DNA of 64,000 nt from Moraxella sp. VT-16-12 (GTDB lineage Bacteria > Pseudomonadota > Gammaproteobacteria > Pseudomonadales > Moraxellaceae), in contig NZ_NKHK02000001.1 of assembly GCF_002224245.2 (NCBI RefSeq), positions 62,001 through 126,000 on the forward strand, in the 5' to 3' direction. Below, piece after piece: positions 1-64,000 of this stretch (within the stretch, counting starts at the first letter, position 1; every line of letters begins with the position of its first letter). Position numbers and translations under genes: made by a program. The notes beneath the pieces were generated by a model. It did no database searches. It was given only the letters and a program-made list of their open reading frames with translations, and had not been told where the DNA came from.

Positions 1-179
1 AGAGCTTCACCATCTAAGCTGGATGTGTGAGTTTCAAGACTGGCTATTTCGTCTTGAATGGGTTTTAATGTCTCTTTGATGCGTTCGCAAATATAATTTG
101 CTTGTGATGATGTCAAACCTGACACATTAAAATAAGGATTTTTGGTTAAAAGTTTGGTTGTTAATTCTTGATAAATCAT
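1..179 (-). CDS. N-terminus of an uncharacterised protein (cut by window edge)
   Basis: The ATG at 177-179 (minus) opens 59 codons that run off the left edge without a stop. A good ribosome site, AAGGAA, lies about 6 bases upstream. The peptide starts MIYQELTTKLLTKNPYFNVS and is rich in Lys, Glu and Thr, with a predicted helical stretch (QANYICERIKETLKPIQDEIASL). There is no signal peptide or membrane segment. I do not recognise the family. It is read in the same direction as the phosphoesterase gene behind it, 85 bp away across an AT-rich gap, so it could be the last gene of the RNA-repair operon, but this is only position-based inference. Confidence 0.6.
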   Translation of the reverse strand, partial: MIYQELTTKLLTKNPYFNVSGLTSSQANYICERIKETLKPIQDEIASLETHTSSLDGEA

Positions 180-264
180 TACTATTCCTTAGGTAAAATT
201 TTAAATAATGGCATTATCATAGCATTATTTCATCAATTTTTAAATACTTTGATAAACCATTTAA

Positions 265-930
265 TTAAATTAAATGGTTTATTTTTAAAAGTTGATTATT
301 AATGATGACAGCATTGGTATTAATGTCTGCATATAATTGAGTCTCATCACCATTATCAAAATGAGAGACATTAGGCAAATTTTTTAAAAAGCCATTAATG
401 TCATCCATCGTCAAAAACCGCCCATGCAAATCAAAGCCCACATTTAAAATACGCCCTTGAACCTGTGCCACTCGGTCATGGATATGCCCATGCAGATGAT
501 AATAGCCTTTGTGGCGGCCGTCCCATTCATGAATGGGATAATGAAATAAAATCAATGTTTGTTTATGCTCAGGCAGTTTTAATTTTAAATAATCTTGTAC
601 CGATGATAATATGGGATTGCCATCGTTTTTAAGTTTATTTAAGAACTTTTCTTTATGTGTGGCGATTAAACTATCATGATTGCCCAGTATTAAATGATGC
701 TGCCCATTTAATTGGCTCAATAGTTTTTCTATGTGTTTAAGATTATGACTAAATGACACATCACCCAAATTATAGACAATATCATCAGGGCTGATAGTAT
801 TATTCCAAAGCTGAATAAGATATTTATCATGTTCATCAATATCATCGGTCTTTGGGCGAAATGTCGGACAAAATTTGATGATGTTTTTATGACTAAAATG
901 CAAATCCGAGGTAAAAAATAGCTTGCTCAT
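265..930 (-). CDS. Calcineurin-like metallophosphoesterase
   Basis: A 221-residue protein with the full two-metal phosphoesterase signature: D9-x-H11 (SDLHFSH), G56-D57 (YNLGDVSF), G83-N84-H85-D86, H130 (LILFHYPIHE) and G148-H149-I150-H151. It resembles the small cytosolic COG4186-type phosphoesterases. No signal peptide is seen. It lies 23 bp downstream of the kinase-ligase gene on the same strand, so the two are probably co-transcribed. In that setting a role in trimming 2',3'-cyclic phosphate or 3'-phosphate RNA ends before ligation is attractive. That is inferred from context; the family also includes enzymes acting on nucleotides and other phosphodiesters. Confidence 0.85.
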   Translation of the reverse strand: MSKLFFTSDLHFSHKNIIKFCPTFRPKTDDIDEHDKYLIQLWNNTISPDDIVYNLGDVSFSHNLKHIEKLLSQLNGQHHLILGNHDSLIATHKEKFLNKLKNDGNPILSSVQDYLKLKLPEHKQTLILFHYPIHEWDGRHKGYYHLHGHIHDRVAQVQGRILNVGFDLHGRFLTMDDINGFLKNLPNVSHFDNGDETQLYADINTNAVIINNQLLKINHLI

Positions 931-953
931 ATTTGATGGTGCCTTAAATCAAT

Positions 954-2450
954 TTATAAGGTGCTTAAAAACACTTGAATAAACTGGATTTTATCAAGCT
1001 CTGACAGTTGATTAAATGTATCTTGATTGGCTTTGATATGCTCAATCAAAGGATAATATTCTTCATCAACATGACGTTTATCCAGTTTTTTGGTAATATT
1101 TTTATCATTGCTACGCCCCAAAAATTTAGAAATCAAATAAAAGGGAGATTTTAATTTAAATAATAACTCTTTGCTTTGGCTGTCAAAAACCATAAAGCCT
1201 TCGTGTTTGACTTCTTTTAATCGCTGTTTTAAATCACCAAAAGGGATATTTTTGATTTGCTGTGGGCGTTTTAATAAAATGCCACTTTGTTCATAAAAAT
1301 TTTTGGCAATGTCATCCAATCTGTCTTCATCAAACTGTCTGCCTGTCGCCACATCAATCACGCCAATCAAAGTTTCGCCAAAGTCTTCTTTGATGATATG
1401 AACGTCTTTTTCGTCAGTAATCTCAAACAAAAAGGTATGATTGGGATATGCTTTAAAAAGAGCTTCATATTTTTGACAATGAGCTTTATTCATTTTGGCA
1501 AAATCGCTGTCTAATGACCCTGTGGTGGAATATAACACCTGATGATTAAAACTGGCATGATAACTGGGGTGGGTTTTATCTAATGCCACATAAGTACACA
1601 CGCCCAAAAAACCATTGACTTTGACCACCGCATCAACACGCTGTGTATCATCAATGCTAATGGGGTATTTGCTGTTTTTGGCGATACGCTCACTATAATT
1701 AAAGGTTTTTTTAAAGGGGCGTACGATGATATGATGATGTTCATCAATGATTGTACCACGCATCTCTATGAGAGCGTCATCAAAACGGTTATCAAAAAAT
1801 ACCTGTCTTTTATATTTTAAAACAGACAACTGTGGATATAAGTTTGAGCGTTTGCTGGTAAAATTGCGTTTGCCATAGTTTAAATAATCGTCAGTAATAT
1901 GACTTTGACGATTTTTATCAAAGGCGATGGTTTGATTGTCAAACTGAGTTAATTTATCAATCTCTGATTTGATGTCATCACTCATCGGTTTTATGGGTGT
2001 GATATGAATTTCATCACGCAAGCGATTATTATTTAATTTGATATAAGCGGATAAGACGTCATGTAATTTAACATGATGCGTATTATCAAAAAAATTATGT
2101 AGCCGATAAATCTCGGTGGTCAGCCCATGTTTGCGAGCCGAGCGTAATAGATGAATGCAGTTTGATGATTTTTGGTTGGTATTTGAGTTAATCACCAGCA
2201 TCGCCAAATTGCGGTTTTGACGGCATTTATCAAAGGCGTGTTTCATCATGGTTTGACCTGTGCGTACCGCTTTGTCAATACGCTCAGGCGTCCAATGGTA
2301 TCGACCTTGTTCGTCATACAGCAATTTGTCATTTTCAATATGCACAATCTCGCCATCAGGATGGGCCTGTTTAAACTCATCAATTTTGGTTTGGGCAAAG
2401 GTGGATTTGCCTGAGCCTTGATGACCACGAATCAAGATAAATTTTTGCAT
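954..2450 (-). CDS. Polynucleotide kinase-RNA ligase fusion (T4 Rnl1-like)
   Basis: A 498-residue protein. Residues 1 to about 190 form a P-loop kinase domain with Walker A GHQGSGKST at 9-17, as in polynucleotide 5'-kinases. The rest is an RNA ligase of the T4 RnlA/Rnl1 type: nucleotidyl-lysine motif K277-V-N-G, a motif III-like segment (FLFEITDE), motif IV EGFMVF near 417-422 and motif V FKLK near 431-434. This combination phosphorylates 5'-OH RNA ends and seals them. The open frame extends 95 codons further upstream, but I start at the ATG at 2450. It has a Shine-Dalgarno (AAGGAAACC) and starts exactly at the conserved P-loop strand, while the extra codons coincide with a structured RNA. 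Divergent from rtcR. Confidence 0.85.
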   Translation of the reverse strand: MQKFILIRGHQGSGKSTFAQTKIDEFKQAHPDGEIVHIENDKLLYDEQGRYHWTPERIDKAVRTGQTMMKHAFDKCRQNRNLAMLVINSNTNQKSSNCIHLLRSARKHGLTTEIYRLHNFFDNTHHVKLHDVLSAYIKLNNNRLRDEIHITPIKPMSDDIKSEIDKLTQFDNQTIAFDKNRQSHITDDYLNYGKRNFTSKRSNLYPQLSVLKYKRQVFFDNRFDDALIEMRGTIIDEHHHIIVRPFKKTFNYSERIAKNSKYPISIDDTQRVDAVVKVNGFLGVCTYVALDKTHPSYHASFNHQVLYSTTGSLDSDFAKMNKAHCQKYEALFKAYPNHTFLFEITDEKDVHIIKEDFGETLIGVIDVATGRQFDEDRLDDIAKNFYEQSGILLKRPQQIKNIPFGDLKQRLKEVKHEGFMVFDSQSKELLFKLKSPFYLISKFLGRSNDKNITKKLDKRHVDEEYYPLIEHIKANQDTFNQLSELDKIQFIQVFLSTL

Positions 2451-2471
2451 GATGGTTTCCTTATTGTCATT

Positions 2472-2708
2472 TGGTGGACATGACGGGATTCGAACCCGCA
2501 GCAATGAGATGACTGCCGTTTTTAGTCGTACAGCCAAGAAATTTTGTTGGAAAACGTGCGCCAGTGGTTGACCATTTACCATAGCCAGCACCTGCAATCC
2601 GCAACCGTGCCAAAACACCTGCTCGCCCATCTCATCTGGTATTACCCAGCCCGCCCAAGAACCAACGTTTTTGGCGGTGGCGTCCCTTTGTATGCCAACA
2701 TGCCCATG
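2472..2708 (-). ncRNA. Candidate tRNA-mimic / Y-like non-coding RNA
   Basis: Read leftwards from about 2708. A 7-bp acceptor stem can form between GGGCATG (2705-2699) and CATGTCC (2482-2476), followed by discriminator A and CCA (2474-2472). A D-arm-like hairpin GGC/GCC (2696-2694 with 2681-2679) has AAAGGG in its loop. A perfect T-arm has stem GCGGG/CCCGT with loop TTCGAAT (2499-2483). The anticodon arm is replaced by about 170 nt folding back through GCCAA/TTGGC (2675-2671, 2537-2533) and GTTGG/CCAAC (2666-2662, 2550-2546), then a small GACT/AGTC hairpin. This order resembles bacterial Y RNAs (YrlA), known to mimic tRNA and to sit in RtcR-controlled operons. No Ro/TROVE gene is nearby, and I see no clear Ro-binding motif. 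It could instead be an unrelated tRNA-derived RNA. Confidence 0.6.
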
Positions 2709-2718
2709 ATGGTGATAA

Positions 2719-2737
2719 TTCAATTGTTGTGCCAAGT
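2719..2737 (-). promoter_or_regulatory. Candidate sigma-54 (-24/-12) promoter
   Basis: Read leftwards: TTGGCAC, five bases, TTGAA. The -24 half is a perfect consensus and the spacing is right. The -12 half has TTGA instead of TTGC, one departure at a usually invariant base. The predicted start near 2708 lies three bases before the 5' end of the tRNA-like RNA, which supports the call. RtcR, encoded divergently, needs sigma-54, and rpoN is at 37910-39532. Confidence 0.5.
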
Positions 2738-2833
2738 TTCAAAATGGCAGATAATTTTTATATAACTAATTGATTTTAAAAGTATAATTAAATCATTGTG
2801 GTGTGGGTGTGATAAATGGCGTTGGCAGAAATG

Positions 2834-2879
2834 ATAGAAAATTTTCTATGATTATCATAAAAAATAGAAAATATGCTAT
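2834..2879. promoter_or_regulatory. Twin palindromes, likely RtcR enhancer sites
   Basis: Two 16-bp sites start exactly 30 bp apart, about three helical turns. The first (2834-2849) is the perfect palindrome ATAGAAAATTTTCTAT. The second (2864-2879) is the near-copy ATAGAAAATATGCTAT. Each is followed by GAT and a nearby ATCAT. They lie about 100-140 bp upstream of the candidate sigma-54 promoter and just ahead of rtcR, the usual place for upstream activator sites that also autoregulate the activator. Binding by RtcR is inferred. Confidence 0.55.
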
Positions 2880-2920
2880 GATGGTATCATATTTTGGGGA
2901 TGGATTGATTGGGTAAACAG

Positions 2921-4513
2921 ATGAAAAAAACAGTCATGATTGGTTTTTTGGGCACAGTGCTGGACGATGGATTTAGCCAAAAACGCCACAAAAAATGGCG
3001 ACCTAATGTCAATGTGCATCATGTGCTAGACATTGACCGTGTGGAGCTATTTATCGCTCCGCAGTATGAGCGACTTGCCTTGCAGGTGGCAGATGACATT
3101 TATAGTATTCGCCCTGACATGCACATCAATTTTGTCAATATGCCCCTTGATAATCCTTGGGATTTTGGCGAAGTTTATGAAAAGTTGGCAAGCTGGGCGG
3201 ATAGCTATGAGTTTGATATTGAAAAAGAAAACTATCTGACGCACATCACCACAGGCACGCACGTGGCACAGATTTGTTTGTTTTTGCTGGTAGAGAGTCG
3301 GCAAATCCCTAGCGTGCTACTACAAACTGCACCCCCCAAAGGCGATGATGCTTTGTGCAAAACTGAGCTGATTGACCTTGATTTGGCACGCTATGATGTG
3401 CTTGCCAGTCGCCTAGATACGGTCAAAAACGACGCGATGAAGTTTTTAAAGACAGGCATTGAGACCAAAAACGCTGCCTTTAACCGCTTGATTGGACAAA
3501 TTGAGCAGGTGGCGATGGGCTCAAATTCTCCCATGCTTATCATGGGGGCAACAGGGGCGGGCAAATCTCGGCTTGCCAAACGCATTTATGAACTCAAAAA
3601 AGCTCGGCATTTGGTCAGTGGGCGGTTTGTGGACGTGAATTGTGCCACGCTTCGTGGTGATATGGCGTATTCGGCATTATTTGGTCATAAAAAAGGGGCG
3701 TTTACTGGGGCGATGACTGCCCGAGATGGTTATCTTTTGACCGCTCATAAGGGCGTGCTGTTTTTGGATGAAATTGGGGAGTTGGGAGCCGATGAACAAG
3801 CCATGCTTTTGACCGCCCTAGAAGATAAATCTTTTTATCCGATGGGTTCAGATACACCTGTACATAGTGATTTTTGGCTGATTGCAGGCACCAACAAAGA
3901 CTTAAAAGCGTGTGTCAAGGCAGGGACGTTTCGTGAAGATTTGTACGCTCGCATCAATATATGGCAGTATGTGCTACCTGCCCTTGCTCATAGGCGAGAA
4001 GACATCGCTCCCAACATTAACTACCAGCTTGCGGTGGCAAACCAAGAGCTTGGTCGCACGGTGCGATTTGATAAAGCGGCGTATGAGCGGTATTTGGTGT
4101 TTGCCATGAGCGAGCAGGCGGTGTGGACGGGCAATTTTCGGGATTTGTCCGCCAGTTTATTAAGGCTTGCCACGCTTGCCACAGGTGGGCGGATTGATGA
4201 AGGCTTGGTAGATGATGAAATCAGGAGACTGCTAGATTTGTGGGTAGATGATGAGCCTTTGTGTCATCAACAAGCGGTTTTGTTAAGTCATCAGTTGCAG
4301 CAAAAAATAGAGCATTTGCACATTGATGAATTTGACAAAATGCAGCTGATAAATGTCATCAAGTTTTGTCAAGCACATGACAGTCTGGCAAGTGCAGGGC
4401 GAGCGTTGTTTGATGTCTCACGAAAGGGCAAGACCACCAGTAATGATAGTGATAGGCTAAGAAAATATTTGGGGAAATTTGGAATCACTTGGCAGGACAT
4501 TTGTCGTTTGTAA
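2921..4513 (+). CDS. rtcR: RtcR, sigma-54-dependent activator of RNA repair
   Basis: A 530-residue activator. The N-terminal ~180 residues match the RtcR/CARF-type sensory domain (MKKTVMIGFLGTVLDDG..., later THITTGTHV), which senses an RNA-end ligand. Then comes an AAA+ domain with Walker A GATGAGKS (209-216), the sigma-54 contact loop GAFTGA (259-264) and Walker B VLFLDEIGE. A C-terminal helix-turn-helix region follows. I chose the ATG at 2921 because family members begin there; an in-frame TTG at 2909 with GGGGA upstream would add four residues. Elsewhere RtcR switches on rtcBA after RNA damage. Here the divergent genes are a kinase-ligase and a phosphoesterase, so it probably controls those. 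It ends 3 bp from dedA, tail to tail. Confidence 0.93.
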   Translation: MKKTVMIGFLGTVLDDGFSQKRHKKWRPNVNVHHVLDIDRVELFIAPQYERLALQVADDIYSIRPDMHINFVNMPLDNPWDFGEVYEKLASWADSYEFDIEKENYLTHITTGTHVAQICLFLLVESRQIPSVLLQTAPPKGDDALCKTELIDLDLARYDVLASRLDTVKNDAMKFLKTGIETKNAAFNRLIGQIEQVAMGSNSPMLIMGATGAGKSRLAKRIYELKKARHLVSGRFVDVNCATLRGDMAYSALFGHKKGAFTGAMTARDGYLLTAHKGVLFLDEIGELGADEQAMLLTALEDKSFYPMGSDTPVHSDFWLIAGTNKDLKACVKAGTFREDLYARINIWQYVLPALAHRREDIAPNINYQLAVANQELGRTVRFDKAAYERYLVFAMSEQAVWTGNFRDLSASLLRLATLATGGRIDEGLVDDEIRRLLDLWVDDEPLCHQQAVLLSHQLQQKIEHLHIDEFDKMQLINVIKFCQAHDSLASAGRALFDVSRKGKTTSNDSDRLRKYLGKFGITWQDICRL

Positions 4514-4516
4514 AAG

Positions 4517-5143
4517 TCATTTATCCTGTGTGAAAAAATGCTTTTTTATTCTAAAAAATATCACCACACCCAAAACCATCACGGTCGTTAATACCACCAT
4601 TTTGCTGATGGGAGCAATAAACGTGGCAACTTGTTCATAATTTGCTCCAAGCACATAGCCGGCATAAGCCAGTAGCGTTGTCCAAATCGCTGAGCCGATG
4701 GCGGTCAATACCAAAAATGGCAATAATGGCATACGATTCATGCCCGCAGGAATGGAAATCAGCGAGCGAATGGCAGGTATCATCCGCCCAAAAAAGATGA
4801 CTGCTTTGCCGTATTTATTAAACCACGTTTGTGTGTTGGTGATGTCATTTGTGTCAATCAGTAAGTATTTGCCGTATTTTTTGGTGAGCTGATACAAACG
4901 CTGTTCATCAAACATTGTCCCCAGATAATACAATGGCAATGCCCCAAGCACCGAGCCTAAGGTGCCAGCAATAATCACAGCGATGATGTTCATTTTGCCC
5001 AGTGCTGCTGCAAAACCAGCCGCAGGCATAATCAGCTCACTAGGAATGGGTGGAAAGACATTTTCCAAAAACATCATCAGTGCCACACCTACCAACCCAA
5101 GCTCTTGCATCATGACAAGTATCCATTCGCTGAGTTTGTCCAT
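4517..5143 (-). CDS. DedA-family membrane protein
   Basis: About 208 residues with the DedA/VTT (SNARE-associated) pattern: hydrophobic segments near residues 10-70, the motif FFGRMIPAIRSLISIPAGMNRMP in mid-protein, and two C-terminal membrane helices. DedA proteins sit in the inner membrane and are tied to lipid-carrier (undecaprenyl phosphate) transport, membrane-potential maintenance and drug tolerance. I start at the ATG at 5143 (MDKLSEW...), preceded by GGGGGA; a TTG four codons earlier is less likely. The gene meets rtcR tail to tail with 3 bp between. The exact subfamily is not resolved. Confidence 0.85.
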   Translation of the reverse strand: MDKLSEWILVMMQELGLVGVALMMFLENVFPPIPSELIMPAAGFAAALGKMNIIAVIIAGTLGSVLGALPLYYLGTMFDEQRLYQLTKKYGKYLLIDTNDITNTQTWFNKYGKAVIFFGRMIPAIRSLISIPAGMNRMPLLPFLVLTAIGSAIWTTLLAYAGYVLGANYEQVATFIAPISKMVVLTTVMVLGVVIFFRIKKHFFTQDK

Positions 5144-5256
5144 ACTATCCCCCAAACTATATATCGGTCGGCTATGATAGCAGAAAAAACGCTTTTTTGG
5201 CAGGGTGGATTTTGTTATAATAATAGATTATTTTTGTAAAAATTAAGTGAGACACC

Positions 5257-5751
5257 ATGACCACATTTACTGACCAAAAAAACGCCGTTACCCACATTGA
5301 AGGGGCGCTATATGACAACCAAAATTTGCGTATTGGCATTGCGGTAGGTCGCTTTAATGGCTTTTTGGTAGAAAGTTTGGTGGAAGGGGCGTTGGATGCA
5401 CTGCTTCGTCATGGCGTGCAAGGGGCTAATATCACCGTGGTGCGTGTGCCGGGAGCGTTTGAGCTGCCTTTGACTGCCAAACGTATGGCAAAAAGTGGCA
5501 ATTATGATGCCATTGTGGTGCTTGGTGCGATTATCCGTGGGGCGACACCGCATTTTGATATTGTGGCAAGTGAGTCTGCCAAGGGGCTAAGCCATGTGGC
5601 ACTACATTTGGACATTCCTGTGATTAATGGTATTTTGACCACCGAAAACATTGAGCAAACCATTGAGCGTGCTGGCACTAAGGCAGGCAACAAAGGCTAT
5701 GAAGCTGCCATGACTGCCATTGAGATGGTCAGCACCTTAAAAGCAATTTAA
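5257..5751 (+). CDS. ribH: 6,7-dimethyl-8-ribityllumazine synthase
   Basis: A 164-residue lumazine synthase, the penultimate enzyme of riboflavin synthesis. It condenses the ribityl-aminopyrimidine with dihydroxybutanone phosphate. Visible family motifs are [16 protein letters not shown] (substrate-ring contact), RVPGAFELP, and the phosphate/catalytic loop RGATPHFD with His99. The N-terminal ~20 residues are a variable extension. It is followed by nusB after 138 bp, the classical ribH-nusB-thiL-pgpA order of gammaproteobacteria. No FMN riboswitch is visible in the 113 bp before it. Confidence 0.95.
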
Positions 5752-5889
5752 TGGCTGATGAAACAATTATGGCAGACAGTGCTGTCTGTTTGATTATTTA
5801 ACAATCTATATCAACGAGTATCGCTGGCAAAAAAGCAGTCAAGTTACTGTTTTGCCATTTGATAGGTTAATCTATTTTCAAGGTCAATC

Positions 5890-6450
5890 ATGAATACCCC
5901 AAACCCTGACAACGCTCCCAACACGTTTGATATCAGTCAAACTGGTTACAAAACCACCCATACAGCCGTGCGTAAAGCTCGCCGTTTTGCCCTGCAAGGG
6001 CTTTATGAGTGGTTGATGACGGATTTTCGTTTTGACTCTGAAAACAAAGATTTAAAAGGTGGCAACGAGCCACATACCATCACCGCTCGCACCCGAGCTG
6101 ACAACGCCATGCATACGGTGCATTTGGGTTATTATCATGAGCTGATGCGTAACATTCCAGAGCAGGCAGGCGAGCTGATTGTGGAGATTTCAACGCTTTT
6201 GGACCGTAATTTTAATCGTTTGGATGTGATTGAGCGGGCGGTGCTATTGATTGGGACGTATGAACTAAAACACAGCCTGCACATTCCCTATAAAGTGGTG
6301 ATTGATGAAGCCATACAGCTCAACACCCACTTTGGGGCGACAGATGCACATAAGTTTATCAATGCTATTTTGGATAAATATGCCAAAAAAGTGCGTGAAT
6401 TGGAATACAACGCCAACAAAGCCAAAAAAACAAAAAACAGCGAACAATAA
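5890..6450 (+). CDS. nusB: Transcription antitermination protein NusB
   Basis: A 186-residue NusB, which with NusE/S10 binds boxA RNA and supports antitermination on rRNA operons. The start of the fold is recognisable at [19 protein letters not shown] (residues 27-45), and the C-terminal part at [19 protein letters not shown] and [31 protein letters not shown]. It is about 45 residues longer than the usual ~140, with a leader before the first helix and an insertion ([17 protein letters not shown]). A Lys/Asn-rich tail ends the protein. A terminator follows at 6458-6483. Confidence 0.93.
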
Positions 6451-6457
6451 ACAAGAT

Positions 6458-6483
6458 AAGGCGGAAAAATTTTCGCCTTTTCT
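6458..6483 (+). terminator. Intrinsic terminator after nusB
   Basis: Inverted repeat AAGGCG/CGCCTT (6458-6463 and 6474-6479) around GAAAAATTTT, followed by a short T-rich tract (TTTTCT). It lies 8 bp after the nusB stop. Confidence 0.65.
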
Positions 6484-6580
6484 ATTCAAGGTAAAACACC
6501 ATGTCAAATCACCGCAGGCGTTTTAATGACATTAAGGTGTTGTTAATCAAAATCTTAATTGTGTCAGTTATGGATAAATC

Positions 6581-7519
6581 ATGTCCGAATTTTCCCTAAT
6601 TTATCAGCATTTTCAACACGCCACCAAAAAACACACCAACACCACACTTGGTATTGGTGATGACTGTGCTGTCAGCGGTGTGCCAGCAGATAGCGAGCTG
6701 GTGAGCTGTGTGGATACGCTGGTGATGGGACGACATTTTCCTATTGGCACAAGTGCTTATGCCATTGGATTTAAAGCGGTGGCGGTCAATTTATCCGACC
6801 TTGCCAGTATGGGAGCGACCCCTTATGCCATTTTATTAGGCATCTCTTTACCCAGTGAGCTGGCAAATGATGATTTTTTGGCAGAGCTTGTGCGTGGTGT
6901 GGGTGATGTTTGTGAGCAGTTTGGCGTGGAGCTGATTGGTGGGGATACCACAGGCTCATCGGTTTTGACCCTGTCAGTTACAGCACTTGGGTTTGTGCCA
7001 AAAGGGCAAGCCATCAAACGAGCGGGGGCAAACATTGATGATGTGGTGTGTGTCAGTGGTGATATTGGCTTGGCAAGTGTTGCTTTGCAAGCGGTATTGC
7101 AAGGCAAAAACACGCCCCTACAATCCGCCTTAGATTTACCGCAGCCACAAGTGGCGTTAGGGCAGGCACTACGTGGCTTTGCCAGTAGCATGATAGACAT
7201 CTCGGACGGTTTGGGGCAGGATTTGGGGCATATTTTGACGGCAAGCCAAGTGGGTGCGGTGATTGAGCTGGACAAAATCCCCACCCATGATGAGCTTAAT
7301 CAACTGTCCTTTGAGCAAAAATATCAACACATCATCAATGGTGGTGATGATTATCAATTATTATTTACCATTTCACCTGATAATCTGACCCATTTTCAAA
7401 ACAAGCACCCAAATTTGCCCATTTACCCGATTGGGCGAATTGTTGCAGGTGATACCCTAACTTTGTGCTATCAAGATGAACAGGTGATGATGAATATCCA
7501 AGGCTGGCAACATTTTTGA
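6581..7519 (+). CDS. thiL: Thiamine-monophosphate kinase
   Basis: A 312-residue ThiL, which phosphorylates thiamine monophosphate to the pyrophosphate cofactor. Motifs in order are GIGDDCAV (metal/nucleotide aspartates), MGRHFPIGTSAYAIGFKAVAVNLSDLASMGATP, LIGGDTTGSS, MIDISDGLGQDLGHIL and the C-terminal INGGDDYQLLFT. All expected catalytic aspartates are present and the length is normal. The ATG at 6581 fits the conserved N-terminus MSEFSLI. It is part of the nusB-thiL-pgpA neighbourhood, here interrupted by one extra gene before pgpA. Confidence 0.95.
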   Translation: MSEFSLIYQHFQHATKKHTNTTLGIGDDCAVSGVPADSELVSCVDTLVMGRHFPIGTSAYAIGFKAVAVNLSDLASMGATPYAILLGISLPSELANDDFLAELVRGVGDVCEQFGVELIGGDTTGSSVLTLSVTALGFVPKGQAIKRAGANIDDVVCVSGDIGLASVALQAVLQGKNTPLQSALDLPQPQVALGQALRGFASSMIDISDGLGQDLGHILTASQVGAVIELDKIPTHDELNQLSFEQKYQHIINGGDDYQLLFTISPDNLTHFQNKHPNLPIYPIGRIVAGDTLTLCYQDEQVMMNIQGWQHF

Positions 7520-7597
7520 TGGGTTACCCAAGTCTCATTGATAAATATCTTGATTTATGATACGTTGATGACATCATTAGCAAAAGGAGTGAGTATT

Positions 7598-8335
7598 ATG
7601 CGTCAATTCATATTCAGCACTTTGTCAGTTGCTTTATTGGCAGGTCAAAGTGTGTGGGCGGATGATAATATTGATGCGTTGGCAGGCGATGAGACAGTAC
7701 TCAAACAGTTTGTGCCACAAGGATTTAATTTGGATGGACATTATTGTGATTCAGATTTTAATACTGATGGCAAAAAAGACTGTTGGATAATGATTAAAGA
7801 CACAAAGCCGTCTGGGTGGGAAGAAGACGAAAAAAATCCTGAACAAATGGTGGATAGAAACCGCCGTGGTTTGATTATTTTGCTAAAAACCAACACAGGC
7901 TATCAAAAGATATTGGAAAACCGTGCGTTGTTTGCTTCTGATAATGAATATGGTGGTGTCTATTATGCCCCAGAATTATCCATAGAAAATAAGAAAAGCA
8001 AACTTATTTTTCGTTATAGTCATGGGCGTTATGGGTATTGGTATTATACCTTTGATTATCGCACAGTCAATGGTAAAAAGGATTTTTATTTGATTGGCTA
8101 TGACAGTTCATACAATCGTGGTCCTTATGTAGAAAGCACGGTTAGTATCAATTTTTTAACCCATAAAATCAGATACCAAAAAAACCAAGAGACCGACTGG
8201 AATAGTGATACACCCCGATTTAAGACCATTTGGCGAGACTTTGCCAAACAGCCGTTGATTAAGCTGTCGGATATTGACGATATTGAAAATATTGACCTTC
8301 AAAATGCTGATAAAGCCTTGATAGGCATTGACTAA
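7598..8335 (+). CDS. Secreted protein of unknown function
   Basis: About 245 residues. A clear signal peptide is seen (MRQFIFSTLSVALLAGQSVWA, cut before DDNID), so the mature protein is periplasmic or surface-exposed. I start at the ATG at 7598 because of the strong AAAAGGAGTG site. The open frame reaches 20 codons further back but has no ribosome site there. The mature part is rich in Asp, Tyr and Lys and includes DFNTDGKKDCWIMIKD, like a single EF-hand-like or FG-GAP-like Asp loop. Function unknown. It sits between thiL and pgpA, where gammaproteobacteria usually have nothing, 5 bp ahead of pgpA. Confidence 0.75.
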   Translation: MRQFIFSTLSVALLAGQSVWADDNIDALAGDETVLKQFVPQGFNLDGHYCDSDFNTDGKKDCWIMIKDTKPSGWEEDEKNPEQMVDRNRRGLIILLKTNTGYQKILENRALFASDNEYGGVYYAPELSIENKKSKLIFRYSHGRYGYWYYTFDYRTVNGKKDFYLIGYDSSYNRGPYVESTVSINFLTHKIRYQKNQETDWNSDTPRFKTIWRDFAKQPLIKLSDIDDIENIDLQNADKALIGID

Positions 8336-8340
8336 ACCAT

Positions 8341-8916
8341 ATGCAACACAAACCTGACATCAAAAAAAGCAATCCTTGTCCACCTTGCCCATCATCTGCC
8401 AGTATCTTTGAAAAATGTGTGTATTGGCTGGGGGTTGGGTTGGGTTCGGGGCTACCCAAAAAAGCCCCCGGCACTTGGGGGACGGTGGGTGGTCTTATGG
8501 TGGCATTACCCATGCTGCTGCTTGGTTTTTGGGGGTTTTTGATAATCACGGTGATTGGTTGTCTGGTAGGCAGCTATATTTGTGGCAAAACCAGTGAGCT
8601 GATGGGCGTGCATGATGACCCACACATTGTGTTTGATGAATGGGTGGGTATGTGGATTGCTCTGCTACCAAGCGTGTGGTTGATGTTTGGTTTTGTACCT
8701 GATGACAAGGCAGGTTTGGCATATTTGCACCCAAGTTTGGCTCTTTTGTTTGTCATTCCCTTTGTGTTGTTTCGTTTTTTTGATATTATCAAGCCCTTTC
8801 CAATCAAATGGGTGGACAGTAATGTCTCTGGTGGTTTTGGGATATTGATTGATGATGTGTTGGCAGGGATAATGTCGGCGGCGGTGTTTGTTGTTATGAT
8901 GGCTGTGTTTAATTAG
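8341..8916 (+). CDS. pgpA: Phosphatidylglycerophosphatase A
   Basis: A 191-residue integral-membrane phosphatase that removes phosphate from phosphatidylglycerophosphate. Signature segments are GLPKKAPGTWGT near the N-terminus, the Asp/Glu-rich DDPHIVFDEWVGMWIALLPS, FRFFDIIKPFPIKWVD and GFGILIDDVLAGI, with hydrophobic helices between. The first ~20 residues (polar, Lys/Pro/Cys) form an unusual N-terminal extension, and a later start is possible. Its stop overlaps the end of the SMR exporter gene on the other strand by 8 bp. Confidence 0.93.
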   Translation: MQHKPDIKKSNPCPPCPSSASIFEKCVYWLGVGLGSGLPKKAPGTWGTVGGLMVALPMLLLGFWGFLIITVIGCLVGSYICGKTSELMGVHDDPHIVFDEWVGMWIALLPSVWLMFGFVPDDKAGLAYLHPSLALLFVIPFVLFRFFDIIKPFPIKWVDSNVSGGFGILIDDVLAGIMSAAVFVVMMAVFN

Positions 8917-9232
8917 GACTGCTAAGTTTCATCACTACCACCCCAGAGATAATCAAAAACGCCCCCAACCAGCGACCAATGGTGGCAGGGTCGTTAAAAA
9001 ACACCACGCCCACCAAAAACGCCCCTGCCGCCCCAATGCCTGTCCACACCGCATAAGCTGTGCCCATGGGAATGGTTTTTTGAGCCAAAAACAGACAAAA
9101 ACCACTGGCACTCATAAAAATAATCGCCATGACAATGCCATGCCAGCGATAGCCGTCTTGTTGAGCAAGTTTTAGCCCAAGCGGCCAACCGATTTCTAAC
9201 AGACCTGCGATGATTAAATATACCCAGCTCAT
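8909..9232 (-). CDS. SMR-family exporter, SugE/Gdx type
   Basis: A 107-residue, four-helix small multidrug resistance protein. The first helix carries the essential glutamate (AGLLEIGWPLGLKL), and the third holds the hallmark GTAYAVWTGIGAAGAFLVG. The GxAYAVWTGIG and GLLEIxW forms favour the SugE/Gdx branch, which exports guanidinium, over EmrE. I start at the ATG at 9232 (MSWVYLIIAGLLE), the usual family start; the upstream 16 codons look non-coding. I do not see a recognisable guanidine riboswitch in the 155 bp upstream. Confidence 0.85.
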   Translation of the reverse strand: MSWVYLIIAGLLEIGWPLGLKLAQQDGYRWHGIVMAIIFMSASGFCLFLAQKTIPMGTAYAVWTGIGAAGAFLVGVVFFNDPATIGRWLGAFLIISGVVVMKLSSPN

Positions 9233-9387
9233 GTTGATTCTCTTTAAATTTGGATGATGATTTGTGTTTGACTGTGTCAAATTGTTATGGGTAATATGGG
9301 GATTAAAGTTTTTTTGCCAACTTTATGATACAATCAAAACATATTGATTTAAAAAAATAGTTATTCTAAGCACACTAAGGAATTTTT

Positions 9388-10740
9388 ATGCTCAACATCA
9401 TCATTTTGGCAGGTGGTAAAGGCACTCGCATGAAATCAGTCAAGCCCAAAGTACTACAAACTTTGGCGGGTAAGCCTTTGCTACGTCATGTTTTGGACAC
9501 TTGTAAAACGCTGGGTGCAGATAACACCATTTTGATTTACGGCTACAATGGTCAAATGGTCAAAGATGAAATCACAGACACCGATTTGATTTGGGCACAG
9601 CAAGCTGAGCAGCTTGGCACGGGACACGCCGTACAGATGGCATTGCCCCATTTGCCCAAAGATGGCAAAAGCCTGATTTTATACGGTGATGTGCCACTGA
9701 CCCAAGCGAGCACCCTGCAAAAGCTCATTGATGCAAGCACCAATGGGATTAGTATGCTGACCATGCGTGTGGACAATCCTTTTGGACTGGGGCGGATTAT
9801 TCGTACTGATGGCAAAGTCATCGCCATTGTCGAAGAAAAAGATGCCACCGATGCTCAAAAAGCCATCAATGAGATTAACAGTGGCATTTATTGTGTGGAA
9901 AATGCCTTGTTACACAAATACTTGCCTGCCTTGACCAATGACAACGCCCAAGGTGAGTATTATCTGACTGATATCATCAAAATGGCAGTAGCAGATGGCG
10001 TGGATATCGCCACCACTTTACCAGAGCTTGGCTTTGAGATTGAAGGGGTCAATGACCGCATTCAGCTTGCCAATTTGGAGCGGACATATCAAGCCCATTT
10101 GATTAACCAATTACAATTAAATGGCGTGCAGTTTGCCGACCCAAGCCGTGTGGACATTCGTGGCACGCTACGCTGTGGACAAGATGTATTTATTGATGTC
10201 AACACCATCTTTGTGGGTGATGTGGTGCTAGGTAGTGGCGTGCAGATTGACAGCGGTAATGTCATCACAGATTGCACCATTGGCGATAACAGCCACATTA
10301 AACCAAACTGTGTATTAAGCGAAAGTACGATTGGTAAAGATGTCGCCATTGGACCTTTTGCTCACATTCGCCCAAAATCAGTGATTGGCGATGAGGTCAA
10401 AATCGGCAATTTTGTAGAAACCAAAAAATCCACCCTAGCCACAGGGGCAAAAGTGAGCCATCTTAGCTATATTGGTGATGCGGTCGTGGGCAGAGCGGTC
10501 AATGTGGGGGCGGGTGTGATTACTTGTAATTATGATGGGGTCAATAAATTTACCACCACCATTGGTGATAATGCGTTTGTTGGGTCAAATTGTAGCTTGG
10601 TTGCTCCTGTAACCATTGGGGCAAATGCCACCATTGGGGCAGGCTCGGTGATTACCAAAGATACGCCTGATGACAAGCTGACTTTGGCAAGAAGTAAGCA
10701 AACCACGATTGATGGTTGGCAACGACCTGTCAAAAAATGA
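9388..10740 (+). CDS. glmU: Bifunctional GlmU (UDP-GlcNAc synthesis)
   Basis: A 450-residue two-domain enzyme making UDP-N-acetylglucosamine for peptidoglycan and LPS. The N-terminal pyrophosphorylase domain begins IILAGGKGTRMKS and includes LYGDVPLTQ and EINSGIYC. The C-terminal half is a left-handed beta-helix acetyltransferase with hexapeptide repeats and HLSYIGDAVVGRAVNVGAGVITCNYDG. The length is normal. A ribosome site AAGGAA lies 8 bases before the ATG. It meets ubiC tail to tail with 26 bp between. Confidence 0.97.
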   Translation: MLNIIILAGGKGTRMKSVKPKVLQTLAGKPLLRHVLDTCKTLGADNTILIYGYNGQMVKDEITDTDLIWAQQAEQLGTGHAVQMALPHLPKDGKSLILYGDVPLTQASTLQKLIDASTNGISMLTMRVDNPFGLGRIIRTDGKVIAIVEEKDATDAQKAINEINSGIYCVENALLHKYLPALTNDNAQGEYYLTDIIKMAVADGVDIATTLPELGFEIEGVNDRIQLANLERTYQAHLINQLQLNGVQFADPSRVDIRGTLRCGQDVFIDVNTIFVGDVVLGSGVQIDSGNVITDCTIGDNSHIKPNCVLSESTIGKDVAIGPFAHIRPKSVIGDEVKIGNFVETKKSTLATGAKVSHLSYIGDAVVGRAVNVGAGVITCNYDGVNKFTTTIGDNAFVGSNCSLVAPVTIGANATIGAGSVITKDTPDDKLTLARSKQTTIDGWQRPVKK

Positions 10741-10766
10741 TGGCATAAATACAGATGGCAGATTTG

Positions 10767-11207
10767 TTACATTGCCAAAAAAATCTCTTGCACTAAAATC
10801 TGCCGTCTGTGCCAGTCATACACTGTATTTCGCCCCCAATATTCATCAAAAAATATCGTGCGTTTGTGGGGCAGTTGGCGATTTTTTTTAAACATCACAT
10901 AACCAATCGGCGTATTTTTAAGATGGCGTAGGCGTTTGGCGTTACCTGACAGGCTGTCAATCGGAAAGATGCTTTTGGCACGCACCCAAGCCTTTGTTTC
11001 ATTACCAAATAACAACACTTCACGCACCCATGCAAGAGCAGGGCGGTGTAAGGGGAGATTTAACAATTTTTTATGATAAAAATCAATGGGCTGATGACCT
11101 TCATAAATGATTTGAACACGCAAAGGCTGTCCTGCTTTTTGTTCTAGTAGGGCGGTGAGCGAGCCTTTGGCGGTCAAAAAAGGCACTAATGTGTCAGGTG
11201 GGGTCAT
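10767..11207 (-). CDS. ubiC: Chorismate pyruvate-lyase UbiC
   Basis: A 146-residue protein matching the chorismate lyase fold: SLTALLEQKAGQPLRVQIIYEG near the N-terminus, the conserved WVREVLLFGNETKAWVRAKSIFP segment with the substrate-binding Arg, and SLSGNAKRLRHLKNTPIGYVMF. It removes pyruvate from chorismate to give 4-hydroxybenzoate, the first committed step of ubiquinone synthesis. No ubiA is adjacent. Confidence 0.85.
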   Translation of the reverse strand: MTPPDTLVPFLTAKGSLTALLEQKAGQPLRVQIIYEGHQPIDFYHKKLLNLPLHRPALAWVREVLLFGNETKAWVRAKSIFPIDSLSGNAKRLRHLKNTPIGYVMFKKNRQLPHKRTIFFDEYWGRNTVYDWHRRQILVQEIFLAM

Positions 11208-11621
11208 GGGTTGGGTGAGCTAAATAAATTTGTTAATTTTACCACATCTTTACGAGCATAGGAATTTTGGCGATTTATGGCATATTTAACGACATAAAAT
11301 GTTACACTTTAAAAAAATATTCAGTGATTTTTATGGGTGTTTATCAAATCATCATCAAGCAAATTTATCTGGGTATTTTTAAAAAATATGTATTAATTTC
11401 AATAAGATGTTATATGATAACGGACAATTATCATCAATTTTGATAATGAAATGGGCAATACCATTTATTAAAAAAATAGTCAGGATTTAAATAGGATATT
11501 GGATAAATCTCAAACTTTTGGTATGCTAGGGAGCATGAAAACAACGAGCGAAACGCCAAGCAGTTTTCATAGGCAGTTGTTAATTGGTCGCAAGACCGCC
11601 ATGAACTTTAAGGAAATCATC
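11208..11621. other. Gene-free stretch upstream of aceA
   Basis: About 414 bp between the start of ubiC and the start of aceA; AT-rich. It contains a 7-bp perfect inverted repeat ATTATCA/TGATAAT spaced by 7 bp (11427-11447) and a small hairpin ATGCT/AGCAT (11523-11536). These could be operator or leader structures for the glyoxylate-shunt genes. No coding region is convincing. Confidence 0.5.
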
Positions 11622-13220
11622 ATGACTTATCAATCAGCGTTAGAACACGTTCGCAATGTGAAAGAAAAACTCGGTGGTACTTGGGACGCCATTCGTCCAG
11701 AAGATGCCGCTCGTATGATTGTGCAAAACCGTTTTAAAACAGGTCTTGACATTGCCAAATACACCGCTTCTATCATGCGTAAAGACATGGCTGAGTATGA
11801 TGCCGACCACAGCAAATACACCCAATCTCTTGGTTGCTGGCATGGTTTTATCGCCCAACAAAAAATGATTGCCAACAAAAAATACTTTGGCACAACTGAC
11901 AAACGCTACATCTACCTATCAGGTTGGATGGTCGCTGCCCTACGCTCTGAGTTTGGTCCACTACCTGACCAGTCTATGCACGAAAAAACTTCGGTGCCAA
12001 AACTCATCGAAGAGATTTACACCTTCCTTCGTCAAGCTGATGCCAAAGAGCTTAATGATTTGTTCCGTGCCTTACAAAAAGCAGAAAGCGAAGGCGATGC
12101 TGCAAAAGTTAAAGAAATCGAAGCTCAAATTGACAACTTCCAAACCCACGTTGTGCCAATCATCGCTGACATTGACGCAGGTTTTGGTAATGAAGAAGCC
12201 ACTTACCTATTGACCAAACAAATGATTGAAGCGGGTGCTTGTGCCATTCAGATTGAAAACCAAGTTTCTGACGCTAAGCAATGCGGACACCAAGCAGGTA
12301 AAGTAACCGTTCCACACGAAGACTTCCTAGCCAAAATCAACGCAGTACGTTATGCGTTCTTGGAGCTTGGCGTGGACGAAGGCGTTATCGTGGCTCGTAC
12401 TGACTCAGAAGGTGCTGACCTAACTCAAAAAATCCCTGTAAGCCGTGAGCCAGGTGATTTGGCAAGCAAATACATCAGCTACCTAGACACCACTGAAATT
12501 GACATCAGTGAAGCCAAAGAAGATGAAATCTTAATCAAGCGTGATGGCAAACTACACCGCCCAACTCGCTTGCCATCAGGCTTGTATCAGTTCCGTGAAG
12601 GCACTCAGCATGACCGCGTGGTACTTGACTGCGTAACTAGCCTACAAAACGGTGCCGACATGATTTGGATTGAGACCCCAACCCCAGACGTGGCAGCCAT
12701 TGCAAGTTTTGTTAATGACATCAAAAAACAAGTACCAGATGCCAAACTTGTGTACAACAACTCACCATCATTTAACTGGACCATCAACTTCCGTCAGCAA
12801 GCCTATGACCGTTGGGTTGCCGAAGGTAAAGACGTGTCAGGCTATGAGCGTGATAAACTGATGGATGCCAAATATGATGGTTCTGAGCTTGCCAATGACG
12901 CTGACGAAAAAATCCGTACTTTCCAAGCAGACGCAGCTCGTGAAGCGGGTGTGTTCCACCATCTAATCACACTGCCCACTTACCACACTGCCGCACTTTC
13001 TACCCACGAACTTGCCAAAGGCTACTTTGGTGATGAAGGCATGCTTGCTTATGTGGCTGGCGTACAGCGTAAAGAAATCCGTGGTGGCATTGCTTGCGTC
13101 AAGCACCAAGCGATGGCAGGTTCTGACATCGGTGATGACCACAAAGAGATTTTCTCTGGCGAAAATGCCCTAAAAGCAGGCGACGCCAGCAAGAACACCA
13201 TGAACCAATTTGGCGGTTAA
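11622..13220 (+). CDS. aceA: Isocitrate lyase
   Basis: A 532-residue isocitrate lyase of the long type found in Moraxellaceae and Pseudomonas, splitting isocitrate into glyoxylate and succinate. The active-site loop reads SDAKQCGHQAGK, with the catalytic cysteine in a KQCGH form of the KKCGH motif. IADIDAGFGNEEATYLL and IVARTDSEGADL are also typical. I start at the ATG at 11622 (MTYQSALEHV), which has AAGGAAATC just ahead; the open frame runs 41 codons further upstream without support. It is followed by glcB, completing the glyoxylate shunt, with a terminator between. Confidence 0.95.
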   Translation: MTYQSALEHVRNVKEKLGGTWDAIRPEDAARMIVQNRFKTGLDIAKYTASIMRKDMAEYDADHSKYTQSLGCWHGFIAQQKMIANKKYFGTTDKRYIYLSGWMVAALRSEFGPLPDQSMHEKTSVPKLIEEIYTFLRQADAKELNDLFRALQKAESEGDAAKVKEIEAQIDNFQTHVVPIIADIDAGFGNEEATYLLTKQMIEAGACAIQIENQVSDAKQCGHQAGKVTVPHEDFLAKINAVRYAFLELGVDEGVIVARTDSEGADLTQKIPVSREPGDLASKYISYLDTTEIDISEAKEDEILIKRDGKLHRPTRLPSGLYQFREGTQHDRVVLDCVTSLQNGADMIWIETPTPDVAAIASFVNDIKKQVPDAKLVYNNSPSFNWTINFRQQAYDRWVAEGKDVSGYERDKLMDAKYDGSELANDADEKIRTFQADAAREAGVFHHLITLPTYHTAALSTHELAKGYFGDEGMLAYVAGVQRKEIRGGIACVKHQAMAGSDIGDDHKEIFSGENALKAGDASKNTMNQFGG

Positions 13221-13251
13221 TGCCTGATTGAACGGTTGATTGGAAAATCCC

Positions 13252-13290
13252 AAACGGTGTTTTGTGAGCAAAGCAAAGCACCGTTTTTGT
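13252..13290 (+). terminator. Terminator between aceA and glcB
   Basis: Strong hairpin with stem AAACGGTG/CACCGTTT (13252-13259, 13279-13286), an inner TTTG/CAAA extension and a T-rich tail (TTTTTGTTT). It separates the two glyoxylate-shunt genes, so glcB probably has its own promoter or depends on readthrough. Confidence 0.8.
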
Positions 13291-13320
13291 TTAATTGTGA
13301 TTGTATTTAAGGATAAAACT

Positions 13321-15483
13321 ATGGCAACTGTGCGTATCAACAAAGGGTCTTTGGCGATTGATAAGATTTTGTTTGATTTTATTGAAAATGAAGCCTTGCC
13401 CCTAGCCAAGATTGACAGCGATACTTATTGGAAAAATTTTGAGCAAGTGGTGTTGGACTTGACCCCAAAAAACAAAGCCTTACTTGCTCGCCGTGATGAA
13501 TTGCAAGCCAAAATTGATGATTGGCATAAAAACAACGCTTATGAACTTCAAAGCTACAAGGCGTTTTTGACTGACATTGGGTATCTTGAACCTGTGGTGG
13601 ATGATTTTACCATCACCACACAAAACGTGGACGATGAGATTGCCACCATCGCAGGGGCTCAGCTTGTCGTGCCTGTGCGTAACGCTCGCTACTGCCTAAA
13701 CGCCGCCAACGCTCGCTGGGGCAGTCTGTATGACGCTTTGTATGGCTTTGATGTGATTGGCGAAGCAGACGGAGCCGAAAAAGGCAAGGGCTACAACCCT
13801 GTGCGTGGAGCCAAGGTAATTGAGTTTGCCAAAAACTTCCTTGATGAAACTTTCCCTCTAGAAACTGGCTCTCATGCTGACGTTACTTCCTATGCCATCA
13901 AAGACGGTAAATTGGTGGCAAAAGTGGGCGATGGCGAGACCACTTTAAAAGACAACAAATTGGTTGGTTTAAATGGCTCTGCCGATAATCTAACAGAGAT
14001 TATCCTAAAAAACAATGGCTTGCACGTTATTATCCAGATTGACCGTGAGCATTTGATTGGCAAATCCGATAAAGCTGGTGTAAAAGACATCGTGCTAGAA
14101 GCTGCCGTTACCACCATTCAAGACTTAGAAGACTCAGTGGCTGCCGTGGACGCCGAAGAAAAAGTAGAAGGCTATCGCAACTGGCTTGGGCTGATGAAAG
14201 GTGATTTGTCTGAAACCTTAGAAAAAAATGGCAAAACCATCACTCGCACCCTAAACGCTGACCGTACTTTTACCGATTTAGACGGCAACACCCAAGCCCT
14301 GCATGGTCGCTCGGTCATGCTTTTGCGTAATGTGGGGCATTTGATGACCAACCCTGCCATTTTGGTAAACGGCGAAGAGATTTTTGAAGGCATCATGGAC
14401 GCACTCATCACGCCCATGCTGACGGCTGTGGACATTCGTGGCGAAAACAGCCTGCGTAACTCTCGCACAGGCTCTATGTACATCGTTAAGCCAAAAATGC
14501 ACGGCTCAGAAGAAGTGGCGTTTGCTGTGGAGCTGTTTGAGCGTGCCGAACAAGCTCTAGGGCTGCCTGATAAATGCCTAAAAGTGGGCATCATGGACGA
14601 AGAACGCCGCACCAGTGCTAACCTAAAAAATTGCATTGCCAAAGCCAAAGACCGCACCATCTTTATCAACACAGGCTTTATGGACAGAACAGGTGATGAG
14701 ATTCACACCGCCATGCATTCAGGGGCGTTTGTCAAAAAAGGCGACATCAAAGCACAAACATGGTTTAATGCTTATGAAGCTCGCAACGTGGCACTTGGTC
14801 TGCAAGCTGGTTTGCGTGGCAAAGCTCAAATCGGCAAAGGCATGTGGCCAAAACCTGATGAGCTGGCGGATATGTATCGCACCAAGATTGAACACCCACA
14901 AGCAGGAGCAAGCTGTGCTTGGGTGCCTAGTCCAAGTGGGGCAACCATTCACGCCATGCACTATCACAAATGCAACGTCATGAATCGTCAAGAAGAGCTA
15001 CTAAACATCGCACCGCCCACGCTTGATGAGCTATTGACTTTGCCACTGGCAAGCGATACCAATTGGAGCGAAGAAGAAAAAGTGCGTGAGCTTGAAAACA
15101 ACTGCCAAGGCATCCTAGGCTATGTGGTGCGTTGGGTGGATTTGGGTGTGGGCTGCTCCAAAGTGCCTGACATCAATAACGTGGGGCTGATGGAAGACCG
15201 TGCCACTTTGCGTATTTCTAGTCAGCACGTCGCCAACTGGTTGGCTCATGGCATTGTAACCGAAGAACAGGTATGGGAAGTGCTCAAACGCATGGCAAAA
15301 GTGGTGGACGAGCAAAATGCGTCTGACCCTGATTATCGCCCAATGGCAGCGGATTTTGACAACAATATCGCTTTTCATGCTGCCGCCGACCTGATTTTTA
15401 AAGGGGCAACCCAGCCATCAGGCTACACCGAGCCACTACTGCATAAGGCTCGCTTAAAACTCAAAGGCTATCAAGGGGACTAA
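13321..15483 (+). CDS. glcB: Malate synthase G
   Basis: A 720-residue monomeric malate synthase of the G class, which condenses glyoxylate with acetyl-CoA. Recognisable segments are [86 protein letters not shown] and [17 protein letters not shown]. The ATG at 13321 has AAGGATAAAACT before it. It serves the glyoxylate shunt with aceA immediately upstream. A terminator follows at 15500-15530. Confidence 0.97.
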
Positions 15484-15499
15484 TACGCCCCAAATCGCC

Positions 15500-15530
15500 A
15501 AACCCCAAAACCTTGATGGTTTTGGGGTTT
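15500..15530 (+). terminator. Terminator after glcB
   Basis: Near-perfect hairpin: AAACCCCAAAACC pairs with GGTTTTGGGGTTT around a short loop, followed by TTTCTTATTTTC. It insulates the housekeeping genes from the cas locus that starts 84 bp later. Confidence 0.88.
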
Positions 15531-15614
15531 CTTATTTTCAGATGAGTGGTGTCAGATTGGCTTATTTATTGCAACAAGTGTACTGTTTAATGTCTTAACA
15601 TCAGGAAAATTCGT

Positions 15615-18600
15615 ATGAATACAAGTTTATTTTCATCATTCACTCGCCAATATCCAGTTACCAAAACCTTGCGTTTTGAATTAAAACCAATGGGTGCGAC
15701 ATTGGGGCACATTCAGCAAAAAGGTTTTTTACACAAAGATGAAGAGCTGGCAAAAATTTACAAAAAAATCAAAGAACTGCTTGATGAGTATCATCGGGCG
15801 TTTATTGCAGATACGCTGGGCGATGCTCAGCTTGTGGGCTTGGATGATTTTTATGCAGATTATCAAGCACTCAAACAAGACAGTAAAAACAGTCATCTAA
15901 AAGATAAGCTCACCAAAACCCAAGACAATTTACGCAAACAAATCACCAAAAATTTTGAAAAAACACCACAGCTTAAAGAACGCTATAAGCGTTTGTTTAC
16001 TAAGGAGCTGTTTAAAGCTGGTAAGGATAAAGGAGATTTGGAAAAATGGCTGATAAATCATGACAGTGAGCCAAATAAGGCAGAAAAAATCTCATGGATT
16101 CATCAATTTGAAAATTTTACCACCTATTTTCAAGGATTTTATGAAAATCGCAAAAATATGTACAGTGATGAAGTCAAACATACTGCCATTGCTTATCGTT
16201 TAATCCATGAAAATTTGCCACGCTTTGTTGATAATATACAAGTTTTATCCAAAATCAAATCGGATTATCCTGATTTATATCACGAATTGAATCATTTGGA
16301 CAGTCGCACGATTGATTTTGCTGATTTTAAGTTTGATGATATGTTACAGATGGATTTTTATCATCATCTGCTTATCCAATCAGGCATCACCGCTTATAAT
16401 ACGCTTTTGGGCGGTAAAGTATTAGAAGGTGGTAAAAAGTTGCAAGGCATCAATGAGTTAATAAATCTATATGGTCAAAAACATAAAATTAAGATTGCAA
16501 AATTAAAGCCTTTGCACAAACAAATATTAAGTGATGGACAAAGCGTCTCATTTTTGCCCAAAAAGTTTGATAATGATTATGAATTGTGCCAAACTGTCAA
16601 TCATTTTTATCGTGAATATGTGGCTATTTTTGATGAGCTGGTGGTTTTATTTCAAAAATTTTATGATTATGACAAAGACAACATATATATCAACCATCAA
16701 CAGCTCAATCAACTATCGCATGAGTTATTTGCTGATTTTAGGTTATTATCACGTGCGTTGGACTTTTATTATTGTCAGATAATTGATGGTGATTTTAATA
16801 ATAAAATCAACAACGCCAAAAGCCAAAATGCCAAAGAAAAATTATTAAAAGAAAAAGAGCGATACACCAAATCAAATCATAGCATCAATGAATTGCAAAA
16901 GGCAATCAACCACTATGCCAGTCATCATGAAGACACAGAAGTTAAAGTCATTAGTGATTATTTTTCAGCGACAAACATTCGTAATATGATTGATGGCATT
17001 CATCATCATTTTAGTACAATCAAAGGTTTTTTGGAAAAGGATAATAACCAAGGCGAGAGTTATCTGCCCAAACAAAAAAACAGCAATGACGTTAAAAATT
17101 TAAAATTATTTTTAGATGGTGTTTTGCGACTGATTCATTTTATCAAACCTTTGGCATTAAAATCAGATGATACCCTAGAAAAAGAAGAGCATTTTTATGG
17201 GGAGTTTATGCCTTTGTATGATAAATTGGTAATGTTTACGCTGCTGTATAATAAAGTGCGTGATTATATTAGTCAAAAACCCTATAATGATGAAAAAATC
17301 AAACTCAACTTTGGCAATTCAACTTTATTAAATGGTTGGGATGTCAATAAAGAAAAAGATAATTTTGGGGTGATATTATGCAAAGAGGGTTTGTATTATT
17401 TGGCGATTTTAGATAAATCCCACAAAAAAGTCTTTGATAATGCACCAAAAGCAACCAGTAGCCACACATATCAAAAGATGGTATATAAGCTACTGCCAGG
17501 ACCTAATAAAATGCTGCCCAAAGTGTTTTTTGCAAAAAGTAATATTGGTTATTATCAGCCATCGGCACAATTATTAGAAAACTATGAAAAAGGCACACAC
17601 AAAAAAGGCAGTAATTTTAGTTTAACAGACTGTCATCATTTGATTGATTTTTTTAAATCCAGCATTGCCAAGCATCCAGAGTGGAAAGAGTTTGGTTTTA
17701 GATTTTCTGACACTCACACTTATCAGGATTTAAGTGATTTTTATAAAGAGATAGAGCCGCAATCTTATAAAGTTAAGTTTATTGATATTGATGCTGATTA
17801 TATTGATGATTTGGTTGAAAAAGGTCAATTATATCTGTTTCAATTATACAATAAAGATTTTTCAAAGCAATCTTATGGTAAACCAAATCTGCACACCTTA
17901 TATTTTAAGTCATTGTTTAGTGATGATAATCTCAAAAATCCGATTTATAAACTCAATGGCGAAGCTGAGATATTTTATCGCCGTGCTTCATTGAGTGTGT
18001 CTGATACGACCATTCATCAAGCAGGAGAAATATTAACACCCAAAAATCCCAATAATACCCATAATCGCACATTAAGTTATGATGTGATTAAAAATAAACG
18101 CTATACAACAGATAAGTTTTTTCTGCACATACCGATTACCATGAACTTTGGTATAGAAAATACAGGATTTAAAGCATTTAATCATCAAGTCAATACCACT
18201 TTAAAAAACGCTGATAAAAAAGATGTGCATATCATCGGTATTGACCGTGGAGAAAGACATTTGTTGTATGTCAGCGTGATTGATGGCGATGGTCGTATTG
18301 TGGAGCAGCGAACGTTAAATGATATTGTATCCATTTCTAATAATGGCATGAGCATGAGTACGCCGTATCATCAGATATTGGATAACAGAGAAAAAGAGCG
18401 TTTGGCGGCTCGCACCGATTGGGGGGATATTAAAAATATCAAAGAATTAAAGGCAGGGTATTTAAGTCATGTGGTGCATGAAGTGGTGCAGATGATGTTA
18501 AAATATAATGCCATGATTGTTTTGGAAGATTTAAATTTTGGTTTTAAACATGGTCGCTTTAAGGTGGAAAAGCAAGTTTATCAAAATTTTGAAAATGCAT

Positions 18601-19400
18601 TGATTAAAAAATTAAATTATTTGGTATTAAAAAACGCTGATAATCACCAGCTAGGTTCTGTGCGTAAGGCTTTGCAATTAACCAATAATTTTACCGACAT
18701 AAAAAGTATTGGCAAACAAACAGGGTTTATTTTTTATGTGCCAGCATGGAATACCAGTAAAATAGACCCAACCACAGGTTTTGTGGATTTGTTAAAACCC
18801 CGTTATGAAAATATGGCACAGGCTCAAAGTTTTATCAGCAGGTTTAAAAAGATTGCTTATAATCATCAGCTTGATTATTTTGAATTTGAGTTTGATTATG
18901 CCGATTTTTATCAAAAAACGATAGATAAAAAACGTATTTGGACTTTATGCACTTATGGTGATGTGCGTTATTATTATGACCATAAAACTAAAGAAACAAA
19001 GACCGTTAATATTACCAAAGAGTTAAAATCATTGTTGGATAAGCATGATTTAAGTTATCAAAATGGTCATAATTTGGTAGATGAGCTGGCAAATTCTCAC
19101 GACAAGTCATTATTAAGTGGCGTGATGTATTTATTAAAAGTTTTGTTGGCATTAAGATATAGTCATGCTCAAAAAAATGAAGATTTTATTTTATCCCCTG
19201 TGATGAATAAAGATGGTGTGTTTTTTGACAGTAGATTTGCTGATGATGTGTTGCCAAATAATGCTGATGCAAATGGTGCTTATCATATTGCTTTAAAGGG
19301 ATTATGGGTGCTCAATCAAATCCAATCTGCCGATAATATGGATAAGATTGATTTGAGCATCTCTAATGAGCAGTGGCTACACTTTACACAAAGCCGCTAA
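15615..19400 (+). CDS. cas12a: Cas12a (Cpf1), type V-A CRISPR effector nuclease
   Basis: A 1261-residue single-protein effector that processes its own crRNA and cuts DNA next to a T-rich PAM. The RuvC residues are D877 (IIGIDRGERHLLY), E971 (IVLEDLNFGFKHGRF) and D1218 (NADANGAYHIALKG). The Nuc-domain arginine is R1181 (LLALRYSHA). The crRNA-processing region keeps H801 (TTIHQAGE) and the following Lys/Asn patch. The PAM-recognition segment LLNGWDVNKEKDNFGVIL is present. Length and sequence resemble Moraxella bovoculi Cas12a, with a visibly divergent N-terminal REC region (MNTSLFSSFTRQYPVTKTLRFELKP). AGGAAA lies before the ATG. First gene of cas12a-cas4-cas1-cas2, but a terminator follows it. 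Confidence 0.98.
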   Translation: MNTSLFSSFTRQYPVTKTLRFELKPMGATLGHIQQKGFLHKDEELAKIYKKIKELLDEYHRAFIADTLGDAQLVGLDDFYADYQALKQDSKNSHLKDKLTKTQDNLRKQITKNFEKTPQLKERYKRLFTKELFKAGKDKGDLEKWLINHDSEPNKAEKISWIHQFENFTTYFQGFYENRKNMYSDEVKHTAIAYRLIHENLPRFVDNIQVLSKIKSDYPDLYHELNHLDSRTIDFADFKFDDMLQMDFYHHLLIQSGITAYNTLLGGKVLEGGKKLQGINELINLYGQKHKIKIAKLKPLHKQILSDGQSVSFLPKKFDNDYELCQTVNHFYREYVAIFDELVVLFQKFYDYDKDNIYINHQQLNQLSHELFADFRLLSRALDFYYCQIIDGDFNNKINNAKSQNAKEKLLKEKERYTKSNHSINELQKAINHYASHHEDTEVKVISDYFSATNIRNMIDGIHHHFSTIKGFLEKDNNQGESYLPKQKNSNDVKNLKLFLDGVLRLIHFIKPLALKSDDTLEKEEHFYGEFMPLYDKLVMFTLLYNKVRDYISQKPYNDEKIKLNFGNSTLLNGWDVNKEKDNFGVILCKEGLYYLAILDKSHKKVFDNAPKATSSHTYQKMVYKLLPGPNKMLPKVFFAKSNIGYYQPSAQLLENYEKGTHKKGSNFSLTDCHHLIDFFKSSIAKHPEWKEFGFRFSDTHTYQDLSDFYKEIEPQSYKVKFIDIDADYIDDLVEKGQLYLFQLYNKDFSKQSYGKPNLHTLYFKSLFSDDNLKNPIYKLNGEAEIFYRRASLSVSDTTIHQAGEILTPKNPNNTHNRTLSYDVIKNKRYTTDKFFLHIPITMNFGIENTGFKAFNHQVNTTLKNADKKDVHIIGIDRGERHLLYVSVIDGDGRIVEQRTLNDIVSISNNGMSMSTPYHQILDNREKERLAARTDWGDIKNIKELKAGYLSHVVHEVVQMMLKYNAMIVLEDLNFGFKHGRFKVEKQVYQNFENALIKKLNYLVLKNADNHQLGSVRKALQLTNNFTDIKSIGKQTGFIFYVPAWNTSKIDPTTGFVDLLKPRYENMAQAQSFISRFKKIAYNHQLDYFEFEFDYADFYQKTIDKKRIWTLCTYGDVRYYYDHKTKETKTVNITKELKSLLDKHDLSYQNGHNLVDELANSHDKSLLSGVMYLLKVLLALRYSHAQKNEDFILSPVMNKDGVFFDSRFADDVLPNNADANGAYHIALKGLWVLNQIQSADNMDKIDLSISNEQWLHFTQSR

Positions 19401-19410
19401 TCTTTTTTTG

Positions 19411-19443
19411 ACCACCAATCCATTAGTGGGTTGGTGGTTTTTA
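19411..19443 (+). terminator. Terminator between cas12a and cas4
   Basis: Inverted repeat ACCACCAATCC/GGGTTGGTGGT (11 bp, one G-U pair) with a 6-base loop ATTAGT, followed by TTTTTATT. It lies 10 bp after the cas12a stop and 14 bp before cas4. It should uncouple effector transcription from the adaptation genes. Confidence 0.8.
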
Positions 19444-19456
19444 TTGGGTAAAATAT

Positions 19457-20020
19457 ATGGAATACCATACTTTAAATATCAGTCAATTAAATGATTTTGT
19501 CTTTTGTCCTTATTCTATTTATCTGCATACGGTATATCAAACCCTTGATGATGACAATTATTATGATTTACCACAAATTAAAGGTAAATATGCTCACCAA
19601 ACAGTCGATGATGGCACATACAGTACCAAAAAATCTGTGATAACAGGTATGATGGTGTATTCAGAGTATTATGGTTTGGTTGGGCGGATTGACCAATATT
19701 TTTTTGATGATAAAAAGTTGGTGGAGAGAAAACGTAGCATTAAAACAATCTATGATGGTTATAAATTACAACTTTATGCACAGTATTTTTGCATGATAGA
19801 AATGGGATTTGTGATAGATAAACTTGGGTTTTATTCTATGGTGGATAATAAAAGCTATCCATTAGCGATACCTGATGATAAAACAATCCATTGGTTTGAA
19901 ACACATCTTAATCACATTCGTCAGTATCAGCCATTAGATACCCATGTTCATATCAATGAGAATAAATGCCAGCATTGTATTTATTGTCCATTATGCGATA
20001 AAACAACTTTGTTAATTTAA
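19457..20020 (+). CDS. cas4: Cas4 nuclease (spacer acquisition)
   Basis: A 187-residue Cas4 of the RecB-nuclease superfamily, which trims prespacers and helps select PAM-flanked DNA. It has the iron-sulfur cysteines: C17 near the N-terminus (FVFCPYSIYLH) and the C-terminal cluster C171, C174, C177, C180 (KCQHCIYCPLCDK). The nuclease motifs are H47 (GKYAHQ), D79 (GLVGRIDQ), E90-x-K92 (LVERKRS) and QLYAQY. The ATG at 19457 follows a weak ribosome site. It sits between cas12a and cas1 in standard V-A order, 14 bp before the cas1 start. Confidence 0.95.
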   Translation: MEYHTLNISQLNDFVFCPYSIYLHTVYQTLDDDNYYDLPQIKGKYAHQTVDDGTYSTKKSVITGMMVYSEYYGLVGRIDQYFFDDKKLVERKRSIKTIYDGYKLQLYAQYFCMIEMGFVIDKLGFYSMVDNKSYPLAIPDDKTIHWFETHLNHIRQYQPLDTHVHINENKCQHCIYCPLCDKTTLLI

Positions 20021-20034
20021 TAAAAGGAGTGATT

Positions 20035-21039
20035 ATGCTAACAACAGCAGATATATATCATCGTCAAGTGGTGTTATTAAACACATTGGAAAATAAATAT
20101 CACTTGTGTATCATACAAGGCAATTTGGTGATTAAAAATAATGATGAGATATTAACCCGCATTTCTAAACAACAAGCCTTTGCAGTGATGGTGATTGGTA
20201 ATTGCAGTATTACTAGTGTGATGATTGATTATTGTCAAAAGTATGGTATTGCCTTAGTGTTGCTTAATAGCAGATTAAGACCAATATTATTTGCCAGTCT
20301 AAGTGGTGAAGCAAATTTTTTATTGCGTCAAAAGCAATATCTATCAACAAAAATCATTCACCAAAAGATTGCCAATCATCTGGTTTATAATAAAATATAT
20401 AATCACATACAACTTATTAAGAACATTCGTCAAAAAGATGATATTATCAAAAAATCCATCATTGATTTGAGTGATTATCAAGATAAATGTTATGGTATGG
20501 AGCAATTAGATGGTTTGATGGGTATTGAAGGAAATGCTGCTAGAATGTATTTTAAATGCTATTTTGGTCAATTAAAACACCATACATGGCAAAGTAGAAA
20601 ACCAAGACTGAAAATAGACCCCATCAATGTAGTTTTGGATATGGGTTATACGTTACTGTTTAATTATATGGAAGCAAATTTGCGATTGTTTGGCTTTGAT
20701 GTGTATAAAGGAATGTTGCACCAATTGTGGTTTAAGCGTAAATCTTTGGTTTGTGATTTTGTAGAGCCATTTCGCTGTATTATTGACAGACAAGTGCTTA
20801 TTGCTTTTAATCTTGGTCAGTTTAGGTCGGAGCATTTTAGTCAAGTCAAAATGCAATATCAGCTAAAAAACAAACACAGCAAAGAGTATCATGCGATTTT
20901 GATGAAATCAATTATTGAATATAAAATGGAGATATTTATTTATGTTCGTGATTTTTATCGAGCCATTATGAAAATGTCAGAAAATAATATTGATGTGCCA
21001 TTACCTTTGTTTGATATCAATATAAAACATCAGGAGTGA
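20035..21039 (+). CDS. cas1: Cas1 integrase
   Basis: A 334-residue Cas1, the integrase that inserts new spacers at the leader end. The metal-binding triad is visible: E165 (GLMGIEGNAAR), H229 (GMLHQLWFKRKSLV) and D241 (CDFVEPFR). I start at the ATG at 20035 because AAAAGGAG ends five bases before it; a GTG two codons earlier overlaps that site. The stop is followed after 3 bp by cas2, with the cas2 ribosome site (AGGAGTG) overlapping the cas1 stop, so the two are translationally coupled. Confidence 0.97.
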   Translation: MLTTADIYHRQVVLLNTLENKYHLCIIQGNLVIKNNDEILTRISKQQAFAVMVIGNCSITSVMIDYCQKYGIALVLLNSRLRPILFASLSGEANFLLRQKQYLSTKIIHQKIANHLVYNKIYNHIQLIKNIRQKDDIIKKSIIDLSDYQDKCYGMEQLDGLMGIEGNAARMYFKCYFGQLKHHTWQSRKPRLKIDPINVVLDMGYTLLFNYMEANLRLFGFDVYKGMLHQLWFKRKSLVCDFVEPFRCIIDRQVLIAFNLGQFRSEHFSQVKMQYQLKNKHSKEYHAILMKSIIEYKMEIFIYVRDFYRAIMKMSENNIDVPLPLFDINIKHQE

Positions 21040-21042
21040 TTT

Positions 21043-21312
21043 ATGATTATTGTAAGTTATGATATTAGTAATGATAAAGTACGAAGTAAATTTTCTAAAT
21101 TTTTATTAGAATATGGCGACCGATTGCAATATTCGGTTTATGAGATTCAAAATAGCGATAGAGTGCTAAATATGATTACTGAAAAAATAAAAGTGGAGTT
21201 TGAGCCGCTTTTTACCAATGCAGATAGTGTGATGGTCTTTCGTTTTAATCAAAGAGAAGTGTTAAGATTTGGCAATGCTTTGCATAAAAAAGAGAGCTTG
21301 TTGGTGTTATAA
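21043..21312 (+). CDS. cas2: Cas2, adaptation complex subunit
   Basis: An 89-residue Cas2 with the ferredoxin-like start MIIVSYDISNDKVRSKFSKFLLEYGDRLQYSVYEI, matching the family's Y-D-I-x-x-x-k-R and G-x-x-x-Q-x-S-V-f-E signatures. It forms the Cas1-Cas2 integration complex. Three bases separate it from cas1. The leader and array begin 167 bp after its stop. Confidence 0.96.
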   Translation: MIIVSYDISNDKVRSKFSKFLLEYGDRLQYSVYEIQNSDRVLNMITEKIKVEFEPLFTNADSVMVFRFNQREVLRFGNALHKKESLLVL

Positions 21313-21326
21313 ATATGTGTTATAAT
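21298..21326 (+). promoter_or_regulatory. Likely CRISPR array promoter
   Basis: A perfect -10 TATAAT (21321-21326) lies 17 bp after TTGTTG (21298-21303), inside the end of cas2. Transcription would start near 21333 and read about 147 bases of leader into the array, producing pre-crRNA on the plus strand, the orientation required by the repeat hairpin. Confidence 0.65.
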
Positions 21327-21479
21327 AAACAAGTTTTCATAATAAAAATGGACTAAGGATAAAATTGCAAACCTAAGTCTTCCTATGAAAATTTGATTGT
21401 TTTGGGAGTGAATATGACAAATTTTGTTTGCTATATAGACAAAAAATGTTTAAAAAGTAATAATTTTTGCCCAAAACGG
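21313..21479 (+). promoter_or_regulatory. CRISPR leader
   Basis: 167 bp, AT-rich, between cas2 and the first repeat. An inverted repeat TTTTCATA/TATGAAAA (21334-21341, 21384-21391), with a weaker inner pairing of GGACTAAGG against CCTAAGTCTTCC, can form a long hairpin in the transcript just after the predicted start. A small ORF with a good ribosome site follows. The leader position on the cas2 side fits integration of new spacers at the first repeat. Confidence 0.75.
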
Positions 21480-21485
21480 GTCTAA
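21414..21485 (+). CDS. Possible 23-residue leader peptide ORF
   Basis: ATG with TTTGGGAGTGA just upstream. It encodes MTNFVCYIDKKCLKSNNFCP followed by KRV and then TAA. The stop codon is inside the first CRISPR repeat (GTCTAA). Three cysteines and many lysines; no family recognised. It could be translated from the array transcript or be chance; the well-placed ribosome site is the only support. Confidence 0.3.
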   Translation: MTNFVCYIDKKCLKSNNFCPKRV

Positions 21486-24400
21486 CGACCTTTAAAATTT
21501 CTACTATTTGTAGATTCACACCGCACCGACATTTATGAGACATGTCTAACGACCTTTAAAATTTCTACTATTTGTAGATGCATTACCGATGAGACCATGC
21601 CATTTTTAGTCTAACGACCTTTAAAATTTCTACTATTTGTAGATCCAAATTTGGCGATTTGGTCGGATAATGTGGTCTAACGACCTTTAAAATTTCTACT
21701 ATTTGTAGATCGCCAAGTGGGGGTCATCCATGATATTTGTCTAACGACCTTTAAAATTTCTACTATTTGTAGATGATTATTGACGTGGGCAATGAGTGGT
21801 TTGTCTAACGACCTTTAAAATTTCTACTATTTGTAGATTTTTTGGAAAAAATTGGCTGATTTTTGTCTAACGACCTTTAAAATTTCTACTATTTGTAGAT
21901 TGTGGCAGCGGCGATTGAATCCATCGTGTCTAACGACCTTTAAAATTTCTACTATTTGTAGATCTTGCCATCTGTGGCAATGGGGACATGGGTCTAACGA
22001 CCTTTAAAATTTCTACTATTTGTAGATAGAGCTGGGTTTTTCGCCAACTTGATAAGTCTAACGACCTTTAAAATTTCTACTATTTGTAGATCAGGTTTTT
22101 TATTGCAAAAACTAATCGTCTAACGACCTTTAAAATTTCTACTATTTGTAGATTTCTAACAGTTCAAAATTTGACATATAGTCTAACGACCTTTAAAATT
22201 TCTACTATTTGTAGATGAACCATGACTTTCGAGTACTGGGATAAGTCTAACGACCTTTAAAATTTCTACTATTTGTAGATAACTCGTTGGGTATCGCCAT
22301 GCTGTCAGCGTCTAACGACCTTTAAAATTTCTACTATTTGTAGATCCCATTCTTTGCGGTGATGGTCTTGAGTCTAACGACCTTTAAAATTTCTACTATT
22401 TGTAGATCCATTCTAACTGTTGGCGGTGGCGTACGTCTAACGACCTTTAAAATTTCTACTATTTGTAGATTTAATGTCGGTAGAGATGGAAACTATTCGT
22501 CTAACGACCTTTAAAATTTCTACTATTTGTAGATATCCGTACACTTGTTCAGGCTATGGTAAGTCTAACGACCTTTAAAATTTCTACTATTTGTAGATTA
22601 AAAAAATATAAAAAACTATTGACGCAGTCTAACGACCTTTAAAATTTCTACTATTTGTAGATAGTCTGATGGCGTGCATATCATTCGTGTCTAACGACCT
22701 TTAAAATTTCTACTATTTGTAGATCATGGCAATAAGCTCCAAACTGTTCAAAGTCTAACGACCTTTAAAATTTCTACTATTTGTAGATATTTTTCGCATC
22801 TATCACGCTCGTTTGGTCTAACGACCTTTAAAATTTCTACTATTTGTAGATTATTCACCAGTTTGGACATCGACCAATGTCTAACGACCTTTAAAATTTC
22901 TACTATTTGTAGATATTTTTTCGCTTGCTCTTTGCTTTTCTGCTGTCTAACGACCTTTAAAATTTCTACTATTTGTAGATAAACATTTGTTTTAATAACA
23001 ATGTTTTTGTCTAACGACCTTTAAAATTTCTACTATTTGTAGATCCATTTACCTTGTTTGAATTCGCTGTCCGTCTAACGACCTTTAAAATTTCTACTAT
23101 TTGTAGATTTTGATTTATGTTTGGCTTGGGGGATAGGTCTAACGACCTTTAAAATTTCTACTATTTGTAGATGGATTCCCAAACAGGTTTGTGGTTGGTG
23201 TCTAACGACCTTTAAAATTTCTACTATTTGTAGATACGATGCCCCATAAATAGCATCGGGGCGTCTAACGACCTTTAAAATTTCTACTATTTGTAGATTG
23301 CGATAGTCGGCGGTATGGTCAGTATGTCTAACGACCTTTAAAATTTCTACTATTTGTAGATTACTTATCACAGTCTGGCGTTTCATCATGTCTAACGACC
23401 TTTAAAATTTCTACTATTTGTAGATCTTTGCAGGTATTGTATTTACCCCTATCAAGTCTAACGACCTTTAAAATTTCTACTATTTGTAGATGTCAGCTCG
23501 TCAATGGTAACACCCATGGTCTAACGACCTTTAAAATTTCTACTATTTGTAGATAAAAGGAGCAAAAATAATATAGTTTATTGTCTAACGACCTTTAAAA
23601 TTTCTACTATTTGTAGATGGTTTGCCGTGCAAAAATCGCTGATATGTCTAACGACCTTTAAAATTTCTACTATTTGTAGATGCGACAAGCTTAGGGCGAC
23701 CGTCCTTGTGTCTAACGATCTTTAAAATTTCTACTATTTGTAGATCTCAGCGTTTTTTATTGCTAATAAGATAGTCTAACGACCTTTAAAATTTCTACTA
23801 TTTGTAGATGCTCTTACCCTGACCAGATGGGGCTACGTCTAACGACCTTTAAAATTTCTACTATTTGTAGATGCAAGCAATGCCCTGCTGATGTCTCGGG
23901 TCTAACGACCTTTAAAATTTCTACTATTTGTAGATTATCATGGATAGGTTGTGTGGTGGCTCAGTCTAACGACCTTTAAAATTTCTACTATTTGTAGATC
24001 AGGAAGTCGCTAAACTTGCTGAACTGTCTAACGACCTTTAAAATTTCTACTATTTGTAGATTCCTTGACAATCGGCTCGGAGATTTCGTGTCTAACGACC
24101 TTTAAAATTTCTACTATTTGTAGATCGCAGAACAAGTGGGAAATACATGGGCGTCTAACGACCTTTAAAATTTCTACTATTTGTAGATATGTCAGGGTGG
24201 TCAGCTCGTTGAATTGCGGTCTAACGACCTTTAAAATTTCTACTATTTGTAGATTTTTTTGGTGATGATTATGCAAGAACACGGTCTAACGACCTTTAAA
24301 ATTTCTACTATTTGTAGATCCATCATGGTTCAGCTTTATCATTTTGGTCTAACGACCTTTAAAATTTCTACTATTTGTAGATGTGCTGTGTGATAAGATT

Positions 24401-25539
24401 AAGAGCGGTTGTCTAACGACCTTTAAAATTTCTACTATTTGTAGATATGTTACCTGCTTTGGCAAGGTCTCTGGTCTAACGACCTTTAAAATTTCTACTA
24501 TTTGTAGATGTTTGTATCAAAAACAGCTCATCAGCTAGTCTAACGACCTTTAAAATTTCTACTATTTGTAGATTGTGATTGGCACTTTACTGTCTGCTAA
24601 GGTCTAACGACCTTTAAAATTTCTACTATTTGTAGATCTCCTAAAATCGCAAGACTTCAAGCCATTGTCTAACGACCTTTAAAATTTCTACTATTTGTAG
24701 ATTCATCAATGAACTTCGCTTTTCTGTCAAAGTCTAACGACCTTTAAAATTTCTACTATTTGTAGATCATGGATTATCTCTTTACTGCATGGTTGTCTAA
24801 CGACCTTTAAAATTTCTACTATTTGTAGATTTCATATCCCAGACAAAGTGGGCGAGATGATAAAGTGTCTAACGACCTTTAAAATTTCTACTATTTGTAG
24901 ATTTCATATCCTCGCTCGATGAGTTCCTGAAGTCTAACGACCTTTAAAATTTCTACTATTTGTAGATAGAGCGGATTTTGTCCACTGTATCAGGTCTAAC
25001 GACCTTTAAAATTTCTACTATTTGTAGATGTAGCTTACCGCTCCCAAACAGACGCGTCTAACGACCTTTAAAATTTCTACTATTTGTAGATCCATCTACA
25101 CGCACTTACCATCTACCCAGTCTAACGACCTTTAAAATTTCTACTATTTGTAGATTTAGACGCACACACAAACAAAAAATGCGTCTAACGACCTTTAAAA
25201 TTTCTACTATTTGTAGATTTATCAGGCATCTAGCCACAACCTTAACTGCGTCTAACGACCTTTAAAATTTCTACTATTTGTAGATCAATTAAAGCTAGAC
25301 ATCATCAACAAAGTCTAACGACCTTTAAAATTTCTACTATTTGTAGATGTGCAGAAGCTCAACAACCAAGATGACGTCTAACGACCTTTAAAATTTCTAC
25401 TATTTGTAGATTGCCAAATCATTCAAAGCAGTTATCTTATGTCTAACGACCTTTAAAATTTCTACTATTTGTAGATTTCATGATAACGTCATTGGAGGTG
25501 TGGGTCTAACGACCTTTAAAATTTCCACCACTATAAATT
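21480..25539 (+). CRISPR. Type V-A CRISPR array, 64 repeats, 63 spacers
   Basis: Repeats are 36 bp, beginning GTCTAACGACC and ending in the Cas12a handle hairpin TCTACTATTTGTAGA plus T. Hand counting gives 63 spacers, average about 28 bp (26-31, with one of 36), and the summed length agrees with the span. All repeats look identical except one C-to-T change in the repeat at 23710 (position 23719, outside the handle) and the last repeat. The last repeat (25504-25539) keeps its first 22 bases but loses the hairpin (CCACCACTATAAATTG). This marks the distal end. The leader is on the cas2 side. Open reading frames across the array are artefacts of the repeat. Confidence 0.99.
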
Positions 25540-25551
25540 GATGACTGCAAC

Positions 25552-26292
25552 CTAAGCAAAATATCGCTTTAACCCTATTAATAACAGCTCTTTTTCTGTT
25601 TTTAGCTCTTGATGAAATTGAGCATTAATCATATCCGCTCCGCCCCCAGTCAGTATCAGCTCAAAATCAGGATAATCTGTCATGATTGCACGCACCGCTC
25701 CCACCACACCAAACAGTACGCCATGATTGACCGCATCAAAGGTGGTTTTGCCAAGCTCTATGCTGTCAAACTTGCCTCCTTTAACAGCAATCTGCTGCGT
25801 GCCAGCATACAAAGCATGGCGTTGCATATAGACATTAGGTAGGATATAGCCCCCCAAATGCACGCCTTTGTTAATCAAATCAATGGTCAGTGCCGTACCA
25901 CAGCCCACCACACATTGACGTTTGTGTTTATCCACCGCCCCAAGCATTTGTAGCCATCTGTCCACACCCAGCTCCTTGGGATTGTAGTGGCTTTTTAGCT
26001 TGTCATGATTGGCATTGACTTTGGCAAATTCATAGGGCACACCAAGCGTATCTAGCGTTTGCATGATGGCAGTATTGATTTTGTCGCCAAGCACGCTTGA
26101 AATGCCCACAAACTCTGGACAAAAACTTGCCAACGTACCAAGTAGCCCCAGTAGCAGCTCATTGGGGGCTTTTAAATGCTCACGAGCATCGTGGGCGATG
26201 ATGGTGTCATTTTCTACAATCCAGTATTTTAGGCGAGTATTGCCCAAATCTAGCCACAGTTTTTTGGTAAATTGGTGGGGTAAATCGCTCAT
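25552..26292 (-). CDS. coaX: Type III pantothenate kinase
   Basis: A 246-residue CoaX, an ASKHA-fold kinase for the first step of coenzyme A synthesis. Motifs are WLDLGNTRLKYW (phosphate-binding DxGNTxxK), GVDRWLQMLGA, VVGCGTALTIDLI, GGYILPN and LTGGGADMI. It is the downstream partner of birA: its ATG overlaps the birA stop by 4 bp. It ends 12 bp from the distal end of the CRISPR array, so it was probably the original right neighbour of the insertion site. Confidence 0.93.
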   Translation of the reverse strand: MSDLPHQFTKKLWLDLGNTRLKYWIVENDTIIAHDAREHLKAPNELLLGLLGTLASFCPEFVGISSVLGDKINTAIMQTLDTLGVPYEFAKVNANHDKLKSHYNPKELGVDRWLQMLGAVDKHKRQCVVGCGTALTIDLINKGVHLGGYILPNVYMQRHALYAGTQQIAVKGGKFDSIELGKTTFDAVNHGVLFGVVGAVRAIMTDYPDFELILTGGGADMINAQFHQELKTEKELLLIGLKRYFA

Positions 26293-27140
26293 GGGTTGTC
26301 CTTATAAATCTGTGCCATGCCTGCAAAAATGGGCGTGATGCTGTCATGGTGTTGTAATAATAATTCACCTTGCTGACCAATACCAATACATTTGCCTTGC
26401 GCATAACTATCAGCCACATTATTTTGCATAAAGATTTGAACATATTGGTTTGTTAAAAGATGGCTTTGGTTAAATTGATCCACAAAACTTTGTAAATAAA
26501 TCATCTCTTTACAATCATTGCAAATTTGTACCGCTTGCAGTATGGCATTGGTGATTGGCGTGTATAAATCTTGGGCGGTTAGGTGGATGTCAAACTGCCT
26601 TAAACAAGTGGCTTGATAGAGACCATCTTTGATGATGGGTGCGTGATTGACATTGAGTCCCACACCAACCACCACACCCACCAAGGTGTTTTTGTCATGG
26701 ATTTTTTTAAACACAGGCTCAATCAAAATGCCAGCCAGTTTGTTAAACACGCCCATATTTTCATCATAAAAGCCCACATCATTTGCCCATTTAACGCCGA
26801 TTAAAGGGAGTCTCTCTTTTTGGCGGTGGCTGTTGATAGTTTGGATTGGGGGCAAGTTGGCAAGCTTGTAGCCCACCACAAGCGATATTAAGCCTGACAA
26901 GGCGTGTAGCTGAAAATTATCTGTACCCATTGGCACATATAGGCTTAAAAGTACATTATCCACGCCGCTTACCCAAGTGCGTCCGTGCTGTCCACGTCCT
27001 GCTGTTTGATGGCTTGCGGTATAAAGATGATGGGTGGTGTGGTTGTGTGTGCCACCAGTGATGGCGTGGATAAGCTGGGTGTTGGTGCTATCAGTGGTAT
27101 CAAAATGGCGATGAATGACAGAGATTAACAATTGGCTCAT
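26289..27140 (-). CDS. birA: Biotin-protein ligase BirA
   Basis: About 283 residues. The catalytic domain shows FDTTDSTNTQL, ASHQTAGRGQHGRTWVS (the biotinyl-AMP loop GRGxxGR), VGVKWANDVGF and GVVVGVGLNVNHAP. It attaches biotin to acetyl-CoA carboxylase. No N-terminal helix-turn-helix is present, so it is a ligase only, not a bio-operon repressor. I start at the ATG at 27140; a TTG four codons earlier is possible. Translationally coupled to coaX. Confidence 0.93.
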   Translation of the reverse strand: MSQLLISVIHRHFDTTDSTNTQLIHAITGGTHNHTTHHLYTASHQTAGRGQHGRTWVSGVDNVLLSLYVPMGTDNFQLHALSGLISLVVGYKLANLPPIQTINSHRQKERLPLIGVKWANDVGFYDENMGVFNKLAGILIEPVFKKIHDKNTLVGVVVGVGLNVNHAPIIKDGLYQATCLRQFDIHLTAQDLYTPITNAILQAVQICNDCKEMIYLQSFVDQFNQSHLLTNQYVQIFMQNNVADSYAQGKCIGIGQQGELLLQHHDSITPIFAGMAQIYKDNP

Positions 27141-27205
27141 GGTGTTGGTCAAAGCAAAATTTGGTTATAATAGCATAAATTTTTGTATGGTTTAAGGTTT
27201 TGACA

Positions 27206-28012
27206 ATGATGTATCTGTGGTTTGTGGTGGCAGGGACGATAGCAGGGGTGTGTGCTGGGCTGTTTGGTGTCGGTGGGGGCTTGATTATTGTGCCTGCTTT
27301 GGTGTGGATTTTATCGGCGTATGGTTTGCCAAATGACGTGGTGCCACATATTGCGGTGGGGACGGCACTGGCGACCATTATTTTGACGTCCATCAGCTCC
27401 ATGTCGGCACACCACAAACGTGGGGGCGTGCGTTGGGATATTTTTAAAAATATGGCAAAGGGGCTGGTGCTAGGTTCTTTGGTGGGAGCATGGATAGCCA
27501 CGATGATAGATGGCAAGGCACTACAAGCGATTATCGGTGGTGGGGCGGTGCTGATGGCAATCAAAATGCTCTTTTTTCCCAACAAAGAAAATCTTAACAA
27601 GCCCTTGCCCAAAGACTATGCCCAAAGTGCAGCAGGTGTGGTGATTGGTGGGCTGTCGGCGATTTTTGGGATTGGCGGGGGGAGTTTGACCGTGCCGTAT
27701 TTGTCGCATAATGGCGTACCAATGAAGCAGGCGGTGGGAACTTCATCTGCTTGTGGCTTGCCTATTGCCATTGCTGGGGCGGTGGGCTTTATGTGGTTTG
27801 GAAGGCAAACAGTGGGTGCGTTTGAGGTGTCTGGCACGGTGGGTTTTGTGCATATTGGGGCGTTTGTGGCGATTAGCATGGCAAGTTTTGTGATGGCAAA
27901 AGTGGGGGCAAAACTGGCTCATGTTTTGCCTGCTCAAACCTTAAAGCGAGCGTTTGGCTGTTTGCTTTTGGTGGTGGGTTGTCAGCTGGTGTGGGTTGGG
28001 GTTTTTGGGTAG
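27206..28012 (+). CDS. TSUP (TauE/SafE) family permease
   Basis: About 268 residues, almost entirely hydrophobic, with eight predicted helices and the family's repeated glycine motifs: GVCAGLFGVGGGLIIVPAL near the N-terminus and GGLSAIFGIGGGSLTVPYL in the second half. Members move sulfite, sulfoacetate or other small anions; the substrate cannot be told from sequence. I start at the ATG at 27206, with AAGG 8 bp before it. Divergent from birA. Confidence 0.85.
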   Translation: MMYLWFVVAGTIAGVCAGLFGVGGGLIIVPALVWILSAYGLPNDVVPHIAVGTALATIILTSISSMSAHHKRGGVRWDIFKNMAKGLVLGSLVGAWIATMIDGKALQAIIGGGAVLMAIKMLFFPNKENLNKPLPKDYAQSAAGVVIGGLSAIFGIGGGSLTVPYLSHNGVPMKQAVGTSSACGLPIAIAGAVGFMWFGRQTVGAFEVSGTVGFVHIGAFVAISMASFVMAKVGAKLAHVLPAQTLKRAFGCLLLVVGCQLVWVGVFG

Positions 28013-28200
28013 TTTATTGATGATTTATATCTTAATTTTAGCCTAAAATCATTTAAATCCTTACTTTTTAGACTGATGAAAAATAATTGTAAACTTATTT
28101 TTATAAGATATAATGACTATCATCTAAAACAATAAACATTGATTATTCTTTAATCAAAAAATAATGCCACAATTTTTTGTGTCCATGATGGTTAATTGAC

Positions 28201-28776
28201 ATGAACTTTTTAAAGATATTAAATAACGGTAATAAGTTAGATATTGGTGATATATTTATACTTTTACTGTTTCTTTCGTTTGCTATATTAATGACCGTTG
28301 ATTATGGTATTCTTGGATATCATAGATACATACCACAAGAGAATGAATTAAAATATACTGAAGGTATTTTAAGAAAAAGATTGCAGAAAGAAGCAATGGG
28401 AAAAGGCTCTAGTACTTATTATTATCAAATTTATGACTCAAATGCAAAAAAATACCTAGATTTTAGTTGTGATTATACTGCGGTAAGTAGAGGTAGTAAT
28501 GGTGACTGTCGTTTTCCAAAAGAATATGAAAACAAACAGGTAAAAGTTGGTTGGTATCAACAGCCAGATTTTTTAATGTATTCAAATGACAAATTGCAAA
28601 TCGTCATTTTAGAAAAAGATGGCAAACAAATCCGCAGTTATAATCATTGGTTAGATGAGATTAGAACCAATAATATTATCAATATTATTGTGGTGATATT
28701 TTTTAATGGTATGTGTATTTTATTCTCTTATTTTTCGTTGCCAAGATATAATAGAAAGTTTAAAAACAAAATGTGA
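28201..28776 (+). CDS. Uncharacterised membrane-anchored protein
   Basis: A 191-residue protein with one hydrophobic segment near residues 18-38 (IFILLLFLSFAILMTVDYGI) and another near 158-178 (NIINIIVVIFFNGMCILFSYF), enclosing a soluble loop rich in Tyr and Lys (STYYYQIYDSNAKKYLDFSCDYTAVSRGSNGDC). The two-helix-plus-loop layout is like DUF3592-type proteins, but I do not claim membership. Base composition is clearly more AT-rich than the neighbours, and AT-rich gaps flank it on both sides, suggesting recent acquisition. Function unknown. Confidence 0.65.
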   Translation: MNFLKILNNGNKLDIGDIFILLLFLSFAILMTVDYGILGYHRYIPQENELKYTEGILRKRLQKEAMGKGSSTYYYQIYDSNAKKYLDFSCDYTAVSRGSNGDCRFPKEYENKQVKVGWYQQPDFLMYSNDKLQIVILEKDGKQIRSYNHWLDEIRTNNIINIIVVIFFNGMCILFSYFSLPRYNRKFKNKM

Positions 28777-29022
28777 GGTGATGTATTTCTGCTAAGGTGT
28801 TTGGTGAAGTTTTTGGTATAATTGGTTTTAAAGTAGGTATTCTTAATATATCTTGTTAAAGTATTCAAAGTTTGGATTGTAATATGGTCATATTCAAAAA
28901 CTTAAATACTAATAAATACATGAGATGAAATCTCACAATGTCTCGATTGATGCTCATCATCAAACCTATATGATTGACCAAATTTTTGCTAAAATACCCC
29001 ATTTATCCCATCAAAACACACC

Positions 29023-32000
29023 ATGCGTCTAAAATCCTTAAAACTTGCTGGCTTTAAATCCTTTGCCAATCCCACCACCTTTACCTTTAAACATGACATT
29101 ACCGCCATCGTAGGACCAAACGGCTGCGGCAAATCCAATGTGATTGATGCCATTCGCTGGGTGCTGGGCGAAACCAGTGCCAAACAGCTTCGTGGTGGGG
29201 CGATGAGTGATGTGATTTTTGCAGGGGTGGAAGGGCGAGCAGGCAAAAGTCTGGCAAGTGTGGAGATGACCTTTGAGCACACCCAAGATGAGCGTACAGG
29301 CATTCGCCATGCCCTAAATCTTTACCAAGAGCTGACCTTACGCAGGCAAGTAACCAAAGAAGGCAAATCGGACTATTTTATCAACGGACAGCGAGTACGC
29401 CGACGAGATGTGGTGGACGTGTTTTTGGGGACAGGGCTTGGGGCAAGAAGTTATGCGGTGATTGAGCAGGGCATGATTGGGCGGATTGTAGAGAGCAGTC
29501 CGTTGGAGCTAAGAGCGTTTATTGAAGAGGCGGCTGGGGTATCACGCTATCAGGCACGCCGTGCTGAGACTCAAAAACAGCTTGATGATGCCAAAGACAA
29601 CCTAGCACGTCTGAGCGACTTACAATCTGAGCTAAAAAAACAGCAAAACACACTCATTGCCCAAGCACAATCTGCCAAACGCTATCAAGCATTACATGAT
29701 GAAATGACCCAGATTCAAAAAGATGGGCTGTTAAAGCGGATTTTTGATGCATGGCAGATGGTGCAAACAAAAAAAGATGAGTACAGCAAATGTACCAATC
29801 AGATGGCACTGTCGGAGCAGCACATCGCCAAAGCCAAACATGAGCTTGACCAAAAAAGCCAAGAGCTTGCCCAAGCACAACGCCATAAAGATGAGTTTAA
29901 GGAAAATTATCACAATGCACGTATGGCAGAGCAGACGGCAGAGCATAATTTTTATAAGATAAATCAAGAGCTTAAACAGCATGATGACCGTATTGAACAG
30001 CTCACCACCACCAAACAACAAGCCAAAGATGATATAAGTCATGCTCAGAACAGCTTATCGCAAATTCAAGTATCTTTGGCGAACATCAGCCCAAATCTAG
30101 CAAAACTACAAGATGAACTTGCCACACATCAAAATCAGCTCACCGCCCATCAAACCGCCTATCAGCAGGCTGGCATACAGATGAAAGAACTCACGGCGAC
30201 TCATCAGCAGTTAGAGAGTCAAAAACAGCTTGCCCTAGCAGGACAAAATCGCCTAAATGTCGCCCAGCAAAAATGGCAAACACGCCACAACGAGCTGCTC
30301 AAAGAAAGCCAAGAGCTGACACAGATTTGTATAGATGACGGTCAGCTGACAAAGTTGCACACACAAATTAGTACATTGCAAAACGCCATAGATAAGATAA
30401 ATCTTGATGATGATAAGCGTGTACTGGACAAAACAACGGCTCAGGTTGGGGCGTCAAAAAGTGAGCTAACCGCTCTTGAAAAACGTCATGCTGGCTTGAT
30501 GGGCGAGTATGACACGCTGTATAAATTGGCATACCCACCCAAAACCACCCAAGCAAAACACACAACCACCCACCGCCATACTGCCTTAGCCACGCTCAAA
30601 GATGAAATTAGCCTAAGCCAAGCAGGTCAGGCATATGGTCGGGTGCTTGATGAGTTTTTGGGGTTTTGGTTGGATGCAAAGATTGGTGATGAGTCTTGTG
30701 TGGATATTGTCAGCACAAAAGCTGCCACACCCACCGCCATTTTTTATCCAAGTCAAACACACTCACAAGCAGACGACAAATTTATTCCACTGAATCATCT
30801 GCTAGATAAACCCAAATTAAAGCTGTTTGATGACATTTATCTTTACACAGGTCAGGGCGTGCCTGATGTGCCTGCTGGTCGGGTGGTTTTGACCCAAACA
30901 GGGTGGATAGTCGGGCAATTTGGGGTGGTGCAGGCGAGTAAATTTGGGGCAAAAAGTGATTTTTTAACTCAAAAAACCGAGCATTTGCAACGACTTAATG
31001 ACCTAAAACACAAGCTTGCTGAGCTTGAAGGTGTCATTGATGATAAACGACAGGCATTAAAACAGCTAAATGCCCAAAAATTTGAATTGCGTAGGGCATT
31101 AGATGAAAAGACAGCACAGCGTGGCGTACTGATTCATGACAAGTACCAAGCCGAACAACAGTTTATCCGTCTAGAATCTGCCAAAAAAAACCACACATTA
31201 AAGGTGCAGATGAACACCAAAGCCCAAGCCCAGCTGGCTGATGAAAAGGCGGAACATGACAGCGAACTGGCTAAATTTCATGCACAACTGACCCACAGTG
31301 ATGATGAGCTAGCAAGATTGTTGCCACTTTTGCAGGCTGCCAAAAGCAAATTTGAGACACTAGGCAGACAAACTGATGAGTGTCAGCGATTTATCATGGA
31401 GCATACGGATAAAATACAAACTTTGTATTTACAACAGCAGTCGTTATTACAAAGCCAAGAACATCAAAACAAACTGTTTGGGCTTGCCAAAACAGCTTTA
31501 AATCAAGCCGATGACAAGATGCAACAAGCAAAAAAACACCATCAGACATTAAGTGAGCAGTTGCCCATATTCAAACAGCAGTTTGACCAAACCAAAGCCA
31601 ACACCATCAAACTTAAAGCCATGAGCGATGAGCAAACAGCGTTTATTCATGCTTTACAGCTTGCTTATGACGCAGCAAAAGATAATTTGACAACCCTACA
31701 AAACAGCCTAAGTGCCACCCAAGCTTGTGCCACGCAACTAGGAGCGGACGTGGCGGTTGCCCAAAGCCGTTTGGCAGATTTGTCAGAGCAGATGAGCTCT
31801 TATGATGATGGCTTTGAGCTGTCGGTTGTGCTTGCTGATTTTGCCACCAAACCGCCCATATTTACTGACCACAGCACACAGCTTGCCAAAATTAAAAAAC
31901 AACTGGATGATATTGGTGCGGTCAATCTAACAGCAGTGGCGGAGCTTGCTGAGCTAGAAAGCCGTGTGTCTCCTTTAAATGAGCAAATCCAAGACATCAC

Positions 32001-32544
32001 CGACAGTATCAATAAGCTCAAAGACGCCATCAGCACCATAGATGATAAAACCAAAACCTTGTTTTTGGACATGCTAAATGCGGTTAATGCTGAGCTAAAT
32101 GCCTTGTTTGTCAAAGTGTTTGGGGGCGGTCAGGCAAGTTTGAGTCTGATAAATGATGATGGCTTGTCAAAGGTGGATAAATGGCGAGCAGGTTTGGTGT
32201 TGATGGCACAGCCTAAGGGCAAGAAAAACAGCCGTCTGGCGGTATTGTCAGGTGGCGAAAAAACCTTGACGGCGTTAAGTTTGATTTTTGCGATTTTTAA
32301 ACAGCACCCCGCCCCATTTTGTGTGCTAGATGAAGTGGACGCTCCGTTAGATGATGCCAATGTGGGGCGGTTTACCAGTCTGATTGATGAGCTTGCTCAA
32401 AGCGTGCAGTTTATTTTTATCAGCCATAACAAACTTGCCATGCAAACTGCTCATGAGCTCAAAGGCATTACCATGCCAACAGCAGGGATTTCAAGTTTGG
32501 TTACGGTCAATCTGCAACAAGCCCAGCAATACATAGAAAGCTAA
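29023..32544 (+). CDS. smc: Chromosome segregation protein Smc
   Basis: A 1173-residue SMC ATPase that condenses and aligns replicated chromosomes. The head begins MRLKSLKLAGFKSFANPTTF with Walker A GPNGCGKSN (31-39). Long coiled coils (about 170-480 and 650-990) flank a hinge near 490-640. The C-terminal head has the ABC signature LSGGEKTLTALSL and Walker B FCVLDEVDAPLDDAN. Partners ScpA/ScpB are not in the window. Coding sequence is compact with no frameshift. Confidence 0.97.
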   Translation: MRLKSLKLAGFKSFANPTTFTFKHDITAIVGPNGCGKSNVIDAIRWVLGETSAKQLRGGAMSDVIFAGVEGRAGKSLASVEMTFEHTQDERTGIRHALNLYQELTLRRQVTKEGKSDYFINGQRVRRRDVVDVFLGTGLGARSYAVIEQGMIGRIVESSPLELRAFIEEAAGVSRYQARRAETQKQLDDAKDNLARLSDLQSELKKQQNTLIAQAQSAKRYQALHDEMTQIQKDGLLKRIFDAWQMVQTKKDEYSKCTNQMALSEQHIAKAKHELDQKSQELAQAQRHKDEFKENYHNARMAEQTAEHNFYKINQELKQHDDRIEQLTTTKQQAKDDISHAQNSLSQIQVSLANISPNLAKLQDELATHQNQLTAHQTAYQQAGIQMKELTATHQQLESQKQLALAGQNRLNVAQQKWQTRHNELLKESQELTQICIDDGQLTKLHTQISTLQNAIDKINLDDDKRVLDKTTAQVGASKSELTALEKRHAGLMGEYDTLYKLAYPPKTTQAKHTTTHRHTALATLKDEISLSQAGQAYGRVLDEFLGFWLDAKIGDESCVDIVSTKAATPTAIFYPSQTHSQADDKFIPLNHLLDKPKLKLFDDIYLYTGQGVPDVPAGRVVLTQTGWIVGQFGVVQASKFGAKSDFLTQKTEHLQRLNDLKHKLAELEGVIDDKRQALKQLNAQKFELRRALDEKTAQRGVLIHDKYQAEQQFIRLESAKKNHTLKVQMNTKAQAQLADEKAEHDSELAKFHAQLTHSDDELARLLPLLQAAKSKFETLGRQTDECQRFIMEHTDKIQTLYLQQQSLLQSQEHQNKLFGLAKTALNQADDKMQQAKKHHQTLSEQLPIFKQQFDQTKANTIKLKAMSDEQTAFIHALQLAYDAAKDNLTTLQNSLSATQACATQLGADVAVAQSRLADLSEQMSSYDDGFELSVVLADFATKPPIFTDHSTQLAKIKKQLDDIGAVNLTAVAELAELESRVSPLNEQIQDITDSINKLKDAISTIDDKTKTLFLDMLNAVNAELNALFVKVFGGGQASLSLINDDGLSKVDKWRAGLVLMAQPKGKKNSRLAVLSGGEKTLTALSLIFAIFKQHPAPFCVLDEVDAPLDDANVGRFTSLIDELAQSVQFIFISHNKLAMQTAHELKGITMPTAGISSLVTVNLQQAQQYIES

Positions 32545-32678
32545 AAACACCAGTTAGGTAGGGCAGTATTGACAAGATACCCCAAATTTGATGGTTTGGA
32601 GCTTTACTGCTTAACAAATAAAACACACAAGCAAATGTTTTAAAACTGACATGGTTTTTGTGGTTGGGGGGCTTTGAT

Positions 32679-34091
32679 TTATCGCATGGCTAATATTTTG
32701 TCTTTGCTATGTCTTTCTAGATACCATAAAAGTAATGCCCCTGCCACCGCCAGCGACACCACCAACGCCGTCCAAAAGCCATAAATCCCCATGCCCACAT
32801 AAAACGCCAACACATAGCCCGGTAACAGTCCGCACCCCCAAAAGGCGATGGCGTGGATAAGCATGGGGATGGTTGTTACTTTGTAGCCACGCAGTGCATA
32901 GCTTGCCACACATTGCACCGCGTCCACCAGTTGAAAGGCAGCGGCAAATAAAATCAAACTGCCTGAGATGGCAATGACCGCCAAATCATCGGTGTACATA
33001 CCTGCCAAAGCATGCCGACCCACCACCAAAAATAACGCTGTCAAAAATGACACACCCACCGCCGTAAATATCGCCACCCCTGAGATGTAGCGAGCTTTGG
33101 CGGGTTGTCTTTGTCCAAGTGCCATGCCAACTCGTACGGTGCTGGCAATCCCCATGCTTTGGGGTATCATAAAGATAAGACTGGTGATACTGATGACGAT
33201 TTGTTGGGCAGAGATAAAATTTTCGGTGCTGTGCGTGCCATCACCACCAAGCTGCGCCACCAAAAAAATGATGACGCTAAATAAGCTCACTTCAATAAAA
33301 AAAGACAGCCCAATAGGTACGCCCAGACGTGTGATGTCACCAAACAGCTTGATGTTGGGCAGGCTAAATTTATCAGTTAAGCCAAATTCATAAAAGTATT
33401 TGTCTTTGGCAATATAAACGCCCAAAATCATGGCATTAAGCCAAAATACAATGGCAGTTGCCAGTCCGCACCCTGCACCCCCCAAGGCAGGCATACCAAA
33501 TTTGCCATAGACAAAGACATAATTTAGGGCGATATTAATAAAAAAACACAGCCAACTGACGATCATGATGACCTTGGGTTTATTCAGGCTAGATGCATAG
33601 GCGTGTAAAGCTCGGTGTATCATTGCAGCAGGCATGGCAAAGCCAATAAACCACAGATAATCTGCGGTGGTGGCAAGCGTGCGTGGGCTAAGATGGCTAA
33701 AATACATCTCAAATGGTAAAATCGCCAGCCACATCAATGCCATGCCAATCAAGCCCATCACCACGCCGTACCACACGCCTTGTCTCCCAAGCTCACCGAT
33801 GGCATGGGCAGGAGTGTCGCCTTTTTTTGATGAGCCATAGGCTTGGGCAACCATTGGGTTTAGAGCAGTCATTACGCCCATTAGGGTGATATAGATGGTG
33901 ATAAATAGGCTGTTGCCCAGTCCCACCGCCGACAAGTCATCAATGCTGACACTGCCTGCCATCACCGTATCCACAAAACCTGTACCCACTTGGGCGATTT
34001 GTGATAAGAGCATGGGTAGGGCAAGCGTGGCAAGAGCGGACAGTTCTTTTTTGTAGGTGGTAAAGGAATAGCGGTTGATGTCAAGGAGCAT
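32679..34091 (-). CDS. MATE-family efflux transporter
   Basis: A 470-residue protein with twelve hydrophobic segments. The N-terminal sequence ELSALATLALPMLLSQIAQVGTGFVDTVMAG and the mid-protein GLSFFIEVSLFSVIIFLVAQLGG match the NorM branch of MATE antiporters, which exchange cationic drugs for sodium or protons in the inner membrane. It is convergent with smc, 134 bp apart. Confidence 0.92.
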   Translation of the reverse strand: MLLDINRYSFTTYKKELSALATLALPMLLSQIAQVGTGFVDTVMAGSVSIDDLSAVGLGNSLFITIYITLMGVMTALNPMVAQAYGSSKKGDTPAHAIGELGRQGVWYGVVMGLIGMALMWLAILPFEMYFSHLSPRTLATTADYLWFIGFAMPAAMIHRALHAYASSLNKPKVIMIVSWLCFFINIALNYVFVYGKFGMPALGGAGCGLATAIVFWLNAMILGVYIAKDKYFYEFGLTDKFSLPNIKLFGDITRLGVPIGLSFFIEVSLFSVIIFLVAQLGGDGTHSTENFISAQQIVISITSLIFMIPQSMGIASTVRVGMALGQRQPAKARYISGVAIFTAVGVSFLTALFLVVGRHALAGMYTDDLAVIAISGSLILFAAAFQLVDAVQCVASYALRGYKVTTIPMLIHAIAFWGCGLLPGYVLAFYVGMGIYGFWTALVVSLAVAGALLLWYLERHSKDKILAMR

Positions 34092-34372
34092 GGTGTTGGA
34101 GTAAAGTTAAAATGGCGTATTTTAACAAAATTTTGATGACTGGTGCAAAATCCCTATGCTACAAATCAAAATATGAATAAAAATCATACAAAATAAAACT
34201 TTTATTCATGGGTATTTTGTTGTATTTTGCTTGATGAGACAACTGTTTTGATTATAATCACAGACAACCATCACCAAGGCAATCATCATCTCACCTACGA
34301 ATGCCCTAGCGGTGGTTATTGCTATCGGTCTTTGGGCTGATGGCTTTCCATAAACTAAAAACAACAAACTTT

Positions 34373-34637
34373 ATGAAAAAGTTCTCAATCCTAGCACCAA
34401 CCATGAGTGCTACCGTAGCGTCTGTCCCTGCTTTTGCAGAGACCAGTTATTATAGCAAAGCAGCCCCAGTCGTTCAACCAGAGCTTGTCCGTGCTATCCA
34501 CCCCAGACATCACCCCTGAAACCAGTTTTTAGGGTGGATTATCATCCTAATCCATTGCCGAAAAAATTACACATTCATATTGCCCCCAATATGAAAGCAC
34601 ATAGACCATGGAATGCCCCTTGGAAAAAATACTAAAT
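34373..34637 (+). pseudogene. Frameshifted remnant, toxin-tail-like
   Basis: An ATG at 34373 opens 48 codons with a signal-peptide-like start (MKKFSILAPTMSATVASVPA) and stops at 34519. In the +1 frame, coding-like sequence continues without a break (KPVFRVDYHPNPLPKKLHIH then IAPNMKAHRPWNAPWKKY) to a TAA at about 34637. The ending, with many His, Pro and Trp, resembles the extreme C-termini of polymorphic/contact-dependent toxins (x-VDYHP...HIHI...HRPW). The two pieces could be one gene with a frameshift or two unrelated scraps. A small ORF follows at once. Confidence 0.35.
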
Positions 34638-34652
34638 TAGAGGTTTTGTTGA

Positions 34653-34919
34653 ATGACTGACATAAACAAGTTAATTAGAAGTCTTGAAGATTATAGTGTG
34701 GGCAGTATATCAGGAGAGCAACCACTTCTTGTTTGGGATAGTGCTCCCATTGATTTTCGGGGCATTTATTATAATCTATATCATTTGATTTCTGATGAAG
34801 ATATTAGGAAAAAAGATGGGAAGTATAGTAAATATCAGCTTAGCCAGCTTGATGTATTGATACAAGGATTGAAGCAGGGTGCTAGTATGGATGTATTATC
34901 GGATATTTCGTTTTTATGA
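34653..34919 (+). CDS. Small uncharacterised protein, possible orphan immunity protein
   Basis: An 88-residue acidic soluble protein (MTDINKLIRSLEDYSVGSIS...), with an AGAGG site 8 bases before the ATG. No family recognised. Its position 16 bp after a toxin-tail-like fragment is what is seen for immunity genes behind toxin C-termini, but that is inference only. AT-rich compared with the flanking housekeeping genes. Confidence 0.5.
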   Translation: MTDINKLIRSLEDYSVGSISGEQPLLVWDSAPIDFRGIYYNLYHLISDEDIRKKDGKYSKYQLSQLDVLIQGLKQGASMDVLSDISFL

Positions 34920-35033
34920 TAAACAGAGCATTTTTATAAGTAAATTTTTTAATCTTGAAATAGAATTTCCAAGATTAAAAGATAATTATTTGCATCAGAC
35001 AAAAATATAAATAAAATTACTTTTCTATTAGTT

Positions 35034-35508
35034 ATGGTTCTTATTTCTTTAACCACCCATGCCGATCTACCCCTAACGGTAGAGGATTTATTAGCGGATA
35101 AAAACCGCTTTAAGCTAGATACCAGTCTAAGCTACTATAACTATCATAAGACAGCGACCGCCACGCAGGGTTTTGATGGCATAGACGTGGGTAATGGACG
35201 CATCATTTATATCCCATCAGTAGGCGATAGTCATAGCAATACCAACAGTCTCATCGCAGGGCTAGGTTTGCGTTATGGGGTAAGTGATAAATTTGAGTTG
35301 GGTATTAAAGGTGGTGGTATATATAACGCTGCTCGTCATCAAAATGCCAATCATTTTACCAATACCAGCGACACTTATCTACAAGATGTCAGTATCACTA
35401 GCCAATACCAAGCCACCCGCAGTTTTTATAGGAAGTATTGATGTAAAAGATGATAAATTTTGGTGGCTTTTGCAGTGCTTTAAGGCTACAATGGTGGTTT
35501 TAAAATAA
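35034..35508 (+). pseudogene. Broken outer-membrane beta-barrel protein gene
   Basis: 135 codons are open to 35441, starting MVLISLTTHADLPLTVEDLL with a shortened signal peptide. The pattern of alternating residues and Gly/Tyr (FKLDTSLSYYNYH, LIAGLGLRYGVSDKFELGIKGGG) is that of outer-membrane beta strands. Near 35405 the strand ITSQYQ appears to continue in the +1 frame as TKPPAVFIGSIDVKDDKFWW, which runs to a stop near 35508. So the gene is frameshifted and also truncated at its 3' end before xerC. The original family is not identified. Confidence 0.5.
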
Positions 35509-35514
35509 ACCTTT

Positions 35515-36555
35515 ATGAGACTCTCCCACCTAACCTCCACCAAAAATTCTAATCAGAAAGAACCAACAGACATCTCACCTGAATTTCTTGTCGTCATTGA
35601 TGAGTGGCTGTCCGCTTTACATCGCCAAAATTACTCTACCCACACCATCATGGCGTATCAGTCGGCACTCACGAGATTTGCGTTATTTTTATCCAAAGAT
35701 AAGCTTTTGCAAGGCAACTGGCAAGCCTGCGATAAAAAACGCCTAAGCTACTATTTGAGCGGTCGTTTGGAGATGGGAGAGTTAAAGGTGGCAAGTGTCA
35801 AACAAGAAGTTTCTGCCATCAGTCATTTTTATGCTTATGCCATTGCCCAAGGGCTGACCCACAGCAACCCCGCCAAAGGCTACCGCCTAAAAAATCCGCC
35901 CCGCCCTTTACCAACCATCAGTGATGAAGCCTTGATGGCTCAGCTGCTTGACCAACCTAGCCCTGATGACCCAAAAGAAGCCCGTTTGTGGGTGCGTGAT
36001 AGGGCGATGTTTGAGCTGATGTATGGTAGTGGTTTGCGTTTGTCGGAGTTGGTGGGGCTAGATGTGGGTGATGTGGATTTGTCGGCTCGGACAGTGCGAG
36101 TGGTGGGTAAAGGTCATAAAATGCGAATTGTTCCTGTGGGCAAAAAAGCGGCATCTGCCATCAAAGACTATCTGCCTTATCGTCATCACTGGCAAAAAAA
36201 CACCAATGCCTTATTTGTCAGTGAACGGCGTGGCACTCGCATTACTCAAAGAAGTGTACAGCTGCGTTTAAAAGTATCAGCCGTCCGAGCAGGCATTGCC
36301 CAAAACTTACACCCACACATATTGCGTCATTGTTTTGCATCGCACCTGCTTTCTGCCAGTGGTGATTTGCGTGCCATTCAAGAAATGTTGGGGCATAGTA
36401 GCGTTGCCACCACACAGATTTATACGCATGTGGATTTTGGTTCATTGACAAAGTTGTATGACAAAGCCCACCCCAGAGCGGTCATAGAGCCAGCATTAAC
36501 ACATATTGATGGTGAGCCTTTTTCCGCACCAAATGAAAGCCAGATGACAAAGTAA
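35515..36555 (+). CDS. xerC: Tyrosine recombinase XerC
   Basis: A 346-residue tyrosine recombinase. The SAM-like N-terminal core-binding domain (NYSTHTIMAYQSALTRFALFL) is followed by the catalytic domain with R175 (GSGLRLSEL), K199 (VVGKGHK), H268-x-x-R271 (HPHILRHCFASHLL), H294 (LGHSSVATTQ) and nucleophile Y303 (IYTHVDF). The RLSEL/LGHSSVATTQIYTH pattern and length fit chromosomal XerC, which resolves chromosome dimers at dif with XerD. An N-terminal polar extension of about 20 residues is present. No att-like repeats are seen around it. Confidence 0.9.
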   Translation: MRLSHLTSTKNSNQKEPTDISPEFLVVIDEWLSALHRQNYSTHTIMAYQSALTRFALFLSKDKLLQGNWQACDKKRLSYYLSGRLEMGELKVASVKQEVSAISHFYAYAIAQGLTHSNPAKGYRLKNPPRPLPTISDEALMAQLLDQPSPDDPKEARLWVRDRAMFELMYGSGLRLSELVGLDVGDVDLSARTVRVVGKGHKMRIVPVGKKAASAIKDYLPYRHHWQKNTNALFVSERRGTRITQRSVQLRLKVSAVRAGIAQNLHPHILRHCFASHLLSASGDLRAIQEMLGHSSVATTQIYTHVDFGSLTKLYDKAHPRAVIEPALTHIDGEPFSAPNESQMTK

Positions 36556-36575
36556 TGATTAAAAAATAATCATAT

Positions 36576-37433
36576 CTAAAAACCCGCACGACACTTAAAA
36601 ATGGGCATATTTTGGCGGATTTTATCTTGTGTTTCTTTGTTAAAATCAGCATAAATCACCGCAAGTTCACCACAATCGGTTTGTTTGGTGTTTGCTAAAA
36701 TTTGACCATCAGCATTTATTATCATGCCATGCCCCCATGTTTGGCGGGTGTAAACTTTGCCTTTGTGGCTAAATTGGTGCGTGCCACCTTGTGCCGAGCC
36801 GATAATCATACATTGGCTATCTAGTGAGCGAGCGGTCAGCAAACTTTGCCAATGAGCTTGCCCTGTGGTATAAGTAAAAGCAGATGGTACGCTAATCATG
36901 TCTGCCCCCATCTCCCTAAGTTTTTGAAATAACAAAGGAAATCTGACATCAAAACACACCGCCAAACCAATATTAACAGCCACACCATCAAGCACACACG
37001 TTGCCACCACAGGCACGCTCCCAGCTTCAAAGGTACGACCTTCATCGTACGACCCCACGCCATCAGCAACATTGGCACGAAACAGGTGGATTTTATCGTA
37101 ACAAGCAATTTTTTGACCCGTGTTATCAAACAGCAAGCTACTTTGGCAAAATCTACCATCAGCAATCACACTGCCATCAAGGCGAGTGGGGCAAGGCAGT
37201 GTCCCTATAATTATGTGGACATTGTGGGTGCTGGCAAGTTCGCCATACCAAGCACAAATCTCATCAAAACGCTGTGCAAGTGGTCGCTGATAGCCCATCA
37301 AGCAAGCATTTTCAGGCAATACCACCAAATCTGCCCCTTGCGTGGCGGCGGTTTGGACAGCTTTTTTGATGATGGCTAGGTTGTTATCAATATTATCTTG
37401 GCTGTTTAACTGAATGTTGGCGATGGTTGGCAT
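36576..37433 (-). CDS. Carbon-nitrogen hydrolase (Nit1/Nit2-like)
   Basis: A 285-residue nitrilase-superfamily amidase with the Glu-Lys-Cys triad: E in LPENACLMGY, K in YDKIHLFRAN and C in GLAVCFDVRFP. The FDVRFP and ARSLDSQCMIIGSAQGG forms fit the Nit1 branch, which hydrolyses deaminated glutathione. Cytosolic. Convergent with xerC, 20 bp apart. Confidence 0.9.
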   Translation of the reverse strand: MPTIANIQLNSQDNIDNNLAIIKKAVQTAATQGADLVVLPENACLMGYQRPLAQRFDEICAWYGELASTHNVHIIIGTLPCPTRLDGSVIADGRFCQSSLLFDNTGQKIACYDKIHLFRANVADGVGSYDEGRTFEAGSVPVVATCVLDGVAVNIGLAVCFDVRFPLLFQKLREMGADMISVPSAFTYTTGQAHWQSLLTARSLDSQCMIIGSAQGGTHQFSHKGKVYTRQTWGHGMIINADGQILANTKQTDCGELAVIYADFNKETQDKIRQNMPIFKCRAGF

Positions 37434-37909
37434 GGTAAATGTCTAAATAAGAAGGATTAACGGTAGATTATATGCTATTAAGCGTGCTTTGGGTTATTTT
37501 ATGATGAAATTTGGTAATATTATGTGAAATTTTTGGGCTTTTAGGGAATTTTGGGTAAAATATGCCAAAAAGTTTGATGATGAATTTAAATTGATTAAAT
37601 TTAATTTATCAAATCAAGGCAATATTGACGTTTAGCAGTAAAAAACGACAGTTTAGCGGATTTTTTTGAAAATATGCAAAATTTATGCCAAAATAATTAA
37701 TTATTACCCTTAATTTGGGGCAAAACTGGATATTTTGCAGGATTTTAGCGTATGTTGCTAATAATATGTTAAAATAAAAACATTCTTATGGCTTGTTAAG
37801 TCTGGCCGAATAATCTTTTTTGTCTCCAAAAGTTGTGTGCAATCTTTGATGATTTTGTGCATTTTATTTGGGTTGTTATTTTCAATTTAAATGGTTAATG
37901 GTCTCATTT
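37434..37909. other. Gene-free stretch upstream of rpoN
   Basis: About 475 bp, strongly AT-rich. It includes a palindromic AT block around 37579-37609 (AATTTAAATT and mirrored TTAAATTTAA) and several A/T runs. It probably holds the rpoN promoter. I see no gene, RNA or repeat. Confidence 0.5.
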
Positions 37910-39532
37910 ATGAGTGTGTCATTTGGTTTAGGTGTCAATCTTAGTGCATCGCAAAAGCTCACGCCGCAAATGCAGCAGGCGATTCGTTTGCTTGCTTTGT
38001 CAAATTTGGAGCTTGAACAAGAGGTGCAGTTAAAGCTAGACAGCAACCCTTTGCTTGAAAGGACAGACCTAGATGACGACTACGATGAGCATGACACGCC
38101 TGAGAGCCTAAGTTTGGACGACTGGACACAAAATAACTGGCAAACCAAAACGACCACATCAAGCGATGATGGTTTTGGTGATGAAAGTTATGGCGACAGC
38201 TTTGAAAAACTTTCTCAAAGCGAGATGGATGCTGATGCGACTGATAGTAATTGGGATAATGTCTATGCCCCTGATGTGGATTATGACGGTGATTTTTCGG
38301 TACATGCCAAATCAGATGACGACAATCATCAAGACTTTTTGGGGGCAACCGAATCCACGGTGCAAGACCATGTACGTTGGCAGATGAATTTTAAGCATTT
38401 ATCGCAGTCAGAAAAGCTCATTGCTGATTATTTGATTGATGCGATGGACGAGATGGGTTATATCCGCCTTGATATTGAAGAGTTGCACCGAAATTTAAGT
38501 TTGATGGCATCATTTTATCAATGGCAAGAGCAACACGAGATTAGTCATGCTCATATCATGACGGTGCTTCAAAGCATTCAAGAATGCTCACCAACAGGCG
38601 TTGGCGCCAGAAATCTTGCCGAATGTCTTAGATTACAGCTCAACGAGCTTATCAAAGATAATCCTGATTTGCCCTTTGCTGGTGAGGCCTACATGGTGTT
38701 AAGTGCCACAAGCCACCTTGAAAATAACAACATTAAAGCACTCATGCAAGCCACTGAGCTAAATGTTGAAGAGATTAAAGGAGCGATGGCATTGATTAGG
38801 CAGTTAGACCCAGAACCTGCTTCCACGTTTTACCGTGAAAATAATACCCATAATGAAGTGGTAGAGATACCTGATGTGTTGGTGATTGCCCTTGACCAAC
38901 AAGGGGGTGTTTATACCAAAAAATCACTGGCAGATACCAGCGATACAAGTGCGTGGCGTGTCATGCTCAACCCTGACGTTTTGCCAAATCTTAAAATCAA
39001 CCAAGAATACGCCAGCCTTATCAAAAAAGGTGATGAAAGCCCTGACAATGTCTATCTAAAAGAGCATTTGACAGATGCACGGCTATTTATCCGTAGCATA
39101 GAAGAACGCAACCAAAACTTGCTAAAAGTCGCCAGTAGCATTGTTCGCCGTCAGCAAGGATTTTTTGAAGAAGGTGAGCAAGCGATGACGCCGATGACCT
39201 TAAAGGACATTGCCATTGAAGTGGGACTGCATGAATCTACTGTTTCAAGATTGACCACCAACAAGACCATGCTGACCCCCAAAGGTTTGTTTTCACTGAA
39301 ATATTTCTTTTCATCCAGCGTAGGCAGTGAAGATGGCGACGTGTCATCTACTGCCATCAGTGCCAAAATCCGTGAGATGATACAAGCAGAAAATCCCAAA
39401 AAACCTTTATCTGATGCCACGATTACCAAGCACTTAGAAAATGAAGGTGTTAGCATTTCACGGCGTACAGTTACTAAATACCGAGAAATGATGGGCATTC
39501 CATCATCAACCTTACGCAAGCAAAAGCTTTGA
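37910..39532 (+). CDS. rpoN: RNA polymerase sigma-54 factor
   Basis: A 540-residue RpoN. Region I is the Gln/Leu-rich VNLSASQKLTPQMQQAIRLLALSNLELEQEVQ. Region II is a long acidic Asp-rich linker. Region III carries the core- and DNA-binding parts, with the HTH near ALDIAIEVGLHESTVSRLT (here DIAIEVGLHESTVSRLTTNK) and the RpoN box as SRRTVTKYREMMGIPSS. I start at MSVSFGLGV (37910); an ATG four codons upstream is possible. It is required by RtcR at the left of the window. hpf follows, as in many proteobacteria. Confidence 0.95.
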   Translation: MSVSFGLGVNLSASQKLTPQMQQAIRLLALSNLELEQEVQLKLDSNPLLERTDLDDDYDEHDTPESLSLDDWTQNNWQTKTTTSSDDGFGDESYGDSFEKLSQSEMDADATDSNWDNVYAPDVDYDGDFSVHAKSDDDNHQDFLGATESTVQDHVRWQMNFKHLSQSEKLIADYLIDAMDEMGYIRLDIEELHRNLSLMASFYQWQEQHEISHAHIMTVLQSIQECSPTGVGARNLAECLRLQLNELIKDNPDLPFAGEAYMVLSATSHLENNNIKALMQATELNVEEIKGAMALIRQLDPEPASTFYRENNTHNEVVEIPDVLVIALDQQGGVYTKKSLADTSDTSAWRVMLNPDVLPNLKINQEYASLIKKGDESPDNVYLKEHLTDARLFIRSIEERNQNLLKVASSIVRRQQGFFEEGEQAMTPMTLKDIAIEVGLHESTVSRLTTNKTMLTPKGLFSLKYFFSSSVGSEDGDVSSTAISAKIREMIQAENPKKPLSDATITKHLENEGVSISRRTVTKYREMMGIPSSTLRKQKL

Positions 39533-39667
39533 TTGTCTGTTGATGTGCTTGATGAGTGATGGCGGTCTTACAAAAAATAACAAAATTTTGACTGACGATT
39601 TGATGTGATTTGTGAGAAACTGAGCTTAACATATAGTTTGGTTTGATAGGTAAGTTAAGGAGTTTGC

Positions 39668-40072
39668 ATGAATATTTTTATCAAAAGCCATCATCTTGAC
39701 ATTACGGACAAAATGAACCAAGAAGTACACGACAAACTTGACAAGTGTACACGTCATTTTGACCAAATTCAAAGCATTCATGTAACCTTATCTAAGGACG
39801 GTAGCGACAGCCAGCGTAAAGATGCCTATAAGGCAGAAGCAATTTTAAGAGTGGCAGGTCAAGAGATGTTTGTCAAATCATCTGCTGATGACATTTACCA
39901 TGCCATTGGCGATATGGCGGATATGCTGACCCGTCAAGTCCGCAAACACAAAACACGCTTGGAGCGTCAAGGCGTCAAACATCGTGGTCGCCATGTTGAG
40001 ATGAGTGATACAGCCGATGTGGATTTGGACGATGTGGAGCTGTATGAGTTTGATGATGAAAAGCGTGTTTGA
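39668..40072 (+). CDS. hpf: Ribosome hibernation factor (HPF/RaiA family)
   Basis: A 134-residue S30AE-domain protein: MNIFIKSHHLDITDKMNQEVHDKL, IQSIHVTLSKDG, AEAILRVAGQEMFVKSSADDIYHAIGDMADMLTRQVRKHKTRL. It binds the 30S subunit and silences ribosomes in stationary phase. The acidic C-terminal tail (DTADVDLDDVELYEFDDE) is longer than in E. coli short HPF, but there is no dimerisation domain of the long type. The position after rpoN is classical. Confidence 0.92.
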   Translation: MNIFIKSHHLDITDKMNQEVHDKLDKCTRHFDQIQSIHVTLSKDGSDSQRKDAYKAEAILRVAGQEMFVKSSADDIYHAIGDMADMLTRQVRKHKTRLERQGVKHRGRHVEMSDTADVDLDDVELYEFDDEKRV

Positions 40073-40112
40073 TATGTGAAATTGGTAACAGATTGAGCGA
40101 CAGATAATAAGG

Positions 40113-40142
40113 CAGGTTGGGGAAACTCAGCCTGTTTTTTTA
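40113..40142 (+). terminator. Terminator after hpf
   Basis: A 9-bp stem (CAGGTTGGG with CTCAGCCTG, two G-U pairs) capped by a GAAA tetraloop, followed by at least seven T. Textbook intrinsic terminator. Confidence 0.88.
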
Positions 40143-40181
40143 TATAATATTTATCGCATTGTGTGGTGATTGTGGTGTATT

Positions 40182-40220
40182 AAAAAAACAAACCGCTCTA
40201 AAAAGAACGGCTGTTAAAAA
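40182..40220 (-). terminator. Terminator for the small secreted-protein gene
   Basis: Read leftwards: AACAGCCG pairs with CGGTTTGTT around a loop containing TTTTT, followed by seven T. It lies 20-60 bp past the stop of the gene at 40241-40513 and may work in both directions. Confidence 0.65.
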
Positions 40221-40240
40221 AGTAAAATGGTAGGGTAAAA

Positions 40241-40513
40241 TTATTCACCACAAGCTTGGCGGATAGCTTCATGCATTGAGGAGCTAAAACCCATTTTAAA
40301 AGGAGAATTAACAACAACTTCCCATTGCTTAGATGAAGAATAAGACCCAGCGAAGCTGTTGCCATGATTGCATACACCATTAACATATTCATATTTTTGA
40401 CTGCCAATAAAAGCACTCTCCGTTTTGCGTTCATAAATTTTATAAGCCATCGCATTGCTTGAAAGCACAGCGAGTGTGGCAAGAATTGCCAATTTACTGA
40501 GAGATTTTTTCAT
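40241..40513 (-). CDS. Small secreted protein, unknown function
   Basis: 90 residues. The signal peptide MKKSLSKLAILATLAVLSSN is followed by AMA and a likely cut before YKIYERK. The mature part of about 67 residues has two cysteines (GVCNHGN, RQACGE) that could form one disulfide. I start at the ATG at 40513, which has GGAGAA seven bases ahead; the open frame runs 14 codons further back with no support. No family recognised. Divergent from an XRE regulator 122 bp away. Confidence 0.7.
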   Translation of the reverse strand: MKKSLSKLAILATLAVLSSNAMAYKIYERKTESAFIGSQKYEYVNGVCNHGNSFAGSYSSSKQWEVVVNSPFKMGFSSSMHEAIRQACGE

Positions 40514-40635
40514 AAGAGTTCTCCGTAGTTGGGTGATAAAGAAATGGTAATTCATTTGCTTGTGCTTTATAATAAACTTACTGAAATTCGCAATCCAACA
40601 CTTTTAGAGTATTTTTCTGTCTAAATTGAGTTTTT

Positions 40636-41019
40636 ATGAAAATCCACGAAAAAATCAAACATTTAAGAGAATTTAATCACTGGACACAAGAAGAGATGGC
40701 GGAGCGTATGTGTATGTCGCCTAGTGGATATGCTAAGATTGAGCGTGGTGAGACTAAACTATATTTAGATAAAATACAGCAGATTGCCCAAATTTTTGAG
40801 ATTAATATTTTTGATTTGTTGGTGTCTGAAAATGGCGGTGATACTTTTTATAATCATGTTCATACTAACGGAAATTCAATTTATAACAGGTATTATGGCA
40901 ATAATGAAAATCTTATAGATGAAATTAACCATTTAAAAGAAATTATTGTGTGTAAAGATACTATCATTGCTGAAAAAGACAAACAAATTGAGCTATTAAC
41001 AAAGCTGTTAAATCAATAA
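40636..41019 (+). CDS. XRE-family HTH regulator
   Basis: 127 residues. An N-terminal Cro/CI helix-turn-helix (IKHLREFNHWTQEEMAERMCMSPSGYAKIERGETKLYLDKIQQIAQIF) occupies residues 8-56. A Tyr/Asn-rich linker and a C-terminal coiled coil follow (ENLIDEINHLKEIIVCKDTIIAEKDKQIELLTKLL), probably for dimerisation. AT-rich. It faces away from the small secreted protein gene and may regulate it or itself. Similar regulators occur in phage and toxin-antitoxin loci, but neither is seen here. Confidence 0.85.
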   Translation: MKIHEKIKHLREFNHWTQEEMAERMCMSPSGYAKIERGETKLYLDKIQQIAQIFEINIFDLLVSENGGDTFYNHVHTNGNSIYNRYYGNNENLIDEINHLKEIIVCKDTIIAEKDKQIELLTKLLNQ

Positions 41020-41034
41020 ATTTTTTCATGCTTT

Positions 41035-42150
41035 TTATCTGGTTAATTCCCCCATTGCCCATAAAATATGCTCATCTAATAGGTGGTTTAGCCCAAGTTT
41101 GTCTTGTAGGACTGATAAAACAGCTTGTCTGTCAGTAGGCTGTGAGTTACCCAAGGCGATGGCAACATTTCGCATCAGTCCCATATAACCTGTTCGCCGT
41201 AAGGGTGAACCTTCGGTTTTTGCCAAAAATTCATCTTCGCTCCACCCCCAAATATCTAGCAAACTGATGTCATCTAAGCCATGCCTTGCTTGGTAATCAG
41301 GGACACTGGCAAGTTTGGCAAATTTATTCCAAGGACAAATCAACTGACAGTCATCACAACCAAAAATGCGATTACCAATGGCTTTGCGGTATTTGATGTC
41401 TATCACGCCTTTATGTTCAATGGTCAGGTAAGAAATGCACGCCCCTGCATCTAGGGTGTGTGGGGCGATGATGGCGTTTGTGGGGCAAATATTTATGCAA
41501 GCTGAGCATGAGCCACACAGATTTTTAACAGGAATACTGACATTGTCATCACAGAGTGTCAGGCTGACAAACAGCTCACCCAAATTAAAAAAAGACCCAC
41601 CATGACGGTTGATGAGTAAGGTGTGTTTGCCTGTCCAGCCAAGTCCAACAGCTTCACCAATGGCTCGCTCAAAGATGGGAGCAGAATCACTAAACGGACG
41701 AAAAACAAAGGCATTTTCTGCTCCTACGCCCAGTCCATGCCAGTTGGGCAGTTCGTTTTCTATGATTTTGGCAAGGGCTTTGAGCTTTTGACGCATGGTT
41801 TTGTGATAGTCCCGCCCCCGAGCATAGCGAGCGATGATGGCGTGATTGGGGCGGCTGTTGTCTTCTATGGTGCGGAGCTTGGGGGAAGTTTGCAGATAGT
41901 CCATGCGGACACTAATAATGGTTTTTGCTCCTGCCACAAGTAGGCTGGGGTTGGCTCTTAGGTGATGATTTTCTTTTAAAAACACCAAAGAGCCATGCAA
42001 ATCCCAAGACAGCCAGGTGCGTAAACGCTCGGTCTGCTGAGCAAACAATTCATGATTTACCGACAAAAAACCACAATCAGCAAAACCAAGCTTTAAGGCT
42101 TGGGATTTTATCCATGCTTTGATGGCATCACGAGAGTTTTGTGTTGGCAT
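41035..42150 (-). CDS. queG: Epoxyqueuosine reductase
   Basis: A 371-residue QueG, a cobalamin and two [4Fe-4S] enzyme performing the last step of queuosine formation in tRNA. The iron-sulfur motifs are CGSCSACINICPTNAI and GCDDCQLICPWNKFA. VSVRMDYLQ, ARYARGRDYHKTMRQKL and the C-terminal HEAT-like repeat (SPLRRTGYMGLMRNVAIALGN) are typical. Usually close to tsaE or nnrD in related genomes; not here. Confidence 0.95.
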   Translation of the reverse strand: MPTQNSRDAIKAWIKSQALKLGFADCGFLSVNHELFAQQTERLRTWLSWDLHGSLVFLKENHHLRANPSLLVAGAKTIISVRMDYLQTSPKLRTIEDNSRPNHAIIARYARGRDYHKTMRQKLKALAKIIENELPNWHGLGVGAENAFVFRPFSDSAPIFERAIGEAVGLGWTGKHTLLINRHGGSFFNLGELFVSLTLCDDNVSIPVKNLCGSCSACINICPTNAIIAPHTLDAGACISYLTIEHKGVIDIKYRKAIGNRIFGCDDCQLICPWNKFAKLASVPDYQARHGLDDISLLDIWGWSEDEFLAKTEGSPLRRTGYMGLMRNVAIALGNSQPTDRQAVLSVLQDKLGLNHLLDEHILWAMGELTR

Positions 42151-42202
42151 AAATACGCTGTCAAAATGGCTATTATTTCATGACAGCACACATTTGTAAA
42201 TC

Positions 42203-42661
42203 TTAATTGCCACAGTACTGCTTGATGGCGTCAGCGGTGCGTTGTTTTTTGGCACTGATTTCTTGGTCATTCAGATACACACGTTCACCATTGGCATTGG
42301 TTTCGTAAATGCGTCCACCTGTGCTTAGGTTGGCAAGGTTGGCACGCATGGTTTGACAGCGACGGGCTTCTTCTTGGGCTTTTAGCTCATCAATTTGTTT
42401 TTGTTGCTCAGCAATGCGTTGGGTGTCGTTATTTGTGGGGGCGGTGGCAGGGTCGGGCAGATTTGCCATTTGACCTGCACTGGCGGTACGCCCATCACTA
42501 CGCATTTGTAAGGTTTCGTAGTTGGTGGTGCCTTTGGGCATAAACTGTGAGTACAGCGTTTCGCCATGTTTGCCAACACTTTTATAAACGGTGGTCGTAT
42601 TGGCATGAGCGGTTAAGGCAAATGTGGTGATGGTTGCTATAATAAGACTAAGATGTTTCAT
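42203..42661 (-). CDS. Secreted DUF4124-domain protein
   Basis: 152 residues. Signal peptide MKHLSLIIATITTFALTAHA, then a DUF4124 domain in the form TTVYKSVGKHGETLYSQFMPKG. A Gln/Glu-rich coiled-coil segment (TQRIAEQQKQIDELKAQEEARR) and a C-terminal part with two cysteines follow (ARRCQT, KQYCGN). DUF4124 proteins are common envelope proteins of unknown role. I start at the ATG at 42661 with GGGAA seven bases before; an ATG four codons earlier is possible. Confidence 0.82.
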   Translation of the reverse strand: MKHLSLIIATITTFALTAHANTTTVYKSVGKHGETLYSQFMPKGTTNYETLQMRSDGRTASAGQMANLPDPATAPTNNDTQRIAEQQKQIDELKAQEEARRCQTMRANLANLSTGGRIYETNANGERVYLNDQEISAKKQRTADAIKQYCGN

Positions 42662-43127
42662 AAAAATTCCCATGTATCAGGCAAAAGCCCAAAATATATG
42701 ATTATGATGACCCAAAATGTTCAAAAGTACAAGACCGATTAGCCACATAAAAAATGGTATTTGTCGCTTTTGATTTTGAAATGGGGGGTGTTTTTAAAGT
42801 TTTTGTCAAAAATGCTTGGCAAAATGGTAATTTTGGGTTAAGATAGCGGACATTGTTTAGCCAGCCTAGCTGGTTGGTCAGCGTAGCAATTTATCAAAAG
42901 TTACGTTTGCCAAATGACAGTACATAGATTACCGTTTGTGTGTGGGTTGTTTGGCATTGCTTTGGACTTATCGGTCTGCAAGACAAAATCCTGTCAAGCC
43001 TGAGATTGTCAGTTCTGTTATTGCACTTCTATTGGTCATATTTAAGCAAGCTGTATTTTTGACCATCTTCTGCTACGTTGTTTGTTAAAGGTTTGCCCGC
43101 CAAGATGTTGGGTAAAAAGGATTAACC
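42662..43127. other. Long leader region upstream of ilvI
   Basis: About 465 bp without a gene. The left part would hold the promoter of the DUF4124 gene. The right part, about 290 bp, is less AT-rich and has short inverted repeats (CCAGCC...GGCTGG-like CAGCCTAGCTGG near 42861-42872), consistent with a structured ilv leader. I could not find a convincing Leu/Ile/Val-rich leader peptide with a terminator, so attenuation is unproven. Confidence 0.4.
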
Positions 43128-44906
43128 ATGACGTACAAAACATTCCACGAAAACCAAGCAAAACTTGCCCGTGGCGAAACCGTTGCCATGAGTGGTGGTG
43201 AGCTTTTGGTACAAGCCCTTGTTGATGAAGGAGTAACGCACATCTTTGGCTATCCGGGTGGGGCGGTGCTACACATCTATGATGCGTTATTTAAACAAGA
43301 CAAAATAGAACACATTCTTGTTCGCCACGAGCAAGCCGCAGGGCATATGGCGGATGCTTATAGCCGTGTTACAGGCAAAACAGGTGTGGTACTGGCAACA
43401 TCAGGACCGGGTGTAACCAATACTGTAACCGCTATTGCCACCGCTTTTATGGACAGCATTCCAATGGTGGTGCTGGCAGGACAAGTGCCAAGCACGCTAA
43501 TTGGCGATGATGCTTTCCAAGAGTGCGACATGGTGGGTATCTCTCGCCCCGTGGTTAAACACAGTTTTCAGGTAAGAAACCCTGCTGACATTCCTACCAT
43601 CATCAAAAAAGCCTTTTTTATTGCCAGTAGCGGTCGCCCAGGTCCTGTGGTGGTGGACATTCCCAAGGACATGACCAACCCTGCCGATAAATTTGACTAT
43701 GATATGCCAAGCGAAATTCATATTCGTTCTTATCAACCAACATCAAAAGGGCACGGCGGTCAAATCAAAAAAGCCTTAGATGTGCTATTGTCTGCCAAAC
43801 GCCCTGTGCTTTATTCTGGTGGTGGTGTGGTGCAGGGTAACGCATCTGATGAGCTTCGTGAACTGGCTAATTTGTTAAACTTGCCTGTTACTAACACATT
43901 GATGGGTCTTGGGGTGTATCCTGCAACCAGTTCGCAGTTTGTTGGTATGCTCGGTATGCACGGCACTTATGAAGCCAACATGACCATGCATCACGCCGAT
44001 GTGATTTTAGCGGTGGGGGCAAGGTTTGATGACCGTGTTACCAATAATGTCAAAAAGTTTTGCCCCAATGCAACCATCATTCATATTGACATAGACCCCA
44101 CAAGTATCTCAAAAACCATCAATGCTCATGTGCCGATTGTGGGTGATGTCAAGCCTGTATTGACTGAGATGGTAAACATCATCAAATCAAGCGATAAACG
44201 CTTAGACGAACACGCCCTAAATGACTGGTGGGCTCAAATTAACGAATGGCGTAAACGTCATGGTTTGCGTTATCGTGATGACACAGACGCACCCATTCAT
44301 GCCATCATGCCACAGCGAGTGGTAGAAACCCTTTATAAGCTCACCGACGGCAAAGCGATTATCACCAGTGATGTCGGTCAGCATCAGATGTTCGCTGCCC
44401 TTTATTATAAATATGATGAACCTAGACAGTGGCTAAATTCTGGCGGTCTAGGTACGATGGGCGTGGGTTTGCCTTATGCGATGGCTGCCAAATTGGCTCA
44501 TCCTGAGCGTATGGTGGTGTGTATCACTGGTGAAGGCTCAATTCAGATGAATATCCAAGAGCTGTCCACCTGTTTGCAGTACAATTTACCTGTGAAGATT
44601 TTAAATTTAAACAACGCCCAGCTTGGTATGGTCAAACAGTGGCAGGACATGCTTTATGAAGGTCGCCATGCCCAATCTTATATGCAGTCTTTGCCTGATT
44701 TTGTCAAACTTGCCGAAAGTTATGGGCACAAAGGCGTTAAAATCACCAATCCTGCCACCATGGAAGCAGAGCTAAAAGCCGCCTTAGAGATGGAAGGGCT
44801 GGTGTTTATTGATGTCTATGTGGACAAGGCAGAACACGTTTATCCTATGCAAGTGGCAGGACAATCAATGCGTGATATGTGGTTATCAAAAGGGGAGCGT
44901 ACCTAA
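43128..44906 (+). CDS. ilvI: Acetolactate synthase large subunit
   Basis: A 592-residue thiamine-pyrophosphate enzyme starting branched-chain amino acid synthesis. It has the catalytic glutamate segment [33 protein letters not shown], the FAD-region [12 protein letters not shown], and the TPP motif [31 protein letters not shown] (here GEGS for GDGx). The ATG at 43128 has AAAAAGGA ahead. The stop overlaps the ilvH start (TAATG), so the subunits are coupled. Confidence 0.95.
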
Positions 44907-45418
44907 TGGCACAGTTAGAAAAACACCTGATTTCAGTTTTGATGGAAAACGAAGCGGGGTCGCTCTCTCGTGTGGTGGGGCTGTTTAGTCAGCGTGGCTA
45001 TAACATTGATACACTCAACGTTGCTGCCACCGAAGACCCTACGCTTTCACGACTGACCCTAACCACGATTACCACCGCCGACAAGATTGAGCAAATCACC
45101 AAGCAGCTACATAAGCTCATTGAAGTGGTTAAAGTCCAAAATCTATCAGAAGTCTCAAACGGCTCTCAAATTGAGCGTGAGCTCATGCTCATCAAAGTGC
45201 GTGCCACAGGGGCGTATCGTGAAGAAGTGTATCGCACGGCGGATATTTTTCGGGCTCAAATCGTGGACGTATCTGCAAATTTGTACACCATTTTAATCAC
45301 AGGTGATGCAGGTAAACTAGATGGTTTTATTGATGTCATTGGGCGTGATAAAATCCTAGAAGTGGTACGTTCTGGGGTGATTGGCATTGCTCGGGGTGAG
45401 CGGACGCTGTCGGTGTGA
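44906..45418 (+). CDS. ilvH: Acetolactate synthase regulatory subunit
   Basis: 170 residues with an N-terminal ACT domain (KHLISVLMENEAGSLSRVVGLFSQRGYNIDTLNVA), which binds valine for feedback inhibition, and a C-terminal IlvH domain (REEVYRTADIFRAQIVDVSANLYTILITGDAGKLDGFI). The start ATG at 44906 overlaps the ilvI stop; GGGGAG lies about nine bases upstream. Confidence 0.95.
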   Translation: MAQLEKHLISVLMENEAGSLSRVVGLFSQRGYNIDTLNVAATEDPTLSRLTLTTITTADKIEQITKQLHKLIEVVKVQNLSEVSNGSQIERELMLIKVRATGAYREEVYRTADIFRAQIVDVSANLYTILITGDAGKLDGFIDVIGRDKILEVVRSGVIGIARGERTLSV

Positions 45419-45454
45419 TTGGTATTTAAGTGTAAATTTGATTTTTAATAGTAA

Positions 45455-46522
<1,068 letters not shown>

Positions 46523-46539
46523 TTTATCCATCACTCAAA

Positions 46540-46570
46540 AATAACCGCTCATTTGGGCGGTTATTTTTTT
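46540..46570 (+). terminator. Terminator after ilvC
   Basis: Hairpin AATAACCGCT/GGGCGGTTATT (about 10 bp, perfect apart from a G-U) followed by TTTTTT. It ends the ilvIHC operon and may also serve the pirin gene on the other strand. Confidence 0.88.
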
Positions 46571-46594
46571 AAGGCGAAGGCATCAAATTATGGT

Positions 46595-47470
46595 TTAATC
46601 ACGAGCGATACGCACAAAGTTGCCATGTTGCAAATCCATAAAAGCTTGCATAATCTCTTCACGAGTATTCATCACAAAAGGACCATGCCCTGCGATAGGT
46701 TCGTTAAGTGGCTCACCTGACAACACCAAAAGCTCGCTGTTGGTTGTGGCATGAATGCGAAACTGACTGCCACCTTTTTCAAAAGTAATCAGCTCGCCAT
46801 CTTTGGTGGTATTACCATTGATGGTGATTTGACCATTTCGCACAAGGATAAGCAGATTGTGCGTGTCAGGCGTGCTAAACTCATGCTCACTACCGGCATT
46901 TAGTGCCACATCCCACAGATTGATGGGGCTAAATGTGCTGGCTGCTCCCGTGGTTTTATCAAACTCACCAGCAATCACACGCACCTGTCCACCATCAAAT
47001 GCCACAACAGGAATGTCTTTATTTACAATGGCTTGGTAGCGTGGAGCAGTCATCTTGTCTTTGGCAGGTAAGTTTACCCACAACTGCACCATTTCAAATA
47101 TACCGCCTGTTTTTGAAAATTCTGGTGCGTGAAACTCTTCGTGCATGACCCCTGAGCCTGCCGTCATCCACTGCACATCGCCTGTGGCAATCACGCCTTC
47201 ACCACCTGATGCATCTTTATGAGCGACTTGTCCTTGATAAGCGATGGTAACTGTCTCAAAGCCACGGTGCGGATGTTCGCCTACGCCATGTGGTGCGTTT
47301 GCGTTTGGATTGGGCTTAAAATACTCTGGGCTGGCATAATCCATCAGTAAAAAGGGATCAATGTTTTTAAAGGTTTCACCATAATGAAACATACCTGCCA
47401 CATGAAAGCCATCGCCTACCCAATGTTTGGCAGGGGCGGCGTAAATGCGTTTGATGGTTTTGCTGTTCAT
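46595..47470 (-). CDS. Pirin-family protein
   Basis: 291 residues, a bicupin. The N-terminal cupin carries the metal-binding set in APHGVGEHPHRGFETVTIAYQGQVAHKDASGGEGVI and VQWMTAGSGVMHEEFH, as in pirins with quercetinase-like activity. The C-terminal cupin includes ELLVLSGEPLNEPIAGHGPFVMNTREEIMQAFMDLQ, the usual pirin ending. Cytosolic; physiological role unclear for the family. Confidence 0.92.
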   Translation of the reverse strand: MNSKTIKRIYAAPAKHWVGDGFHVAGMFHYGETFKNIDPFLLMDYASPEYFKPNPNANAPHGVGEHPHRGFETVTIAYQGQVAHKDASGGEGVIATGDVQWMTAGSGVMHEEFHAPEFSKTGGIFEMVQLWVNLPAKDKMTAPRYQAIVNKDIPVVAFDGGQVRVIAGEFDKTTGAASTFSPINLWDVALNAGSEHEFSTPDTHNLLILVRNGQITINGNTTKDGELITFEKGGSQFRIHATTNSELLVLSGEPLNEPIAGHGPFVMNTREEIMQAFMDLQHGNFVRIARD

Positions 47471-47606
47471 AAAAAACTCCTAAATAAATCATGACCTTAT
47501 AATGGCGTTTTAATTTATTTTATCAAGCGTAAATCCATTTTCATTTAGTAAAACCAATATTAACCCATAAGAAAAAGCGGTTTTTGGTGATTTTTACCAG
47601 CTTTTG

Positions 47607-48095
47607 ATGTACAATGATGTCATTTTGTTATCTCATGCCATTTTTATGGATTTAAACAGCTTTTTTAGTGTGCCTGTGTTTGATATTTTGTTTGGCAGCT
47701 ATGAATATTTGTATATTTTGGCAAGTTTTGTCGTGGCGGTGCTTATTTGGATAGAATCCGCCTTGGTTGCCAAAAATCATGGTAAACTGCCACAATCTTC
47801 CACTTTTTTTGCCATCATCAGCCTGATAACATCATCTTGGTTTATTGTGTCAGGTGCGGTGTTGTATTTTTTGGATTTTGATGGTGTAACAATCAGCGTG
47901 CCAGTGGTTTATGGTGTGTATTCGGTGATGAGCTGGATTAAAGGGGCAAAGCTGATGAGTCATGATTTGCCTGATGACCCCACAGACATCGTGTTGCCTG
48001 CAAAATACCTAACTTACACGCAGTCTTTTGCTTTGGTATTTGCAGGGCTTTGTGGGTTATTTTTAGTGCAACCGTATTTAAAATCACTTATTTGA
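47607..48095 (+). CDS. Uncharacterised inner-membrane protein
   Basis: About 162 residues with four hydrophobic helices near 30-50, 70-92, 98-115 and 140-158 and short loops. No recognised motif. Candidate starts are ATG 47607 and ATG 47646 (MDLNSFFSVPVFDILFG); neither has a clear ribosome site. Function unknown. Confidence 0.65.
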   Translation: MYNDVILLSHAIFMDLNSFFSVPVFDILFGSYEYLYILASFVVAVLIWIESALVAKNHGKLPQSSTFFAIISLITSSWFIVSGAVLYFLDFDGVTISVPVVYGVYSVMSWIKGAKLMSHDLPDDPTDIVLPAKYLTYTQSFALVFAGLCGLFLVQPYLKSLI

Positions 48096-48335
48096 TAAAA
48101 TAAATTCCCTTTTTGCCAAAACTTTGCTATACTTAGTACACAAGTATTTATGTATTTGCAGTCAGTTTTGCAAAAACACGTTAGTTGCGTTAAACACCTT
48201 AGGGTGCGTTAGAACAATCTTTGAACATGGTTTATTGTATTGGGAAGTGAACGCTTGTCATGCTATTTTGCATGTTTGACAACATAAATATGCAGCGGCT
48301 TTTGCCATTTTTTCAATTCACACAGGAATTTTTTC
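48096..48335 (+). promoter_or_regulatory. Cold-shock gene 5' leader
   Basis: 240 bp before csp. A TATACT -10-like box at 48128-48133 would give a leader of about 195 bases, as long as cspA-type leaders that refold at low temperature. Short hairpins are visible, such as CACC/GGGTG near 48198-48211 and TTGTCATGC/GCATGTTTGACAA near 48257-48283. The thermosensor role is inferred from family knowledge. Confidence 0.45.
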
Positions 48336-48548
48336 ATGTCAAACAAAGTTCAAGGCACTGTTAAGTGGTTTAACGATTCTAAGGGTTTTGGTTTTATTGC
48401 CCAAGATAACGGCGGTCAAGACGTATTTGCTCATTACAGTGCTATTGTTGGTACTGGTTTTAAAACCTTAAAAGAAGGTCAAAAAGTTGCTTTTATCCTA
48501 AGCGAAGGTCAAAAAGGACCACAAGCTGATGAGATTGAAGCCATCTAA
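48336..48548 (+). CDS. Cold-shock protein (CspA family)
   Basis: 70 residues, a single nucleic-acid-binding cold-shock domain: [16 protein letters not shown] (RNP1 KGFGFI), DVFAHYSAI (RNP2 VFAHY) and a C-terminal [20 protein letters not shown]. An RNA chaperone. AGGAA lies before the ATG. A long leader precedes it and a terminator follows. Confidence 0.95.
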
Positions 48549-48564
48549 GCAGATGCGTTTTAAC

Positions 48565-48596
48565 AAAAACATCACGTTTTGGCGTGGTGTTTTTTA
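48565..48596 (+). terminator. Terminator after csp
   Basis: Hairpin AACATCACG/CGTGGTGTT with loop TTTTGG, flanked by A-tract and at least six T. Confidence 0.82.
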
Positions 48597-48714
48597 TTGT
48601 GTTTTTTGGGTTGAACAAGCTAAAAACGAACGATGATGTGCTTAAAATAGATATTTACAAATCATGCGATAAATGTTATAAAAGTATCATTTTTCAACAA
48701 AACATGGAGATTTT

Positions 48715-49464
48715 ATGAAAGTATTGGTGGCTGTTAAACGTGTGATTGACCACAATGTCAAAGTGCGTGTGAAGGCGGATGAGTCTGGCGTTGAGACGGC
48801 AAATGCCAAGATGAGCGTAAACCCATTTTGTGAGATTGCCATTGAGGAGGCGGTTCGTCTAAAAGAAAAAGGCATTGCCAGTGAAGTGGTGGCTGTAACC
48901 GTTGGGGGTAGTCAATCAGCAGAACAACTTCGCTCAGCCCTAGCACTGGGAGCAGACCGTGCCATTTTGGTGGAAACAGATGAAAAAGCCTATCCGTTGC
49001 AGGTCGCCAAAATCCTAAAAGGCGTGGTAGAGAGCGAGAGTGCTGATTTGATTTTGCTTGGCAAACAAGCCATTGATGATGACAACAATCAAACAGGACA
49101 AATGTTATCGGCATTATTGGGGACATCACAAGGCACATTTGCTTCTGAGGTGGTCGTCAATGGTGATAAAGTGGTGGTAACTCGTGAGATTGATGGTGGT
49201 TTGCAAACTGTTGAGCTGGCTTTGCCTGCGGTGATTACTACCGATTTGCGTTTAAATGAGCCACGTTTTCCAAAATTGCCCAACATCATGGCGGCAAAGA
49301 AAAAACCCTTGGAGACCAAAACCCCAAGCGATTTTGGTGTAACAATGTCATCAAACATCACCACTTTAAAAGTGCAAGCACCTGCTGAGCGTGGCGCGGG
49401 TGTAAAAGTTGCAAGTGTTGATGAGTTGATTGACAAGCTAAAAAATGAAGCCAAAGCCATTTAA
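48715..49464 (+). CDS. etfB: Electron transfer flavoprotein beta subunit
   Basis: 249 residues: [64 protein letters not shown] and the conserved [17 protein letters not shown]. It binds AMP and pairs with EtfA to carry electrons from acyl-CoA dehydrogenases. etfA follows after 44 bp; the quinone oxidoreductase that accepts the electrons is at 54037-55707. Confidence 0.96.
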
Positions 49465-49508
49465 TCATCATTTGACATCAATCATACTAAATTAATAAGG
49501 ATAAAATC

Positions 49509-50441
49509 ATGACTGTATTAGTTTATGCCGAACACGATAATGTGGAATTAAAGCCTGCCACGCTTGCTGTGGTGAATGCAGGTTTACAAATTGATGGTGA
49601 TGTTCATGTGCTGGTGGCAGGACATCAAGCTCGGGCGATTGCTGACAGTGCTTCGCAAATTGCAGGGGTGAGTAAAGTGTTGTTGGCTGACAATGCTGCT
49701 TTTGCCAATCAGCTTGCTGAGAATGTCGCTCCTTTAGTGGCGGAACTATCTGCAAATTATAGCCATATTTTAGCCCCTGCCACCACCACAGGTAAAAACT
49801 TTTTGCCCCGTGTGAGTGCTCTGCTTGATGTAAACATGGTGTCTGATATCATCAAAGTGATTGATAAAAACACTTTCCTTCGCCCCATCTATGCAGGTAA
49901 CGCCATTGCCACTGTGCAGGATAATGAAAATAAAATCATCGCCACTGTGCGTGCTACGGCTTTTGATTTGGCGGTTGCCACAGGGGGAAATGCTAGCATT
50001 GAAAGTGTGAGCGTGGGTGCTGATAGTGGTAAATCGGTATTTGTCAAAGAAGAGCTGGCAAAATCGGCTCGCCCAGAGCTGACATCGGCGTCTGTGATTG
50101 TTTCAGGTGGCCGTGCCTTGGCAAGTGGTGAAAACTTTACCAAATACATTGAGCCATTGGCGGATAAATTGGGTGCTGCCGTGGGAGCCAGCCGTGCTGC
50201 GGTGGACGCAGGTTTTGTGCCAAATGATTTGCAAGTGGGACAAACAGGTAAAATTGTTGCACCAAATCTGTATATTGCTGCGGGCATTTCAGGAGCGATT
50301 CAGCATTTGGCGGGTATGAAAGACTCAAAAACCATCGTTGCCATTAATACTGACCCTGACTCACCGATTGCGTCTGTGGCAGATTACTTTTTGGAAGCTG
50401 ATTTGTTTGAAGCATTGCCAGAGCTGACAGCAAAGTTATAA
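49509..50441 (+). CDS. etfA: Electron transfer flavoprotein alpha subunit
   Basis: 310 residues with the FAD-binding C-terminal domain: [65 protein letters not shown] and [28 protein letters not shown]. Forms the ETF heterodimer with EtfB just upstream. A terminator follows at 50458-50511. Confidence 0.96.
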
Positions 50442-50457
50442 GCAAGTCATTGTATTA

Positions 50458-50511
50458 TCACACTTAATTTTTAGCCTGTTGTGTTAAAAGTTAAGTGTGT
50501 TTTTTTAAATA
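50458..50511 (+). terminator. Terminator after etfA
   Basis: Imperfect hairpin ACACTTAA...TTAAGTGT with an inner TTTTTA/TAAAA pairing, followed by seven T. Confidence 0.72.
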
Positions 50512-50578
50512 ATAAAAATCAATGACTTATACGATGGTTTGTTTGATTACACATAAATGTCTTTTTCATAGTTACCAT

Positions 50579-50607
50579 AAAAAACTCCCTAAGAGCACTT
50601 AGGGAGT
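50579..50607 (-). terminator. Terminator after nadE
   Basis: Perfect 10-bp stem ACTCCCTAAG/CTTAGGGAGT (50584-50593, 50598-50607), 4-base loop, T-run on the minus strand. It lies 18 bp after the nadE stop. Confidence 0.88.
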
Positions 50608-50624
50608 GGTTGTGTGATGGTAAA

Positions 50625-52307
50625 TCACAATTTATAGCCTTGGATTGCCCAACCATTTACAAGCGGATAACGGCGGTCTCGCCCAAAAGATTTTTGGGTG
50701 ATTTTGGTGCCAATGGCTCCTTGACGGCGTTTATGCTCGGCTTTATCAGTCATGGACAGCACTTTTTGTACCACATCAGGGTCAAACCCTGCTTCACAAA
50801 TGCCCTTGTAGCCCACATCTTCATCAATATACAAACGCAAAATGGCGTCTAATAGGTCATAATCAGGCAGGCTATCTTGGTCGGTTTGATTGGCTTTTAG
50901 TTCGGCAGATGGTGGACGGCTGATGACACGCTCAGGAATGACGGGTGTGTCTTCTAGGCGATTGCGGTATTGGGCTAGGCGATAGACATCAGTTTTATAG
51001 ACATCTTTTAGGACATTAAAACCACCCACCATATCGCCATAAAGGGTGGAGTAACCCACGGCGTTTTCGGATTTGTTGCCTGTGGAGATGACCATGTGCC
51101 CAAACTTGTTGGATAACGCCATCAATATCACGCCACGAGAGCGGGCTTGTAGGTTTTCTTCGGTGGTGTCAGGTGTACTACCTACCAATAAAGGAGCAAG
51201 TGCAGATGACAGACCTGCCACCGCATCATGAATGGGGCAAATGGTGTAGGAAACATTCAGTCGGGCAGCCTGAGCGGCGGCATCTTCCAAGCTCATGGCG
51301 GAGGTGTATTCATAAGGCATCATCACCGCATATACCCTATCAGCACCAAGTGCGTCCACAGCGATACATAGGCTTAATGCACTGTCAATCCCCCCTGACA
51401 AACCTAAAATCACACCTTTAAAACCTGAGCGATTGACATAATCACGCAGACCCACCACCAATGCTTGATAAATCTCTGATTCTTCGGACAGGTCAAGTGG
51501 GGCTTTGGTCTGGCTGTCAAATTGACCTTTTGCCACGTCAAAATCTGCCATGATAAGCTGATTGACAAAGCGAGAGCCTTCATGGGCAATGCTACCATTT
51601 GCCTGCATGATGAGTGAGCCACCATCAAATACAATGTCGTCCTGAGCCCCTGCGGTGTTGATATAAATGATGGGTAGGGCGTATTTTTGGGCTTGTTTTT
51701 TAAGCAGATTTCTGCGAACGGTTTGTTTGCCAATCTCAAAAGGTGATGCGTGCAAACTGATAATCAGCTCGGCACCTTTTTCTTTTAGGGCTTTAATGGG
51801 TGCATCTTGTCGTAAATCTTCGCCGATAAGCAGTCCAATGGTGGTGCCTTTTAGGTCAAATAATACTTGGTTGCGACCTTCTTTAAAATACCGCCTTTCA
51901 TCAAACACACCATAATTGGCAAGACATTGTTTATGATAAAAGCCTTTTTGTGTGCCATTTTGCAAGATGGCGATGGAGTTAAATGTGCCGTGATTGTCTA
52001 CGTGCGGATAACCTAAGATGATGACAATGTCTTCAACCTGTGCCAAATCGTGCAGCGCTTCTTTGATGCGTTCTGATAGGGTGGGGCGTAGGAGTAAATC
52101 TTCTGGGGGAGAGCCGATGAGTGATAATTCTGGAAAAATAACAATATCTGCACCACGCACCTTGGCATCATGAGTTAAAGCACGCATTTTGCGTACGTTG
52201 CCTGCGATGTCGCCTACCCAAAAATTGGTCTGCATCAGGGCAATGCGAAGTATTCCATCTGGTGTGGTGATTTGGTGTAGTGTTGTTTCTTGTTGAGCGT
52301 CTGACAT
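50625..52307 (-). CDS. nadE: Glutamine-dependent NAD+ synthetase
   Basis: 560 residues in two domains. An N-terminal nitrilase-fold glutaminase runs from about 20 to 270 (RIALMQTNFWVGDIAGNV, FPELSLIGSPPEDLLL). In place of the usual Cys motif, LYINTAGAQDDIVFDGGS follows the HASPFE segment. A C-terminal synthetase has the PP-loop GLSGGIDSALSLCIAVDALG and SNKFGHMVISTGNKSENAVGYSTLYGDM. It makes NAD from nicotinate adenine dinucleotide. I start at the ATG at 52307, with AGGA six bases before; an ATG two codons earlier overlaps that site. Confidence 0.95.
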   Translation of the reverse strand: MSDAQQETTLHQITTPDGILRIALMQTNFWVGDIAGNVRKMRALTHDAKVRGADIVIFPELSLIGSPPEDLLLRPTLSERIKEALHDLAQVEDIVIILGYPHVDNHGTFNSIAILQNGTQKGFYHKQCLANYGVFDERRYFKEGRNQVLFDLKGTTIGLLIGEDLRQDAPIKALKEKGAELIISLHASPFEIGKQTVRRNLLKKQAQKYALPIIYINTAGAQDDIVFDGGSLIMQANGSIAHEGSRFVNQLIMADFDVAKGQFDSQTKAPLDLSEESEIYQALVVGLRDYVNRSGFKGVILGLSGGIDSALSLCIAVDALGADRVYAVMMPYEYTSAMSLEDAAAQAARLNVSYTICPIHDAVAGLSSALAPLLVGSTPDTTEENLQARSRGVILMALSNKFGHMVISTGNKSENAVGYSTLYGDMVGGFNVLKDVYKTDVYRLAQYRNRLEDTPVIPERVISRPPSAELKANQTDQDSLPDYDLLDAILRLYIDEDVGYKGICEAGFDPDVVQKVLSMTDKAEHKRRQGAIGTKITQKSFGRDRRYPLVNGWAIQGYKL

Positions 52308-52448
52308 AGTCATTCCTAATCATTTGTTGTAAAAATGGCGGTCTTGGTGTTGTCCATATAAAAACACAAAACCACCAAAATAGTATATCACAGTCTGTCT
52401 TGATTTGTGGTATAGTATTGTGCTGTCATTAAAATTTTTGAGTATGCG

Positions 52449-52700
52449 ATGTTTGCTTTTATTTTAAACGTCATCATCATTTTAATTGTGATGAAAATTT
52501 TTTTTAAATGGATGTACCCTAAGCCGCCTAAGAGCTTTTTGCCCCAAGAAGGCGATGACACCAGCATTCGCACCTGTGATTATTGCGGGCATAGCTTGGC
52601 AACTTATCGGGGGATTTTGCAGGCAGATGAGCAGGGCGAACACTTTTTTTGTAATGACGAGCACCAAGCTTCGTTTAACAACTCCCAAAACAAATCATAA
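52449..52700 (+). CDS. PP0621-like small membrane zinc-binding protein
   Basis: 83 residues: an N-terminal hydrophobic anchor (FAFILNVIIILIVMKIFF), a Pro/Lys linker and a C-terminal metal-binding-like motif C-x-x-C (TCDYCGHSL) with later FFCNDEHQASF. The layout matches the PP0621 family, a short conserved proteobacterial protein of unknown function. Divergent from nadE, 141 bp apart. Confidence 0.75.
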   Translation: MFAFILNVIIILIVMKIFFKWMYPKPPKSFLPQEGDDTSIRTCDYCGHSLATYRGILQADEQGEHFFCNDEHQASFNNSQNKS

Positions 52701-52902
52701 GCCCACTAAAAATCATAAAAACGGTGTTGTGTTGTTTTTAAATTTATCTGGTTGTTGGTGTGGGTATCAAATTTTAAACTTGTAACAATGGCAGTTATTT
52801 AGCCAGACATATTTACCCAATCATTGTCATTAATTATTGTATAAAAAATAACCAATATTAAGTAAAACACAAGATTGATTAAAAAGGGTTGTGTAATGTT
52901 AA

Positions 52903-52927
52903 AAAAAACGGCATAAAGCCGTTTTTT
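52903..52927. terminator. Bidirectional terminator
   Basis: AAAAAACGGC/GCCGTTTTTT, a perfect 10-bp stem with loop ATAAA (52903-52927). T-runs exist on both strands. It serves the lipoprotein gene read leftwards and any transcript from 52449-52700. Confidence 0.88.
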
Positions 52928-52945
52928 GTTTTAACTTTCTCATCA

Positions 52946-53890
52946 TTACATACCAAAGCCATAAGCTCCCAAACAAGAAATCGTTTTTGATTTTTTATCA
53001 AAAAATAGGTTTTTAGAATAATTACCACCACTACCTACAAATATTTTTTGATAGCCAGTTTGATGTATTTTATAACTTTCTACTTCATGACGATGAAGTT
53101 CGTAACTGTCTTCTTTGATAAGTTTTTTATGGTTTTTTACCAATTTATTTAAAATAGGCTGTTGATGTTGTGTAAATTGTTTGCTTGCTTTGTTGTGTGG
53201 TTTGTAATTAAGTAAAACGGCACTATATCTTTGCATTAGGTCTTCATCAGCATCTTTATGGTACAAAGGTACATCATGTGTGGCAAGAATGCGTTTGTTT
53301 TTATTTTCTTCATTAGTTGAAAACTCATTGATCCAATATTTTGGTGTGCCCAAAGCTACTATGCGTTTGCCGTCATTAACTGCAAATTGGGGTATGAGCG
53401 TCATAAAGCCTTCATTGGCAAAGGTTAATGTAAGACCATCGCCATCACCTTCCTCTGCTACTTCAATTTTAACCAAAGGTTGTCCAAAAAATGTAGCATT
53501 TTTTAACAAAATAAATTCTGTACCATCTTCTTCTGATGTGCCATGTTGAACAATGCTGGGATGTAAGATTTGGGGAATTTGTGCAGGCATTGCTCGGCCA
53601 TAGTCATAATCGTAATGAGGAAAAAGGCGATAAATATCACGACTGTTACAGTTTTCTGTTATGCTTTTGATGTAAGGTGTCCAGTCCACTAATCTAGGTG
53701 TATGTTGTGTGGCGGTTTGGGTTTGTTGTGTTGATTTGGTGATTTTATTGCTGTTTTGGGTTTCTATGCCAAACACGGATTTTTTAAAATCATCACTCAA
53801 ATGTAGTATTCTGTCGCCACTTTCTAATGTGGTGATAGCACATCCTTGTAATAAAAGCCCTGTCATACAAATTGTCAGCAATATTCTCAT
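52946..53890 (-). CDS. Putative lipoprotein, unknown function
   Basis: About 314 residues. A lipoprotein signal MRILLTICMTGLLLQGC has the lipobox LLQGC, lipidated Cys at 17. The mature part is rich in Asn, Lys, His and Tyr with no recognised domain. I start at the ATG at 53890 (GGGGGT about six bases before); an ATG four codons upstream is possible. Likely envelope-attached. Rather AT-rich and flanked by AT-rich gaps. Confidence 0.75.
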   Translation of the reverse strand: MRILLTICMTGLLLQGCAITTLESGDRILHLSDDFKKSVFGIETQNSNKITKSTQQTQTATQHTPRLVDWTPYIKSITENCNSRDIYRLFPHYDYDYGRAMPAQIPQILHPSIVQHGTSEEDGTEFILLKNATFFGQPLVKIEVAEEGDGDGLTLTFANEGFMTLIPQFAVNDGKRIVALGTPKYWINEFSTNEENKNKRILATHDVPLYHKDADEDLMQRYSAVLLNYKPHNKASKQFTQHQQPILNKLVKNHKKLIKEDSYELHRHEVESYKIHQTGYQKIFVGSGGNYSKNLFFDKKSKTISCLGAYGFGM

Positions 53891-53983
53891 TTTTACCCCC
53901 ATTGATTTGATGTAATTTTATTCTACCAAAATATTGGGGAGAGATAAACCATTTGCAAATATAATTTGTATTATTTTTTATCA

Positions 53984-54013
53984 ATAAAAACCAACCGAAG
54001 TCAGTTTTTATTT
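53984..54013 (-). terminator. Terminator after etfD
   Basis: Read leftwards: AAAAACTGAC TTCG GTTGGTTTTT, a 10-bp stem closed by a C(TTCG)G tetraloop, followed by TTTTTATTG. It begins 24 bp after the etfD stop. Confidence 0.82.
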
Positions 54014-54036
54014 GATGGGGTGTTTATTGGTATCAA

Positions 54037-55707
54037 TTACATATTAGGATAGTTTGGACCGCCACCGCCTTCGGGCGTTACCCAAGTGATGTTTTGAGCG
54101 GGGTCTTTGATGTCGCAGGTCTTGCAGTGCACGCAGTTTTGGCTGTTTATCACAAATCTTGCCCCATGTTCAGCAGTATCATCTGCCACCACTTCATAAA
54201 CGCCAGCAGGACAGTATAAACGAGCAGGTTCGGCATATAGGGGCAAGTTTTTGCCAATAGGTACGCTTGGGTCAGTCAGTTTAAGATGACAAGGCTGGTC
54301 TTCGGCGTGGTTGGTGTTTGAGATAAAGACACTAGACAGCTTGTCAAAAGTGAGTTTGCCATCAGGTTTGGGATAATCAGGCTTATAAGAGTGGTCAGCC
54401 TTATCAAGCTGTGCAAAATCATGGCTGTTGTCATGGATAATCAGTGGCATTTTACCGCTTAGTAGGTTTTGCTCCACAAAGATAAATGCCCCACCAAGCC
54501 ACGAACCCATACGGTGCATGGCAGGCGAGAAATTGCGAGCTTTGTTGGCATCTTCAAACAGCCATGAGCTTTCACAGGCTTGTTGGTATTCTGCCACATC
54601 ATCATGCTGTCTGCCGTTTTGAATTGCTTTAAAAATACTTTCGCCAGCAAGCATGCCTGACTTCATGGCGGTGTGTGTGCCTTTGATTTTGGCAGGGTTT
54701 AAAAAGCCTGCATCATCACCCACCAGTACGCCCCCTGCAAAGCTTAGCTTTGGTAAGCTGTTTAGACCGCCTTTAACCAAGGCTCTTGCCCCATAGGATA
54801 GGCGTTTGCCACCTTCTAAGATAGGACGGATAAGTGGATGAAGTTTTAAGCGTTGTAGCTCATCAAAAGGTGACAGATAAGGATTTGAATAAGATAAATC
54901 CACCACCAAACCAAAGCTGACTTGGTTGTTTTCGGCAAAATATAGCCACCAACCGCCATTGGCACCTGTGTCATTGAGTGGGTAGCCAGAACCATGCAAA
55001 ATCACCCCTTCTTCATGCTTATCGGGGTCAATCTCCCAAAGCTCTTTTAGTCCAATGCCATAATGTTGTGGGTCTTTGCCTTTGTCTAAATGAAAGCGAC
55101 TGATAAGGCGTTTGCCCAGATGTCCACGACAACCTTCGGCAAAAACGGTGTATTTGGCAAGCAGTTCATAGCCTGCTTCAAAGCTGGGTTTTGGTTCGCC
55201 TTTGGCATTAACGCCCATATCGCCTGTTTGTATGCCACGCACCGAGCCGTTGCTATTGTATAGGATTTCGCTGGCGGTAAAGTTGGGAAACAGCATGATG
55301 TCCATGGCTTCGGCCTGTTCAGCGAGCCATCTGACCACATTGCCCAAAGACACGATATAATTGCCGTCATTGTGCATGCTGGCAGGCACGACCGAACTTG
55401 GTAATTTGATGGCTTTTTTGGCATTGGGGAGCATATACACACGGTCTTCTTTGGCTTTTACCGTGATGGGGGCATTCATGTTTTGCCAATCGGGAAACAA
55501 CTCGTCCAAGGCTCGTGTTTCTATGACTGCCCCAGATAGGATATGAGCCCCAAACTCTGAGCCTTTTTCTACAACGCAGACCATAAACTCATCAAGCCCT
55601 GCTTCTATGGCAAGCTGTTTTAAGCGAATGGCACAAGACAGACCTGATACACCACCACCGACCACGACCACGTCAAATTCCATTGACTCACGTTGTATAT
55701 GTTGCAT
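54037..55707 (-). CDS. etfD: ETF-ubiquinone oxidoreductase
   Basis: 556 residues. An N-terminal FAD-binding domain (FDVVVVGGGVSGLSCAIRLKQLA) precedes VVEKGSEFGAHILSGAVIE, HYGIGLKELWEI and the membrane-associated mid-region. A C-terminal ferredoxin-like 4Fe-4S domain has the cysteines CPAGVYEV and NSQNCVHCKTCDIKDP. It passes electrons from EtfAB to ubiquinone at the inner membrane. An internal ATG at 55683 (MEFDVVVV) could be the true start. Confidence 0.96.
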   Translation of the reverse strand: MQHIQRESMEFDVVVVGGGVSGLSCAIRLKQLAIEAGLDEFMVCVVEKGSEFGAHILSGAVIETRALDELFPDWQNMNAPITVKAKEDRVYMLPNAKKAIKLPSSVVPASMHNDGNYIVSLGNVVRWLAEQAEAMDIMLFPNFTASEILYNSNGSVRGIQTGDMGVNAKGEPKPSFEAGYELLAKYTVFAEGCRGHLGKRLISRFHLDKGKDPQHYGIGLKELWEIDPDKHEEGVILHGSGYPLNDTGANGGWWLYFAENNQVSFGLVVDLSYSNPYLSPFDELQRLKLHPLIRPILEGGKRLSYGARALVKGGLNSLPKLSFAGGVLVGDDAGFLNPAKIKGTHTAMKSGMLAGESIFKAIQNGRQHDDVAEYQQACESSWLFEDANKARNFSPAMHRMGSWLGGAFIFVEQNLLSGKMPLIIHDNSHDFAQLDKADHSYKPDYPKPDGKLTFDKLSSVFISNTNHAEDQPCHLKLTDPSVPIGKNLPLYAEPARLYCPAGVYEVVADDTAEHGARFVINSQNCVHCKTCDIKDPAQNITWVTPEGGGGPNYPNM

Positions 55708-56094
55708 AAAATTATCCTATTGGCTATTTGGCTGATAGAAAACAGGGTTTGATTGATGAATAAACCCAAGCATTTACATGGTTAAAGATGAAAATCATCG
55801 TTGATGGGGGATTTATTAAAAGACATGAATAAAAAACAATCAATGTTTTATCCAAATTGGCTCTTTTAAAAATACAATCATTCAACAAAACCAACAAACG
55901 ACCACAAGCGTTAAAGCATATATTTTACCAATCTTAACAGATTAGGCAAGTTAATTATGATAAGTTTTTAAAAATCATGGCACTTAGGATGATTTACTAT
56001 CCCATCAAGAGATGTTATTAAAAAATATAAAAGTTGCTTTTTTGATGGATTTTAGGCAAAATTAACCATAAAAATGATAAAAGGCAATGAAATA
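55708..56094. other. Gene-free stretch upstream of etfD and the DUF1285 gene
   Basis: About 387 bp between two divergent genes; AT-rich with A-runs. It must contain both promoters. No hairpin, repeat or small gene is convincing. Confidence 0.45.
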
Positions 56095-56694
56095 ATGACG
56101 GATAATGTCCAAAAAAACAACCAGTTAAGCAAATTTTTATCGTCGCTTGGTCGTGAGCGTAAAATACCCCCACTGGACAAATGGTCGCCAAGTAACATCA
56201 CGCCTTTTGATGTTGTCATACAAGATAATGGCGATTGGTATCATGATGGTATAAAAATGACCCGTCAGTCGTTGGTGGATTTGTTTGCCAGTGTGTTATG
56301 GGCACAGGTGAGCGATGGGCAAAAACGCCATTTTTTAAAAACACCAACAGACAACTATGAGATTTGTGTGGTAGATACGCCCTTATTTATCAGTGGTGTG
56401 GATAAGGTGGTTGTGCAGAATGATGAATGGATAGTGTTTCAAACGACCAATGGCGATGACATCATATTAGATGATAAGTCTTTGTATTTTAAGGAATTTA
56501 CCAAAGATGGCTTGAGTGAATATCGCCCCTACATAGACACACGTTTTAACTTAACTGCTCGTATTAACCGCAACGCCTTTTATCATTTGGTGGCACTGGG
56601 CGAGTTGGTTTGTGAAAATCAGCAAACAGTTTTGCTTTTGCAAAGTGGCGGTAAGACACACCGTGTGTATTACCCTGATGACTTGGCGAGTTAA
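56095..56694 (+). CDS. DUF1285-family protein
   Basis: About 199 residues matching DUF1285: PPLDKWSPSNITPFDVVIQDNGDWYHDGIKMTRQSLVDLFASVLWAQ, then YEICVVDTPLFISGV and a C-terminal LTARINRNAFYHLVALGEL. The fold is known from structural genomics but the role is not. I start at the ATG at 56095; an in-frame ATG seven codons upstream also exists. murI follows 2 bp after its stop, so the two are likely co-transcribed. Confidence 0.82.
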   Translation: MTDNVQKNNQLSKFLSSLGRERKIPPLDKWSPSNITPFDVVIQDNGDWYHDGIKMTRQSLVDLFASVLWAQVSDGQKRHFLKTPTDNYEICVVDTPLFISGVDKVVVQNDEWIVFQTTNGDDIILDDKSLYFKEFTKDGLSEYRPYIDTRFNLTARINRNAFYHLVALGELVCENQQTVLLLQSGGKTHRVYYPDDLAS

Positions 56695-56696
56695 AG

Positions 56697-57548
56697 ATGA
56701 TTGTTCAGCACCCTGATTTTCAAGATGACCTAACCGCTCCTATTGGTGTGTTTGATTCTGGGGTGGGGGGATTGTCGGTGTATTTGCACCTAAAAGAAGT
56801 CATGCCAAATGAGCATTTCATTTATTATGCGGATACTGCCAATGTGCCATATGGTGATAAATCAGGCGATGAGATACTGCTTTTGACCTTGCAGGCGGTG
56901 GCGACGCTGTGTAAATATGGCTGTAAACTTATCGTCATGGCGTGTAACTCTGCGTCTGCCCATGCCCTAAATGTGGTCAGGGAGCGATGTGCTGTTCCGA
57001 TTGTTGGGCTTGTCCCTGCGGTAAAACCTGCGTGCCATCTGACAAAGACTTGCCAAATTGCGGTGCTTGCCACTCGGGCAACTTTAAATGGCGAACTGTT
57101 AAATCAAGTCATTAATGACGTTGCCACGCCACTTGGAGTTGTGGTGCATAAACACTTTGAGCCAGCTCTTGTGCCTTGGGTGGAAAGTGGCATGTCGGCT
57201 GATAGCCAAGTGGCAACGCTACTGATAAAGCAGGTCAAACAATGGGCAGATGACGGTGTGGACGTGGTGGTGTTAGGTTGTACGCATTACCCATTTTTTA
57301 AGGGGTTTTTGCAAGATTATATAGATACCAAGGGGCTAAATATTCGTTTGATTGATTCAGGACGTGCCATTGCTGAGCGGGTTAAATATCTATTAGCCAT
57401 GTATCAAATCAGCAGTACCAATACCCATAAAAATATTGAGTCCTTACAATTATATGCCACGCATTTAGATGATAAGGTAATTCACATGGTGCAAACATTA
57501 ATTTATCAAGAACCTATCAAAGTAATTGATTGGTATGATAATTCATGA
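56697..57548 (+). CDS. murI: Glutamate racemase
   Basis: 283 residues, cofactor-independent Asp/Glu racemase making D-glutamate for peptidoglycan. It has IGVFDSGVGGLSVYLHLKE and YYADTANVPYGDKS. The two catalytic cysteines are in VMACNSASAHAL (Ser in place of the usual Thr after CN) and VVLGCTHYPFF. The start is 2 bp after the DUF1285 gene. A terminator follows about 95 bp downstream. Confidence 0.95.
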   Translation: MIVQHPDFQDDLTAPIGVFDSGVGGLSVYLHLKEVMPNEHFIYYADTANVPYGDKSGDEILLLTLQAVATLCKYGCKLIVMACNSASAHALNVVRERCAVPIVGLVPAVKPACHLTKTCQIAVLATRATLNGELLNQVINDVATPLGVVVHKHFEPALVPWVESGMSADSQVATLLIKQVKQWADDGVDVVVLGCTHYPFFKGFLQDYIDTKGLNIRLIDSGRAIAERVKYLLAMYQISSTNTHKNIESLQLYATHLDDKVIHMVQTLIYQEPIKVIDWYDNS

Positions 57549-57925
57549 TATTTGGTAAATTTTTGTATTATTTATGTTTATTATCTAACAGCGATGATGC
57601 TCTGATTGGTTTTTTAAAAGGCTTTGATGAGTCAAAACATTACAAGGGCAATTATTTTGCCCTTTATTTTTTTTAAAAAATAACTATAATAACGCTCTCA
57701 CTTATCATTTATCATATAATCAATTTTTTATTGTACATCTAATTTATTTTTTAAAAATATATCATATATTTTTATGGGTTTTAGGATTGATGAGTGCTTT
57801 GATTTAGGGATTTAAATATATTGTCATTATCGTAACTCCTAATTTAAAAATATCGTGGTTAATTATTAGACAATACAATGTTTGGTTTTTTATCATTGGT
57901 GTGATTATTGTTTTGAGAGGTTTGT
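57549..57925. other. AT-rich gene-free stretch after murI
   Basis: About 377 bp, extremely AT-rich, with a murI terminator at 57644-57674 and runs such as AAAATATATCATATATTTTT near 57758. The right part would hold the promoter of the DUF4062 gene. No gene seen. Confidence 0.5.
57644..57674 (+). terminator. Terminator after murI
   Basis: AAGGGCAA/TTGCCCTT (8-bp perfect stem, 5-base loop) followed by TATTTTTTTT. Confidence 0.82.
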
Positions 57926-58915
57926 GTGTCATTACCCCGTCATCATATTCATCTTGCTTGCGTTGCTGAGGACTTGGCATTAAGAAATGCCCAAGATGAT
58001 TTGGCGATATTTGCCGAAGGGCGGGCTTTTTTGACCAGAGACCTGTTTGCCAGTCGTGCTCGCTCTGCTAATTATAGTTGGCGGTGTATCAATGATTGCG
58101 ATGTGGTGGTGATGATGGTTGGTGAAAGTTATGGCAGTACCAACCCATCTGGGGTCAGTCAGCTGCATTTAAGTTATAGTAATGCTCGCACCACCAAAAA
58201 ACCCATGGTAATACTCATTCATCGCTCAGCATCGCAGACCGCAGACCGCAATTTGGCTGATTTTGTCAAGCTGATTGAGACCCAAGTGAGTGAGTCGGTA
58301 AGTTATTTTGATGAAAGCAAAAATCTAATCTCTATTTTAGAGGCAACGGTCGGTAAACTGCTTTTGGAGCAGGAGCGTAACAAACAGGCACTGATTACTG
58401 AGATTCCTGTGTTGCCCAAGCTAATGCCGACCATTCATGAGTTAAAAACCCCCCAAATTAATGAAATGCGTGCCAAAAAGCACATTGGTTATGGCTTAAG
58501 ACCTGCACTGCTATTGGATAATGAGTTTGATGTGGGTTGTACGGCTCATGCGTTTCAAGGTGGGACACTGATTGACGTGGCGTTTAGTTTTAGATTGACG
58601 TGGCGAGAGGTTATTGGTGCATTGATGCAGATGGGTGTGCCTTTTTCATCGCAGGGGCTGACTCGATGTCTTAACGAACGTATTGACAAACAGCAGGCTC
58701 ATGATATGATAGTACAGACATATCCCAAAGTCCATGCCGTCAGTCGTCATCAAGTGGTAAAATCAGAAGCTTTGTGGATTCAAGATGAATTGCAGTTGGC
58801 AGGACATATCGTACCCATAGACCCTAATGGTGCAAGCACGTTGTGGGAAATCAGCCCAAGTGCCAAAAACGCCATTAGCCCCCTTAAAAAGGAGAGTAGC
58901 CATGACCAATCATGA
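57926..58915 (+). CDS. DUF4062-domain protein
   Basis: 329 residues with a GTG start at 57926 preceded by GAGAGG at five bases. Residues 1 to about 150 match DUF4062 (HIHLACVAEDLALRNAQDDL, INDCDVVVMMVGESYGSTNPSGVSQLHLSYSNARTTKKPMVILIH), a TIR/SEFIR-like Rossmann fold often fused at the N-terminus of signalling or defence ATPases. Here there is no ATPase. The C-terminal half (about 190-329) is a separate domain with no assigned family. The last 14 bp overlap the next small gene, so they are coupled. Function unknown. Confidence 0.75.
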   Translation: MSLPRHHIHLACVAEDLALRNAQDDLAIFAEGRAFLTRDLFASRARSANYSWRCINDCDVVVMMVGESYGSTNPSGVSQLHLSYSNARTTKKPMVILIHRSASQTADRNLADFVKLIETQVSESVSYFDESKNLISILEATVGKLLLEQERNKQALITEIPVLPKLMPTIHELKTPQINEMRAKKHIGYGLRPALLLDNEFDVGCTAHAFQGGTLIDVAFSFRLTWREVIGALMQMGVPFSSQGLTRCLNERIDKQQAHDMIVQTYPKVHAVSRHQVVKSEALWIQDELQLAGHIVPIDPNGASTLWEISPSAKNAISPLKKESSHDQS

Positions 58916-59093
58916 TAAGTTATTAGATGGATTAGATGAACTAACAGACACCATGCACCAAGCCGAAAAAAAACGCACCTTAGAGGAGCAAGTGGCTTAT
59001 TTAAAATCAAAAGGCATTGACCCATCAAAAACTTATGCCAAATGGGACGATGACAAAGACGATTGGGACGATGACTGGCATGATGATAAGTAA
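58902..59093 (+). CDS. Small acidic protein, unknown function
   Basis: 63 residues: a helical N-terminal part (LLDGLDELTDTMHQAEKKRT) and a strikingly acidic tail of Asp, Trp and Lys (KWDDDKDDWDDDWHDDK). AAAAAGGAGAG lies about ten bases before the ATG. It overlaps the end of the DUF4062 gene by 14 bp. No family known to me; the acidic Trp/Asp tail could bind metal or mimic nucleic acid, which is speculation. Confidence 0.7.
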   Translation: MTNHDKLLDGLDELTDTMHQAEKKRTLEEQVAYLKSKGIDPSKTYAKWDDDKDDWDDDWHDDK

Positions 59094-59162
59094 CTGTTAA
59101 ATGGTTGATTGTATTAAAATTTGAGCTTATTTACTGTTTACTTACTATTGAGTTATCAAAAT

Positions 59163-59192
59163 AAAAGGCGAACATTGTTGTCGCCTTTTTTG
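59163..59192. terminator. Terminator after the DUF4062 pair
   Basis: AAAAGGCGA/TCGCCTTTT (9-bp stem, 9-base loop) then TTTGTG; the A-run on the left lets it serve argJ on the minus strand too. Confidence 0.8.
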
Positions 59193-59202
59193 TGATTAAA
59201 AT

Positions 59203-60420
59203 TTAGCTGCGATAGTCGGCGTTAATTTTGACATAATCATAAGACAAATCACAAGTATAAACCGTATCGGTGGCATTGCCTTGACCTAAATCAATGGTGA
59301 TGGTGATTTGTGGGCGACTCATGACCGCTTGCCCTTGTTCTTCGGTATAAGCTGGGTTTAATCCCCCTGCTTGACAAATCATCACATCATCCAGATGGAT
59401 ATTTACCTGTGATGGGTCTATTTTTACCCCAGCATTACCAATACTTGCCACAATACGCCCCCAGTTGGGGTCAGAGGCAAAAAACGCTGTCTTAACAAGG
59501 GGGGAGTGAGCCACCGCATAGGCAACTTTGGTACAGTCATCGCTTGTCTGCCCGCCAGTAACCGTGATGGTGATAAATTTGGTTGCTCCTTCGCCATCTT
59601 TGACGATTTTTGTGGCAAGGTCAATAAATACGTCTGCTAAAGCATCAAATAAAGCTTGATAATGGGGGTGGCTTTCATCATCAATGAGCGGTGCGTGAAG
59701 GGCTTTGGCGGTAGCGGTTAATGTACAGCAATCGTTGGTGGAAGTATCACCATCAATGCTAATGCGGTTAAAACTTTGCTCGGTCAGACAAGCAAGCATA
59801 CGCTGTAATAGTTTGGGGGTGATGTGTGCGTCTGTCGCCACAAAACCAAGCATGGTTGCCATATTTGGGCGTATCATGCCTGCCCCTTTGCTGATGCCTG
59901 TGATGTGGTATGTGGTGTCATCAATGGTGATTTGACGGCTTGCCACTTTTGGGCGAGTGTCAGTGGTCATGATGGCATAAGACGCCTGCTCCCAGTTATT
60001 GGGGCTAAGATTGGCAAGGGCATCAGGTAGGGCGTTGATGATGCGTTCATCAGGCAGGCTCTCACCGATGACCCCTGTGGAAAAAGGCAAAATCTCTTGG
60101 GGGGTGCATTCACCCAGCTTTGATAAGGCTTGGCAGGTGTTGGTGGCTTTGGTGATACCATCTTGACCTGTGCCAGCGTTGGCGTTGCCTGTGTTGATGA
60201 GTAAAAATTTGGGGCAAGCCTGAGTGATGTGTTCTTTGGCAATGATGACAGGAGCGGCACAAAACGCATTTTGAGTGCTCACTAGGGCTGTGCTGGCGGT
60301 GTCAGCAAATTTAAAGACAGTCAAATCATCACGGTTTGGGTAGCGAACGTGTGCTTTGGCGACACCTATCTCTACGCCATCAATGGGGTAAATGCTGTCA
60401 GGTAAACTAAAATCATTCAT
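59203..60420 (-). CDS. argJ: Bifunctional ArgJ (glutamate N-acetyltransferase / ornithine acetyltransferase)
   Basis: 405 residues. The self-cleavage site is clear: GAGMIRPNMATMLGFVATDA, with cleavage expected before the Thr of ATML, giving alpha and beta chains. TGVIGESLPDERI, SFNRISIDGDTSTNDCC and DPNWGRIVASIGNAGV are also typical. It recycles the acetyl group in arginine synthesis. It lies 29 bp after the PBP1a gene in the same direction. Confidence 0.96.
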   Translation of the reverse strand: MNDFSLPDSIYPIDGVEIGVAKAHVRYPNRDDLTVFKFADTASTALVSTQNAFCAAPVIIAKEHITQACPKFLLINTGNANAGTGQDGITKATNTCQALSKLGECTPQEILPFSTGVIGESLPDERIINALPDALANLSPNNWEQASYAIMTTDTRPKVASRQITIDDTTYHITGISKGAGMIRPNMATMLGFVATDAHITPKLLQRMLACLTEQSFNRISIDGDTSTNDCCTLTATAKALHAPLIDDESHPHYQALFDALADVFIDLATKIVKDGEGATKFITITVTGGQTSDDCTKVAYAVAHSPLVKTAFFASDPNWGRIVASIGNAGVKIDPSQVNIHLDDVMICQAGGLNPAYTEEQGQAVMSRPQITITIDLGQGNATDTVYTCDLSYDYVKINADYRS

Positions 60421-60449
60421 CAGTCATATCCTTGGTTTGTTAATCACTG

Positions 60450-63104
60450 TTATTCAGCAGGAACGTCTTCGCCATCCCCTTCGGCAATCACCGCACCAGC
60501 AGGCAAGCTGACCATGTCGTTTTGCAAGCTGTCTGTGGCAGATGGGGCGTTTTGGTTACTCTCTTCTATGGCTTGGGCGATTTCGCTTTCATTATCATCG
60601 GTGATGTTGATGACTTTTTGGGTGGCTTTTTCGCTTTTTGCGACGTTGGCTTCTGAAACCCATTGGGTGGGCTTGCCTTTTAGCTGACCGCTCATAAAAC
60701 GAACCCATACAGGCAAAGCAAGTGTGCCACCAAAGGCTCTTGCCCCTAACGATGCAGGGTCATCATAACCCATCCACACAACCGCCACATTGGTGGGGTG
60801 TACTCCTGCAAACCAAACGTCTTTGGCTCGGTTGGTTGTTCCTGTTTTACCACCAATGTCCGAGCGACCCAAGGCACGAGCTTTGGTGGCAGTCCCCCCC
60901 ATGACCACACTGCGGAGCATACCTGCCATCTGATAGGCGGATTTGGCAGATAGGATACGGGGAGCTTGTTCAGCGACGGTGTATTGAATGGCTTGTTTGG
61001 GTCTTAGACGGTCAAAAATCGGCTGAGCATCTAGCTCTGGGTGCTGCTGGCGAGCTAAGTTTTGTGCCTTGATGATGTCTGTATTGGGCATAAACTCAGC
61101 GACATCTTGCGGGTCGGTTTTATTGGTTTTATCGGTTTTGGCTGATTTTTTGTTTTGTTTGGTTTGTTTGTCTTCTTTGTCTGGTTTGTTATCTTCGGCG
61201 GTTTCGGTTGGAAGTGGTTCTTTACCAAAATTATCAAGCAGTTTGGCGTTGGTTTGGCTTAATGTTTTGTTAAAACAGATGGCACAGGCTTGGGCAGGGT
61301 TTGCTTGATAAATGGTGTTGCTATCAAAGTTATAAATACGTTCAATAAAATAAGGCTGTATGCGATGACCGCCATTAACAAAGGTGGCATAAGAAGTCGC
61401 CATTTGTAGGGGGGTGGCATCTGTTGCCCCAAGTGCCAACGTATAAGAAGCTGGCAGACGCTCTTTTTCTAAGCCAAATTGCGACAGCATTTCGTGGGTG
61501 CGTTCCATGCCAACGCCCTGCATGATGCGAATGGACGGTAAGTTACGAGAAAACGCCAATGCGTTACGCATACTGACCGCCCCACCAAATCCGCCCCCAG
61601 CGTTTTTAGGTCGCCAACTGCCGATACGCAGTGGGGCATTTGAGATGACGCTATCGGGGGTGTATTTTTTGGTTTCTAAGGCAGCAGCATAAATGAGTGG
61701 TTTGATGATAGAACCCGGTTGGCGATAGCCTTGGGTGGCACGGTTAAATTTGCTATGATAAAAGTTAAAACCGCCCACCAAAGCAATCAACGCCCCATTT
61801 TGGGGATTGAGCGAGACTAATGCCCCTTGTACACGTGTGGGTTGAGTGATTTTCCAATGACTGCCTGTGTTGATGACGCGCACGATGTTGCCAACTTGAA
61901 TGCGTTTTGGGGTGTCTTTTTTTGGGTCGCCGTCTATGCGGTTTTTGCCAAGATGTTTGGTTGCCCAAGGTAGCCCCGGTCCTGCAACTTTGATTTTTTC
62001 GCCTGATTGTAGCTGTACTTCATAGGTACTACCTAGCACGCGTGTTACTTTGGCAGGAAGCATGTTATCAAAAGGGCGAAAATTTTTTAAGTCGCCTTCT
62101 AGGGCTTCAACACCACGATAACCGCCGTGGTCATAGCCTTTTAAGCCTGCGATGACGGCTTTTTCTGCTTGTATTTGGTCATCACTGTTTACTGTCAGTT
62201 GCACTCGCCAACCACTGTCCATCACCTGCTCGCCGTATTTTTCCACCAGTGCTGAGCGTGCCATTTCGGCAATGTAGGGCATATTTAGGTCAAGTTTTTC
62301 TTTATATAGGTGCAAACCAATGTCTGCTTTAATGGCTTCATCATGCTGAGCTTGGGTGATAAAACCTTGTGAGAGCATACGCCCAATAATCCAGTTTCGT
62401 CTTTCTAGGGCGCGCGTGGGGTTATTGACAGGGTTAAAGGCAGATGGGGCTTTAGGCAGACCAGCGAGCATTGCCATTTCAGCGATGGTGAGATTTTCTA
62501 GTGATTTACTAAAATATTTTTTGGCAGCAGCACGAATGCCATACGCCCCTTCACCAAGATAAATTTTATTGACATAAAGTGTCAGAATTTCATTTTTTGT
62601 CAGTTCATTTTCAATTTTTCGTGCAATAAACAGTTCTGTTAATTTTCTTTCTATGGTTCGCTCTGAGCTTAAAAAATAATTTTTTGCCACCTGCATGGTG
62701 ATGGTTGAGCCACCTGTCTGTGTGTCATCACTGGTGGCAACTTCGGTTAAAGCACGCCCCAAACCCTTGATACTAATGCCCGTATGCTCATAAAAGGTGT
62801 CGTCTTCTGCTGCCAAAAATGCCTGAATCAAATGCTCAGGTAACTCTTCATACGCAACAGGTAAAGAGTATTTATTGCCATATTGACCGATTAATTTATT
62901 ATCAGCAGTGTAAATTTGGAGTGGCATTTGCAACTGCATGGTTTTGAGTTCTTTGACATTTGGTAAAGTGGGTTCTAGGTACATTGCCATACCATAAAAT
63001 CCGATGGGAAATGCTAAAATAAGAATCAAAATCAAGGCAAAAAGTGCCAAAATAAGCTTCAAAAATGCAGAAATCAGACGAACGGCAGTATTTGTTTGAG
63101 ACAT
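60450..63104 (-). CDS. mrcA: Penicillin-binding protein 1A
   Basis: 884 residues, class A PBP. Cytoplasmic tail, membrane anchor (LISAFLKLILALFALILILILAF), glycosyltransferase domain with the catalytic EDDTFYEHTGI, GGSTITMQVAKNYFL and RKLTELFIARKIE, then an OB-like insertion and the transpeptidase with Ser in PGSIIKPLIYAAAL, SRN in AFSRNLPSIR and KTG in GGKTGTTNRAKDVWFAG. A Lys/Asp-rich insertion (about 618-665) lies inside the transpeptidase domain. Divergent from pilM, as in other Pseudomonadales. Confidence 0.95.
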   Translation of the reverse strand: MSQTNTAVRLISAFLKLILALFALILILILAFPIGFYGMAMYLEPTLPNVKELKTMQLQMPLQIYTADNKLIGQYGNKYSLPVAYEELPEHLIQAFLAAEDDTFYEHTGISIKGLGRALTEVATSDDTQTGGSTITMQVAKNYFLSSERTIERKLTELFIARKIENELTKNEILTLYVNKIYLGEGAYGIRAAAKKYFSKSLENLTIAEMAMLAGLPKAPSAFNPVNNPTRALERRNWIIGRMLSQGFITQAQHDEAIKADIGLHLYKEKLDLNMPYIAEMARSALVEKYGEQVMDSGWRVQLTVNSDDQIQAEKAVIAGLKGYDHGGYRGVEALEGDLKNFRPFDNMLPAKVTRVLGSTYEVQLQSGEKIKVAGPGLPWATKHLGKNRIDGDPKKDTPKRIQVGNIVRVINTGSHWKITQPTRVQGALVSLNPQNGALIALVGGFNFYHSKFNRATQGYRQPGSIIKPLIYAAALETKKYTPDSVISNAPLRIGSWRPKNAGGGFGGAVSMRNALAFSRNLPSIRIMQGVGMERTHEMLSQFGLEKERLPASYTLALGATDATPLQMATSYATFVNGGHRIQPYFIERIYNFDSNTIYQANPAQACAICFNKTLSQTNAKLLDNFGKEPLPTETAEDNKPDKEDKQTKQNKKSAKTDKTNKTDPQDVAEFMPNTDIIKAQNLARQQHPELDAQPIFDRLRPKQAIQYTVAEQAPRILSAKSAYQMAGMLRSVVMGGTATKARALGRSDIGGKTGTTNRAKDVWFAGVHPTNVAVVWMGYDDPASLGARAFGGTLALPVWVRFMSGQLKGKPTQWVSEANVAKSEKATQKVINITDDNESEIAQAIEESNQNAPSATDSLQNDMVSLPAGAVIAEGDGEDVPAE

Positions 63105-63312
63105 AGCAGATTGGGGTAGTTAAAAATAAGTTTAAATGGTGTATTATACTCTTTATGTAAAGATTGCGTTACAAAAAATGTAGATTTATGCAAAAAGATA
63201 CAAAAAATTACTTCTAGGTATCTGCTAAGTGTAACGCTGTGTATCTTTATCACGATAACTTTTAAAATATACAATTTTTTTCGTCAAACTGCAAATATAA
63301 GGAATAAAGTCT

Positions 63313-64000
63313 GTGAGACTATTTACTCCCAAAGGTCGGCATCTCATAGGGCTAGATGTCAGTACCACGTCAGTAAAACTTGTTGAACTTCAAAAACAAC
63401 AAGGTGGGCTTTTGCTTAAATCTTATGGCATTGAGCCATTAGAGCCAGGCTGGGTCGTTGATAAAAATATCGTCAATAGCGAAGAAGTTGGCGAGGCGAT
63501 TGCACGTTTGGTACGCAGAACAGGTGTGGGCTCAAAAGAAGCTGCCACAGCAGTATCAGGCTCTGCGGTCATCACCAAAGTCATTGAAATGGAAGCGGAT
63601 TTGTCTGATTCTGACCGTGAAGCACAGATTCGTTTAGATGCTGAGCAATATATCCCTTATCCTTTGTCAGAGGTCAACCTAGATTTTGAAGTGCTGGGCA
63701 ATGCAAATGTTGAGAGCTTGGTTAGAGTATTGTTGGCAGCTTCTCGCTCTGAAAATGTGGACCAGCGTGTTGAGACACTTGCCATTGGTGGCTTAAATAC
63801 CAAAGTGATGGACGTGGAGTCTTATGCCATTGAGCGAGCATTTAGTTTGATGGTAGATACCCTGCCACATGAACCAAAAATAGTGGCATTGATTGATATT
63901 GGTCATAAACAAACCACGCTTTATATTGCCAAAGATGGTGAGTTTATTTATAGCCGTGAACAAGGTTTTGGTGGCGAACAACTGACCGAAGCCATCCAAA
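63313..64000 (+). CDS. pilM: Type IV pilus assembly protein PilM (5' part)
   Basis: A GTG at 63313 opens 229 codons to the window edge with no stop. It reads MRLFTPKGRHLIGLDVSTTS then VKLVELQKQ, an actin-like ATPase N-terminus, with later DAEQYIPYPLSEVNLDFEVL and IVALIDIGHKQTTLYI (second phosphate loop). PilM is the cytoplasmic adaptor of the type IV pilus alignment complex PilMNOP, used for twitching and DNA uptake. AAGGAA lies about 10 bases before the GTG. The remaining pil genes should follow outside the window. Confidence 0.93.
   Translation, partial: MRLFTPKGRHLIGLDVSTTSVKLVELQKQQGGLLLKSYGIEPLEPGWVVDKNIVNSEEVGEAIARLVRRTGVGSKEAATAVSGSAVITKVIEMEADLSDSDREAQIRLDAEQYIPYPLSEVNLDFEVLGNANVESLVRVLLAASRSENVDQRVETLAIGGLNTKVMDVESYAIERAFSLMVDTLPHEPKIVALIDIGHKQTTLYIAKDGEFIYSREQGFGGEQLTEAIQ

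Follow-up and report, generated by a model that had tools for sequence, protein, structure and literature searches.

We report a structured, tRNA-like RNA encoded in the window (the whole 64,000-nt stretch of Moraxella sp. VT-16-12 DNA analyzed here), with homologues in several Gammaproteobacteria families in the GTDB sense. The observation of this RNA is confirmed and the existence of an RNA family is near certain; what the family does, we infer. We tentatively propose, at somewhat less than even confidence, that it is a new noncoding RNA family of the RtcR regulon, a tRNA mimic of alanine identity that aids the recovery of translation.

The RNA and its operon in the window

The minus strand does hold all the tRNA-like parts that the sequence-only reading had claimed: a 7-bp acceptor stem (GGGCATG/CATGTCC), a D-like arm (TGGC/GCCA) with GGG within its 12-nt loop, and a T arm in which GCGGG and CCCGT flank TTCGAAT, followed by an encoded CCA. 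The claimed span of 2472-2708 holds except at its upper end, which lies 3 nt too far, the RNA proper running from 2705 to 2472. The intervening domain had been described as one block closed by two 5-bp helices, and this part of the description had to be replaced; the domain is really a series consisting of hairpin A (5 bp), hairpin B, P2, P3/P4, and P5. The complete order is acceptor, D arm, hairpin A, hairpin B, P2, P3 enclosing P4, P5, T arm, acceptor, A73, and CCA, with hairpin A directly after the D arm, at the position of an anticodon arm. Uninterrupted copies are 211-242 nt long. The features are as follows.

2472..2705, minus strand: tRNA-like RNA, 234 nt; covariance models R1 270.7 bits and R2 217.7 bits, the window sequence itself being included in both model alignments
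2699..2705, minus strand: acceptor 5' strand GGGCATG; G3 paired with U70 in 19 of 19 copies (16 of 16 in alignment A8)
2678..2697, minus strand: D arm, 4 bp, loop with GG; 85.5% of cells paired, double change in 2 of 4 pairs
2651..2677, minus strand: hairpin A, 5-bp stem, 17-nt loop; double change in 5 of 5 pairs
2636..2649, minus strand: hairpin B, 4 bp, GUAANA loop; double change in 3 of 4 pairs, loop motif conserved
2628..2635, minus strand: P2 5' strand, 8-bp helix; double change in 8 of 8 pairs
2612..2618, minus strand: P3 5' strand; double change in 7 of 7 pairs across the family, pairing weak in the window's own sequence
2559..2596, minus strand: P4 core hairpin (TGCAGG ... CTGGCGC), conserved in sequence; double change in 5 of 13 pairs, flanks near invariant
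2538..2544, minus strand: P3 3' strand, partner of 2612..2618
2512..2534, minus strand: P5 hairpin; double change in 6 of 7 pairs
2504..2511, minus strand: P2 3' strand, partner of 2628..2635
2483..2499, minus strand: T arm GCGGGTTCGAATCCCGT; 100% paired across 16 sequences
2472..2482, minus strand: acceptor 3' strand CATGTCC, A73 (19 of 19 copies), CCA (18 of 19)
2720..2734, minus strand: sigma54 (-24/-12) promoter TGGCACAACAATTGA, agreeing at 9 of 10 key positions; its start lies 29 nt upstream of the RNA 5' end
954..2450, minus strand: kinase plus T4-Rnl1-like RNA ligase, next gene of the operon; PF09511 4.1e-8
265..930, minus strand: putative metallophosphoesterase, third operon gene, enzyme class assigned from its sequence
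2909..4513, plus strand: RtcR, divergent sigma54 activator; NF038308 721.8 bits, PF06956 2.7e-63

The sequence-only reading's proposal of a new tRNA-like class is supported. So is its suggestion that the RNA is the first product of a sigma54/RtcR operon, given an arrangement in which RtcR is divergent and the -24/-12 site lies upstream of the RNA at a spacing that is identical in the three Moraxella copies (the window, L008, and L010). Over the stretches examined, RtcR was not found near every homologue. Among the downstream genes, the kinase-ligase matches AAA_33 at E 3.5e-4, below the curated cut-off of that family, and a PDB search with it gave no match. The putative metallophosphoesterase matched nothing in Pfam, NCBIfam, or PADLOC, and lies near the kinase-ligase in all relatives examined. 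Four further Moraxella relatives (L003, L009, L011, and L012) lack the RNA but keep the same promoter, 52-57 nt upstream of where the kinase-ligase begins; the RNA is thus an optional part at a fixed position. Its absence from these relatives, and from most of the sampled genomes, implies that it is dispensable.

Homologues and covariation

The window sequence considered singly is no proof of an RNA, since its folding energy is not unusual (z = -0.60) and neither ARAGORN nor Rfam recognized a gene in the interval; the proof is supplied by homologues, which comprise 18 further full-length copies and one degenerate copy. The first to be found were those of the Moraxella relatives L008 and L010 and of an Eleftheria plasmid, the last with 67% identity over 99% of the query (E 3e-6). 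When these three and the window's copy were aligned with MAFFT, 19 of 60 pairs showed double-sided change (0 of 500 shuffles) and 97.5% of cells paired. Covariance model R1, built from the same four sequences and used for further searching, matched a Conchiformibius MAG (182 bits), G276, G069, G280, G1204, G1056, and G526 together with eight further genomes of the family of G526 (9 of 144); R1 matches below about 33 bits, mostly 73-95 nt long and resembling ordinary tRNAs, were left out of the count. The class sample held four true matches in 369 genomes, the window's own included, and three of 22 genomes of the window's genus carry the RNA. A second model, R2, was built from 16 of the sequences, which it matches by construction, with scores of 141-218 bits; searched with it, 17 carrier genomes yielded one full-length copy each. 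Searching the families of G276 and G280 gave no additional homologues, and the RNA was found neither in the phage records searched nor, with L093 as query, in E. coli genomes. Two pattern matches considered as viral relatives (L028 and L029) were rejected as chance, the flanking RNA being absent, as was a match in L042, which is protein-coding.

In the 16-sequence alignment 94.7% of cells pair and 40 of 60 pairs change on both sides; the double-change cells number 193, compared to 63±6 after shuffling (0 of 500) and 23-31 when the partners are slid, although fitting the alignment to the structure, and the relatedness of its sequences, bias these exact figures upward. Both the slid controls and the MAFFT alignment of four sequences, which is independent, argue against the covariation being an artefact. 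Nine helices have covariation support, and among them are the acceptor, D, and T helices on which the tRNA-like reading had been based; double-sided change with pairing kept occurs in three of seven, two of four, and one of five of their pairs, respectively.

Some copies depart from the common form. Those in L087 (=L097), L091 (=L101), and L089 (=L099) have inserts of roughly 15-70 nt, differing in sequence, in the T arm or T loop; the inserts may have inactivated these interrupted copies or may themselves be removed. The degenerate copy (L043, 19-233; 51.6 bits with R2) is located close to the end of a contig, with no repair genes nearby, and ends in CCACG, not CCACCA.

Genomic context of the homologues

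In the three Moraxella copies, in Conchiformibius (L018), on the Eleftheria plasmid (L027), and in L098/L100, a sigma54 site comes first and no other feature was found between it and the RNA, the distance from the start of the site to the RNA being 29, 35, 78, and 52 nt, respectively. In several loci the kinase-ligase or RtcB gene comes immediately after the RNA, and in four others (L083, L096, L101, and L103) the RNA lies between rtcB and rtcA. Elsewhere it is embedded in tRNA genes: in L094, L095, L097, and L099 it has tRNA-Glu on one side and tRNA-Trp on the other, within arrays of 22-27 predicted tRNAs accompanied by Band-7 and HNH genes, and in L074 it lies among 13 tRNAs, with RtcB and Band-7. 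Across loci its neighbors are RtcB, the kinase-ligase, RtcA, Band-7, the CCA-adding enzyme, and RlaP, L103 carrying the last two in addition; at L102 the RNA is accompanied by three tRNA genes and by no tested repair protein. In G276, Ro60 and four YrlA matches lie ahead of the RNA, with RtcB, RlaP, and RtcA behind it. One of these YrlA matches scores 92.3 bits; the other three, with 66, 60.2, and 49 bits, fall short of the 69-bit cut-off, and the weakest overlaps neither the RNA nor RtcB.

Several observations on these loci may be recorded in their own right. Arrays of 13-27 predicted tRNA genes stand beside Band-7/slipin, HNH, and sometimes RtcB genes (L094, L095, L097, L099, and L074), and we regard them as predicted reserve tRNA sets within RNA-repair loci. 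A gene for a CCA-adding enzyme, complete or fragmentary, lies downstream in the same RtcR locus in L098, L100, L103, L101, and L083. A 259-aa protein of no known family is encoded between the RNA and the kinase-ligase in L018 (3423-4202), and four tandem YrlA matches, one above the Rfam cut-off, lie between Ro60 and the RNA in L041 (4463-5311).

Alanine identity elements and a proposed role

G3·U70 and A73, which like the tRNA-array context were absent from the sequence-only reading, are kept in all 19 full-length copies and CCA in 18, while acceptor pairs 4, 5, and 6 vary or covary. The published bacterial alanine identity set consists of A73, G2-C71, G3·U70, G4-C69, and G20 (PMC9976931). Scored on the first four of these, the RNA has the first three, and G4-C69 occurs in one copy only (G280), most copies having C4-G69. 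In the linked arrays the G3·U70 pair is found in two of three predicted tRNA-Ala vs only four of 127 other predicted tRNAs; three of the four arrays of L094, L095, L097, and L099 also hold a predicted tRNA-Ala, so the RNA is not merely the alanine tRNA of the array. The alanine determinants, the CCA end, the elbow, and the placement in tRNA arrays together point to AlaRS and the translation machinery. The neighboring ligases fall into two families with no relationship to each other, which makes a constant partner (AlaRS or the ribosome, for instance) likelier.

Let us consider how such an RNA might act. Fragments of tRNA that end in a cyclic phosphate are known to be sensed by RtcR (PMC7790460). 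In the proposed course, damaged tRNA ends would activate RtcR, whereupon the sigma54 promoter would fire. Whether as the first product or from within the operon, the RNA would be transcribed, then presumably cut out in the manner of a tRNA and charged with alanine at its CCA end by AlaRS. Together with the spare tRNAs and the repair enzymes it would then help translation to restart, most likely by engaging stalled ribosomes in a tag-less, tmRNA-like mode, while RtcB or the kinase-ligase mends tRNAs; tmRNA itself has been reported as an RtcB target (PMC9650030). In its most specific form this proposal would make the RNA a second natural alanine-charged ribosome-rescue RNA, without the tag of tmRNA, providing ribosome rescue within an inducible kit kept in reserve for tRNA damage, alongside spare tRNAs, an RNA ligase, and a CCA-adding enzyme. 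We consider this full combination possible yet rather unlikely. Points against the proposal are the occurrence of G4-C69 in one copy only, the lack of a conserved frame, the restriction of the likeness to tmRNA mainly to the T arm and acceptor, the three possibly dead copies, and the dispensability implied by the patchy distribution.

RNA-repair operons have so far been seen mostly as sets of proteins, joined now and then by a Y RNA. An RNA of alanine identity that travels with RNA ligases and spare tRNA arrays suggests that these operons, besides mending, rebuild the translation RNA pool, and the RNA looks like an unrecognized emergency translation RNA. The identity elements make charging by AlaRS directly testable in one tube, and the covariance model eases finding the RNA in other genomes.

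Alternative explanations

The RNA might instead be a decoy or sensor, offered as bait to tRNA-cleaving nucleases that would cut it in hairpin A or the extra domain, and resealed by the ligase; tRNAs would thereby be spared, or the cyclic-phosphate fragment would keep RtcR active. Such a role would suit the tRNA-like elbow and the occurrence of the RNA with RNA ligases of two unrelated kinds, and YrlA has been suggested to be a competitive inhibitor of an anticodon nuclease (PMC7790460). On the other hand, the RNA has no 7-nt anticodon loop, sits among tRNA genes in arrays, and as bait would have no need for G3·U70, A73, and, in nearly all copies, CCA, or for a near-invariant core. Taken with its details, we find this explanation doubtful.

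A little less probable still is a scaffold or guide that would recruit RtcB, the kinase-ligase, or the Band-7 protein to damaged tRNAs or ribosomes, a role like that of Y RNA toward Ro60. The conserved core hairpin P4 with its near-invariant flanks favors it, and so does the position of the RNA in Moraxella kinase-ligase operons, where it occupies the place taken by Ro60 in the operons of Neisseria and Cardiobacterium (accompanied by YrlA in L013, L014, L016, and L020). However, no one protein is common to all loci, and L102 has none of the tested repair proteins at all. Likewise, use by the kinase-ligase, one of the roles imagined from the sequence, is unlikely as a general rule, most homologues being found with RtcB or tRNA genes.

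We think it improbable that the RNA is only a cis-acting leader or tRNA-like punctuation controlling the processing or expression of the downstream gene; it does stand immediately 5' of the kinase-ligase or RtcB in several loci, but other loci have it flanked by rtcB and rtcA or by tRNA genes, and a leader would not need CCA and the alanine determinants. That the interval is coding, as an N-terminal extension of the kinase-ligase ORF, has been refuted for practical purposes, since the frame 954-2735, open in the window, is contradicted by L010, closed in all three frames, by other homologues, closed differently, by the pairing covariation, and by the kinase-ligases of relatives, which start at MQKF after a short leader.

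Comparison with known RNAs

The Rfam models for tRNA, tmRNA, and YrlA gave no hit above cut-off on the RNA, and no Rfam family matches it. An ordinary tRNA can be set aside, there being no ARAGORN or RF00005 call and no 7-nt anticodon loop; the RNA resembles tRNA-Ala in G1-C72, G2-C71, G3·U70, A73, and the elbow elements, and differs from it in lacking an anticodon loop and in having about 150 nt extra.

YrlA has a T-like arm before a D-like arm, no acceptor/CCA end, and a Ro60-binding stem. Like it, our RNA is a tRNA mimic within RtcR operons, which had led to the suggestion of a Y-like RNA; that suggestion does not stand. In contrast to the permuted order of YrlA on a closed Ro60-binding stem, the RNA follows the order of a tRNA (acceptor, D, extra domain, T, acceptor) and has CCA. 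The YrlA model (RF02553) gave no match on the RNA in any scanned locus, Ro60 was found among the RNA loci only in G276 (stretch examined), and there YrlA and the RNA are separate neighbors.

A second parallel is tmRNA (SsrA, RF00023), which shares G3·U70, A73, the CCA end, the T arm, and a large domain replacing the tRNA body. Its Rfam model is the one most often resembling the RNA, mainly in the T arm and acceptor, at 17-26 bits; over all scans its scores span 12-26 bits, against a cut-off of 47 bits. The RNA differs in its 4-bp D stem (most copies), its extra hairpins A and B, and the lack of a tag frame. A coding tmRNA was rejected, there being no conserved frame upstream of the UAA of P5; G280 has a stop codon before this UAA and L086 lacks the UAA. 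A separate tmRNA scores above the cut-off in 11 of 14 carrier genomes tested (in the window's genome at G000:C57:42762-43119); none did so in G010, G069, and G280, all less than 90% complete. Conserved segments outside the helices were compared with the E. coli rrnB operon and proved complementary to it at chance level only, over at most 8 nt in rRNA and 9 nt in the flank.

The literature searched gave no account of the RNA, the 2016 work of Burroughs and Aravind (NAR 44:8525) lying outside this comparison. That work reportedly includes a novel tRNA-like molecule with Band-7 proteins, and part of the RNA family may have been seen there before. Separately, three Burkholderia loci (L076, L077, and L081) have small tRNA-like genes upstream of a Band-7 gene, without an encoded CCA in L077, which we presume are perhaps related to that molecule. 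They share with our RNA the tRNA-like form and the vicinity of slipin/Band-7 in RNA-repair loci, and differ in being about 50-75 nt long, with no full-length R1 match and no R2 match.

Finally, the trn operon of Anabaena is a stress-induced tRNA array co-regulated with rtcB, under the regulator TrcR (PMC10272220). The portions of that account consulted here mention no such RNA, and its regulator differs from RtcR; the two systems share the logic of keeping reserve tRNAs together with an RNA ligase.

Follow-up and report, generated by a model that had tools for sequence, protein, structure and literature searches.

Of five spacers by which a type V-A CRISPR array of this Moraxella strain matches its own chromosome, four match exactly and the fifth with one mismatch, and none has the presumed PAM, TTTV, in register at its target. 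At four of the five targets, a TTTV lies instead one to three nucleotides away from the PAM position. The reading considered best, with a probability of roughly 0.7, is that the V-A locus is complete, that its adaptation machinery would at times slip past the PAM, and that an active Cas12a would weed out those self spacers that were acquired in register. The window, as the whole stretch of 64,000 nucleotides is called here, corresponds to positions 62001-126000 of contig C11 in a draft genome of 2.15 Mb and 60 contigs.

The array occupies positions 21480..25539 (+) of the window and consists of 64 copies of a 36-nt repeat, GTCTAACGACCTTTAAAATTTCTACTATTTGTAGAT, separated by 63 unique spacers of 26-36 nt, as determined by parsing of repeats and spacers. 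As many as 62 of the 64 copies are exact; the only internal variant (23710..23745, +) carries one C to T change, and the terminal repeat (25504-25539) is degenerate, with 8 mismatches in its 3' part. The repeat scan and the comparison of spacers, no two of which are alike, bear out what the first-pass annotation had described, namely 64 repeats with one internal point variant and a degenerate last copy, and 63 differing spacers. Since the array lies directly downstream of cas12a-cas4-cas1-cas2, a chance assembly of repeats is excluded. The minimal repeat decay that had also been pointed out is real as uniformity but not distinctive, as complete repeats are equally uniform in five related arrays (G001, 16/16 identical; G011, 13/13; G004, 29/29; G016, 18/18; G009, 16/18), all of which likewise end in a broken terminal repeat. 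Uniform repeats are the rule in V-A arrays of the genus and nothing special here. What does stand out is length, with 64 repeats compared to 5-29 complete ones in seven other genus arrays, the fragmented array of an eighth (G002) being left out of that range. The array, then, is genuine and of an ordinary kind; what makes it informative is the register in which it matches self.

Four cas genes precede the array on the forward strand: cas12a (15615..19400, 1261 aa), cas4 (19457..20020, 187 aa), cas1 (20029..21039, 336 aa) and cas2 (21043..21312, 89 aa). The last three were identified by Pfam, with Cas4 in addition 67-68% identical to the Cas4 proteins of G004 and G016, and Cas12a was identified by Pfam, structural relatives and residues. 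All five Cas12a Pfam families, covering the REC1, REC2, PI, RuvC and Nuc domains, are found along the 1261-aa protein, the closest solved structure is PDB 6iv6, also a chain of 1261 aa, and the nearest named genome match, in a search that possibly excluded very close genomes, comes from Moraxella oculi Tifton1, at 59% in its best segment. Candidates for the catalytic triad are present as D877, E971 and D1218, which we take, from their role in the family, to be the residues of RuvC catalysis. Together with the unbroken cas1, cas2 and cas4, these residues fit an active system, as far as the sequence can indicate. The leader (21313..21479, +) was delimited by sequence and by comparison of its end with related arrays; its 3' end, CCCAAAACGG(G), precedes the first repeat in those arrays as well, with at most one letter changed. 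The shared leader end and the broken last repeat therefore place the leader, and hence the newest spacers, at 21480.

With a full-length, five-domain Cas12a and an adjoining cas4, cas1, cas2 and array with a V-A handle, the locus belongs to type V-A, and the earlier assignment to this type is upheld by the Cas12a Pfam families and the 6iv6 relative, and that to Moraxella by the match to M. oculi. It resembles the V-A system of M. bovoculi in its Cas12a, cas4, cas1 and cas2 genes, in a 36-nt repeat ending in the AATTTCTACT...GTAGAT handle, and in TTTV at many of the targets found elsewhere. It differs from that system in that its Cas12a is a diverged ortholog and in its placement after malate synthase.

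A search of the array against the whole genome of the strain (E<=10) returned exact or one-mismatch matches for six spacers, S01, S03, S07, S10, S19 and S26, of which the first five have chromosomal targets. S01 (21516..21543, +) is an exact match to C60:32200-32227, within a gene taken as gluQ-RS, whose 308-aa product has the class I tRNA synthetase catalytic domain (Pfam); here, a TTTC is displaced by 2. S03 (21645..21674, +) matches glnE exactly (C3:39432-39461; Pfam GlnE), with a TTTA displaced by 1, and S10 (22092..22117, +) has an exact match at C7:16645-16670, with a TTTA displaced by 2, at the end of a 91-codon gene that appears lipoprotein-like by sequence and has a sub-threshold match to DUF6726. 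S19 (22663..22688, +) carries one mismatch, at position 2, to C58:138305-138330, in a gene with SIS and GATase domains (Pfam) taken as glmS, and the TTTC at this target is displaced by 3. Finally, S07 (21901..21927, +) matches the RNase E/G gene, rne, exactly (C43:144389-144415), with no TTTV near the PAM position; as the 3' flank of its target begins with AAAT, this spacer may have been inserted in flipped orientation. The four letters directly before the other four targets are TCAA (S01), TTAT (S03), TAGG (S10) and CATG (S19). S31, S53 and S60 match the own genome only in part (6, 6 and 5 mismatches, mostly at the 5' end) and were left out. With an in-register PAM at 0/5 own chromosomal targets, the five spacers match self, yet are probably not targeting it. 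They are skewed to the leader, at positions 1, 3, 7, 10 and 19 of 63 (p = 3.7e-4). As a general trend, this skew was rejected, being absent from the other arrays with self matches (position 11 of 16, 7 of 18, and 6 and 9 of 17).

Register was also analysed across the genus. Nine arrays with 168 spacers were parsed and, after two G002 spacers were left out, the 166 spacers of eight arrays (the window, G004, G009, G001, G016, G011, G010 and G005) were compared with the 22 genomes of the genus, to which G001-G021 are assigned, each array's own included, at an E limit of 0.01, except that the window was searched against its own genome at E<=10. The resulting match lists are lower bounds, given this limit and the fact that in some genomes a part of the candidates was scored; for G016 against itself, for example, it was 20 of 28. 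The register scan covered target stretches with at most 4 mismatches, taking the best per spacer, with own and other genomes kept apart and loci retrieved later left out, and it yielded 31 rows, of which 11 concern own genomes and 20 other ones. Leaving aside S26 and S30, whose targets lie on phage-like elements, the own rows comprise nine non-phage self targets with 0-1 mismatch: five from the window, one each from G001 and G009, and two from G016. Those outside the window lie, each in the own genome, in an IS605 OrfB/TnpB-type gene (G001_11), a plasmid-type Rep gene (G009_07), a HAD hydrolase gene, probably serB (G016_06), and a gene of the MbnB/TglH/ChrH family (G016_09).

None of the nine self targets has TTTV in register (0/9); it is displaced by +1 to +3 at seven and absent nearby at two (S07 and G016_06). 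Among the other rows, three were dropped as repeats of spacers with an own match (S03, S30 and G001_11), leaving 17 spacers with targets only elsewhere. Nine of these have TTTV in register, two have it displaced (S60 and G004_25) and six are without it, one of the six, G004_21 with 4 mismatches, probably being a chance match. In-register TTTV differs between the two groups (0/9 vs 9/17; Fisher p = 0.0094). Against a background of 305,802 positions of own-genome stretches, where TTTV occurs in register at 2.5% and displaced by 1-3 at 7.5%, displaced TTTV is in excess both in the window (4/5, p = 1.5e-4) and in the pooled set (7/9, p = 4e-7). The +1 to +3 range was set after the window's array had been viewed, so that the independent part consists of four self targets, three of them slipped; two of the four are the transposon gene and the plasmid-type gene (G001_11 and G009_07). 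Not one of the 31 rows has TTTV at -3 to -1.

These figures bear on the proposal that PAM choice is simply relaxed or absent, for example through a weak Cas4, with no slipping, and that the TTTV motifs beside the targets are there by chance in AT-rich DNA. The targets without a nearby TTTV, two of nine self and six of 17 other, agree with it. Yet chance would place a displaced TTTV within 3 nt at 7.5% of targets and not at seven of nine, and over the two groups together the motif is concentrated between shifts 0 and +3, while positions -3 to -1, +4 and +5 are empty. The cas4 gene, moreover, is unbroken, and its protein retains the identity to two relatives given above, so that relaxed choice appears very unlikely. 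Slipped adaptation with survivorship has to account for the same two self targets lacking TTTV, and out-of-register targets are not limited to self, as two of the 17 found elsewhere are slipped and six lack TTTV. Furthermore, four of the eight genus arrays, and the array of G129, gave no self match within the E limits of the searches. A relaxed PAM of the window's own Cas12a would also weaken the register argument, TTTV being the presumed PAM here.

Self matches account for 5/63 spacers in the window, at least 2/17 in G016, at least 1/16 in G001 and at least 1/18 in G009, whereas the 52 spacers of G004, G005, G010 and G011 have no self match among the matches listed. A V-A array outside the genus but in the same class (G129, 26 repeats) gave no self match at E<=0.5, two weak hits at E 0.047 aside. 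In total, at least 9 of 166 spacers, about one in twenty, match the own non-phage genome. For comparison, a study of type I-F quotes 0.4% self-targeting spacers in nature (PMC5059440), a loose comparison given that the methods differ.

It could be speculated that the self-like spacers derive not from the host chromosome itself but from the DNA of kin, arriving as transforming DNA or on mobile elements. Moraxella is naturally competent, and S03 also matches single sites in five other genus genomes, with 1-4 mismatches. The exact match of S03, with 0 mismatches, is nevertheless to the own genome, as would be expected if the DNA came from the cell itself or from another of its species, sources that are indistinguishable here. 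A kin origin seems on the whole rather unlikely.

The first-pass annotation had suggested that the array is a long, active infection record, worth mining for phages and plasmids. The whole array was compared with 50,697 phage records and 72,556 plasmid records, from which those very near this genome were possibly excluded, without a convincing match; seven phage and seven plasmid records matched at E of about 1-4, from unrelated hosts or unnamed samples, and were taken as chance. The mobile targets that were found are few, and degenerate or resident, and belong to four spacers only. S26 (23109..23136, +) has an in-register TTTA and one mismatch, at position 2, to contig C8 of the same genome. 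This 6.3-kb contig encodes a phage replication protein, a Zot-family protein and a minor head protein, and was taken as inovirus-like from these genes; a search with its replication protein among viral contigs found no relatives. S30 (23362..23389, +), with an in-register TTTG and 4 mismatches, matches the resident prophage on contig C58 where a minor tail gene begins, and S31 (23426..23455, +), with an in-register TTTC and 2 mismatches, matches a site beside a phage-type regulator gene in a related genome (G003:C13). S47 matches a viral contig with 3 mismatches, without TTTV, in a long gene that is tape-measure-like by its reading. In addition, S60 matches a 424-codon gene of G018 with 3 mismatches and a displaced TTTV. 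With nothing convincing among the phage and plasmid records, the suggestion that the array is an infection record worth mining for mobile elements is weakly borne out; its clearest matches are the strain's own housekeeping genes. As for the PAM that was to be read from target flanks, the picture in this array is mixed: S26, S30 and S31 have TTTV in register, S47 has none and S60 has it displaced.

The resident prophage, which encodes an integrase, terminase, tape measure, major tail protein, Erf and antirepressor (PHROGs), corresponds to the viral contig IMGVR_UViG_2882316996_000002, with a terminase 100% identical. It carries two solitary V-A repeats, one at C58:11739-11775 (+), where it separates the major tail gene from the tail terminator gene, and the other at C58:30967-31002 (-), between the Erf and antirepressor genes; a TAAAAT box precedes them by 9 and 7 nt, respectively. 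In 25 loci that had been selected for the repeat-like matches they gave in searches, 18 repeat units were found, several of them homologous; a -10 box matching at 5 or more of 6 positions precedes 9/18 units, compared to 4.7% of random positions. When stretches of 62 nt, a length chosen ad hoc, were folded, the handle hairpin was kept by one C58 unit and lost in the minimum-energy structure of the other, and this predicted loss speaks against the second unit as a perfect mimic. Both are solitary units in a mobile element, away from the array, and like the RNA anti-CRISPR (Racr) units described for V-A (PMC10651486) they sit on a prophage behind a promoter-like box; from sequence alone, they resemble Racrs and are candidate inhibitors. 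A role of such prophage repeats as guides was considered and is not favoured, as only 2/18 units have an 8-9 nt seed match beside TTTV in their own locus, both in a duplicated gene-start segment recognised by eye, and homologous units do not share their pseudo-spacers.

If these two units, possibly together with AcrVA proteins, kept Cas12a off, self spacers could be tolerated whatever their register. In favour of this, besides the units and their promoter-like boxes, are the reports that the V-A system of M. bovoculi is inhibited by three Racrs, RacrVA1-3 (PMC10651486), and that self-targeting spacers led to the discovery of Acr proteins in M. bovoculi (PMC6990116). A silenced Cas12a, however, predicts self spacers in register, and 0/5 chromosomal targets with 0-1 mismatch are in register. 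The sole in-register own match with at most 1 mismatch is that of S26, which has a seed mismatch and lies on a phage-like contig. No target found requires inhibition of Cas12a, and we consider it unlikely that prophage inhibitors explain the self matches.

Repeat units of another kind occur in relatives. In G001, G005, G010, G011 and G016, a promoter-repeat unit is followed by a pseudo-spacer with a match of 9-13 nt to a site nearby, beside TTTA; the unit and site of G011 show matching changes. The matched site lies just upstream of cas12a, as the reading frames show, in G001 and G016 and, judging by similarity, probably also in G005, G010 and G011. A similar match in G002 is known from the search alone. 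CreR RNAs that regulate cas genes have already been described for type V-A (PMC13131331, PMC12737573), and the units of the five relatives, with their partial match upstream of cas12a, are by all appearances of this kind. In the window, unlike in the five relatives, no such unit was found: outside the array, local alignment to the repeat reaches a score of 24 at best, and of 29 promoter seeds the window has none that follows a handle. No CreR-like unit was found in the stretch of G004 that was read either, and none of the array spacers matches the same 29 seeds over at least 7 nt from its 5' end. A 9-nt promoter-seed match without a repeat, in a prophage stretch (L009), looks like chance.

Slipped adaptation followed by survivorship can be laid out as a sequence of steps. 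New spacers would enter at the cas2-side leader, with Cas4-Cas1-Cas2 choosing TTTV protospacers in host DNA as well as in mobile DNA. At times, the prespacer may be trimmed 1-3 nt beyond its PAM-proximal end, which would displace the TTTV of the target, and a target displaced in this way should not be licensed by Cas12a. With Cas12a active, cells with in-register self spacers would be lost and those with out-of-register ones would persist. It is thus proposed that the persisting self spacers are out of register because Cas12a was active and in-register acquirers were lost. The array, the unbroken cas genes, the exact self matches and the displaced TTTV motifs were observed directly; from these we infer a slip that arises at the trimming stage, an active Cas12a, and the loss of in-register self spacers through selection.

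Parts of this scheme have precedents. For the V-A system of F. novicida, it is reported that the choice of TTTV requires Cas4 and that the share of chromosomal spacers drops when Cas12 is present (PMC9419969). In type I-F, slipping of up to 3 nt is known and canonical PAMs are fewer among chromosomal spacers, a pattern interpreted as survival of non-lethal acquisitions (PMC5059440). The likeness to that Pectobacterium system thus lies in spacers a few nucleotides off a canonical PAM and in fewer canonical PAMs at chromosomal targets, whereas acquisition there took place in the laboratory and the present arrays are natural V-A arrays in which every displacement runs in one direction (PMC5059440). 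For V-A, slipping was looked for by term and not found in two adaptation papers (PMC9419969, PMC13034035), and a literature search, which is not proof of absence, found no report of it. Slipped self spacers are in this sense already known from type I-F, and natural V-A arrays, in small samples, constitute the extension. A broader claim, which we advance tentatively, at somewhat less than even odds, is that the V-A arrays of Moraxella keep own DNA harmlessly mainly because adaptation slips beyond the PAM.

If slipped adaptation with survivorship is true, the register of self spacers would be a trace, in any sequenced genome, of Cas12a activity during the growth of the array, readable even where prophages carry anti-CRISPRs. 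Self-matching spacers serve as a flag for hidden anti-CRISPRs, and a genome with five self matches and Racr-like units in its prophage looks explainable by PAM register alone. A register check of each self match would be a cheap filter before a hunt for inhibitors, and could provide a sequence-only test of past Cas12a activity.

Spacers matching the strain's own chromosome occupy positions 1, 3, 7, 10, and 19 of the 63 in the type V-A array, close to the leader (window 21516-22688), a placing absent from the other arrays compared. Partial matches to the own genome are seen for S31 (C6:1202), S53 (C58:124984), and S60 (C33:78333), with mismatches mainly at the 5' (seed) end of each spacer. Among mobile elements, the S26 target lies in an inovirus-like contig of the same strain (G000:C8, L024; 6274 bp) with TTTA in register, and its single mismatch, at seed position 2, is as an escape variant would show. 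An IS605 OrfB/TnpB-type gene of a related genome (L214, G001:C45) is the exact target of a V-A spacer, with the PAM displaced by 2, and similar copies are present in other genomes of the genus. Separately, four short neighboring segments at G009:C19:11447-11550 match part of a G005 array stretch.

Promoter-repeat units resembling CreR, the cas-regulating RNA, stand close to cas12a in L048, L049, L054, L300, and L301, each matching, over 9-13 nt, a site that adjoins TTTA; none was found within the window. In a viral contig (L056:9694-9808, IMGVR_UViG_2900194776_000001), promoter-repeat units stand in tandem with further fragments of the handle after them, an arrangement suggestive of a duplicated unit. 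Finally, one prophage of the strain's own genome carries two solitary V-A repeats, at G000:C58:11739-11775 (+) and 30967-31002 (-), both with a promoter-like box upstream (stretches L009 and L010), and this pair is Racr-like, resembling RNA anti-CRISPRs.
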